The position numbers were made by a program, and so were the translations under genes. From NCBI RefSeq assembly GCF_000380165.1, contig NZ_KB904688.1, forward strand, positions 1 through 38,875: a stretch of 38,875 nt of DNA, read 5' to 3'. Within the stretch, counting starts at the first letter, position 1. Each line of letters opens with the position of its first letter. The notes below the pieces were generated by a model. The model did no database searches and was not told where the DNA came from. It saw nothing but the letters and a program-made list of their open reading frames with translations. Shown in pieces: positions 1 through 38,875 of this stretch. This DNA comes from Wenjunlia vitaminophila DSM 41686. Its GTDB lineage: Bacteria; Actinomycetota; Actinomycetes; Streptomycetales; Streptomycetaceae.

Positions 1-145
1 CCCACCAGCCACCCGCGTCACCAACCTGCCCGAACAACACACCTAGGGCCCGTCACCCGTCAGCGACGGCCCCACGGTGCCCCGGTGCCCCCGACCGGGG
101 GGCGGGCCCGGGGCCCGGTCGGCCGGCGGGCGGGTGCGGTGCCGG

Positions 146-1762
146 TCACCAGCGGTACGGCTCGTAGACGTCCATGCATCCCTTCTCATCGCCCTTGAGC
201 GGGTTGGCGCTCTTCGGGACCTTCTTGTTCTCCTTGGGGATGGTGACGCTGTAGTCGGTGCCCTCAGGCCAGTCCCCGCCCACCACCAGGGTGATCTCGG
301 TGACCTCGGAGGACACCTTGACCTGGCCGACGGGGATCTTCAGTGCCTTCGCCACGGCCTGGGCGTTCGACCTGCCCTGGTCCCCCTCGGCCGCGGGGTA
401 CTCGATCCGGGTCTCCTCCCGTGGCAGCGGCTCGCTTCCGGCCTCCGCCTGGGTGAAGCCCGCCGCGACCAACGTCTCGGCCAGGCCGCTCGCACGCTTG
501 CCCACTGCTGGCTTGCCGTTGACGCCGGTGCCGTTGATCACGGTGACCGGGATGGTGTCGCTCGGTGCCGCGGGCGGACCGGCCTTCTCGGGCTTCTTCT
601 TGGTCTTCACCTTGCCCTTGCCGTCGAACGGGATGTCGTTGCGGATCATGGAGAAGACCTGCTCCGCGTCGCCCGGGGCGGGTATCAGGTGGGCGTCGGG
701 GTCCAACGGGTCCGCCACCGTGGGCAGCGTGGTCGAGGTGATCCGGCTGGACGGAATGCTCTTGAACTCCATCCCCAGGTCGTACAGGGCGGGGACCGAG
801 CCCAGGCCCTCGTCCACCGTCAGGGCGTCGGTCGCGGTCTCGGCCAGGCCCATCAGCCGACCGGTGTCGGTGAAGACGTTCTGTGACTTCAGCTCGCGGA
901 CCATGGAGTTCAGGTACATGCGCTGGGCCCGGGTGCGGTTGATGTCACTGCCGAACGCGTACCGGGTGCGCAGCCACTGGAGGGCCTTCTCGCCCTTGAC
1001 CTTCTGTTCACCGGCCTCGAGCTTCAGGCCCGAGCCGCCCCGGCCGGTCTGCAGGTTGCGGTCCCAGATGTTCTGGTTGACGCACACCTCGACGCCACCG
1101 ACCGCGTCGGCCATCGACACCACCCCGGAGAAGTCGATCATCATCCAGTGGTCGATGTAGGTGTCGGTGAGGTTCTGCCAGGTGGCCAGGGTGCACCCCG
1201 GGCCGCCCCGGGCCAGGGTGTTGTTGATGGTGGCGTTGGTGGCCTCGAAGACCTCACCGGTCTTGGGGTCCTCGCACCGGGGTATGTCCACCCGGGTGTC
1301 CCGGGGGATGCTGACCAGGGCGGCGCTCTTGCGGTCCGCGGACAGGTGCAGCAGCATCTGCACGTCCGCCAGCGGGGGGCGGTCCGCGTCCTTCTTGCTG
1401 CCGCCGAGCGCCACGTTCGCCTTGCTCTTCCTGCTGTCCGAGCCGAGCAGCAGGATGTTGAGCGGTGTCTGGCCGTGGGCGTTGGGCTTGGTCTTCTTCA
1501 CCGCGCTGTCGCCGCTGCTCCGCTCGCCCTTGCGGATGTTCCCGTTGAGGTGCTCCAGGTAGAGCCAGCCCGATCCGGTGCTGATCAGGATGATCGCGCT
1601 GAGGGAGAGCACACCTGCCTTCAGCACACGGACCCCTCCGCTCCCGCTCTTCTTCCGCTTACGGTTGCTGCCCCTCCTGTGGCCGCCACCGCCACCGGAG
1701 CCACCGTCGTGGGCGGATCCGGTGTCGGCGGTCGGACGTGTGGTCCGTGCACCCTCGTGCAT
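146..1762 (-). CDS. LCP family cell-wall glycopolymer transferase with LytR_C domain (LCP1)
   Basis: A 538-aa membrane-anchored LytR-CpsA-Psr protein. Family members transfer lipid-linked glycopolymers onto peptidoglycan outside the membrane. A basic Gly/Ser-rich cytoplasmic N-terminus is followed by one membrane segment (about residues 44-67). The LCP domain shows NILLLGSDSR (about 102-111), SIPRD, IDHWMMIDFSG, GGVEVC and LRTRY. A LytR_C domain starts near residue 405 (PVTVINGTGVNG). The usual R-x-D-T motif reads LADV, so the Arg is replaced; I believe some actinomycete LCPs share this. Exactly four cysteines are present, all extracytoplasmic: PRC, GPGC, EVC and one near the C-terminus (KGCMD). 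The ATG start follows a GGAGGAGG Shine-Dalgarno. It is the last of three tandem minus-strand LCP genes. The glycopolymer substrate cannot be told from sequence. Confidence 0.95.
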   Translation of the reverse strand: MHEGARTTRPTADTGSAHDGGSGGGGGHRRGSNRKRKKSGSGGVRVLKAGVLSLSAIILISTGSGWLYLEHLNGNIRKGERSSGDSAVKKTKPNAHGQTPLNILLLGSDSRKSKANVALGGSKKDADRPPLADVQMLLHLSADRKSAALVSIPRDTRVDIPRCEDPKTGEVFEATNATINNTLARGGPGCTLATWQNLTDTYIDHWMMIDFSGVVSMADAVGGVEVCVNQNIWDRNLQTGRGGSGLKLEAGEQKVKGEKALQWLRTRYAFGSDINRTRAQRMYLNSMVRELKSQNVFTDTGRLMGLAETATDALTVDEGLGSVPALYDLGMEFKSIPSSRITSTTLPTVADPLDPDAHLIPAPGDAEQVFSMIRNDIPFDGKGKVKTKKKPEKAGPPAAPSDTIPVTVINGTGVNGKPAVGKRASGLAETLVAAGFTQAEAGSEPLPREETRIEYPAAEGDQGRSNAQAVAKALKIPVGQVKVSSEVTEITLVVGGDWPEGTDYSVTIPKENKKVPKSANPLKGDEKGCMDVYEPYRW

Positions 1763-1792
1763 GCGACGGCCTCCTCCAGGCGCGTGGTACGG

Positions 1793-1808
1793 GTCACCGC
1801 GCGGTGAC
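1793..1808. repeat. 16-bp perfect palindrome between LCP1 and LCP2
   Basis: GTCACCGCGCGGTGAC is its own reverse complement. It lies in the 91-bp gap between the LCP2 stop (1854) and the LCP1 start (1762), about 30 bp upstream of the LCP1 ATG. It could be a protein-binding site or an RNA hairpin that lowers read-through from LCP2. It has no T-tract, so a simple intrinsic terminator is not the only reading. Confidence 0.4.
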
Positions 1809-1853
1809 GCGGTGGGACAGCCGCGCCGCGCCCGAGCACCGCGCCGCTGCTTC

Positions 1854-3731
1854 TCACTTGGCGCAGACCTGCTGGTCCGCGTTGACGCGTTGCAGGTCCG
1901 AGGGGGCGGTGGTGGGGGCCGTCAGCGGGATACCCGCTCCCTCGAAGTCCTTGCCCAGGGTGAGAACCATCTCCTCCAGGGGCGCGGCGTCCTTGTTCGT
2001 CATCTTCAGTGCGGTGGGCGGCAGGCCCATCATCTCCGCAAGGGCACGGGCCTGGTCACCCCTGTTGCGGGCGTACTCCAGTGTGGTTTTGGCCACATCG
2101 GCCGGGGCGTTGAGGCCGTTGCTCGACCGGATCACCCCTTGCTCGTTCTGCAGCCAGTTGACGGTCTCCTGAGCGGCACCCATGACACCGCTGCCGTTGA
2201 CCACCCGCACCCGCACGTCGGCGGGCGCCGCCTTGCTCGTCTCCTTCGGCGTCGGCTTCTTCTTGTTCTTCCCCTTCACGTCGGTCAGCGACTGGTCCGC
2301 CCTCACCATCGCGAACACCTGCTTGGCATCACGCTCCTTGAGCACCAGGCGGTTCTTGTCCAGCGGGTCGTCCGCCACCGGGACGGTCGCGAAGGTGATG
2401 TGCTTGGTGTCCACCTTGCCCAGGTCCTTGGCCAGTCCGCTGAGCTTCCTGATGCTCGCTATCCCGCTGTCCACGGTCAGGGAGTTGGTCGCCGCGTCGG
2501 CCAGGTTCCACAGCTTGGTGGGGCTGGTCAGGGTGCCGTTGCCCTTGATCTTGCGGATCATCGAGCTGAGGAACTGCTGCTGCAACGGAATCCTGGTCAG
2601 GTCCCCGCCCTGGCCGACCGAGTGCCGGGTGCGGACGAAGGCCAGTGCCTGCTCGCCCTTGACCACGTGGCGGCCCCTGCTCAGGTTCAGGTGTGAGTCG
2701 GGGTCGTTGATGTTCTTCTCCAGGCACACCTCGACGCCGCCGACCGCGTTGGACATCGTCTTCACCGCGTTGAAGTCGACCATCATGAAGTGGTCGATGC
2801 GAATCCCGGTGAGCTTCTCCACGGTCTTCCAGGTGCAGTCCGGGCCGCGCTCGTTCTGTCCCAGGCTGGTGTTGAACATCGCGCGCGGGGAGCCGGGGAT
2901 GATCCGCTTCTTGTCCTCGGTCTTGCACTCCGGGATCTCCACCATCAGGTCCCGAGGAATGCTCAACGCGGTGGCGTTGGTGCGGTCCTTGGCGACGTGG
3001 AAGAGGAACGTGGTGTCGGCGTGGCCGGGGCTGCCCGTGTCGCCGTACTTACCGTCCTGGCCCTCCCGGGTGTCGGTGCCGATCAGCAGGATGTTCATGG
3101 CGCCCTCGGCGCCGGCGGACGGCCGGTCGTCGCCCAGGTCGGCGTCGTAGGAGTCGATGTTGCCGTTGAAGTGCTGGTAGATGAAGTAGCCGCCGGCGCA
3201 GCCGGCCACGAGCACGAAACCCAGCGTGCCGGCCGTCCAGTGCACCACCCGCCGTTTGACCGACTTGGGACGGCGCCTGCCGGGACCGCCCCGACCGGCA
3301 GCCCGACCACCTCCGGAACGTCCTCCTCCGGAACCGCCACCCCCCGAACGACCGCCACCCGAACGGTCACCGCCGCGCGCCGAGGCCCGTCGGGTACCGC
3401 CGGGCCGGCCGGCGTCCTGCCCGGCGGCGCGGCCCGCGGCCCTGCGGGCGGCGGCCCGCCCCCCAGTGGACGGGCTGTCGGACACCGACCGGTGCTCCGA
3501 CCCGTCCCCCCCGTCGCCCCCGTCGCCCGGGGCGTCGGGGGCGTCCGCCGGGGCGGCGGACCGTCTGTGGTGACCGGGAGGGGTGCCCCCACCTCGGAGC
3601 GGCACCTCAGCGTCCGGGCGGAGCTGGTAACTACCGGTACTGGGATCGAACACCCACTGGTCGGCCGGGTCGGCGTCACCGGACCACTGCCGGTCCCCCG
3701 ATCCGCTGTGCCTACGGCCTTGCGCGTCCAC
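1854..3731 (-). CDS. LCP family protein with long Gly/Arg-rich N-terminus and LytR_C domain (LCP2)
   Basis: A 625-aa LCP protein. The cytoplasmic N-terminus of about 160 residues is unusually long and low in complexity: an Asp/Gly-rich stretch, then Arg/Gly/Ser repeats at about 110-160. One membrane segment follows at about 162-187. The LCP domain shows MNILLIGTDTR, SIPRD, IDHFMMVDFNA, GGVEVC and VRTRH. A LytR_C domain begins at VRVRVVNGSGVMG. The R-x-D-T motif reads HADT, and the distal D-x-x-R-x-x-R-Q motif reads DLTRIPLQQQ, so two conserved Arg positions differ. Outside the membrane there are four cysteines (PEC, GPDC, EVC and a penultimate-region VCAK), the same spacing pattern as LCP1 and LCP3. 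The GTG start gives an N-terminus containing DQWVFDPSTGSYQLR, a plausible docking motif of unknown role. Confidence 0.94.
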   Translation of the reverse strand: MDAQGRRHSGSGDRQWSGDADPADQWVFDPSTGSYQLRPDAEVPLRGGGTPPGHHRRSAAPADAPDAPGDGGDGGDGSEHRSVSDSPSTGGRAAARRAAGRAAGQDAGRPGGTRRASARGGDRSGGGRSGGGGSGGGRSGGGRAAGRGGPGRRRPKSVKRRVVHWTAGTLGFVLVAGCAGGYFIYQHFNGNIDSYDADLGDDRPSAGAEGAMNILLIGTDTREGQDGKYGDTGSPGHADTTFLFHVAKDRTNATALSIPRDLMVEIPECKTEDKKRIIPGSPRAMFNTSLGQNERGPDCTWKTVEKLTGIRIDHFMMVDFNAVKTMSNAVGGVEVCLEKNINDPDSHLNLSRGRHVVKGEQALAFVRTRHSVGQGGDLTRIPLQQQFLSSMIRKIKGNGTLTSPTKLWNLADAATNSLTVDSGIASIRKLSGLAKDLGKVDTKHITFATVPVADDPLDKNRLVLKERDAKQVFAMVRADQSLTDVKGKNKKKPTPKETSKAAPADVRVRVVNGSGVMGAAQETVNWLQNEQGVIRSSNGLNAPADVAKTTLEYARNRGDQARALAEMMGLPPTALKMTNKDAAPLEEMVLTLGKDFEGAGIPLTAPTTAPSDLQRVNADQQVCAK

Positions 3732-3882
3732 GGTCGCCTGTGCCCTCCGTCACTGCCACGCTGCGCCTCCCCAGGACGCTTGATCGGATCTGGTATAGGG
3801 ACGTACTTCGCCCGGCCCGGACCAGGCCGGATGGCTCACCCTAGCCGCCCTGTCCGCGGGCCTGGCACGCCGGTGACACTTT

Positions 3883-3912
3883 CCACTCCCCTGCACGCGG
3901 GGAAAGGAGTGG
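3883..3912 (-). terminator. Hairpin terminator downstream of LCP3
   Basis: CCACTCC (3883-3889) pairs with GGAGTGG (3906-3912), with an inner CCCC/GGGG pairing. It lies 22 bp past the LCP3 stop and upstream of LCP2, on the strand that LCP3 is read from. It has no clear U-tract, as is common in actinomycetes. It may partly separate LCP3 from LCP2 transcription. Confidence 0.5.
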
Positions 3913-3933
3913 CGCGGCGGCACGCCCCGGTAC

Positions 3934-5571
3934 TCATCCTTCACCACAGATGTCACGGTCCGCCGTGGTGCCCCGGAACGCGGGTTCCTCGGTTGACGCC
4001 GGCGGTGACCCCGACGCGGACGAGGAAGCCGAGGCCGAGGGGTCCGGGGTCGCCGCGGACGAGCTCGGCGACGCGGCGTCGTCACCCTCCTCCGCGTCCG
4101 GTTGCCCGCTGGCCACACCCCCCGGTGTTCCCGGCGGCGGGGTGGACCCGGTCGTCTCCGGGGCGGCTGTTGTCTCCTTGTCCCCGCTCGTCTCGCTCAT
4201 CCCTGGGGTCCCGGTCGCCTCCGCGTCCACCGTCTCGGTGCCGGTGGGGGTCCCGGTCCCGTCGTCGTCCTCGTTCACCTGGATCGGCCGGTCCTCACGC
4301 AGCGCGGTGAACAGCGCGCTGGCCTCCGGCTGCACCAACTGGTCGCGGTTGGGGTCCACCACGTAGGGCTCGCGGGGAACGGTCAGGAACACCACGTCCT
4401 GCGTGGGCGTCCGCTCCAGGCCGCGAGCCAGTTTGTACAGCTCGCCCAGCGAGTCGAGGCCCTCGTCGGCGATGAGCGAGGAGGTGGCCGCGTCGAGCAC
4501 GGAGTACAGCTTGGTGGGGTTGAGCAACACCCCACCGCTCTTCACCTTCCGCACCAGGGAGGCGAGGAACTGCTGCTGGCGGTCCATGCGCTGGGTGTCG
4601 CTGCCGTTGCCGATGCTCTTGCGGGCCCGGACGTAGGCGAGTGCGTCCTCCCCCCTCACGGTCTGCCGACCAGCGGGCAGGTCCAGCTTCGCCGCGTCGT
4701 CCCGCACCGCCTCCGGAAGACAGATCTCCACACCGTCCACCGCGTCCACCATCTTCTTGAACCCGGTGAAGTCCATGATCAGGTGGTGGTCGATCCGGAT
4801 CCCGGTCATGTTCTCCACGGTGCGGATCGTGCAGGCCGCCCCGCCGAACTGGAACGCCCAGTTGAACTGCGCGAACTGGGACCTGGTCTCGCCTCCGTCC
4901 GGGGTGGCGCACGCCGGGATCTGCACCATCAGGTCCCGCGGGATGGACATCGCCGTCGCCCCGCGGCGGTCCTCGGCGAGGTGCAGCAGGATGGTGGTGT
5001 CCGAGCGCTGCGAACCCTCGTCACCGCCGTACCGGGCGTTGCTCCCGCTGCGGTCGTCGGAGCCGATCAGCAGGATGTTCTGGGCGTTCTGGTGCTCCAC
5101 CCGGCGCGGGCGTTCGCTTTCGTACTCGTGCAGGATCTGCGCGGTGGCCTCGTCGGTGCGGATGTTGGCGTTCAGTTTGCGGTAGAGCGCGTAGGCCGTG
5201 CCGGCCGTGGCCACCAGCAGCACCGCGGTGCCGATCGCCAGGGCCTTGAGCACCTTTCGCCTCCTGCTGCGGCGGCGCGGGGCCGGGGCCGTCTCCGGGC
5301 CGGCGTCCTGCTCGGAGTCGTCCCCGCCGTCGGGAGGCGTCCCTGCCGAGGTCTCCGGGTCGTCGGGGGCGTCGGCGGGGGTTCCTTCAGTGGCTCGGCC
5401 CGGCGCTTCCCCGTCCTCGGGCGACTCCCCGCCCCGGGGTATCTCCTCCGCCTCGGGTGCCTCCTGTCCCTCCGGCGCACCCCGGCCCCCGGGCCCCTCC
5501 CCGTTCTCGGAGCCCCCCTGCCCGGGGTGGGCCCCGGGGGTGTCCGCTGAGTTGCTCACGTCTGCGCTCAT
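3934..5571 (-). CDS. LCP family protein with Ser/Thr/Pro-rich tail instead of LytR_C (LCP3)
   Basis: A 545-aa LCP protein. An acidic Glu/Gly/Pro-rich cytoplasmic N-terminus of about 100 residues precedes an Arg cluster and a membrane segment (about 107-130). The LCP domain carries the full motif set: NILLIGSDDRSG, RSDT, SIPRD, IDHHLIMDFTGF, GGV-type DGVEIC, VRARK and a following R-x-x-R-Q-Q (QRMDRQQQ). After the LCP domain there is no LytR_C. Instead about 115 residues rich in Thr, Ser, Pro, Gly and Glu end in DICGEG. Such a tail may span the wall or be glycosylated (inference). Four cysteines (PAC, GAAC, EIC, DIC) match LCP1 and LCP2. The ATG start follows AGGGGG. It is the first of the three tandem LCP genes. 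Confidence 0.95.
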   Translation of the reverse strand: MSADVSNSADTPGAHPGQGGSENGEGPGGRGAPEGQEAPEAEEIPRGGESPEDGEAPGRATEGTPADAPDDPETSAGTPPDGGDDSEQDAGPETAPAPRRRSRRRKVLKALAIGTAVLLVATAGTAYALYRKLNANIRTDEATAQILHEYESERPRRVEHQNAQNILLIGSDDRSGSNARYGGDEGSQRSDTTILLHLAEDRRGATAMSIPRDLMVQIPACATPDGGETRSQFAQFNWAFQFGGAACTIRTVENMTGIRIDHHLIMDFTGFKKMVDAVDGVEICLPEAVRDDAAKLDLPAGRQTVRGEDALAYVRARKSIGNGSDTQRMDRQQQFLASLVRKVKSGGVLLNPTKLYSVLDAATSSLIADEGLDSLGELYKLARGLERTPTQDVVFLTVPREPYVVDPNRDQLVQPEASALFTALREDRPIQVNEDDDGTGTPTGTETVDAEATGTPGMSETSGDKETTAAPETTGSTPPPGTPGGVASGQPDAEEGDDAASPSSSAATPDPSASASSSASGSPPASTEEPAFRGTTADRDICGEG

Positions 5572-5650
5572 CCCCCTGGGAGGTCAGTTGCGGGCAGGTG
5601 CTACCGGATTCGGGCCGACAAGAGGGCCAGAACATCTGTGCAGACCACTG

Positions 5651-5666
5651 AACCCCGCTCGGGGTT
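5651..5666 (-). repeat. Perfect hairpin in the LCP3 upstream region
   Basis: AACCCCG, a 2-nt centre and CGGGGTT form a 7-bp perfect inverted repeat about 80 bp upstream of the LCP3 ATG. If transcription starts further upstream this would be a stem in the 5' leader; otherwise it could be an operator. There is no direct evidence for either. Confidence 0.3.
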
Positions 5667-5782
5667 GCCTCGTCTCCCGCACTTCTCTGCGAGCGGGGAC
5701 GACACGTCGCCCGGTGCGGCCCGTCGAGCACGTGGGGTCACGTTCACCGGACCGCCGACGGGCGGGGCCCGGTGAACCGCGC

Positions 5783-5818
5783 ACCCGGACCACCGCGCTC
5801 CCGGGCGGTGGTCCGGGT
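5783..5818 (-). terminator. Strong intrinsic hairpin after the TIGR03089-type gene
   Basis: ACCCGGACCACCG (5783-5795) and CGGTGGTCCGGGT (5806-5818) are perfect 13-bp arms around a 10-nt loop. The hairpin begins 33 bp past the stop of the minus-strand gene at 5851-6606. It separates that gene from the LCP cluster. The stem is long and GC-rich with no T-run, the usual actinomycete form. Confidence 0.75.
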
Positions 5819-5850
5819 CCGGTTGTCCACCGCCGTCGGATCGCCCCCGG

Positions 5851-6606
5851 TCACGCCTCGGCGGGAACGGTCACCCGCTCCTCCTCGCGGCGGCGGCGCA
5901 GCCCGTCGGGGTCCAGCCGGTCCAGGTTACGGCAGAGCACCACGGAGGCATCGACGGCCAGTGGGGCGAGCAACCCCGCGGACAGGCCCGGCCAGGAGTC
6001 CATCGGCAGTCCGGTCAGCAGTCGTCCGCCGCGTTCCAGACCGAGTTCCTCGGCCCCGTCGAGGGCCCGGGCCACCACCTCGCCCGCGGTCAGCCGCAGA
6101 CCGGGGAGCTCCAGCGCGGGCGCTTCCGGGCCCACCGGAACGTGGGGACTGAAGCGGTCGGCCTGCCCGGGGACCTCCGCGGCGTAGTCCACGAAGCCCT
6201 CGGGGACCTGGGGGAACCGCCCGCCCAGGGGCCGCAGCGACAGCGCCACCCGCTCCCCCCGGCAAGCGCGGGCGGCGGGGAGCTGGTCCGGGCCCGCGAC
6301 CACCAGGTCCGCGGAGCCGGGGTCGCCTCCGGGGGCCGCCACGACGCCGACGGTCAGGCAGGCCATGATCCAGACCGCGGTCTGCCAGTGCGCCGGGAGC
6401 AGCAGGACCGCCCGGTCGCCCGGCTCGGCGCCCAGGTCGTCCTGGAGCAGGTTGGCGGTCTTGGCCACCCAGTTGTCGAACGTCGTCACGGACAACTCAA
6501 CCCGTTCTCCTGTGGCGTCGTCGTAGAAGGTGACCAACGGCCGTGCGGCGTCACCCGCGAGAGCGACGCGCAGCAGGTCGGCAGGGGTTTGCGCAGTGGT
6601 GTCCAT
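5851..6606 (-). CDS. TIGR03089 family protein (AMP-binding-enzyme-like)
   Basis: A 251-aa protein matching the actinobacterial family known as TIGR03089, which resembles the N-terminal part of acyl-adenylating enzymes. Visible features are the N-terminal TPADLLRVAL, FYDDATGERVELS, TFDNWVAKTANLLQDDLGAEPGDRV-type segment and LLPAHWQTAVWIMACLTVG. The AMP-binding P-loop (TSGTTGxPKG) and the C-terminal adenylation domain are absent, so catalysis of an ordinary ligase type is unlikely. The function is unknown. The ATG at 6606 is chosen over an in-frame TTG six bases upstream. No Shine-Dalgarno is visible, and a TAGGCT -10-like hexamer sits 9 nt before the ATG, which suggests a nearly leaderless mRNA. 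It lies next to LCP genes, an arrangement I recall from other actinomycetes. Confidence 0.85.
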   Translation of the reverse strand: MDTTAQTPADLLRVALAGDAARPLVTFYDDATGERVELSVTTFDNWVAKTANLLQDDLGAEPGDRAVLLLPAHWQTAVWIMACLTVGVVAAPGGDPGSADLVVAGPDQLPAARACRGERVALSLRPLGGRFPQVPEGFVDYAAEVPGQADRFSPHVPVGPEAPALELPGLRLTAGEVVARALDGAEELGLERGGRLLTGLPMDSWPGLSAGLLAPLAVDASVVLCRNLDRLDPDGLRRRREEERVTVPAEA

Positions 6607-6615
6607 GACCAACAG

Positions 6616-6621
6616 AGCCTA
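6616..6621 (-). promoter_or_regulatory. Candidate -10 element for the TIGR03089-type gene
   Basis: On the minus strand TAGGCT lies 9 nt upstream of the ATG at 6606. This fits the actinobacterial TAnnnT pattern and would give a very short or no leader. No convincing -35 was identified. The divergent module starts at 6784, so this 177-bp gap must hold promoters for both directions. Confidence 0.35.
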
Positions 6622-6684
6622 GGGCCCGACCCGGGCGAGAAAGGGAGGCGCTCTGGAGAATGCCGTGAAAGCCCCGCTCGGACC

Positions 6685-6710
6685 GGGTATGTGACGAGTA
6701 GATCGTACCC
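6685..6710. promoter_or_regulatory. Imperfect inverted repeat upstream of module copy 1
   Basis: GGGTA (6685-6689) and TACCC (6706-6710) form a spaced inverted repeat in the divergent gap between the TIGR03089-type gene and the module. It is a candidate operator for the XRE regulator of the module. The arms are only 5 bp, so support is weak. Confidence 0.2.
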
Positions 6711-6783
6711 TTCTGCGCCTGCCACCACGTCGCTACGGTGCGCAGCAGCTCAGTAACCGGACCAGCGCACTGAAGGGGCGATC

Positions 6784-6993
6784 ATGGCCAGGAGAATCCG
6801 GATGATCGGCACCACCTCGGACAAAACCGGCTGCCCTGCCCTGTTCGAGGACCTCGATACCGGCGAGATTCTCGTCCAGGGGGAAGAGATCACCGATCCG
6901 AGGGACCGTGCGCAGATGCACGGTTACACCGAGGGGGAAACACTCATCGTCGTCCCACGCGAGTTGCTGACCCGCTTCGCACCGAAGGAGTGA
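6784..6993 (+). CDS. Small conserved protein, first gene of the DUF6879/XRE module (copy 1)
   Basis: A 69-aa protein with no named domain that I recognise. It has a Cys-Pro turn near residue 18 (TGCPALFED), a short strand-like segment LVQGEEITD, and ends in GETLIVVPRELLTRF. Small proteins with this CP / LVQG / GET-x-V-x-(V/I)P pattern are, from memory, frequent upstream of DUF6879 genes in Streptomyces and relatives. It begins at ATG after GAAGGGGCG. Its stop overlaps or abuts the DUF6879 start, so the two are probably co-translated. A second, damaged version of its C-terminus is found at 10746-10874. The function is unknown; it might be a ligand-sensing or partner protein for the downstream regulator (inference). 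Confidence 0.8.
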   Translation: MARRIRMIGTTSDKTGCPALFEDLDTGEILVQGEEITDPRDRAQMHGYTEGETLIVVPRELLTRFAPKE

Positions 6994-6995
6994 AC

Positions 6996-7532
6996 GTGCC
7001 CGAACTGCTCAGCTTCGACAGCGTGGAGCACCTCTTCGAGGATTTCCAGCACACCGCCTGGCGGCTCGAGACCCGACGGGGCTACGCCTCTGACCGGCAG
7101 AGCGAGGAGTACCGGCGTTTTCTTCGCGGGGAGGACGCCACCCGGGACCTGAGCGACCCCTGGTACGCGTCGAGACGGAAGCAGACCGCCCAGGGCAAGA
7201 GATTCGAACGCGTGCGACTCGTGGACACCCCACCGACCAAGGGGCAGCTCTACCTCCTACACAGCGCCCAGTTCAACATCGCCGCAGGAGAGGACATCCG
7301 CAACATGTACCGGTCCCATGCACGCAGGTTGGGACTGCCGGATTTCGACTTCTGGTTGTTCGACTCGCGCATACTCATCAAGTTCCATTTCGACGACGAT
7401 GACCACATCCTCGGCGTCGAGCTGATAGAGGAGCCCAAGCAGGTCGTGCGGGCGTGCCAGGCACGGGATGCGGCCTGGCATCACGCCATTCGCAACGAGG
7501 AGTTCAAAGCGCGGGTATTTTCCCCGGGGTGA
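6996..7532 (+). CDS. DUF6879 family protein (copy 1)
   Basis: About 178 aa. Features typical of the family are the N-terminal FEDFQHTAWRLETRRGY, the central RRKQTAQGKRFERVRLV, a segment near ISAGED-type IAAGEDIRNMYRSHA, and the acidic DFDFWLFDSRILIKFHFDDD. The function of DUF6879 is not known to me. The start is set at GTG 6996 because AAGGAG lies 5 nt upstream; an in-frame GTG at 6990 overlaps the previous stop as GTGA and is the alternative. Its own stop overlaps the GTG of the XRE gene as GTGA. It is the middle gene of a tightly coupled three-gene unit. A paralogue is at 10858-11382. Confidence 0.88.
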   Translation: MPELLSFDSVEHLFEDFQHTAWRLETRRGYASDRQSEEYRRFLRGEDATRDLSDPWYASRRKQTAQGKRFERVRLVDTPPTKGQLYLLHSAQFNIAAGEDIRNMYRSHARRLGLPDFDFWLFDSRILIKFHFDDDDHILGVELIEEPKQVVRACQARDAAWHHAIRNEEFKARVFSPG

Positions 7533-8371
7533 GCACCGATTTCCAGCGAGCCCGTGTGGTGCTCGGTGCGCGACTGCGAGAGCTGCGCACCGAGGCCGGG
7601 CTCAACGGCCGGGATTTCGCCGGTCGTCTCGGCTGGCCGCCTTCGAAGGTATCCAAACTGGAGAACGGCAAGCAGACCGCTACTCTCGCCGACGTCGAAG
7701 CATGGGCGCAGGCCTGCGCCCAGCCCGAAGCCGCCGCCGAACTGAAAGGCCGCCTGCGCGGCCTGGAGACCAGTTACCGCAGTTGGCGGCGGCAACTCGC
7801 CGCGGGGCACCGCTCGGTCCAGGAGGCGATCGGCCTCCAGCACGAACGGACCAGCACCTTTCGCGGCTTCACCGGTTCAGTCATACCCGGAATCTTCCAG
7901 ACGGAGGATTATGCCCGACATGTCCTGACCCGCTATGCGGAGTTGCACGGAAACAGCCGCGATGTGGAACAGGGCGTGCACGCACGGCTACGCCGCCAGG
8001 ACAACCTGCACACGCCAGGCAAGCAGTACCGGGTGCTGGTGTGGGAGGCGGCGCTGACCGTGCTGATCTGCCCTCCCGACGTGTTGGCCGAGCAACTGGA
8101 CCAGTTGGTGACGGTGGCCGGCCTTGACACCGTGTCGCTGGGGATCATCCCGCTCGGCGTCCCGGTGCGGATCGCCACCGGCGACGACTTCTGGATACAC
8201 GACGACCGGCTGGTGATCGCGGAGACCTGGCACGCCGAGGTGTGGCTCGACGCCTCGGAGGACGTCGCGCTCTACCACAGGATCTGGGAGACGCTGGACG
8301 AGGCCGCCGTGTACGGTCGGCAGGCACACCGGCTGATAGCCCGCGCGAGGAGGGCCGTCAGCAGCGGCTGA
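7529..8371 (+). CDS. XRE family transcriptional regulator with DUF5753 domain (copy 1)
   Basis: A 280-aa DNA-binding regulator. An N-terminal helix-turn-helix (about residues 8-65; LGARLRELRTEAGLNGRDFA, then WPPSKVSKLENGKQ) is followed by a DUF5753 domain (about 90-275) with the typical ...IPGIFQTEDYARHVL and a late HAEVWLDASEDVALY segment. Relatives in Streptomyces, such as WhiJ-type proteins, act in development and are usually encoded beside small partner genes. The GTG start at 7529 forms a 4-bp GTGA overlap with the DUF6879 stop; longer in-frame starts would run into that gene. It is probably the autoregulator of the three-gene module (inference). Confidence 0.92.
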   Translation: MSTDFQRARVVLGARLRELRTEAGLNGRDFAGRLGWPPSKVSKLENGKQTATLADVEAWAQACAQPEAAAELKGRLRGLETSYRSWRRQLAAGHRSVQEAIGLQHERTSTFRGFTGSVIPGIFQTEDYARHVLTRYAELHGNSRDVEQGVHARLRRQDNLHTPGKQYRVLVWEAALTVLICPPDVLAEQLDQLVTVAGLDTVSLGIIPLGVPVRIATGDDFWIHDDRLVIAETWHAEVWLDASEDVALYHRIWETLDEAAVYGRQAHRLIARARRAVSSG

Positions 8372-8624
8372 CCGGCACGCGGACCGGCCCCGCCCACGAG
8401 GACCCACCGGCCCCCGAGGGAACCCCGTCGGGCCCACCCCCGACGGCCCTGCCCCGCTCCGGGAAGTCCCCGTGGTCACGGAAGAAATCTCGAGCAATCA
8501 GGAAGCACTGGCCCACGCCCTCGGCCTACCTTCCTGCCTAGGGCGGATCTCCCGGCCAGGTGTGCCTCACCGAGCACCGGGCCGGGTTTCGCGCGGTCTG
8601 ATCCGCCCGGAACTGGGAGCCGCC

Positions 8625-9107
8625 GTGACCACCAACCCGTCCCGCCCTCAGGCGGGGACAACGCCGACCAGGACGCCGCGGACCGCTTCTCGGACGCCGC
8701 GGACCACCCGCAGGACACCGCTGAAACAGACGCCGTTGCCCTGGACGCCGCCGTTCGGCCTGGGGATACACCTCCAGCCGGCGGGCGAGTGGTGGGACGC
8801 GGTGAAGGTACCCGCGGGGACCGCCCGCGACGTCCTCGACTGGCTGGGGGCGCGCAGTGGCGCAGTGATCGACGACGACCGGCAACGCGCCTGGTACTGG
8901 CTGGTCCCGCTGGGCACCGCCGCCCAGTGGCTGGTGCCGGGCACCCGGCCCTGCGGCCCGGGCACCTTCGTCGGCGTGCCCGGGACGCTCCAGACCCTGG
9001 GCCCCGGCCCGCACTGGCGGGTGACCATGGCCCCGGACCGGTTCCTCACCGATCCGGACGCGCTGCGGGCGGCACTGGCCACGGCGCGGCTGCGCACGCC
9101 GTCCTGA
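8625..9107 (+). CDS. Conserved actinomycete hypothetical protein
   Basis: A 160-aa protein. The first 45 residues are Thr/Arg/Pro-rich with a loose RTPRT-type repeat. The conserved body runs from FGLGIHLQPAGEWWDAVKVP through DWLGARSGAVIDDDRQRAWYWLVPLGTA to TDPDALRAALATAR. I recognise this body as a protein of unknown function common in Streptomyces and related genera, often near XRE/DUF397-type genes. No enzyme motif or membrane segment is visible. GTG 8625 is chosen because GGGAG ends 5 nt upstream; an in-frame GTG at 8472 would add 51 residues of poor quality. About 250 bp separate it from the XRE gene, so it may have its own promoter. Confidence 0.72.
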   Translation: MTTNPSRPQAGTTPTRTPRTASRTPRTTRRTPLKQTPLPWTPPFGLGIHLQPAGEWWDAVKVPAGTARDVLDWLGARSGAVIDDDRQRAWYWLVPLGTAAQWLVPGTRPCGPGTFVGVPGTLQTLGPGPHWRVTMAPDRFLTDPDALRAALATARLRTPS

Positions 9108-9240
9108 CCCGGCTCGGCCCCGGCCCGGGGTCCCCCGCCGGCCCCCGTGGGGATGCAGACCGATACGGACTCGCATCAAGTCTGCTACAGAACGCGAGGT
9201 CCTTGGTGTTCGAGCCGCGCGACCGTGCACACTCGGGGCC

Positions 9241-10497
9241 ATGAATGAGTGGCCGGACGGTTTCAGCAACGACGATCGGCGCCGCGGCGAATCCGAGCCG
9301 ACGCGCGTCATGGGGCACGTGCAGCGCCAGGGCGGCTACCCCCCTCAGCCGCCGCAGCAGCCGCCGGCCGAGCCCCCACTCCCGCCTTCGTTGTCACCCC
9401 GCCGGGCCGCAGCCGCCGGGGGCGTCCCGCACCAGTCGTCCGGTCCCGGTGGGCGCCCCCCGGGACCCGGCGGTGCCCCCGGCGGGCCGGTGACCAACCG
9501 GCCCGCGGGTGACGGGCGGCGCCGCTGGCCCCGTCGGGTCCTGTGGACGTCCCTCGGGCTGGTCGGCGCACTGATCATCACCACCATCGCCACCTACTTC
9601 TGGGCGGACTCCAAGCTCCACCGGGACGTGGACCTGTCCAAGGTGATCGAGCGGCCCAAGGGCGGCGACGGCACCAACTACCTCATCGTGGGATCGGACA
9701 GCCGGGAGGGGATGTCCGCGGAGGACAAGAAGCGGCTGCACACCGGCTCGGCCGACGGCAAGCGCACCGACTCGGTGATGATCCTGCACGTCGGTGACAA
9801 CGGGAACACGATGATCTCGCTGCCCCGCGACTCCGAGGTGGAGATCCCCAGTTTCCGCGGTTCGGAGAGCGGCAAGCTCTACCCCGGCCAGGGCCGGAAG
9901 GTGAAACTGAACGCCGCCTACGCCGAGGACGGCCCGGAGCTGCTGGTGCGCACCATCGAGGCGGAGACGGGACTGCGCATCGACCACTACGCCGAGATCG
10001 GGTTCGACGGCTTCGCCGACGTGGTGGACGCGGTCGGTGGGGTGGAGATGGACATCCCCCGGGACATCAAGGACTCCAAGTCCGGTGCCGACTTCAAGAA
10101 GGGCAAGCAGACCCTGAACGGGGAGGAGGCCCTGGCCTTCGTCCGCACCCGGTACGCGCTGCCCGGCAGCGACCTGGACCGCACCAAGAACCAGCAGAAG
10201 TTCCTGGCCGCCCTCGCCGACCAGGCCGCCAAGCCGACCACCATCCTCAACCCGTTCAGCTTCTACCCGGTGGCCGGCGCCGGTCTCGACTCGCTGATCG
10301 TGGACAAGGACATGGGCCTGACGGACCTGGCCGAGATGTTCTGGGCGATGAAGGGCGTCACCGGCGGCGACGGGAAGTCGATGAACATCCCGCTGGCCGG
10401 CAGCAACGGCAGCAACCTGCTGTGGGACGAGGCCAAGGTCAAGAAGCTGGTGGAGCAGCTCAACAACGACGAGAAGGTCACGGTCTCGGGCAACTGA
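9241..10497 (+). CDS. LCP family protein without cysteines or LytR_C (LCP4)
   Basis: A 418-aa LCP protein on the strand opposite to LCP1-3. A Pro/Gln/Gly-rich cytoplasmic N-terminus (about 95 residues) precedes one membrane segment (about 99-121). The LCP domain shows YLIVGSDSREGM, RTDS, SLPRDSEVEIP, IDHYAEIGFDGF, GGVEMDIP and VRTRY followed by DLDRTKNQQ. The protein ends shortly after the LCP domain with no LytR_C. It has no cysteine anywhere, unlike the three tandem LCPs. It is therefore likely a different LCP subgroup with its own polymer or timing. The ATG start has only a weak GGGG upstream. It sits between the intact and the decayed XRE/DUF6879 modules. Confidence 0.94.
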   Translation: MNEWPDGFSNDDRRRGESEPTRVMGHVQRQGGYPPQPPQQPPAEPPLPPSLSPRRAAAAGGVPHQSSGPGGRPPGPGGAPGGPVTNRPAGDGRRRWPRRVLWTSLGLVGALIITTIATYFWADSKLHRDVDLSKVIERPKGGDGTNYLIVGSDSREGMSAEDKKRLHTGSADGKRTDSVMILHVGDNGNTMISLPRDSEVEIPSFRGSESGKLYPGQGRKVKLNAAYAEDGPELLVRTIEAETGLRIDHYAEIGFDGFADVVDAVGGVEMDIPRDIKDSKSGADFKKGKQTLNGEEALAFVRTRYALPGSDLDRTKNQQKFLAALADQAAKPTTILNPFSFYPVAGAGLDSLIVDKDMGLTDLAEMFWAMKGVTGGDGKSMNIPLAGSNGSNLLWDEAKVKKLVEQLNNDEKVTVSGN

Positions 10498-10578
10498 CCG
10501 CCCGGCCTCCCTCGGCCCGCCATGCCTCCGCGGCCACACCTCCCGGGTACCGCCCGCCGGGCGCGACTGACCTCCCGT

Positions 10579-10607
10579 GTGAACGGGGCTGGTGCATCTC
10601 CGTTCAC
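10579..10607. repeat. 8-bp inverted repeat downstream of LCP4 / upstream of module copy 2
   Basis: GTGAACGG (10579-10586) and CCGTTCAC (10600-10607) are perfect arms around 13 nt, about 80 bp past the LCP4 stop. It may be a weak terminator for LCP4 or an operator of the decayed module. The rest of 10498-10745 holds no gene I can support; base composition drifts lower in GC toward the module. Confidence 0.35.
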
Positions 10608-10745
10608 CACGGTCGCGCCCCCGGGCGATGCCACGACGGTTGACCTCCCGCGGCCGAGCACCCAGAACCTGATCCCGCCGTTCCCGCTGGACCGGAGAGG
10701 CCAACCGGCAGATCGTCGCCCCCGGCGGCTCGACCAGTTCCACGG

Positions 10746-10874
10746 TTGCGTGCAACGCGGTGCGTCAGCGGTGAGACGCCGACAGACCACGGGCTTCAGA
10801 TCCCCGCTCAAGAAACCCTGGTCGAAATCCCGATGGAACTGATCCAGAAGGCCATTCGTGACAACCTCATCTAA
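10746..10874 (+). pseudogene. Remnant of the small-protein gene of module copy 2
   Basis: Read in frame 3, this stretch ends in QETLVEIPMELIQKAIRDNLI before TAA. It aligns with the C-terminus of the 69-aa protein at 6784-6993 (GETLIVVPRELLTRF): E-T-L, a V/I-P turn and E-L are in register. Like that protein it directly precedes and overlaps a DUF6879 gene, here by 17 nt. Upstream, the frame reads VSGETPTDHGLQIPA, which may match the LVQG-x-x-x-TD part. The Cys-Pro N-terminal half cannot be found in frame. The frame is open back to a TGA at 10641, but the only start-like codon I found in it is TTG 10746. I take it as a degraded or truncated copy, although a short functional 42-aa peptide is not excluded. 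Confidence 0.5.
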
Positions 10875-11382
10875 AACCCTCGGCGACCTATTCGACTCGT
10901 TCAAGCGTGAGGCGTTCCGCCTGGAGACTCTGGACGACTACAGCAGGTCCGGAAATGTCGACGCCTATCACGCCTTCCTGGCCGGGGAGCCGCAGCCGGA
11001 CGACTACAACGCAGGCTGGGTGGAAGAACTCCGCTCACACACTGGACAGGGGAAGCGGATCCACCGGGTGCACATTCTGTCGCGCCCACTCACGGAATAT
11101 CTTCGCTTCGAGCTGGGGTGGGGCTACCGGAAGAACATGACCGGGGGCGAGGAGTTCTTCATCCTCGACACCACCGACAAGCCCAACCCACTGGAGAACG
11201 TCCCGGACTTCTGGTTCTTCGACTTCGAGTCCGTGGCCGTGATGAACTACGACGAGGCCGGGAAGTACCTCGGCTCAGAAGTACTGGGGCCGGAACGGAC
11301 GGCTGAGTTCGCCAGATTCCGTACCACAGCACTCGCGCACGCGGAACCGTTCACCGAATGGTGGGCCAAGTACGGGGCGTGA
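10858..11382 (+). CDS. DUF6879 family protein (copy 2)
   Basis: A 174-aa paralogue of the protein at 6996-7532. The family landmarks recur: FDSFKREAFRLETLDDY near the N-terminus, HTGQGKRIHRVHILSRPLTEYLRFELGWGY in the middle (longest family-like block), an acidic NVPDFWFFDFESVAVMNYDE segment and a C-terminal aromatic EWWAKYG. The reading frame is intact. GTG 10858 follows AGAAGG by 6 nt. The stop overlaps the next GTG as GTGA, exactly as in copy 1. Both of its partners are damaged, so this copy may be an orphan. The function is unknown. Confidence 0.85.
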   Translation: MTTSSKTLGDLFDSFKREAFRLETLDDYSRSGNVDAYHAFLAGEPQPDDYNAGWVEELRSHTGQGKRIHRVHILSRPLTEYLRFELGWGYRKNMTGGEEFFILDTTDKPNPLENVPDFWFFDFESVAVMNYDEAGKYLGSEVLGPERTAEFARFRTTALAHAEPFTEWWAKYGA

Positions 11383-11860
11383 ACAGGGCACAGCTTGGAG
11401 CCGCGCTGCGGGCGCTGCGAGTGGCATCCGGCAAAGAAGCCGAGGCGGTGGCCCGCAGCGCCCTCATGTCTCCGTCCAAGCTGTCCAAGATCGAGAATGT
11501 GAAGCCGGCGCCCAGCGCGACGGACGCAGAGCGCGCCCTGACCGCGATCGGCGTCTCGGACCAGGTCAAGGCGAAGTGCACCCGCACGCGCGTCAGCGAC
11601 AGAATCGACAGCATGGCGTCTGCTCAAGCGGATAGGGTCCACAAGGCCAGCAGGCCGCCGAGGCCCTGGAAGCCCAGATGTCGATGCTGCGGTTGTTTCA
11701 GCCCGCACTAGTTCCGGGACTTCTCCAGACCCCCGAGTACATCCGGGCCATTCTGCAACGCCATAACCTCAGCGAGGCCGTGATCACGCGAACGATCAAT
11801 GGTCGACTTGAACGGCAAGCAGTTCTCTACGACAACACGGTTCGGTTCACGCTCCGCGCT
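11379..11860 (+). pseudogene. Frameshifted XRE-DUF5753 regulator (copy 2)
   Basis: From GTG 11379 (GTGA overlap with the DUF6879 stop) an XRE helix-turn-helix is readable in frame 3: LGAALRALRVASGKEAEAVA, then SPSKLSKIENVKPAPS and ERALTAIGVSD. Near 11614 the family sequence moves to frame 1 (WRLLKRIG), and near 11640 to frame 2 (PQGQQAAEALEAQMSMLRLF, QPALVPGLLQTPEYIRAIL, GRLERQAVLYDN). After about 11845 the DUF5753 similarity stops, and the rest of the domain is missing. At least two frameshifts plus a 3' deletion make this a pseudogene. The decay removes the putative DNA-binding partner of copy 2. Confidence 0.82.
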
Positions 11861-12195
11861 GACCGGCTGCGGCTCAGCGCCACGGGAAGGGTCCTACTTC
11901 CCGTCGCTGTCCGTCCTGGCCGGCTGCGGCACAGAGTCACCGGAACCGTCACCGCGGAGTTCGGAAACGGTGGCGGGTCGGCCAGTCTTCCCAGCCTGGT
12001 CTACGGTCACGACAATTCCTTGCAGTTCCTTGACCTCCGCAGCGGTCGCTCCCACATACGGGAGTACCTGCGAGGATGTGGCCCGGCCACCGTACATCTC
12101 GATACGCGCGCACACCTTTTCGGTAGGGGGAAGTGGCTGCCGTGAAGGCGGCCGACGGTATCTCTTCCGTTATCGTCTCCGAGCATTCGGACGGT
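11861..12195. other. Degraded sequence of unclear origin
   Basis: No intact gene is supported here. One forward frame stays open from the DUF5753 fragment to 12145 without recognisable family features. Another shows two lipobox-like turns (LTGCGS, LAGCGTESPEP), which could be a lipoprotein relic. The antisense frame 11894-12115 is also open but has no recognisable similarity. Composition is lower in GC than the neighbours. I read it as decayed mobile-element cargo. Confidence 0.4.
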
Positions 12196-12440
12196 GCCAG
12201 GCACACCGCGACTCTGAGCGTCTACCGCACGACGTTGTGGCTGCGGTCAGGCCTGCTGTATGCCGGCGTCCCCGAAGGACCACGTGGCGGACTGGATGGG
12301 CCACAGCAGCACGGACGTGCTCCGGGAGCACTGCCACGACACCTGTGAGGGCGCCGAGCAGCGCGGCCGAGCGGCCGTCGCAACCATGCTGACGCCCGGC
12401 GCGGGTGCCCCCGACGATCCCGCAGAGGCGTCAGAGGTCG
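12196..12440 (+). pseudogene. C-terminal relic of a tyrosine recombinase (phage-type integrase)
   Basis: A frame-1 segment (LRSGLLYAGVP) runs into a frame-2 segment (KDHVADWMGHSSTDVLREHC, then HDTCEGAEQRGRAAVATML). Together they match the end of actinobacterial tyrosine recombinases: the helix before box II (SLLYAGV-x-PKDVADWMGHSS) with the conserved G-H, then the nucleophile helix. A +1 frameshift lies at about 12275. The position of the catalytic tyrosine, ten residues after the GH histidine, is Cys (TGC). The N-terminal arm-binding and core domains are gone. It marks the right end of a decayed integrative element that probably brought module copy 2. Confidence 0.6.
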
Positions 12441-12450
12441 CCTGGTCCCC

Positions 12451-12495
12451 ATGCGACGACAGCCCCCGGCGAGTTGCCGGGGGCTGTCGTCGCAT
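12451..12495. terminator. Very strong 20-bp-arm hairpin downstream of the acyl-CoA dehydrogenase gene
   Basis: ATGCGACGACAGCCCCCGGC (12451-12470), a 5-nt loop, and its exact reverse complement (12476-12495). It starts 35 bp past the stop of the minus-strand dehydrogenase gene and faces the integrase relic, so it would work in both directions. A further inverted pair, GTCAGAGG (12430-12437) and CCTCTGAC (12509-12516), flanks it. Confidence 0.88.
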
Positions 12496-12530
12496 GTGCT
12501 GGAAACCGCCTCTGACCTGCAAAAACCATG

Positions 12531-13694
12531 CTACGGCAGGTTCCTGGCCATCACGATCCGCTGAACCTGGTTCGTGCCTTCGTAGATCTGCGTGATCTTG
12601 GCGTCACGCATCATCCGCTCCACCGGGTAGTCCCGGGTGTACCCGTACCCGCCGAGGAGCTGCACCGCGTCGGTGGTGATCTCCATCGCGGCGTCAGAGG
12701 CGTAGCACTTGGCGGCGGCGCCGAAGAAGGTCAGGTCGCCGTCGCCCCGTTCTGACCTGGCCGCCGCGGCGTAGGTCAACTGGCGGGCGGCCTCCAGCTT
12801 CATCGCCATGTCGGCCAGCATGAACTGGACGCCCTGGAAGTCACCGATCGGCCGGCCGAACTGCTTGCGTTCGGCCACGTAGCCCTTGGCGTAGTCCAGC
12901 GCCCCCTGGGCGATCCCCAGGGCCTGGGCGGCGATGGTGATCCGGGTGTGGTCCAGGGTGCGCATCGCGATGGCGAAGCCGGTGCCCTCCTCGCCGATCA
13001 TGCGGTCGGCCGGGATGCGGACGTTGTCCAGGTAGACCTCCCGGGTCGGCGACCCCTTGACGCCCAGTTTCTTCTCCGGCGCGCCGAACGACACGCCCTC
13101 GTCGGACTTCTCCACCACGAAGGCGCTGATGCCCTTTGAACGCTTGTCCGGGTCGGTCACCGCCATCACCGTGTAGTACTCGCTGTGCCCCGCGTTGGTG
13201 ATCCAGCGCTTCACGCCGTTGAGGACGTAGTGGTCGCCGTCCCGCACCGCCCGGGTCTTCATCCCCGCGGCGTCCGACCCCGCGTCGGGCTCGGACAGGC
13301 AGTAGGAGAACAGCACGTCCCCCTTGGCCAGCGGCGGCAGGTAGCGGCGCTTGAGCTCTTCGGACCCGGACAGGATCAGCGGCAGGGAGCCGAGCTTGTT
13401 GACCGCGGGGATCAGCGAGGAGGACGCGCAGGCCCGGGCCACCTCCTCGATCACGATCACGGTGGCCAGGGCGTCGGCGCCGGCACCGCCGTACTCCTCG
13501 GGGACGTGGATCGCGTGCAGGTCGGCGGCGACCAGGGCGTCCAGCGCCTCCTGGGGGAAGCGGGCCTCCTCGTCGACCGCGGCGGCGAGGGGGGCGATCT
13601 TCGCTTCGGCGAGGCCGCGCACCGACTCACGGAGCAGTTCGTGCTCCTCGGTGGTCCGGAACAAGTCGAAGTCTGTGTTTCCGTAGCTCCCCAC
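12531..13694 (-). CDS. Acyl-CoA dehydrogenase
   Basis: A 387-aa FAD-dependent acyl-CoA dehydrogenase, the usual family length. It should oxidise an acyl-CoA to the 2-enoyl-CoA with an electron-transfer flavoprotein as acceptor. Visible landmarks are EYGGAGAD (N-terminal domain), YCLSEPDAGSDAAGMKTRA and KRWITNAGHSE (FAD and substrate-binding beta domain), RTLDHTRITIAAQALGIAQG, and the C-terminal QLLGGYGYTRDYPVERMMRD and QIYEGTNQVQRIVMAR. The Glu of YEGT (about residue 372) is the catalytic base position. The chain-length preference (short-chain, branched-chain or methylbutyryl type) cannot be settled here. The GTG start follows GAGAGGTGAG. Its promoter region faces ugd. Confidence 0.95.
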   Translation of the reverse strand: MGSYGNTDFDLFRTTEEHELLRESVRGLAEAKIAPLAAAVDEEARFPQEALDALVAADLHAIHVPEEYGGAGADALATVIVIEEVARACASSSLIPAVNKLGSLPLILSGSEELKRRYLPPLAKGDVLFSYCLSEPDAGSDAAGMKTRAVRDGDHYVLNGVKRWITNAGHSEYYTVMAVTDPDKRSKGISAFVVEKSDEGVSFGAPEKKLGVKGSPTREVYLDNVRIPADRMIGEEGTGFAIAMRTLDHTRITIAAQALGIAQGALDYAKGYVAERKQFGRPIGDFQGVQFMLADMAMKLEAARQLTYAAAARSERGDGDLTFFGAAAKCYASDAAMEITTDAVQLLGGYGYTRDYPVERMMRDAKITQIYEGTNQVQRIVMARNLP

Positions 13695-13810
13695 GGGGCC
13701 TCACCTCTCGCGTTCTTTCGCCGGTGCCGTTGTTGCGCACGCCCGAGCCCGGCGGTGTGGTGTCCCGGTGCGTGCGCTGGCGGGGCGAGCCCGGCGGGGG
13801 TGGGGCGCTT

Positions 13811-13837
13811 TGTTAACTACCGTTCAGTACAGGTATC
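13811..13837. promoter_or_regulatory. Candidate operator upstream of acyl-CoA dehydrogenase
   Basis: An AT-rich island in otherwise GC-rich DNA holds GTTAAC (13812-13817), a near-palindrome TACCGTTCAGTA (13818-13829) and TACAGGTA (13828-13835). The last 8-mer also occurs upstream of the thiolase gene at 35193-35200. TetR-type regulators commonly bind such sites before beta-oxidation genes; the match here is inferred only. Confidence 0.3.
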
Positions 13838-14008
13838 GTAGGCCCCGCGCTCACGGCCGGACCACGTGACGTACACGACAGTGCCACCGGGCCGCTACGA
13901 TCACTTGATCCAGCACCGTGTCGTGCCGGCGTTTCGATCACCACCGTCGGCGGGGCACCGGGGCAGCGGTGTTTCGGGCAGGGCACTTCGACAGGGAGCC
14001 GGTGGGAC

Positions 14009-15334
14009 ATGAGTCTCAAGGTCACGGTCATCGGCACGGGCTACCTCGGCGCCACCCACGCCGCCGGGATGGCCGAGCTGGGCTACGAGGTCCTGGGGCT
14101 CGACGTGGACGCCGAGAAGGTGGCCTCGCTGGCCGCGGGGCGGGTGCCGTTCTACGAGCCCGGCCTCGCCGAGCTCCTCACCAGGCACCTGGACACCGGC
14201 CGGCTGCGGTTCACCACCGACTACGCCGAGGTCGGGGAGTTCGGCGACGTCCACTTCGTGTGTGTGGGCACCCCCCAGAAGAAGGGCGAGTTCGCCGCCG
14301 ACCTCAGGTACGTGGACGCCGCCGTGGAGGCGCTCGCGCCCCACCTGCGGCGCCCCACGCTGGTCGTCGGCAAGTCCACGGTGCCAGTGGGCACGGCCGC
14401 CCGGCTGGCGACCCGGATCGCCGAGCTCGCCCCGGCCGGCACGGACGCCGAGCTCGCCTGGAACCCGGAGTTCCTCCGCGAGGGGTTCGCCGTCCAGGAC
14501 ACCCTGCACCCCGACCGGCTGGTCTTCGGGGTCACGTCCGCCGCGGCCGAGGCCCGGCTGCGTGAGGTGTACGCCGCGACCATCGAGGCCGGCAGCCCCG
14601 TGGTGGTGACCGACTACGCCACGGCCGAGCTGGTGAAGGTGAGCGCCAACGCCTTCCTCTCCACCAAGATCTCGTTCATCAACGCCATGGCCGAGGTGTG
14701 CGAGGCCGCCGGCGCCGACGTGGTCAAACTGAGCGAGTCCCTGGGGTACGACGAGCGGATCGGACGGCGGTTCCTCGGGGCCGGCCTGGGTTTCGGCGGC
14801 GGCTGTCTGCCGAAGGACATCCGGGCGTTCATGGCCAGGGCCGGCGAACTCGGCGCCGACCAGGCGCTCACCTTCCTGCGGGAGGTGGACGCGATCAACA
14901 TGCGGCGCCGTTCCCGGATGGTTGACCTCGCCCGCGAGCAGTGCGGCGGCGGGTTCCTCGGCCGCAGGATCACCGTTCTCGGCGCGGCGTTCAAGCCCGA
15001 GTCCGACGACATCCGGGACTCACCGGCGCTGAACGTGGCCGCGCAGATCCAGCTACAGGGCGGCCAGGTCACCGTTTACGACCCGAAGGCCCTGGACAAC
15101 GCCCGCAAGATGTACCCGGGGCTGAACTACGCGGAGTCCGCCGAGGAGGCCGCCGAGGGCGCGCACGTGGTGCTGCACCTCACCGAGTGGCCGGAGTTCC
15201 GGGAGATCGACCCGGTGGCGTTCGGCAAGCTGGTCGCCGAGCAGCGGGTGGTGGACGGCCGCAACGCCCTGGACCCGGACCGCTGGCGAGCCGCCGGGTG
15301 GACGTACCGCGCCCTGGGCCGCCCCAACGCCTGA
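14009..15334 (+). CDS. ugd: UDP-glucose 6-dehydrogenase
   Basis: A 441-aa NAD-dependent UDP-glucose/GDP-mannose dehydrogenase, converting UDP-glucose to UDP-glucuronate for envelope or capsular polysaccharides. The N-terminal Rossmann motif is VIGTGYLGATHAAGMAELGY with D33-type LDVD. The central domain has AWNPEFLREGFAVQD, and the catalytic Cys lies at about residue 266 in GFGGGCLPKD. The C-terminal UDP-binding domain shows GAAFKPESDDIRDSPAL. The length is standard. The ATG start is preceded by GGGAG. It lies next to GtrA and LCP genes, which fits envelope glycan synthesis. Confidence 0.95.
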   Translation: MSLKVTVIGTGYLGATHAAGMAELGYEVLGLDVDAEKVASLAAGRVPFYEPGLAELLTRHLDTGRLRFTTDYAEVGEFGDVHFVCVGTPQKKGEFAADLRYVDAAVEALAPHLRRPTLVVGKSTVPVGTAARLATRIAELAPAGTDAELAWNPEFLREGFAVQDTLHPDRLVFGVTSAAAEARLREVYAATIEAGSPVVVTDYATAELVKVSANAFLSTKISFINAMAEVCEAAGADVVKLSESLGYDERIGRRFLGAGLGFGGGCLPKDIRAFMARAGELGADQALTFLREVDAINMRRRSRMVDLAREQCGGGFLGRRITVLGAAFKPESDDIRDSPALNVAAQIQLQGGQVTVYDPKALDNARKMYPGLNYAESAEEAAEGAHVVLHLTEWPEFREIDPVAFGKLVAEQRVVDGRNALDPDRWRAAGWTYRALGRPNA

Positions 15335-15348
15335 GTCCTTTTCCCGGA

Positions 15349-15380
15349 CCCGCCGGCACGGGCGCGCCCGTGCCGGCGGG
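15349..15380. terminator. 32-bp perfect palindrome between convergent ugd and dipeptidase genes
   Basis: CCCGCCGGCACGGGCG followed immediately by its exact reverse complement. It lies 15 bp after the ugd stop and 5 bp before the dipeptidase stop on the other strand. A TCCTTTT run precedes it on the plus strand, i.e. a T-run in dipeptidase transcripts is replaced by A-rich sequence. It is best read as a shared bidirectional terminator. Confidence 0.8.
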
Positions 15381-15385
15381 CGGGC

Positions 15386-16666
15386 TCACTCCTGCGGACC
15401 GGGGCCGTCGCACTCCTCCATCCGGGCGGTCTGCGGCGGCCTGCGGGTGCCGAGCTCCCGGGCCGCGTCCTGTGCGTCGCGCAGCACCCTGACCGCGTTG
15501 CCCCAGGTGAGCTTGGCCAGGTCGGCCGGGGACCAGCCGCGGTCGAGCAGTGCGGCGACGAGCCGCGGATAGCCGGCGACGTCCTCGAGCCCGATCGGTT
15601 GGCGGTCCACGCCGTCGTAGTCCCCGCCGAGCCCGATGTGGTCGATCCCGGCGGCCTCCCGTACGTGGTCACAGTGGTCGGCGACGTCCGCGATGGTGGC
15701 CACCGGCCGCGGCCGGTCACGTTCGTACCCGTCCAGGGCCTGGATCATCGCTTCGGGGTCCCGCGGGTCCACGCCCTTGTGGGCCAGGTGTTCCTGGGCC
15801 TGGAGGGTCCAGTCCGCGACCGCCTGGGAGACGAACTTCGGCACGAACGTCACCATGCACACGCCGCCGTTCCCGGGAAGCCGCTCCAGCACGTCGTCCG
15901 GGACGTTGCGCGGGTGGTCGCAGACCGCGCGGGCCGAGGAGTGCGAGAACAGCACCGGCGCCTCGGCCACCGCCAGGGCGCCGCGCATGGTGTCCGCCGC
16001 CGTGTGGGAGAGGTCCACCAGCATCCCGAGCCGGTTCATCTCCGCCACCACCCGTTCCCCGAACGGGCTCAGGCCCCCCACGGCGGGCTCGTCGGTCGCC
16101 GAGTCCGCCCAGGGCACGTTGTGGTTGTGGGTGAGCGTGAGGTAGCGCACCCCCAGTGCGTACAGGGCGCGCAGGGTGCCCAGCGAACAGTTGATGGAGT
16201 GGCCGCCCTCGGCGCCGAGCAACGACCCGACCTGCCCAGCGGCCCGCGCCGCCTGGAGGTCGTCAGCGGTCAGCGCCAGCCTCAGCCGTTCCGGGTGGCG
16301 CCGCACCAGGCGGTGCACCAGGTCGATCTGTTCCAGGGTGGCGGTCACCGCGTTGTCGCCGTCCAGCGACGGCGGGACGTACACCGACCAGAACTGTCCG
16401 CCCACCCCGCCCGCGTCGAGCCGCGCCAGGTCGGTGTGGAAGTCCGGGAGCCCCGCGACCAGGTTGGCCTGGTCCGACGTCAGGTGGTCGAGGCCGGCCT
16501 GGCGCAGCGCCCACGGCAGGTCGTTGTGGCCGTCCACGACCGGGTGGTCGGCGAGCAGCGCCCTGGCCCTGGCCAGGTGCTCCGTTGCGCCGGGCGCTGC
16601 GGCGTCCTTCCCGGTGGTTCCGGTCGTCGTCCCCGTCTGCCCGGTCGTCTCGGCCGCCTCGCCCAT
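15386..16666 (-). CDS. Membrane dipeptidase (peptidase family M19)
   Basis: A 426-aa zinc dipeptidase of the renal dipeptidase family, hydrolysing dipeptides, often with D- or dehydro-residues. The signature residues are [10 protein letters not shown] (first metal site), [45 protein letters not shown] and [13 protein letters not shown] near the C-terminus. No signal peptide is visible, so it is probably cytoplasmic. The N-terminal 30 residues are Thr/Ala/Gly-rich and may not be conserved; an internal start is possible. It follows purE on the same strand with a 42-bp gap, and may be co-transcribed. Confidence 0.93.
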
Positions 16667-16708
16667 CGCACGCTCCTTCGTGGTCGCTCACCTGTCGGCG
16701 TCTGGTCT

Positions 16709-17287
16709 CTACTCCCCGAAACCGAAGGCGGCCGAACCCTCGACCTTCTTCCGCAGCCGTCGGCCCTTCTCCGTGGCCTGGGCGTTGAGGTCGTCCTGGA
16801 AGCGTCGCATCCGCTCCTGGAGCTCGGGATCGTGCGCGGCGAGGATGCGCACCGCGAGGAGCCCGGCGTTGCGGGCCCCGCCCACCGACACGGTGGCGAC
16901 GGGCACTCCGGCGGGCATCTGGACGATGGACAGCAGCGAGTCCAGGCCGTCCAGGTGCCGCAGCGGGACCGGGACGCCGATGACCGGCAGGGGGGTGACC
17001 GAGGCGAGCATCCCGGGCAGGTGGGCGGCACCACCGGCCCCGGCAATGATCACTTTGAGGCCGCGTCCCGCGGCGCTCTCCCCGTAGGCGATCATCTCGT
17101 GCGGCATCCGGTGGGCGGACACCACGTCCACCTCGCACGGCACCTCGAACTCGGTGACCGCCTTGGCCGCGTCCTTCAGGACCGGCCAGTCGGAGTCCGA
17201 GCCCATGACGATGCCCACCACGGGCACGGTCCCCGCGTCGTGGTCGGTGGCCCCGGGGCCCTGGAGGTCGGTGGGCGGCTGGGTCAT
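16709..17287 (-). CDS. purE: N5-carboxyaminoimidazole ribonucleotide mutase
   Basis: 192 aa, class I PurE. It converts N5-CAIR to CAIR in purine synthesis, working directly after PurK. Recognised by [68 protein letters not shown] and [11 protein letters not shown]. The ATG at 17287 overlaps the purK stop by 4 bp (ATGA), the classic translational coupling; longer in-frame readings run through purK and were rejected. The C-terminal [10 protein letters not shown] tail is slightly extended relative to the core fold. Confidence 0.97.
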
Positions 17288-18432
17288 TCGCTGATCGTTC
17301 CTCTGAGGTAGTCGGCGGCGTGCCGGGCCCGGGCCCGTACCTCGTCCAGGTCGTCGCCGTAGGTGGTGACGTGGCCGACCTTGCGCCCGGGCTTCACGTC
17401 CTTGCCGTACATGTGGATGCGCAGCGCGGGGTCCCTGGCCATGCAGTGCAGGTAGCCCTGGTACATGTCCGGGTAGTCGCCGCCGAGCACGTTCGCCATC
17501 ACGGTCCACCGTGCCCGGGGCCTGGGGTCGCCGAGCGGCAGGTCAAGCACCGCCCGCAGGTGGTTGGCGAACTGGGAGGTGATCGCACCGTCCTGGGTCC
17601 AGTGGCCGCTGTTGTGCGGCCGCATCGCCAGTTCGTTGACGAGGATCCGGCCGTCGGTGGTCTGGAACAGCTCCACGGCGAGGTGGCCGGTGACCTGGAG
17701 CTCCTTGGCTATGGTCAGGGCGGTCCGCTGGGCCTGCCCCGCCAGCTCGTCGGTCAGGCCGGGGGCGGGCGCGATCACCTCGTTGCACACGCCGTCCACC
17801 TGGATCGACTCCACCACCGGGTAGGCCACGGCCTGGCCGTGGGGGGAGCGGACCACGTTGGCGGCCAGCTCGCGGACGAAGTCCACCTTCTCCTCGGCGA
17901 GGACCGGGACGCCGGCACGGAACGGGGCCTCGGCCTCCTGCTGGTCGTGGACGACCCACACGCCCTTGCCGTCGTAGCCGCCGCGCACGGTCTTCAGCAC
18001 CACCGGCCAGCCGCTGCCCGAGGGGTGCTCGGCGGCGAACGCGGCCACGTCGGCCGGGTCGGACACGATCCGGTGCCGGGGGCTGGGCACGCCGATCTCG
18101 TCCAGCTTCGCCCGCATCACCGCCTTGTCCTGGGCGTGCACCAGGGCGTCCGGGCCCGGTCGGACCACCACACCGTCGGCCTGGAGCGCACGCAGGTGCT
18201 CGGTCGGCACGTGCTCGTGGTCGAAGGTGACCACGTCACAGCCCGCGGCGAAGCGCCGCAGCGTCGCCAGGTCGCGGTAGTCACCGACCGTGACCTGCGA
18301 CACCACCTGGGCCGCCGAGTCCTGGGCGGTGTCACTGAGGAGCCTGAACTGGATACCTAGCGGGATGCCCGCCTCATGGGTCATCCGGGCGAGCTGTCCG
18401 CCACCGACCACACCGACTACCGGGAAGTTCAC
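17284..18432 (-). CDS. purK: N5-carboxyaminoimidazole ribonucleotide synthase
   Basis: 382-aa ATP-grasp enzyme that carboxylates AIR to N5-CAIR with ATP and bicarbonate. The N-terminal motif is [20 protein letters not shown]. The ATP-grasp core shows [43 protein letters not shown] and [16 protein letters not shown]. The GTG at 18432 is used because a GGGGGG tract lies directly upstream and the protein then begins exactly at the family N-terminus; a much longer open frame upstream overlaps gtrA on the other strand. It is the first gene of the purK-purE operon, divergent from gtrA. Confidence 0.96.
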
Positions 18433-18573
18433 GCCCCCCAGGGTAATGGGCCCTCCCGCGGTGGCCGGGGCCGGCCGGGCGCCCCGTTCGGCCGCCGTCC
18501 GGGGGTGGTCCCGGAACAGCCCTACTAGCATGAAGGCCCACCGGCAGCCGAAGGAGCGGGGTTCGACGCGACG

Positions 18574-19086
18574 ATGAAGGCAATGCGCGGGCTGTACGAG
18601 CGACTGAGGCTCATCGGCAACGAGGTCATGAAGTTCGGCGCGGTCGGCGCGGTCGGCGCGGTGGTGAACTTCGTCGTGTTCAACCTCTGCCTGCACAGGT
18701 TGGACCTCCAGACGGTCCGCTCGGGAGTCATCGCCACCTCCGTCGCGATCTGCGCCAACTACCTCGGGAACCGTTACTGGACGTACCGCACCTGCGACAA
18801 GTCTCAGCAGACCCGCGAGTTCTCCCTCTTCCTGCTGTTCAGCGGCATCGGCCTGGTGATCGAGAACGGGGTGCTCGCGCTCTCCCACTACGGTTTCGAC
18901 TTCACCTCGGCGCTCTCCGACAACATCGCCAAGTACGTGGTCGGTCTGGGCCTGGGGACGCTGTTCCGGTTCTGGTCGTACCGCACCTGGGTGTTCCGCC
19001 GGGTGCCGGCCGGGGACGCGCTCCAGGGTGAGGGTGGGTACTGGAACGACCCGCGGCGCCGGGAGCGGATCAGCGCCCGCGGCTGA
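18574..19086 (+). CDS. GtrA family membrane protein
   Basis: 170 aa with four predicted membrane segments (about 24-45, 50-68, 85-105, 120-140). Characteristic stretches are FGAVGAVGAVVNFVVFNL, ATSVAICANYLGNRYWTYR and GLGTLFRFWSYRTWVFR. GtrA-like proteins are thought to flip or assist transfer of polyprenyl-linked sugars across the membrane. The sequence shows family identity but not the sugar. ATG 18574 is used; an ATG at 18583 is an alternative, since the GGAG is rather distant. A soluble basic tail of about 25 residues ends the protein. Confidence 0.92.
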   Translation: MKAMRGLYERLRLIGNEVMKFGAVGAVGAVVNFVVFNLCLHRLDLQTVRSGVIATSVAICANYLGNRYWTYRTCDKSQQTREFSLFLLFSGIGLVIENGVLALSHYGFDFTSALSDNIAKYVVGLGLGTLFRFWSYRTWVFRRVPAGDALQGEGGYWNDPRRRERISARG

Positions 19087-19155
19087 CCGCACCGCCCCCG
19101 TGGTCACCGCTCCGTTGCCGCCGACGGGGCGGCGACCACCGGCAGGGGGCGGGAG

Positions 19156-20397
19156 TCAGGACGGGTCCGTCTGGCGGCTGAGGAAGAGCGCGAACACCGG
19201 GGGCCGCTGTTGGAGCAGCTCGAGCCGGCCGCCGTCGGCCTCGGCCAGGTCACGGGCGACGGCGAGGCCGAGCCCGGTGGAGTTCCGGCCGCTCACGGTG
19301 CGCTCGAAGACGCGGGAGCCGAGGTCGGCGGGCACCCCCGCGCCCTGGTCCGTGACCTCGACGACCACCTGGTTGCCGGTGACCCTGGTGTGCAGGTCCA
19401 CTTCGCCGTCCCCGTGGGTCAGCGAGTTCTCGATCAGCGTGGCCAGCACCTGGGCGACCGCGCCGGGGGTGCCCACCGCCCGCAGGCCGCGGGCCCCCGA
19501 GCAACTGATCGTGCGGTTCTCCCCGCGGTAGGCCGGCCGCCACTCCTCCACCTGCTGCTTGACCACCTCGTCCAGGTCGAAGGCGACCGCCGAGCCCTTC
19601 TTCGGGTCCCGGGAGTTGGTCAGCAGCCGCTGCACCACGTCGGTCAGCCGCTCCACCTGGCCCAGCGCGATGGCCGCCTCCTCCTTCACCGTCTCGGGGT
19701 CGTCGGTGGCGATGATCTCCTCGAGGCGCATGGACAGCGCCGTCAACGGGGTCCTGAGCTGGTGGGAGGCGTCGGCGGCGAGGCGTCGTTCGGCGGTGAG
19801 CATCCTGGCGATCCGTTCCGCGCTGCTGTCCAGCACGTCGGCCACCCGGTCCAGCTCCGGCACCCCGTACCTGCGGTGTCGCGGCCGGGGGTCCCCGGAG
19901 CCGAGCCGTTCCGCGGTCTCGGCGAGGTCGATCAGCGGGGAGGCCACCCGACGTGCCTGGCGTATGGCCAGCAGCACGGCGGCGAGCACGGCCAGCAGGG
20001 CGACGCCGAGGATGGCCAGCAGGGTCCGACCGATCTCGTCGCGGACCACGGCGTACGACTGCTGGACGGTGACCCTCTCACCACCGGGGCCGGAACGCTC
20101 CGCGCTGATCCTCCGGCCCTCGGGGCGGCTGCCCAACTCGATCGCCGGCTGCCCGGGGACCTCGATCTTGGCGTACCGGTCCGGGTCGATCTGCCGCCGC
20201 AGCGACTCCGGCGCCACCTCCTCGCCCGCCGCGATGCGGTTCTCCACGACGCTGATGAGTTGGACCGCCTCGGACTCCACGCCGTCCTGGGCACTGCTCT
20301 CGATCGTCTTGACCTCGACCAGGACCAGGGAGAGCCCGAAGACCGAGATCACCACGAGGACCACGGCCAGCGTGGAGTTGATCAGTCGGCGGCGCAT
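19156..20397 (-). CDS. Two-component sensor histidine kinase
   Basis: A 413-aa membrane kinase. Two membrane segments (about 8-28 and 123-145) flank an extracytoplasmic sensor loop of about 95 residues. A HAMP-like linker follows, then the phosphoacceptor His212 in the DASHQLRTPL box. The ATPase domain has the N box LIENSLTHG, G1 VTDQGAGVP, the F-box VFERTVSGR and G2 STGLGLAVARDL. It is encoded 10 bp downstream of its response regulator. The signal is unknown; the extracytoplasmic loop has no domain I recognise. Confidence 0.95.
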   Translation of the reverse strand: MRRRLINSTLAVVLVVISVFGLSLVLVEVKTIESSAQDGVESEAVQLISVVENRIAAGEEVAPESLRRQIDPDRYAKIEVPGQPAIELGSRPEGRRISAERSGPGGERVTVQQSYAVVRDEIGRTLLAILGVALLAVLAAVLLAIRQARRVASPLIDLAETAERLGSGDPRPRHRRYGVPELDRVADVLDSSAERIARMLTAERRLAADASHQLRTPLTALSMRLEEIIATDDPETVKEEAAIALGQVERLTDVVQRLLTNSRDPKKGSAVAFDLDEVVKQQVEEWRPAYRGENRTISCSGARGLRAVGTPGAVAQVLATLIENSLTHGDGEVDLHTRVTGNQVVVEVTDQGAGVPADLGSRVFERTVSGRNSTGLGLAVARDLAEADGGRLELLQQRPPVFALFLSRQTDPS

Positions 20398-20407
20398 CGG
20401 GGCCGGG

Positions 20408-21085
20408 TCAGCTCTTCTCGAACCGGAAGCCCACCCCGCGCACGGTGGAGATGTACCGCGGGTTGGCCGCGTCGTCGCCGAGCTTCTTCCGCAGCCAGGA
20501 GATGTGCATGTCCAGCGTCTTGGTCGAGGACCACCAGGTGGTGTCCCAGACCTCGCGCATGAGCTGGTCCCGGGTCACCACCCGCCCGGCGTCCCGCACC
20601 AGCACCCGCAGCAGGTCGAACTCCTTGGCGGTGAGCTGGAGCTCCTCGTCGCCGATCCAGGCGCGGTGCGACTCCACGTCGATCCGCACCCCGTGGGTGG
20701 ACGGTGGCGGCTGGACGTCCGCGGTGCCCCGGCGCAGCAGGGCGCGGACCCGGGCGAGCAGCTCGGCGAGGCGGAACGGTTTGGTGACGTAGTCGTCGGC
20801 GCCGGCGTCCAGGCCCACCACGGTGTCCACCTCGTCGGCCCGCGCGGTGAGTACCAGCACCGGGAACGCCTGCCCCTCCGAGCGGAGCCTGCGGCACACC
20901 TCGAGGCCGTCCATGCCGGGCAGCCCCAGGTCGAGCACGAGCAGGTCCACTCCGCCCTGGAGGCCGAAGTCCAGGGCCGTGGGGCCGTCCTCGCGCACCT
21001 CGACCTCGTAGCCCTCCCGGCGCAGGGCACGGGCGAGCGGCTCCGAGATGGACGCGTCGTCCTCGGCGAGCAGTACTCGGGTCAT
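20408..21085 (-). CDS. OmpR/PhoB-type response regulator
   Basis: 225 aa. The receiver domain (1-115) carries the acidic pair ED-D at 8-10, phosphoacceptor Asp52 in LLVLDLGLPGMDG, and the conserved Lys102 in DDYVTKPF. A winged-helix DNA-binding domain (about 130-223) ends in STKTLDMHISWLRKKLGDD and YISTVRGVGFRFE. The start is the ATG at 21085, giving the canonical N-terminus MTRVLLAEDD. It forms an operon with the downstream kinase. The targets cannot be read from this window; the neighbourhood suggests envelope control (inference). Confidence 0.96.
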   Translation of the reverse strand: MTRVLLAEDDASISEPLARALRREGYEVEVREDGPTALDFGLQGGVDLLVLDLGLPGMDGLEVCRRLRSEGQAFPVLVLTARADEVDTVVGLDAGADDYVTKPFRLAELLARVRALLRRGTADVQPPPSTHGVRIDVESHRAWIGDEELQLTAKEFDLLRVLVRDAGRVVTRDQLMREVWDTTWWSSTKTLDMHISWLRKKLGDDAANPRYISTVRGVGFRFEKS

Positions 21086-21252
21086 GTGCCGAGGATAGTC
21101 CTGGTACGCGCCGGGGAAGTGGGCCGTCCCGCAGGCCCGTGCCCCGCGGGCCCTCGTCGGGAGGCACGGCACCGGTGACCGCGCGCCGCCGCGTACCGTC
21201 GGCGCCTCGGCGCGCGCCCGCGGAGGGGGGTCCGTGCGCCCCCGGGCCGGGC

Positions 21253-21732
21253 TCAGGCCCCGGTGATCTCCGCCCAGACCGTCTTGCCGTGTCCCTCGGG
21301 GTGGTGGACCGTGCCCCACCGGGAACAGAGGCGCTGCACGATGTACATGCCGTGACCGCCGGGCCGGCTCCCCTGGTGCGGTGTCCTCGGCGTGGGCGGG
21401 GCGGGGCTGGTGTCCGTCACCTCCAGCCGCAGCAGCCCCGGTCGGCCGCGCAGCCGGAGCTCCTGGGCGCCCCCCGCGTGCAGGCAGGCGTTGGTGACCA
21501 GTTCGGAGACGACCAGCAACGCGTCCTCGGCTCGGGCGCGGGCCTGTGGGGTCCGCGCGGGCAGCCACCCCCAGTCGTACAGCGCCTCGCGGGTGACGTC
21601 GCGGGCCCGGGCGACCACGCCGTCGCAGCCGGCGAGCAGCACCCTGCGCACCGGGGCGACCAGGGGGGCCGCCGTGTCGCCCGGACCGGACGCACCGCGG
21701 TCGTCCGGTGTGACCGGCCGGGAGCTGCCCAT
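21253..21732 (-). CDS. HATPase_c domain regulator (RsbW-like anti-sigma / serine kinase type)
   Basis: A 159-aa single-domain ATP-binding protein of the type that acts as an anti-sigma factor or serine kinase. The N box is LLVVSELVTNACLHAGG, G1 reads VTDTSPAPPTPR and G2 GGHGMYIVQRLCSRWG, followed by GKTVWAEI. It begins with a variable 30-residue segment. It is encoded 222 bp downstream of a STAS anti-anti-sigma gene on the same strand and near a SigB/SigF gene, so a partner-switching role is likely. Many actinomycete paralogues of this fold have unknown partners, which is the main doubt. Confidence 0.88.
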   Translation of the reverse strand: MGSSRPVTPDDRGASGPGDTAAPLVAPVRRVLLAGCDGVVARARDVTREALYDWGWLPARTPQARARAEDALLVVSELVTNACLHAGGAQELRLRGRPGLLRLEVTDTSPAPPTPRTPHQGSRPGGHGMYIVQRLCSRWGTVHHPEGHGKTVWAEITGA

Positions 21733-21954
21733 CAGCGATTCACCTCACCGACGTCCGACATGTCGAGAAGTCTCCTGCCCGACCCCGTCTGTTAAAACCT
21801 TCATGTCCCCGTTCCGGACCACCGGCTGTGTCGCCCGGTTGCCGGCGCGGGTGGCCGGGGCGGGTGGGAAGGGCGGGGTCCGTCGGCGGGAGCGTCGTGC
21901 TGGGGGCGACCGGCACCACCGCTCCCGCGGTCCGGTGCCCGGCCGGGCCCCGGC

Positions 21955-22323
21955 TCACTCCGTCAGCGCCTCGTCCAGCGCACGGTGCACGGTGAACACC
22001 GCGTCCGCGCCGGTGATCTCGAAGACCCGGGCGACCGGGGGGAGCATCCCGGCCAGGTGCACGCCGCCGCCGGCGGCCTCGGCCTTGGTCCTGGCGCCGA
22101 GGAACACGTTCAGGCCCGTGGAGTCGCAGAACTCCAGGGCGGAGCAGTCCACCACCAGCCGGGACCGCCCCTGGGCGACACAGCCCTCGAGCTGCTCGCG
22201 CAGCAGGTCCGCCGTGTGGTGGTCGAGCTCGCCCGAGGGGGTCACCACCGCGCTCGCACCGTGCATCCGCACGGCCACGCGCAGCCGGCCACGCCTGGCC
22301 GTGCCTGGGACTCCGCCGTCCAT
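21955..22323 (-). CDS. STAS domain anti-sigma factor antagonist
   Basis: 122 aa, an RsbV/SpoIIAA-like protein. The STAS core runs from RLRVAVRMHGASAVVTPSGE to the C-terminus, with the phosphorylatable Ser in CSALEFCDSTGLNVFLGA. In such circuits the unphosphorylated form releases a sigma factor by binding its anti-sigma kinase. ATG 22323 is preferred over an upstream in-frame ATG at 22371 because GGGAGG lies 7 nt before it. It is divergent from the sigma factor gene. Confidence 0.92.
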   Translation of the reverse strand: MDGGVPGTARRGRLRVAVRMHGASAVVTPSGELDHHTADLLREQLEGCVAQGRSRLVVDCSALEFCDSTGLNVFLGARTKAEAAGGGVHLAGMLPPVARVFEITGADAVFTVHRALDEALTE

Positions 22324-22452
22324 GCCTGACCTCCCACCGGGTACGTCCACACGCCGCACTGGCGCGTCCACACCGTGGAACCCTACGCCTCATCGGCGTC
22401 CCGGCGACACCGACACCAATCGAACACACGTTCCCCTCGAGCCCCGTTCGTC

Positions 22453-22482
22453 TTGCACTCCGCCGCGAACAAGCGGTAGGTG
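22453..22482 (+). promoter_or_regulatory. Candidate promoter of the sigma factor gene
   Basis: TTGCAC (22453-22458), an 18-bp spacer and TAGGTG (22477-22482) resemble a vegetative -35/-10 pair. Transcription from here would start close to 22490, which argues against the in-frame GTG at 22480 and for the ATG at 22588. Tandem AAGGACGA-type repeats follow at about 22488-22503. Confidence 0.3.
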
Positions 22483-22587
22483 TGGAAGAAGGACGAAGGA
22501 CGAACACCGACCCCCAGGAGGCGCCGCACCACCCGGAAGACCACCAGACGCACGGCAGCCAGGCTGCCGGTATCGAGGAGGAGCACC

Positions 22588-23499
22588 ATGGCACCCCAGC
22601 TCGACGGCCCCCGCTCAGCGACACCACAGCGGCCCGCGTCGTCGACCGCCTCCGACGAGGAGCGGAGCCGGGTCCCGGCCCTCGACCAGGACATGATTCC
22701 CGAGCTCTCCGAAATCCCCCCGTTCGACGAGGTGGGGCCGCTGGACGCGCGAGCCCTGTCCAAAACCCTCTTCCGGCGCATGCAGACGCTGCAGGAGGGC
22801 ACCCATGAGTACCAATACGTCCGTAACACGCTGGTGGAGCTGAACCTCGCCCTGGTGAAGTTCGCCGCATCCAGGTTCCGCTCCCGCAGCGAACCCATGG
22901 AGGACATCATCCAGGTCGGCACCATCGGTCTGATCAAGGCGATCGACCGGTTCGAGATCGACCGAGGCGTGGAGTTCCCCACCTTTGCGATGCCCACCAT
23001 CGTGGGTGAGATCAAGCGGTTCTTCAGAGACACGAGTTGGTCGGTCCGGGTGCCGAGGAGGCTCCAGGAACTCCGTCTCGACCTGGCGAAGGCCGGCGAC
23101 GACCTCGCGCAGGAACTGGACCGGGCCCCCACCGTGGCCGAGCTCTCCCAGCGGCTCGACCTCCCCGAGGAGGAGGTCCTCGAGGGCATGGCGGCCAGCA
23201 ACGCCTACACCGCCAGCTCGCTGGACGCCCAGCCGGAGGACGACGACTCCGAGGGCGCCCTCGCCGACCGCATCGGCTACGAGGACCACGACATCGAAGG
23301 CGTGGAGTTCCGGGAGTCGTTGAAACCGCTGATCGCCGACCTGCCGGCTCGGGACCGCAGAATCCTGTCCCTGCGGTTCGTGGGCAACATGACCCAGTCC
23401 GAGATAGGCGAGGAACTGGGCATCTCCCAGATGCACGTGTCCCGGCTGCTGTCCCGCACCCTGACCCGGCTGCGCTCCGGGCTGCTGGTCGAGGACTGA
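22588..23499 (+). CDS. SigB/SigF-family RNA polymerase sigma factor
   Basis: 303-aa alternative sigma factor of the general-stress / sporulation group. Region 2 shows LVELNLALVKFAASRFRSRS, EDIIQVGTIGLIKAIDRFE and FPTFAMPTIVGEIKRFFRDT. Region 3 starts at WSVRVPRRLQEL with DRAPTVAELSQRL. Region 4 contains LPARDRRILSLRFVGNMTQS and EIGEELGISQMHVSRLLSRT. Region 1.1 is absent, as expected. ATG 22588 follows GAGGAG; an in-frame GTG at 22480 would add 36 basic residues. Together with the STAS and ATPase genes opposite it forms a probable partner-switching circuit. Confidence 0.94.
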   Translation: MAPQLDGPRSATPQRPASSTASDEERSRVPALDQDMIPELSEIPPFDEVGPLDARALSKTLFRRMQTLQEGTHEYQYVRNTLVELNLALVKFAASRFRSRSEPMEDIIQVGTIGLIKAIDRFEIDRGVEFPTFAMPTIVGEIKRFFRDTSWSVRVPRRLQELRLDLAKAGDDLAQELDRAPTVAELSQRLDLPEEEVLEGMAASNAYTASSLDAQPEDDDSEGALADRIGYEDHDIEGVEFRESLKPLIADLPARDRRILSLRFVGNMTQSEIGEELGISQMHVSRLLSRTLTRLRSGLLVED

Positions 23500-23534
23500 G
23501 CCGGGGTCCGACGTGGCCGTCCACCCGGCGTGGG

Positions 23535-24713
23535 TCACTCCCCCGCCGGGTGGACCACCACGCCTCCCCGCCAGACTGCGGCGACCAGCGGGACACCCGG
23601 CCGGTAGGCGAGGTGGACGTGGCTCGGGGCGTCGAGCAGCACCAGGTCGGCGCGGCTCCCCGGGGCGATCCTGCCCACGTCGGGGCGGCGCAGCGCCAGG
23701 GCCCCGCCCCTGGTCGCGGCGACCACCGCCTCGTCCGGCGTCATGCCCATCTCCCGCACCGCGAGCGCCACACAGAACGGCATCGAACTGGTGAAGCTCG
23801 AACCGGGGTTGCAGTCGCTGGCCAGCGCCACGGTGACGCCCGCGTCCAGCAGCCGACGGGCGTCGGGGTACGGGGAGCGGGTGGAGAACTCCACCCCGGG
23901 CAGCAGGGTGGCGACGGTGTCACCCCCGGCCAGGGCGTCCACGTCGGCGCCGCTCAGGTGGGTGCAGTGGTCGGCGGAGGCGGCCCCGAGCTCCACCGCG
24001 AGCCGCACCCCGGGGCCGGGCCCCAGTTGGTTGGCGTGCACCCGGGGGACGAGCCCGCGGGCGGCGCCGGCGGTGAGCACCGCCCTGGCCTGGTCGGCGT
24101 CGAACGCCCCCCGCTCGCAGAACGCGTCGACCCAGCGGGCGTGCGGCGCGCAGGCGTCCAGCATGGGCCCGGTGACCAGCTCCACGTAACCGTCGGGGTC
24201 GTCGGCGTACTCCGGGGCGACGACGTGCGCCCCCAGGTAGGTGACCTCCGGGGTGTGCCGGGCCGCGATCCGCAGCGCCCGCGCCTCGTCGGGCACGGTG
24301 AGCCCGTAGCCGGACTTGGTCTCGATGGTGGTGGTGCCCTGGCGCAGCGCCTCTCCGACGAAGCGTGCGACGTTGGCCTCCAGGGCCTCGTCGGTGGCTT
24401 CCCGGGTGGCCGCCACCGTGGTGCGGATGCCCCCGGCGGAGTACCGACGACCGGACATCCGGGCCTGGAACTCCGCGGTGCGGTCCCCGGCGAACACCAG
24501 GTGTGCGTGGGAGTCCACGAAGCCGGGGAGCAGGGCGCGCCCCCGGGCGCTGTACGCGTCGTCGGCGGCGGGCACGGCGGCCGTGCTCCCCACCCAGGCG
24601 ACCCGGCCGCCGTCGATGACCACGGCGGCGTCCCTCAGCACGCCGCCGGGTCCCTCGCCGAGCGACGGGTCGCAGGTGAGCAGGGTGCCGATGTCGGTGA
24701 TCGCGGTGGCCAC
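23535..24713 (-). CDS. hutI: Imidazolonepropionase
   Basis: 392-aa amidohydrolase that opens 4-imidazolone-5-propionate to N-formimino-L-glutamate, the third step of histidine degradation. Metal and substrate motifs seen are [64 protein letters not shown] and [15 protein letters not shown] 24713 is used because AGAGG lies upstream and the protein then starts like the family. It is the last gene of the hut operon, 17 bp after hutF, and converges with the sigma factor gene. Confidence 0.95.
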
Positions 24714-24730
24714 GGAACCTCTCAGGGCGG

Positions 24731-26146
24731 TCAGGGATGCAGGTCGGTGATGGCCTCGGCGAGCGCGCCCGGCACGTCCCCCACGTGTCGGTGCTGGCCG
24801 TCGGCGACGATCTGGCGCCCACCGACCACCACGTGCCGCACATCGGCCGCGGTGGCGGCGAACACCGCAGTCTCCACGCCCCACCGGGCGGGTGGGCCGG
24901 CGGTGCGCACGCTGTCCAGGGCGATCGTGACCAGGTCGGCGTGCGCGCCGGGGGCGATGCGTCCCGCGTCCGGCCAGCCGAGCGCGGCGTGCCCGGCCCC
25001 GGTGGCGGCCCACAGGAGCTGCGCCGCGGTGAAGTGGCCCCTGGCCCGGGTGCGCAGCCGCTCGTCCAACTCCACCGCCCTGGCCTCCTCGAACATGTCG
25101 ATCACCGCGTGGCTGTCGCTGCCCAGGCTGAGCGGGCTGCCGACCGCGGCCAGCGCCGTCGCCGGGCCGATGCCGTCGGCGAGGTCCCGCTCGGTGGTCG
25201 GGCACAGGCACACCCCGGTGCCACCGCCGCCGAGCAGGGCGGTGTCCTCCTCGGTGAGGTGGGTGGCGTGCACGGCGGTGCTGCGGGGTCCGAGGACGCC
25301 GTGGTCGTGCAGGAGCCGGGTGGGGGTGCGGCCGTGCGCGGCGAGGCACGCCTCGTTCTCCGCGGTCTGTTCGGACAGGTGGACGTGGAGCGGGGCGCCG
25401 TGGGTCCGTGCCCAGTCGGCGACGGTGTCGAGCTGGTCCTCCGGGACCGCCCGGACGGAGTGCACCGCGGCGCCCACCCGCACGTGCTCCCGGCCCCGCG
25501 CCGCCCTGGCCAGGGCGTCCACCCGGCCCGCCCAGGCGTCCGCGTCCCCGTCGCTGAACCGCCGTTGGGGCTCGGTGGGCGGCTCGCCGAACCCCGACGA
25601 CAGGTAGCAGGTGTCCAGCAGGGTGATCCGGATGCCGGCCTCCGCCGCGGCCTGGAGCAGCGCCTCCCCCATGGCGTTGGGGTCGGCGTACCGCGCGCCG
25701 CCCGGGGCGTGGTGCAGGTAGTGGAACTCGCCGACGGCGGTGATCCCGGCCAGCGCCATCTCCGCGTAGACCGCGCGGGCCAGCGGGAGGTACGTGTCCG
25801 GGGTGAGCCGGTCCGCCACCGCGTACATCGTCTCCCGCCAGGTCCAGAACGAGCCCGGCGCGGTGGCCCGCGGGTCGCGGCGCTGGGAGGTGCCGCGCAG
25901 CGCCCGGTGGAAGGCGTGGCTGTGCGCGTTGGCCAGGCCGGGCACGGTGAGACCGCGCAGCACCACGGCCCCCGGCGGTGGCTGGGGGACGCCGGAGCGG
26001 ACGGCGGTGACGCGCCCGTCGGCGGTCTCCACCAGGACTCCGGAACGCACCGGCCCCGTCCCCCCCGCGCCGTCGCCCGGGGCGGCCTCGGGCCCCGGCG
26101 GGCTCCCGGTCCAGGCGTGTTCGGCCCAGTAGCTGGTCACCGGCAT
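24731..26146 (-). CDS. hutF: Formimidoylglutamate deiminase
   Basis: 471-aa amidohydrolase that converts N-formimino-L-glutamate to N-formyl-L-glutamate and ammonia. Recognised by [20 protein letters not shown] (metal HxH), [55 protein letters not shown] and [23 protein letters not shown] 26146 gives a 10-bp overlap with the upstream M20 gene; GTG 26140 would give a GTGA overlap and is the alternative. Its presence means the pathway goes through formylglutamate, so a deformylase is needed. Confidence 0.94.
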
Positions 26147-27396
26147 GCCAGCCCCGAAAGGACGTCGGCGAGCGCCCCCACCCCGGCCAGGCAGTCGGCG
26201 GTGGTCGCGGACTCGTCGGGCGCGTGCGACACACCCGTGGGGTTGCGGACGAACAGCATGGCGGTGGGCACCGTTCCGGAGAGCACACCGGCGTCGTGGC
26301 CGGCCCCGGTGGCCAGCGTCGGCACCCCGCCGAGCAGCTCGTTGGTCCGGTCCCGCAGGGCGTGCGGGAACACCACCTCGGGGGAGAACGACTCCCTGAC
26401 CACCCGCACCGACACCCCGTCCCGCTGTCCGCGCTCGACCGCCGCCCGCTCGATCTCCCCGACCATCGCCTCCAAGTCCGCCCCGTCCGCGGCCCGCGCG
26501 TCGAGCCAGCCGCTGACCAGCGACGCGATGGCGTTGACCCCGTTGGGCCGCACCTCGACCTTGCCGAAGGTCGCCAGCGCCTCCGCGAGGCGGGCCTTCT
26601 TCCTGGCCGTGAGCACCGTGTTGGCGTAGGTCAGCATGGGGTCGCGGCGGTCCTCGAGCCGCGTGGTGCCCGCGTGGTTGGCGGTGCCGCCGAAGTCGAA
26701 CCGCCACCGGCCGTGCGGCCAGATCGCCCCGGCCACCGCCACCGGGTACGGGGTCTGCTCGAGCTGCCGGCCCTGCTCGATGTGGAGTTCGACGAAAGCC
26801 CCGATCCGGGCCAGGCGCTCCGGGTCCGGGCCGATCGCGTCGGGGTCGCGGCCCGCCCGTTCCAGCACCCGGGCCAACGTGACGCCGTCACCGTCCCGCA
26901 GTTCCCGGGCGCGTTCCGGGCTCAGCACCCCCGCCGCCAGCCGGGAGCCGACGCAGGCAACCCCGAACCTGGCGCCCTCCTCGTCCACGAAGTTGACCAC
27001 GCCGAGCGGGCGCCGCGGCGCCACCCCCCGCGCGCGCAGCTCGTCCAGCGCGGCGAACGCGGAGACCACCCCGAGCGGTCCGTCGAAGGCCCCGCCGTCC
27101 GGCACCGAGTCCAGGTGTGACCCGGTGACCACGGCGTCACCCGCCGCCGGGTCGCCCCACCACGCCCACTGGTTGCCGTTGCGGTCCTCCTCGTAGCGGA
27201 GCCCCCGGGCCCGCGCGGCGGCGGCGAACCACTCCCGGCACTCGGCGTCCGCGGGCGTCCAGGCGAACCTGCGGTACCCCCCGGTCGAGGCGACGCGCCC
27301 CACCGGCAGCAGTTCGCTCCACAGCCGGCGGAACCCGTCCTCCGCCGCGCCCGTCGGGGCCGCCGTCGCCGCGCTGTCCGCCGCGCCCGCCGTCAC
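26137..27396 (-). CDS. M20-family amidohydrolase (allantoate amidohydrolase type), probable N-formylglutamate hydrolase
   Basis: 419-aa dinuclear metal hydrolase of the allantoate/N-carbamoyl-amino-acid amidohydrolase group. Metal and catalytic motifs are [55 protein letters not shown] (dimer/substrate domain), [13 protein letters not shown] and [10 protein letters not shown]. Similarity alone says allantoate or ureido substrate. Its position between hutU and hutF, with GTGA overlap to hutU and a 10-bp overlap with hutF, argues for removal of the formyl group from N-formylglutamate. No hutG homologue is in the window. That role is inferred, not shown. Confidence 0.9.
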
Positions 27397-29060
27397 TCGC
27401 CCTCCCGCATCGGCACCCGCACGTCCCGCTCCCGCGCCACCCGTTCCGCCTGCTCGTAGCCCGCGTCCACGTGCCGGATCACGCCCATGCCCGGGTCGTT
27501 GGTCAGCACCCGGCGGATCTTCTCCCCGGCCAGCGCGGTGCCGTCCGCCACGGTGACCTGGCCGGCGTGGAGCGACCGTCCCATCCCCACGCCGCCGCCG
27601 TGGTGGATGGACACCCAGGAGGCGCCGGAGGCCACGTTCACCATGGCGTTGAGCATCGGCCAGTCGGCGATGGCGTCCGAACCGTCCAACATCGCCTCGG
27701 TCTCCCGGTAGGGGGAGGCCACCGAGCCGCAGTCCAGGTGGTCCCGCCCGATCACCACGGGGGCGGACAGCTCGCCGCTGGCCACCATGTCGTTGAACCG
27801 CTCCCCCGCCCGGTCCCGCTCGCCGTAGCCCAGCCAGCAGATCCGCGCCGGCAGTCCCTGGAACCGCACCCGTTCCCCCGCCATCCGGATCCACCGGGCG
27901 AGCGACTCGTTCTGCGGGAACAGCTCCAGGATCGCCCGGTCGGTGGCCGCGATGTCCGCGGGGTCCCCGGACAGCGCCGCCCACCGGAACGGCCCCTTGC
28001 CCTCGCAGAACAGCGGCCGGATGTAGGCGGGCACGAACCCGGGGAAGTCGAACGCCCGCTGGTAGCCGGCGAGCTGGGCCTCCCCGCGGATGGAGTTGCC
28101 GTAGTCGAACACCTCGGCCCCGGCGTCCTGGAACCCGACCATGGCCTCCACGTGCCGGGCCATGGACTCCCGGGCCCGTCGCACGAAGTCCGCGGGCTTG
28201 TCCGCGGCGTACTGGGCCATGTCCGCGAAGTCCACCCCGAGCGGCAGGTACCGCAGCGGGTCGTGGGCGCTGGTCTGGTCGGTGACCACGTCGATCGGCG
28301 CACCGGTCGCCAGCAGGTGCGGCACCAGCTCGGCCGCGTTGCCCAGCACCCCGATCGACAGCGGCCTGCGCTGGTCCCTCGCCTCGGTGGCCAGCCGCAG
28401 CGCGTCGTCCAGGGAGTCGGCGCGGACGTCGAGGTAGCGGTGCTCGATGCGCCGTTCGATGGCCCTCGGGTCGCAGTCCACGCACAGGGCCACCCCACCG
28501 TTCATGGTGACGGCCAGCGGTTGGGCGCCACCCATGCCGCCGAGCCCGGCGGTCAGCGTGATCGTCCCGGCCAGTGAGCCGCCGAACCGCTTGGCGGCGA
28601 CCGCGGCGAAGGTCTCGTAGGTGCCCTGGAGGATGCCCTGGGTGCCGATGTAGATCCAGGACCCCGCGGTCATCTGCCCGTACATGGTCAGCCCCAACGC
28701 CTCCAGGCGGCGGAACTCCTCCCAGTTCGCCCAGTCCCCGACCAGGTTGGAGTTGGCGATGAGCACGCGCGGCGCCCACTCGTGGGTGGTCATCACCCCG
28801 ACGGGCCGGCCGGACTGCACCAGCATGGTCTCGTCCTGGCGCAGCCCGCGCAGGGTCCGCACCATTGCGTCGAAGGAGGGCCAGTCCCTCGCTGCCTTGC
28901 CACTGCCTCCGTAGACCACCAACTGGTCGGGGTGCTCGGCGACCTCGGGATCGAGGTTGTTCTGGAGCATCCGCAACGCGGCCTCCTGCGGCCAGCCCCG
29001 CGCGCTCAGGGTGGTGCCCCGGGGGGCCGAGACGGGGCGGGGTCCAAAGATGGCGGACAC
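27393..29060 (-). CDS. hutU: Urocanate hydratase
   Basis: 555-aa NAD-dependent urocanase that turns urocanate into 4-imidazolone-5-propionate. Conserved regions seen are [71 protein letters not shown] (NAD binding), [20 protein letters not shown], the catalytic Cys in [18 protein letters not shown], and [22 protein letters not shown] 29060 gives the family-typical N-terminus. It is the first structural gene of the operon, with a 234-bp regulatory gap before it. Confidence 0.97.
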
Positions 29061-29087
29061 GGACGGTGCCTCCGGTCGGTCGACTGC

Positions 29088-29117
29088 GGTGACGGGTGGA
29101 CCAGGGTGACGGGTGGA
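29088..29117. repeat. Tandem 13-bp direct repeat in the hutU leader
   Basis: GGTGACGGGTGGA occurs at 29088-29100 and 29105-29117, a 17-bp period, 28-57 bp upstream of the hutU start. It may be a regulator site or a leader RNA element. Confidence 0.5.
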
Positions 29118-29146
29118 GCAGGTGGCTGACCGACCAGGATCTCTGG

Positions 29147-29192
29147 TGGATCAATCCATTCACATACTTGCTGCCTGAATAGAAATCGTCAA
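29147..29192 (-). promoter_or_regulatory. Candidate promoter and operator of the hut operon
   Basis: An AT-rich island upstream of hutU. On the minus strand TTGACG (29192-29187) can serve as -35, with AAGTAT (29169-29164) at 17-bp spacing as a poor -10. Two inverted repeats overlap or follow it: ATTCA (29158-29162) with TGAAT (29176-29180), and TGGAT-CA-ATCCA (29147-29158). They are plausible binding sites for the RpiR-type regulator encoded upstream. Confidence 0.4.
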
Positions 29193-29294
29193 CGCCGCCG
29201 CGCGGGCCGGCCACTGACGGCGTCCGCCGGTCCCGGGCGCCGTGCCAGGTCCGCCGGGGGCCGGTCCGCCGGGTACCGGGTCCGGGCCACCGGG

Positions 29295-30164
29295 TCACTG
29301 GGCGAACAGCCCCCGGGCAGCCGCCGCCGCGTCGAACGACTCCAGGCGGGCCTGGGCGTCCGGCAGGGCGTCGCACATGGCTTCGAGCAGGACCCGCCCC
29401 AGCATCATCGGAGCGCAGGCCGTGTCGAAGGCCAGCCCGGTGCCGACCGCGGCCGGCAACAGCACGTCGCTGTGCGCCGCCACCGGCGTGAAGGTGCTGT
29501 CCGCGACGGTCACCACCCACAGGCCGGTCTCCCTGGCGTGCGCCAGGGCCCGGACCACCTCGCGCGGATGGCGCGGCAGGGCGAAGCACAGCAACGCGGT
29601 CGCCCCCGCCCGCCGGGCCTGGTCGATCCGGTCCCACAGCACCGACCCGCCCTCGTCGAGCAGCCGCACGTCGGGGTGGACCTTCGCCGCGAAGTACGCG
29701 AACCCGCGGGCCTGCGCGGAGGCCGCCCGCAGTCCGAGCACCGGCAGCGGCCGGGACGCGGCGAGCCTGCGGCCCGCACCGGTCACCGGCTCCGGGTCGG
29801 CCAGCAGCGCGGCGAGCTGGCGCAGGTTCTCCGCCTCGGCGTGCAACGCCTGCTGCAACGCGTTCCCGGCCGGCGGCTCCGCCGCCCCGGCCACCGCGCC
29901 GCCCGGCGCCGGTGCTTCGGCCAGGGCCTCGCGCAGTGCCCGGCGCAGCGCCGGGTAGCCGTCGAAGCCCATCGCGACGGCGAACCTGGTCACCGACGGC
30001 TGGCTCACCCCGGCCAGCTCGGCCACCTCGACGCTGGACAGGAACGGTGCGTCGTCGGCCCGGCGGACCAGGTTGTGCGCGATGCGGCGCTGGGTCGGGG
30101 TCAGCCGGTGCCCCTCGAACAGGGTCAGCAGCCGGGCGGCGGGCCCGGCGTCCCCGTGCACCAT
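29295..30164 (-). CDS. MurR/RpiR family transcriptional regulator, probable hut regulator
   Basis: 289 aa. The N-terminal HTH domain (about 10-80) includes TPTQRRIAHNLV, FLSSVEVAELAGVSQPSVTR and FAVAMGFDGYPALRRAL. A SIS sugar-isomerase-like ligand domain (about 125-260) has VLGLRAASAQARGFAYFAAK, LLCFALPRHPREVVRALAHA and a late THSD-like AAHSDVLLPA. It lies directly upstream of hutU on the same strand. RpiR-type regulators next to hutU are, from memory, common in actinomycetes. ATG 30164 has a strong GAGGAGG; a GTG at 30197 overlaps the matB stop as GTGA but has no Shine-Dalgarno. The effector, perhaps urocanate or a sugar phosphate, is unknown. Confidence 0.92.
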   Translation of the reverse strand: MVHGDAGPAARLLTLFEGHRLTPTQRRIAHNLVRRADDAPFLSSVEVAELAGVSQPSVTRFAVAMGFDGYPALRRALREALAEAPAPGGAVAGAAEPPAGNALQQALHAEAENLRQLAALLADPEPVTGAGRRLAASRPLPVLGLRAASAQARGFAYFAAKVHPDVRLLDEGGSVLWDRIDQARRAGATALLCFALPRHPREVVRALAHARETGLWVVTVADSTFTPVAAHSDVLLPAAVGTGLAFDTACAPMMLGRVLLEAMCDALPDAQARLESFDAAAAARGLFAQ

Positions 30165-30193
30165 CGACACCTCCTCGGGGTGGTCGCTCTCGG

Positions 30194-31594
30194 TCACAGC
30201 GGTGGCAGCAGTTTCTTCTGCGGCTTGCCCATGGCGTTGCGCGGCAGTTCGTCCAGGAAGCGGACCACCCGGGGCCGCTTGTGCACGGACAGCGAACGGG
30301 CCACGAAGTCGATCAGTTCGTCGCCGGTGACCCCCTCGGCGACCACATAGGCCACGACCTGCTGCCCCAGGTCGTCGTGGGGCGCCCCGACCACCGCGAC
30401 CTCCCGCACCGCGGGGTGGTCGAGCAGGGCGTTCTCCACCTCTCCGGCCCCGATCCGGTAGCCACCGCTCTTGATCAGGTCAGTGGAGGCCCGGCCGACG
30501 ATGCGATGGGTCCCGTCCGGTTCGATCACCGCCATGTCCCCGGTGCGGAACCAGCCGTCACCGGTGAACGACGCGGCGGTCGCCTCCGGCCGGTGCAGGT
30601 AACCGGAGAAGAGGGTCGGCCCCTGCACCTGCAACTCACCGATCCCGTCCTCGTCCTGCTCCACCAGCCGGGTGCGCACTCCGGACACCGGGACCCCCAC
30701 GGCTCCGGGGCGGCGTTCACCGTCCGCCCGGGCACTCACCGTGATCAACGTCTCGGTCATCCCGTAGCGCTCCACCGGGCGGTGTCCGGTGAGCCCTTCC
30801 AGGGCGGAGAAGACCGACGCGGGCAGCGGCGCGCTCCCGGACACCAGCAGCCGCGCCGACCGCAGCGCACCCGCCGCGGCCGGGTCCGCCGCCACCCGGC
30901 CCCACACGGTGGGCACCCCGAAGTACAGGCTGCCGCCCGCCGCCGCGTACCGCTGCGGCGTCGGCCGCCCGGTGTGCACCAGCCGGCTCCCCACCCGCAG
31001 CGCCCCCAGCACCCCGAGCACCAGGCCGTGCACGTGGAACAGCGGCAGCCCGTGGACCAGCGTGTCCCGCGGTGTCCAGGCCCAGGCCTCGGCGAGCGCG
31101 TCGAGGTCGGCCGCGACCGCGGAACGCGTCAGCAACACGCCCTTGGGCGACCCCGTGGTGCCGGAGGTGTAGAGGACCAGGGCGGTGGCGTCGGCCGACG
31201 GCTCGGACAGCGCGGCCTCGGCCGGTCCCGCCGCGCCCCGCGCCCACGGGTCCACCGGCACCGCCTGGAGACCGGTGTCCCCCCAGCCCTCCGGGGCCGC
31301 GCCGAGCAACAGGGCCGCCCCCGAGTCCCGCAGGACGTGCCCCCGCTCCACCGGTCCCGCGTCCGGCGGCACGGGAACCACGGGGACCCCGGCGAGCAGC
31401 CCCGCCACCACCGCGGTCACCGTCTCCAACGTGGGGGTGGCGGGCACCGCCGCGGCGGGGGCCCCGACGAGCCGGACGGCCAACGCGGTGGCGGCCAGCA
31501 GCAGGCCCTCGCGCGAGGTCCGCTGCCCGTCGACCGTCACCGCGTCCGGGGTGTCGTCGCTGCCGGGAGCGACCAGCACGTCCATCAGCGTCAT
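30194..31594 (-). CDS. matB: Malonyl-CoA synthetase-like acyl-CoA ligase (MatB type)
   Basis: 466-aa adenylate-forming enzyme. Motifs: P-loop VLYTSGTTGSPKGVLLTRS, GMTETLITVSA, GWFRTGDMAV, and the C-terminal hinge and lysine region in LPRNAMGKPQKKLLPPL. The segment SGGYRIGAGEVENALLDHPA resembles Streptomyces MatB, which makes malonyl-CoA and methylmalonyl-CoA from the free acids. The specificity call rests on that memory, so another small acid is possible. The ATG follows GGAGG by 7 nt. Its stop overlaps an upstream in-frame GTG of the RpiR gene, so the two are probably co-transcribed. Confidence 0.85.
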   Translation of the reverse strand: MTLMDVLVAPGSDDTPDAVTVDGQRTSREGLLLAATALAVRLVGAPAAAVPATPTLETVTAVVAGLLAGVPVVPVPPDAGPVERGHVLRDSGAALLLGAAPEGWGDTGLQAVPVDPWARGAAGPAEAALSEPSADATALVLYTSGTTGSPKGVLLTRSAVAADLDALAEAWAWTPRDTLVHGLPLFHVHGLVLGVLGALRVGSRLVHTGRPTPQRYAAAGGSLYFGVPTVWGRVAADPAAAGALRSARLLVSGSAPLPASVFSALEGLTGHRPVERYGMTETLITVSARADGERRPGAVGVPVSGVRTRLVEQDEDGIGELQVQGPTLFSGYLHRPEATAASFTGDGWFRTGDMAVIEPDGTHRIVGRASTDLIKSGGYRIGAGEVENALLDHPAVREVAVVGAPHDDLGQQVVAYVVAEGVTGDELIDFVARSLSVHKRPRVVRFLDELPRNAMGKPQKKLLPPL

Positions 31595-31924
31595 CGGCTT
31601 CCTCCGGGGAAGACCCGCCCTCGGCGGGAAGGAACGGACTCCTGTCGGAGCAGGCGGGGACCGGACCACCAGCACGGCGGTCCGGTGTCCACAACCTATC
31701 GCCGGACCTCCCCCGCCCCGACGGGAACGTCGCGCCCGGAGCCGGGGCTGCCGGCCGCCGAAGGGTTTCCCGTAGGGATCGCCCCGTAGGGAACCCCCGG
31801 TGGCGGGGCCGGTGGCGGTGGGGGGCGCCGCGGTGCGGGCGGCGTCCGGGGAGGGGCATCTCCGGGGTGCGAGCCCGACCTGGGGAGGAGGCGCCGGGGC
31901 GGCGGCGTCCCTAGCCTGTGGTCC
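31595..31924. promoter_or_regulatory. Divergent intergenic region with repeats between matB and the small membrane protein gene
   Basis: 330 bp without a gene. It holds a direct repeat CCGTAGGGA at 31770-31778 and 31784-31792, embedded in an imperfect inverted repeat (GGGTTTCCC at about 31763-31771, GGGAACCC at about 31790-31797). A TAGCCT -10-like hexamer at 31913-31918 lies 6 nt before the ATG at 31925 and suggests a leaderless transcript for the rightward gene. The matB promoter must also lie here. Confidence 0.45.
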
Positions 31925-32284
31925 ATGAGTGCGCGGGAGAACGAGTTGAAGAAGGAGCTCGGTGCGACCCTGGAGGCCCGGAAGGAACTCGGGGACGAGT
32001 ACGAGTCGGCCCTGATCGAGTCGTTCCTCGACAAGCTCGACACGCGGCTGGAGAGCCAGGTCGAGCAGAAGGTGCGGCGCGGGCTGGCCGAGCGGACCAC
32101 CAGCAGCCACCGGCCCCCCGAGCAGCCCAAGCGGCCGTTCCAGGACTCCCTGCCGTACGTCTCGTTGGCCTTCGCGATCCCGCTGTCCGCGATCGGCGGG
32201 GAGGCGGGCGGGCTGCCCGGGCTGCTGATCTCGTGGCTGGGGATCGTCGGCGTCAACGTGGCCGCCTTCTGGCACCGCCGCTGA
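31925..32284 (+). CDS. Small membrane protein with N-terminal coiled-coil-like region
   Basis: 119 aa of unknown function. Residues 1-55 are strongly charged and helical (ENELKKELGATLEARKELGD, then LIESFLDKLDTRLESQVEQK). A short Pro linker follows, then one or two membrane segments (about 77-115) ending in WHRR. The architecture is common among small actinomycete membrane proteins. No Shine-Dalgarno is evident, in line with a leaderless start. It stands alone between matB and the cystathionine beta-synthase gene. Confidence 0.8.
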   Translation: MSARENELKKELGATLEARKELGDEYESALIESFLDKLDTRLESQVEQKVRRGLAERTTSSHRPPEQPKRPFQDSLPYVSLAFAIPLSAIGGEAGGLPGLLISWLGIVGVNVAAFWHRR

Positions 32285-32391
32285 TCGCCCCGCGGTCCGG
32301 TGGTCCGGCGGGTCCGTGCCGGGCGGTTCCCCGGTCCGTTTCCGGACCGGGGTGCCGGTGGCGCACGACCGGCTTCCTATCCCGCACCGCT

Positions 32392-32411
32392 TAGGCTGCC
32401 CGCGAGGCAGC
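32392..32411 (+). promoter_or_regulatory. Candidate -10 and leader hairpin upstream of cystathionine beta-synthase
   Basis: TAGGCT (32392-32397) matches the hexamer before the TIGR03089-type gene and would start a leader of about 90 nt. GCTGCC/GGCAGC (32395-32400 and 32406-32411) can form a small stem. I see no known riboswitch fold. Confidence 0.3.
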
Positions 32412-32493
32412 ACGCATCCGGTACGGCCGCGCGACCGCGGGGCTCCGAGCGTGTGAGGCCCGGCACCACGCGTCGGACGACCCCGGAGGACCT

Positions 32494-33876
32494 GTGCAGT
32501 ACTACGAGTCGATGATCGATCTGGTCGGCAACACCCCGCTGGTGCGGTTGAACCGCGTCACCCAGGGGCTCCGGGCCACCGTTCTGGCCAAGGTCGAGTA
32601 CTTCAACCCGGGCGGCTCGGTGAAGGACCGGATCGCCGTACGGATGATCGAGGCCGCCGAGCGGTCCGGGCAACTCCGGCCAGGCGGCACCATCGTGGAG
32701 CCCACCTCGGGCAACACCGGGGTCGGTCTGGCGATCGTGGCGCAGCAACGCGGCTACCGCTGCGTCTTCGTCTGCCCCGACAAGGTCTCCACCGACAAGA
32801 TCAACGTCCTGCGGGCCTACGGCGCCGAGGTGGTGGTCTGCCCCACCGCCGTGGACCCCGAGCACCCGGAGTCCTACTACAACGTCTCGGACCGACTGGT
32901 CAGGGAGATCCCCGACGCCTGGAAACCGGACCAGTACTCCAACCCCAACAACCCGCTCTCCCACTACCACTCCACCGGCCCCGAGCTGTGGGAGCAGACC
33001 GAGGGGCGGATCACCCACTTCGTCGCCGGCATCGGCACCGGGGGCACCATCTCCGGAACCGGCCGGTACCTGAAGGAGGTCTCCTCCGGCCGGGTGCGGG
33101 TCATCGGGGCGGACCCGGAGGGCTCGGTCTACTCGGGCGGCTCCGGGCGCCCCTACCTGGTCGAGGGGGTCGGCGAGGACTTCTGGCCGACCGCCTACGA
33201 CCAGCAGGTGCCCGACGAGATCATCGCCGTGTCGGACAAGGACTCCTTCCAGATGACCCGCCGCCTGGCGAAGGAGGAGGGTCTGCTGGTGGGCGGCTCC
33301 TGCGGCATGGCCGTGGCCGCCGCCCTGCGCGCCGCGCGGGACCTGGGGCCGGACGACGTGGTGGTGGTGCTGCTCCCGGACTCCGGCCGCGGCTACCTGT
33401 CGAAGATCTTCAACGACGAGTGGATGGCGGACTACGGGTTCCTGGAGGAGGGCGGCCCCCTGGAACGGGTCTCCGACGTGGTGTCCCACCGCGACGGCGG
33501 CCTTCCCGAGCTGGTGCACATGCACCCGGGCGAGACCGTGGGCGAGGCCATCGACGTGCTGCGCGAGTACGGCGTCTCGCAGATGCCGGTCGTCAAGCCC
33601 GGCGCCGGGCACCCCGACGTGATGGCCGCCGAGGTGGTGGGGTCGATCGTCGAGCGGGAGCTGCTGGACGCCCTGTTCCACGGCCGGGCGATGCTGGGCG
33701 ACCCGCTGGACAAGCACATGTCGCCGCCGCTCCCGCAGGTCGGCTCCGGTGAGCCGGTCGCGGACCTGATGGCCGCCCTGCAACGGGCGGACGCCGCGGT
33801 GGTCCTGGTCGAGGGCAAGCCCCGGGGCGTCCTGTCCCGGCAGGACCTGCTGGCGTACCTCGCCACCAAGGCCTGA
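32494..33876 (+). CDS. Cystathionine beta-synthase
   Basis: 460-aa PLP enzyme condensing serine and homocysteine to cystathionine (transsulfuration). Lys44 in YFNPGGSVKDRIAVR is the PLP lysine; the substrate loop TSGNTGVGLA and the phosphate loop GIGTGGTISGTGRYLKE are present. Two CBS domains follow the catalytic core (about 335-455; MHPGETVGEAIDVLREYGV and PLPQVGSGEPVADLMAALQR-type segments). It has no N-terminal heme domain. The GTG start follows GGAGG by 5 nt. The usual partner, cystathionine gamma-lyase, is not in the window. O-acetylserine-dependent activity is a possible alternative for such proteins. Confidence 0.94.
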   Translation: MQYYESMIDLVGNTPLVRLNRVTQGLRATVLAKVEYFNPGGSVKDRIAVRMIEAAERSGQLRPGGTIVEPTSGNTGVGLAIVAQQRGYRCVFVCPDKVSTDKINVLRAYGAEVVVCPTAVDPEHPESYYNVSDRLVREIPDAWKPDQYSNPNNPLSHYHSTGPELWEQTEGRITHFVAGIGTGGTISGTGRYLKEVSSGRVRVIGADPEGSVYSGGSGRPYLVEGVGEDFWPTAYDQQVPDEIIAVSDKDSFQMTRRLAKEEGLLVGGSCGMAVAAALRAARDLGPDDVVVVLLPDSGRGYLSKIFNDEWMADYGFLEEGGPLERVSDVVSHRDGGLPELVHMHPGETVGEAIDVLREYGVSQMPVVKPGAGHPDVMAAEVVGSIVERELLDALFHGRAMLGDPLDKHMSPPLPQVGSGEPVADLMAALQRADAAVVLVEGKPRGVLSRQDLLAYLATKA

Positions 33877-34064
33877 ACCGCGGGGCGCCCGGCCGGCGGA
33901 CGCCCCCGCGGCGGGCGGTGGGCGGCGTCGCCGCCTGACGTGAGGTCACGGACACGGATGGGGCGGACACAGAACAGCGGGACAAATGGGGGCCTGTGTC
34001 AGCCGAAAGCAATAAAGTAGTCAGGGAAGGGGACAAGCCGGCGCACTGGGGGTGAGACGCACTC

Positions 34065-35105
34065 ATGTCACGGGCAAGAGTGGCACGGAGGATCGCCACA
34101 GCGGCCGCGGTGGGCAGCGGCGGCCTGGGGTTGATGGGTGGGCTCGCGTTCGGCGTGCTGTTCACCGAGGCCAAGCTGGCCCGCCGGTCCGTCGGCGGGT
34201 CCGACGACGTGCCCCCGCAGGCGGACGGGCGTTACGGGACGGCGTTCGCCGATCCGCTGAAGACGCCGATCGTGTTGGCCTTCCTGGGCGACTCCACCGC
34301 CGCGGGGCAGGGGGTGCGGCACGCCGGGGAGACGCCGGGCGCGCTGCTGGCGTCCGGGCTCGCCGCGGTCGCGGAGCGTCCCGTCGATCTGGTCAACGTC
34401 GCGCTCTCGGGGGCGAGGTCCGACGACCTGGGGCGGCAGGTGGACGTGCTCCAGGAGCGGGGCACCGCCCCCGACGTCGCCATGATCATGATCGGGGCGA
34501 ACGACGTCACCAGCCGGATGGCGCCCGCCGAGTCGGTGCGCCACCTGGCGGACGCGGTCCGCCGGCTGCGGGAGAGCGGTGTCGAGGTGGTCGTCGGGAC
34601 CTGCCCCGACCTGGGGTCGGTGGAGCCGGTGTACCAGCCGCTGCGCTGGGTGGCCCGGCGGCTGAGCCGTCAGCTCGCGGCGGCGCAGACGATCGCCGTG
34701 GTGGAGCAGGGCGGGCGCACCGTCTCCCTGGGCACCCTGCTCGGGCCCGAGTTCGAGGCGGACCCCAAGACGATGTTCGGCCCGGACCACTACCACCCGT
34801 CGGCGCAGGGGTACGCGACCGCGGCGATGGCGCTGCTGCCGTCGCTGAGCGCGGCGCTCGGGCTGTGGCCGGAGGAGCGTTTGGACGAGCAGCGCGGCGA
34901 GGGCGTGCTCCCGGTGGCCCGGGCCGCCGTCGAGGCCGTGGACCAGGGCGGCACCGAGGTGGCCGCTGCCGACCCCGGCGCCCGCGGCGACGAGCCCGGT
35001 GGGCGTTGGGCGCTGCTGAAGCGCCGGCGCCGGCGCCGGCTCCCCGCGGACGAGCCGGTGCCCAGCGGGACGGTCGGCCCCGGGGGCGTCGCCACCTCCC
35101 CCTGA
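34065..35105 (+). CDS. SGNH/GDSL-family hydrolase
   Basis: 346-aa esterase/lipase-type protein. A hydrophobic N-terminus (about residues 8-28) may be a signal anchor. SGNH blocks: LAFLGDSTAAGQG (nucleophile Ser), NVALSGARSDDLGRQV (Gly), MIGANDVTSRM (Asn) and DHYHPSAQGYA (Asp and His). The C-terminal 75 residues are Ala/Glu/Gly-rich and end in a run of Arg (KRRRRRRLPADE), so the tail is probably disordered. The substrate is unknown; deacylation of a lipid or envelope sugar is possible. The ATG follows GGGGGTGAG. Confidence 0.92.
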   Translation: MSRARVARRIATAAAVGSGGLGLMGGLAFGVLFTEAKLARRSVGGSDDVPPQADGRYGTAFADPLKTPIVLAFLGDSTAAGQGVRHAGETPGALLASGLAAVAERPVDLVNVALSGARSDDLGRQVDVLQERGTAPDVAMIMIGANDVTSRMAPAESVRHLADAVRRLRESGVEVVVGTCPDLGSVEPVYQPLRWVARRLSRQLAAAQTIAVVEQGGRTVSLGTLLGPEFEADPKTMFGPDHYHPSAQGYATAAMALLPSLSAALGLWPEERLDEQRGEGVLPVARAAVEAVDQGGTEVAAADPGARGDEPGGRWALLKRRRRRRLPADEPVPSGTVGPGGVATSP

Positions 35106-35165
35106 CCGCCCCGCGGGCGCGACGAAGGTCACCCCGCGGCCCGGTTCCCCAGCCCTGGGCGGATG

Positions 35166-35201
35166 GGTACGCTCACCCGTACCGAAGTTACCTACAGGTA
35201 A
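35166..35201. promoter_or_regulatory. Two inverted repeats upstream of the thiolase gene
   Basis: TTACCT-AC-AGGTAA (35188-35201) is a perfect 6-bp-arm inverted repeat. GGTAC (35166-35170) and GTACC (35179-35183) form a second. Both lie in the only AT-richer part of the 181-bp gap, about 85-120 bp before the thiolase ATG. They look like operators of a dimeric repressor. Confidence 0.45.
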
Positions 35202-35286
35202 TGCGGTTTGCCCTCGCCACCCCGTGTGGGACGCCCCGGCCGCGGCCCACACCGATCCGGGCCGCCCGACAACCTACGGAGTCGCC

Positions 35287-36504
35287 ATGCCTGAAGCAGT
35301 GATCGTCTCGACGGCCCGCTCACCAATCGGCCGGGCGTTCAAGGGATCGCTCAAGGAACTCCGTCCGGACGACCTGACCGCGACCATCGTGCGCGCCGCC
35401 CTGGACAAGGTCCCGCAGCTCGACCCGAGGGACATCGACGACCTGATGCTCGGCTGCGGGATGCCGGGCGGCGAACAGGGGCACAACCTCGCCCGGGTCG
35501 TCGCCGTCCTGCTCGGCATGGACCACCTGCCGGGCTGCACCATCACCCGGTACTGCTCGTCCTCGTTGCAGACCACCCGGATGGCGATGCACGCGATCAA
35601 GGCAGGCGAGGGCGACGTCTTCGTCTCCGCGGGCGTGGAGATGGTCTCGCGCAGCGTCAAGGGCAGCTCCGACGGGCTCCCGGACACCAAGAACCCGCTG
35701 TTCGACGAGGCCGTGGCCCGGACCGCGCGGTTCGCTGAGGGCGGGCAGACCTGGCACGACCCGCGGCGGGACGACGTCGTCCCGGACATCTACATCGCCA
35801 TGGGGCAGACCGCGGAGAACCTCGCGCAGTTCCACGGGATCACCCGCGAGGAGCAGGACGAGTTCGGCGTCCGCTCGCAGAACCTGGCCGAGAAGGCGAT
35901 CGCCGACGGCTTCTGGGCCCGGGAGATCACCCCGGTGACGTTGCCGGACGGCACCGTGGTCAGCGCGGACGACGGCCCCCGCAAGGGCGTGACCATGGAG
36001 GGCGTGGCCGGGTTGAAGCCGGCGTTCCGCCCGGACGGCACGGTCACCGCCGGCAACTGCTGCCCGCTCAACGACGGCGCCGCCGCCGTGGTGATCATGA
36101 GTGATGTCAAGGCGCGGGAGCTGGGGATCACCCCGCTGGCCCGGATCGTCTCCACCGGGATCACCGCCCTGTCCCCCGAGATCATGGGCTACGGCCCGGT
36201 CGAGGCGTCCCGGCAGGCGCTGCGGCGGGCCGGGATGACCATCGACGACATCGACCTGGTCGAGATCAACGAGGCGTTCGCCGCCCAGGTGATCCCGTCC
36301 TACCGGGACATGGGCGTGGACCTGGACAAGCTCAACGTCAACGGCGGGGCCATCGCGGTCGGCCACCCCTTCGGCATGACCGGTGCCCGGATCACCACCA
36401 CCCTGGTCAACTCGCTCCAGTGGCACGACAAGCAGTTCGGTCTGGAGACGATGTGCGTGGGCGGCGGCCAGGGCATGGCCATGGTGCTCGAGCGGCTGAG
36501 CTGA
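35287..36504 (+). CDS. Thiolase (acetyl-CoA C-acyltransferase)
   Basis: 405-aa thiolase. The nucleophilic Cys is at residue 90 ([17 protein letters not shown]), where most thiolases have a CASG-type motif. The C-terminal region has [34 protein letters not shown] (catalytic His) and [13 protein letters not shown] (second Cys). It either cleaves 3-ketoacyl-CoA in beta-oxidation or condenses acetyl-CoA. The length and motifs suit a degradative FadA-like enzyme, but a biosynthetic role is not excluded. ATG 35287 follows ACGGAG by 6 nt. Confidence 0.94.
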
Positions 36505-36540
36505 GACCGGGCGGCCCGCCGGGTTTCCGTAAAGAAACGG

Positions 36541-36568
36541 CCGGTCCCCGTTCCTCGACGGGGACCGG
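36541..36568 (+). terminator. Intrinsic terminator after the thiolase gene
   Basis: CCGGTCCCCGT (36541-36551), loop TCCTCG, ACGGGGACCGG (36558-36568): perfect 11-bp stem, 36 bp past the stop. The sequence that follows is only mildly T-rich. Confidence 0.85.
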
Positions 36569-36719
36569 ATGACCGTTGTTGCCGCAGGTCAGCGTGGTCA
36601 CCACGGTGGAGCGGCGGCCGAGGGGCCGAACGGGAGATGTCCCGGGGCACTGTGCGTGCGCAGCCGCGTCGGGCAGGGTGGGAGAAGACAAACGTTCTGC
36701 TTTCAACCTGGAGCCTGGT

Positions 36720-37655
36720 GTGAGTGCTCTGTCCCTGGTCCTGCTGCTCCTCGGCGCACCGGTCGTGGTGGCGTTGTGCGCCACCATCCTGGTCAGCCTG
36801 GCCGGGCTGCGGCGGGAACTCGCCTCGCTCCGCGCCCAGGTCCGCGTCCCGGCGGAGCCCACCCTCACCAGGGCCTGCATACGCGACGCGGTGAGCGAGG
36901 CGCTGGCCGAGGAGCGGGAACGTGAGCTGGCCGAGGCCCGGGCATTCTGGGCCGCGCAGGAGGCGGCCCAGGGTCACGCCGCGGCCCCCGTCGCCGAGGG
37001 CGCCGCCGAGCCCGACGCCGCCGAGATCCCCCTCTCCGCTGAGCTGAGGGCCGAGTTCGAGCGGCAGTTCGGCGACGCGTTGCGCGAGGCGGTCGACGAG
37101 CTGGCGCTGGACGAGCCCACGACCGTCGCCCAGGACACCCTCGGGGACGGCGGACCCGCGGCGCTGGAGCCCGCGGAGAACCCCGGCCCCGCGCCGGACG
37201 GCTCCCCTCCCCCGCGCACCTCCAACACCGGTGAGCACCGGACCGACCGGGACGAGCGGGGCCACCAGGGCGACCAGGACGGCCGTGAGGACGAACCGGC
37301 GCCCGACGTCCGACGACACCCCTCCCACCCCGACTTCCGGCCCTCGCCCGCCCTCGGCGACCGGCAACGCACCCTGGATCGGCTGGAGCACCTGGCCGAG
37401 ACCGGCACCCCGCTCACCGATGTGCGCCCCGGACCGCTGGGCACCCTGGACGTCTACGTCTTCGCCGACGACACCATGCTCTGTGTGACACCTGGCGACC
37501 ACGTGGCCAGCGGACGGCTCACCCGGGCACTGGACCACGGTCGGACCGCCCGGTTGCTCGGGGGGTCGGGCCTGGGCGGCGGCTACACCCTGACCTTCGG
37601 GATCGGGGACAGCAGCGTCTTCGTCGTCGCCGACCGGGTCGTCGCCTCCATGTGA
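36720..37655 (+). CDS. Membrane-anchored hypothetical protein
   Basis: 311 aa. A single N-terminal membrane segment (about 3-28, [20 protein letters not shown]) is followed by an Ala/Glu-rich, probably coiled-coil region (about 30-160) and a highly charged Pro/Asp/Arg linker (about 160-220). A compact C-terminal domain (about 225-311) includes [20 protein letters not shown] and [21 protein letters not shown] do not recognise the C-terminal domain. The GTG at 36720 is chosen for GGAG six nt upstream and a start right at the membrane segment; an in-frame GTG/ATG-like extension to 36576 is poor. The function is unknown. Confidence 0.78.
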
Positions 37656-37688
37656 GCCGGCGCCGGGACGCGGACGCACGCCCCCGCG

Positions 37689-38051
37689 TCAGGCGATCAG
37701 CCGCGCCGTGGCCTCCACCTCGCGCAGCGCCGCGTCCAGCGCGCGCTCGGCCCGCTCCACACCGTCCCCGCCCCCCGCGAACGTCTCCTTGATCGCCGCC
37801 GCGAGGTCGTGCCCGGTCACCGCGATCTGGTCGCCGACGGCGAACGGACCCGCCTGGGGCAGCCGGGCCGGGGGCCGTTCCGGTGCCTCGAGGCGCTGCC
37901 CCGCGTCGGCCAGGCTCGACGCGAGCGCGTAGCCCGCCTCCGCCCGGCTCGCGAACCCCGGGACACCTGCCAGCAACCGGCTCTGCGGCAGACCCCGGAA
38001 GGTGTCCGAGAGACGGTCCACGGCGTCGAGAAGGAGAGCTGGATCAGGCAT
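37689..38051 (-). CDS. Small hypothetical helical protein
   Basis: 120 aa, soluble and rich in Ala, Arg and Leu, mostly helical. Motif-like parts are LLLDAVDRLSDTFRGLPQS, SRAEAGYALASSLADAGQRL and VERAERALDAALREVEATAR. No domain is recognised. The ATG start and full reading frame with strong third-position GC support coding. It is convergent with the membrane-anchored protein gene and divergent from the DUF4287 gene. Confidence 0.72.
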   Translation of the reverse strand: MPDPALLLDAVDRLSDTFRGLPQSRLLAGVPGFASRAEAGYALASSLADAGQRLEAPERPPARLPQAGPFAVGDQIAVTGHDLAAAIKETFAGGGDGVERAERALDAALREVEATARLIA

Positions 38052-38083
38052 GCAGGGAGCGTAACCGCACCCGTTGGGGGTAG

Positions 38084-38103
38084 CTGACAGGAACCGATGT
38101 CAG
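38084..38103. promoter_or_regulatory. Inverted repeat in the divergent gap before the DUF4287 gene
   Basis: CTGACA (38084-38089) and TGTCAG (38098-38103) are perfect 6-bp arms 8 nt apart. The 200-bp gap also has several GTAAC-type motifs. It may be a shared operator for the two divergent genes. Confidence 0.3.
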
Positions 38104-38251
38104 GCATGGCCTCAACGACTACGGAGAGTGACCGTAACGTCGCGTATGCCCCGGGAAGGACGCTTCGTACGAGAAAGGCATTCACGGGGGCGTTGCCAAG
38201 GGAGCCAGGCTCAGGCACAGTCAGGTAACGGAACGCTAACCGGAGGCGCTT

Positions 38252-38482
38252 ATGTCCCAGATCTTCTCCGAAGAGACCCACCGGAACATGCTCTCCCGCA
38301 TCCCCCGCGTCACCGGCCGTGAAGTCGGTGAATGGATTCGAACAGTCGACGACGGCCCCGCCCTCAGCCGCTTCGAAGAAAAGGTCAACTGGCTCCGCAC
38401 CGAGCACGGCCTCCCCTTCGGCCACGCCAAGGCCATCATCCACGAGTACGACCTGCGGCGCGCAGCGCGCAAACTCCAGTAG
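38252..38482 (+). CDS. DUF4287 domain-containing protein
   Basis: 76 aa, matching the whole DUF4287 family: RNMLSRIPRVTGREVGEWIR, VNWLRTEHGLPFGHAKAIIH, EYDLRRAARK. The function of the family is unknown. The ATG follows GGAGG by 5 nt. It is followed by a terminator and faces the Bax inhibitor-1 gene. Confidence 0.93.
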   Translation: MSQIFSEETHRNMLSRIPRVTGREVGEWIRTVDDGPALSRFEEKVNWLRTEHGLPFGHAKAIIHEYDLRRAARKLQ

Positions 38483-38499
38483 CCCTCCGTAGACGCCGA

Positions 38500-38526
38500 C
38501 GGCCCGTCCACGCGGTGGACGGGCCG
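38500..38526. terminator. Bidirectional terminator between DUF4287 and BI-1 genes
   Basis: CGGCCCGTCCAC (38500-38511), loop GCG, GTGGACGGGCCG (38515-38526): perfect 12-bp stem, 18 bp after the DUF4287 stop and 36 bp from the stop of the convergent gene. Confidence 0.85.
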
Positions 38527-38561
38527 TTCGGCTGTCGGCGGGCGGCGGGAGCGCCGCCCGG

Positions 38562-38875
38562 TCAGTCGCGCAGGATGGACAACAGGCGCAGCAGCTCCAG
38601 GTAGATCCAGACCAGCGAGAGGGTCAGCCCGAAGGCACCCAGCCAGGCCTCCTTCTGGGGAGCGCCGTACCGCACGCCCTCCTCGATGGCGTGGAAGTCC
38701 AGCGAGAGGAAGAACGCGCCGAGCAGCACCCCGATGGCGCCGATCGCCACGCCGAGGGCGCCCTGCCGGAGCCCGAGGCCGTCACCGCCACCGACCACCG
38801 CGGCCAGCAGGTTGACCAGGGTCAGCACGATGAATCCCAGGGCGATGGCCATCCCCACGCGCATGTAGCGGGGGG
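38562..38875 (-). CDS. Bax inhibitor-1/YccA family membrane protein (partial, 5' end outside window)
   Basis: Only the C-terminal 104 residues are here; the frame is open to the window edge, so the internal ATG at 38864 is not taken as the start. Three membrane segments are visible. The end FFLSLDFHAIEEGVRYGAPQ, KEAWLGAFGLTLSLVWIYLE and LLRLLSILRD is typical of actinobacterial BI-1/YccA proteins, which have been linked to calcium leak and stress control. The acidic DFHAIEE is the conserved pair region. Confidence 0.9.
   Translation of the reverse strand, partial: PRYMRVGMAIALGFIVLTLVNLLAAVVGGGDGLGLRQGALGVAIGAIGVLLGAFFLSLDFHAIEEGVRYGAPQKEAWLGAFGLTLSLVWIYLELLRLLSILRD

Follow-up and report, generated by a model that had tools for sequence, protein, structure and literature searches.

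The window, a 38,875-nucleotide stretch of Wenjunlia vitaminophila DSM 41686, holds what are, to judge from their sequences, two independent members of one mobile regulatory cassette consisting of a small protein, a DUF6879 protein and an XRE-DUF5753 regulator. The reading that we consider somewhat probable is that of a WhiJ-like cassette that is mobile and regulates itself, with small-DUF6879 standing in for BldB (DUF397) and pairing with the phospholipase D (PLD)-like domain of the regulator. In copy 1, an open reading frame for a 69-residue small protein (6784–6993, forward strand, as are all genes described here) is followed by a DUF6879 gene (6990–7532; PF21806, Pfam E = 1.5e-52) and an XRE-DUF5753 gene (7529–8371; Pfam DUF5753 1.5e-35, HTH_31 6.9e-15). 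Both junctions are 4-nt GTGA overlaps, in line with the first-pass annotation of three genes joined by start/stop overlaps. The small protein had no family match in Pfam, PHROG, PADLOC or NCBIfam at the limits used, and is the counterpart of the N-terminal domain in the fused small-DUF6879 protein of relatives. The DUF6879 protein contains the conserved residues E27, R74 and D125 and has a predicted PLD-like fold without HKD motif, as modeled through a fused relative (L178), while the regulator is laid out as an HTH followed by a PLD-like C-terminal domain according to its model and PDB fold matches.

Copy 2 retains the same gene order in a decayed state, as had been described. Its small-protein remnant (10746–10874) has lost the N-terminal third: in tblastn searches with four intact relatives of 62–63 residues (E 7e-18 to 2e-12), positions 10749–10871 aligned, with 56–73% identity, to the part of these proteins that begins at residue 22 or 23 and runs through the C-terminus. 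The DUF6879 gene is intact (10858–11382; Pfam E = 1.2e-45), and both DUF6879 proteins pass the Pfam cut-off of 23.9 bits, scoring 177.9 and 155.4 bits. The XRE-DUF5753 gene (11379–11872; HTH_31 2.7e-14, partial DUF5753 6.2e-13) is broken across frames. Using intact relatives as tblastn queries, its homology was traced through three frames from 11385 to about 11872, ending at residue 154–167 of 268–270, and the C-terminal ~100 residues were not found. A GTGA at 11379–11382 joins DUF6879 to the regulator, so this overlap is indeed present in both copies. An LCP gene sits between the two copies.

Survival of an intact DUF6879 gene after loss of the regulator had been called odd. The gene is intact next to a broken regulator gene, but the interval holding it was gained or lost among relatives, so the decay may simply be recent and the arrangement is less odd than it seemed. 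The dN/dS of copy 2 DUF6879 was about 0.16 against L124, similar to that of intact pairs (0.16–0.31), a value that would fit recent decay and continued use alike and cannot tell between them.

A recent local duplication of the module was ruled out. The DUF6879 proteins of the two copies share 29% identity and have different nearest relatives: copy 1 is best matched by Streptomyces and Streptosporangium modules (about 65%), and copy 2 by a module elsewhere in the related genome G006 (75%) and by a viral contig (73%). The earlier term 'duplicated' was therefore abandoned, since each copy has closer relatives elsewhere than in the other.

As a conserved, operon-like unit, the three genes are a true module. 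Complete modules in the same gene order accounted for 90 of the 108 DUF6879 matches among related genomes, for 74 of the 89 among species genomes and for 112 of the 121 among viral contigs (matches >60 bits). These counts strongly support the proposed tightly coupled functional unit and answer the concern that DUF6879 might mostly occur alone: it does not. For most of the DUF6879 genes surveyed, the profile of the copy 1 small protein found a match upstream; among 105 DUF6879 matches (100 loci plus the window), the small gene was upstream in 94, XRE downstream in 91 and both were present in 88. At 67 loci, later loci included, the small protein and DUF6879 are fused in a single reading frame, with a linker of 20–21 residues in 54 of the first 64. 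When the start codon was taken nearest the preceding stop, 4-nt overlaps occurred at 25/91 DUF6879-to-XRE junctions (23 GTGA, 2 TTGA) and 4/94 small-to-DUF6879 junctions. The rule of the family is thus tight spacing, not the GTGA overlap.

DUF6879 was present in 46 of 61 genomes comprising the window's own and its relatives (E 0.001) and in 3 of 119 genomes sampled across the phylum (E 1e-15), with the genome of the window and a member of its family among the three. The relatives' loci were those with matches down to E 3e-38, minus three (in G006, G022 and G028), plus 8 weaker matches that covered most of the profile and 12 weak ones that covered part of it; other partial matches were excluded, and loci L427 and L428 stood outside the analysis. 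The genome-contig set, the best 80 of 381, and the first viral set are skewed toward copy-1-like sequences; a second subfamily query and one match from a third supplied the remaining viral sets.

Structure models were then compared with known folds. The model of the fused L178 protein (pLDDT 94.6, pTM 0.85) matched SauUSI (Z 11.4, rmsd 4.2, 147 residues aligned), Nuc (Z 10.7, 3.5, 129) and TrmBL2 (Z 10.0, 3.3, 121), and all 50 of its listed matches are what we take to be PLD-like-domain proteins. Similarly, the DUF5753 part of the copy 1 regulator (model pLDDT 95.3, pTM 0.83) matched SauUSI (Z 10.9, 3.0, 143), NucT (Z 10.7, 3.0, 135), FAM83B (Z 10.7, 3.2, 137) and TrmBL2 (Z 10.2, 2.9, 125). 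Foldseek by itself returned few matches at E ≤0.001, five for the fused protein and one for the XRE protein, with none from a viral library. DUF6879 and DUF5753 both appear PLD-like in fold, as far as these models go, and without HKD motif: the HxKxxxxD string of the catalytic motif occurs in 2 of 261 DUF6879 and 1 of 261 DUF5753 domains.

As judged by hhalign, DUF6879 and DUF5753 were shown to be related in their C-terminal halves. DUF6879 aligned with the module XRE at a probability of 93.6 and a score of 51.5 over about 58 columns of these halves, compared to scores of at most 21.1 for 20 column shuffles and 14.6 for the reversed control. The link is weak for some clade pairs (6% for clade 2 DUF6879 with its own XRE), the cognate XRE clade was never the best of three, and the probability was 12% for the 26 other XRE genes in this genome. 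Weak DUF6879 profile matches led to actinobacterial TrmB/LuxR-type proteins. Those in proteins of 350–470 residues were wrongly taken for XRE regulators, as none matched the XRE profile; several carry TrmB/LuxR-type HTH domains and two the DUF6879 match alone.

Lineages of the module genes were shown hardly to reassort. Using modules with DUF6879 >100 bits, small protein >30 bits and XRE >200 bits, identical sequences counted once, 259 of the 261 modules paired matching DUF6879 and DUF5753 lineages at the most favorable of four cut-offs. At a cut-off of 0.65 the counts were 121/121, 118/119 and 20/21; the match depends on the cut-off, as at 0.70 all DUF5753 merge. Among 111 within-genome module pairs, DUF6879 distance tracked that of DUF5753 (r 0.83) more than that of the HTH (r 0.70). 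Matched lineages would also be expected from operon co-inheritance without protein contact.

Upstream of the modules, exact 6-mers spaced 10 bp apart were found in 98 of 212 regions, compared to 13.8 expected, and 114 regions were without them. The region upstream of copy 1 has no period-10 repeat, its best being 5 of 10. WhiJ9 is reported to bind a 10-base consensus present as three direct repeats (PMC10294661); the period-10 repeats recall this operator and are candidate operators of the modules. Inverted-repeat operators were rejected, as the commonest 5-mer pair occurred in just 10 of 212 regions. Nor was the idea that operator sequence tracks the HTH retained: the correlation was weak (r 0.35; best of 1,000 permutations 0.13), and within clade 1 the fit to the HTH (r 0.30; best permutation 0.22) was no better than that to DUF6879 (0.34), so the signal is inseparable from shared descent.

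We propose that the XRE protein would bind the period-10 repeats and regulate the operon that encodes it, in the manner of WhiJ9, which binds at its own locus. Small-DUF6879 would take the place of BldB (DUF397) as partner and dock on the DUF5753 domain of the regulator, a step suggested because PLD domains commonly work in pairs. A ligand bound in one of the two domains might then alter pairing and hence DNA binding. Of the purposes floated in the first-pass annotation, ligand sensing or regulation fits best, given the PLD-like folds without HKD motif and the WhiJ-like repeats, while addiction was weakened by intact DUF6879 genes that stand unpaired. We can imagine, though as less likely than not, a mobile sensor built of two non-HKD PLD-like proteins that heterodimerize: XRE-DUF5753 with a DNA-binding head, and DUF6879 as a headless relative of the sensor domain of its regulator, joined to a small cap. 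Prophages and plasmids might use this pair, where chromosomal WhiJ systems use a BldB partner, to sense infection or host state and so exclude rivals or bend host development.

Soil actinomycetes, plasmids, phage Kromp and prophage-like contigs carry the three genes as a set. DUF6879 was found in 92 plasmid records, and Kromp contains the whole module (gp31-30-29) between annotated tail/lysis and integrase/repressor genes, with the lysis genes on the other strand. Because mobile elements carry the module as cargo, it probably serves the element or its host, through immunity, lysogen fitness or control of the host, and not a housekeeping role. An anti-phage or superinfection exclusion system borne by prophages or plasmids, which would sense a ligand or phage product and use DUF6879 as its effector, seems rather unlikely to us. 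It would agree with the position and strand of the Kromp genes, the complete modules at 112/121 viral-contig matches, the highly conserved charged residues of DUF6879 and the tail or lysis-type genes within 4 kb of 46 of 77 non-redundant viral modules. Among 70 isolate-genome viral contigs of at least 30 kb, 59 also have the module no more than 5 kb from a contig end (14.6 expected; L415 omitted), although this position may be a trimming artefact. However, non-viral sources supplied 137 of the 214 non-redundant modules, and PADLOC models gave no match to the small protein or DUF6879 and only HTH-type models for XRE (best E 2e-6). A tyrosine integrase beside most modules was also considered and rejected, with 2 of 121 viral matches in an insensitive search whose two seeds found three and one proteins.

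Alternatively, DUF6879 could be an enzyme with an active site rebuilt in the PLD fold from E27, R74, E101, D120 and D125, and XRE would merely regulate it. E27, R74 and D125 are invariant in 303 of 303 sequences and E101 and D120 are conserved in 301, and a few loci pair small-DUF6879 with other downstream genes. In three genomes of the same taxonomic order (L034, L036 and L039), a formyltransferase-like gene stands after small-DUF6879 where XRE would be expected, an arrangement that counts against the WhiJ-like reading. We nevertheless regard an enzyme as unlikely, since the HKD string is nearly absent, the fold matches include binding domains such as the TrmB sugar-binding domain, and DFWLFD (DUF6879 120–125) stands in register in hhalign with DFWIHD (220–225) in the regulator's own DUF5753, counterparts that suggest a shared structural or ligand role.

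A simple type II toxin-antitoxin or addiction reading, with DUF6879 (or the small protein) as toxin and XRE as antitoxin and autorepressor, draws on the compact operon-like unit on plasmids and in phage and on the prediction of related XRE-DUF397 pairs as toxin-antitoxin systems (PMC2701414), but is disfavored and quite improbable. Intact DUF6879 occurs without an adjoining intact XRE in copy 2, at L093, a third site in this genome, and in further genomes, and both partners are absent nearby at 11 of 89 species-genome matches (one at a contig edge). Small protein and DUF6879 are often one chain and therefore no separate toxin pair, and 14 overexpressed DUF397 proteins, albeit of a different partner family, are reported to have had no clear effect on viability (PMC10364602).

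Relatives of the DUF5753 regulators are reported to influence both development and antibiotic production in Streptomyces (PMC10364602 and PMC10294661). In the passages covered, no function is given for the DUF5753 domain, and those of three papers that name it do not mention a PLD fold. A full-text search of 5.39 million papers, with subscription papers and preprints outside its range, returned no mention of DUF6879. The PLD-like fold suggested for DUF5753 and its neighbor DUF6879, the pairing hypothesis and the candidate operators make part of the BldB/WhiJ puzzle directly testable.

Compared to known systems, the module resembles type II toxin-antitoxin loci in that plasmids and a phage carry it as a small operon that includes an XRE-type regulator, but differs in the recurrence of intact DUF6879 without adjoining intact regulator and in the frequent small-DUF6879 fusion. 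TrmB/TrmBL2 likewise place a PLD-like domain in a DNA-binding regulator, by fold match, whereas the HTH of the module regulator is of the XRE type and DUF6879 forms a PLD-like protein of its own, with the small domain fused or paired. FAM83 DUF1669, which is not known as a classical phospholipase, is among the top fold matches to both DUF6879 and XRE proteins, but belongs to a eukaryotic family, and there was no sequence match among solved chains. For the WhiJ-like cassette that we favor, the closest comparison is with the WhiJ-BldB systems of Streptomyces, including iosA-whiJ9-bldB9. This genome has 33 DUF5753 matches, and DUF397 comes next after 28 of the 31 others but after neither window copy; DUF397 lies within 400 bp of 6/276 complete modules, and contig C54 carries none of the 37 DUF397 matches. 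The strand pattern had led us to expect a remote DUF397/BldB in the small protein, an idea dropped at hhalign probabilities of 0.31 (local) and 0.14 (global, within the shuffled range). Unlike in WhiJ-BldB, the partner is small-DUF6879, without detectable DUF397 homology in the small protein, the partner genes lie upstream of XRE instead of downstream, and AbaA/IosA genes were not recognized as a constant member (judged without a profile search). Shared with WhiJ-BldB are the XRE HTH and DUF5753 architecture of the regulator (Pfam), a compact partner gene, upstream direct repeats in many members, several copies per genome and filamentous actinomycete hosts.

The small protein, DUF6879 and XRE-DUF5753 regulator are established as a tightly coupled unit, as the first-pass annotation had proposed: complete modules accounted for 90 of 108 DUF6879 matches in relatives, 74 of 89 in species genomes and 112 of 121 in viral contigs. 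DUF6879 was present in 46 of 61 genomes (W. vitaminophila and 60 relatives). Among 105 matches (100 fetched loci plus the window), the small protein lay close upstream in 94, XRE-DUF5753 close downstream in 91 and both in 88. Phage Kromp, a Nocardia farcinica plasmid and a Streptomyces cynarae plasmid, the three records picked, each carried the complete module. The nine incomplete viral-contig matches included five at contig edges, one without the small protein and three with XRE upstream instead (L398, L408 and L409); in these three, the small protein is fused to DUF6879 and the order is swapped with coupling kept. Two consecutive small-protein matches preceded DUF6879 at L038, L041 and L043. 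At L034, L036 and L039, a formyltransferase-like gene (putative label) follows small-DUF6879 by 4–80 nt in place of XRE, so small-DUF6879 can couple to something besides XRE. The established common open frame of the small protein and DUF6879 at 64 loci (linker of 20–21 residues in 54), or 67 with later loci, of which 57 came from sets biased to copy-1-like sequences, argues that the two act as one unit.

In copy 1, the 69-amino-acid small protein without a family match (6784–6993), DUF6879 (PF21806; 6990–7532) and XRE-DUF5753 (7529–8371) are joined by 4-nt GTGA overlaps, the first two as separate ORFs. Copy 2 retains an N-terminally truncated small-protein remnant (10746–10874), an intact DUF6879 (10858–11382) and an XRE gene split over different reading frames (11379–11872), of which ~100 C-terminal residues were not found. 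The earlier description of a duplicated module had to be abandoned, as the DUF6879 proteins are just 29% identical and their closest matches differ: copy 1 is nearest (about 65%) to modules from a Streptomyces plasmid and from genomes of Streptomyces and Streptosporangium, and copy 2 to L124 of G006, from a different genus within the family (75%), and to viral contig L416 (73%). The copies are two members of one family, about 3 kb apart, with no duplication. Between them lies a 211-amino-acid ORF (8472–9107) without a Pfam or NCBIfam match.

Copy 2 is flanked by an LCP gene (PF03816) and an acyl-CoA-dehydrogenase-like gene, and this interval was compared across ten relatives by tblastn with the window's proteins as queries (E 1e-8). 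In G001, a member of the window's genus, only 135 bp separate the two flanking-gene matches, and the gap is empty. G013 carries a DUF6879 60% identical to that of copy 2, together with an XRE gene that the survey recorded as intact (L127), G006 carries a different DUF6879 (41%) with XRE, and no DUF6879 was detected in the interval in the remaining seven at this threshold. Because modules of at least two kinds occur in 3 of 11 genomes (window counted), the interval is a variable spot. The region at 3934–13694 has two LCP genes, where relatives carry more; its gene order is unlike that of relatives, in which the metabolic genes on either side point towards one another, so a rearrangement is located near copy 1.

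Mobility of the module is likewise established. DUF6879 matched 92 plasmid records (82 from Streptomyces) and, among phage records, only Kromp, in which gp31-30-29 is flanked by annotated tail/lysis genes and an integrase/repressor region, on the strand opposite to the lysis genes. Among viral contigs 30 kb or longer, the match lay within 5 kb of an end in 70 of 94 (19.7 expected if uniform), comprising 59 of 70 contigs from isolate genomes (14.6 expected) and 11 of 24 from metagenomes (5.1 expected). Tail or lysis-type clusters were found within 4 kb of 46 of 77 non-redundant viral modules versus 2 of 137 other modules. In viral contigs this looks like a cargo position, to which contig trimming could contribute.

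Upstream repeats were also established. Exact 6-mer repeats at offset 10 occurred in 98 of 212 upstream regions (13.8 expected, first-order model); the counts were 54 of 100 for clade 1 and 40 of 91 for clade 3, and clade 2 showed no excess. Counts at the remaining offsets up to 39 were within about twofold of expectation, save at 9, 19, 21, 27, 28 and 31, which fall close to multiples of 9 to 10. Repeat sequences vary from module to module, and few regions (4 of 98; 0.4 expected) have at least three copies at multiples of 10. Kromp has three GTGCA copies ahead of gp31, spaced by 19 and 10 bp, and the upstream region of window copy 1 has no offset-10 repeat. WhiJ9, a Streptomyces XRE-DUF5753 regulator, binds three direct repeats (consensus CGXXCTCAAC), according to the published study (PMC10294661). 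We infer that the module is autoregulated.

At a cut-off of 0.65, DUF6879 lineages of 261 modules mapped onto DUF5753 lineages in 121 of 121, 118 of 119 and 20 of 21 cases, a match that depends on the cut-off: 0.70 merges all DUF5753, and 0.55 and 0.60 divide the lineages into smaller ones, two modules then falling in a mixed cluster. DUF6879 and DUF5753 distances had a correlation of 0.88, against no more than 0.04 in 500 permutations. For 111 within-genome module pairs, the correlation of DUF6879 distance was 0.83 for DUF5753 and 0.70 for the shorter, noisier HTH; within clades, the values were 0.68–0.80 and 0.51–0.75, respectively. This agreement shows that the module genes have undergone little reassortment, and it is no proof of contact between the proteins. 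DUF6879 may pair with DUF5753.

The predicted folds are established for both partners. AlphaFold2 gave confident models for a fused small-DUF6879 of Nocardiopsis potens (L178; pLDDT 94.6, pTM 0.85) and the window XRE-DUF5753 (pLDDT 95.3, pTM 0.83). Foldseek against the PDB placed the fused protein closest to the phospholipase D (PLD) family (mouse Zucchini, E 2.8e-4, TM by target 0.52; five matches at E ≤0.001), and VIA returned SauUSI (Z 11.4, rmsd 4.2, 147 aligned), Nuc (10.7, 3.5, 129) and TrmBL2 (10.0, 3.3, 121), with many of 50 rows PLD-type by title; the small domain was barely covered by these searches, and a viral protein model library gave nothing at E 0.001. For the window XRE, the one Foldseek match reaching E 0.001 was a phospholipase D (8.3e-4), and VIA matched the DUF5753 part to SauUSI (Z 10.9, rmsd 3.0, 143 aligned), NucT (10.7, 3.0, 135), FAM83B (10.7, 3.2, 137) and TrmBL2 (10.2, 2.9, 125), PLD-like matches being interspersed with HTH matches to the opposite end. 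The matched structures include several proteins with PLD-like domains (SauUSI, BfiI, the NgoAVII protein, FAM83, TrmB, vaccinia F13 and polyphosphate kinase). When solved chains were searched by sequence, the fused protein had matches at chance level only (E 1) and those of XRE fell in its HTH region (E 0.001), and the catalytic HKD string (HxKxxxxD) was absent from nearly all module members. E27, R74 and D125 never vary across 303 non-redundant DUF6879 sequences, and 301 of them keep G100, E101 and D120. A weak DUF6879-like stretch in TrmB/LuxR-type regulators and other long proteins (L324–L334) hints at a possible wider PLD-like sensor family.

By hhalign, DUF6879 aligned with module XREs at probability 93.6 (score 51.5, 58 columns; reversed 14.6, best of 20 shuffles 21.1), in a register that places DFWLFD (DUF6879 120–125) against DFWIHD (window XRE 220–225). 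Module XREs drawn at random in ten subsets of 27 sequences scored 47.6–56.8 (91–95%), versus 26.6 (12%) for the 26 other XREs of the genome and 38.0 (73%) for 48 non-module XREs, which makes DUF6879 seem closer to the regulators of modules than to the rest of the DUF5753 proteins. Speaking against this closeness, comparisons by clade ranged unevenly from 6% to 89%, and for none of the three clades was the cognate one the best match.

The genome has 37 DUF397 and 33 DUF5753 matches and holds a large set of WhiJ-BldB-type pairs: DUF397 lies within about 300 bp after 28 of 31 other DUF5753 matches, after neither window copy and beside 6 of 276 complete modules. A third DUF6879, at locus L093, is intact but lacks a small protein or XRE placed as in the module; the stretch at 2589–5351 of that locus holds, in a row, an XRE-DUF397 pair, a 334-amino-acid methyltransferase-like gene and this unpaired DUF6879, which stands behind the pair. 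According to the WhiJ9 study, WhiJ9 is required for the iosA activation that follows BldB loss (PMC10294661); by analogy, small-DUF6879 would restrain or license the XRE regulator, possibly under ligand control. WhiJ-BldB systems pair their regulator with a DUF397 partner, whereas DUF397 is missing beside most modules, which makes the module a WhiJ-like variant rather than a member of WhiJ-BldB.
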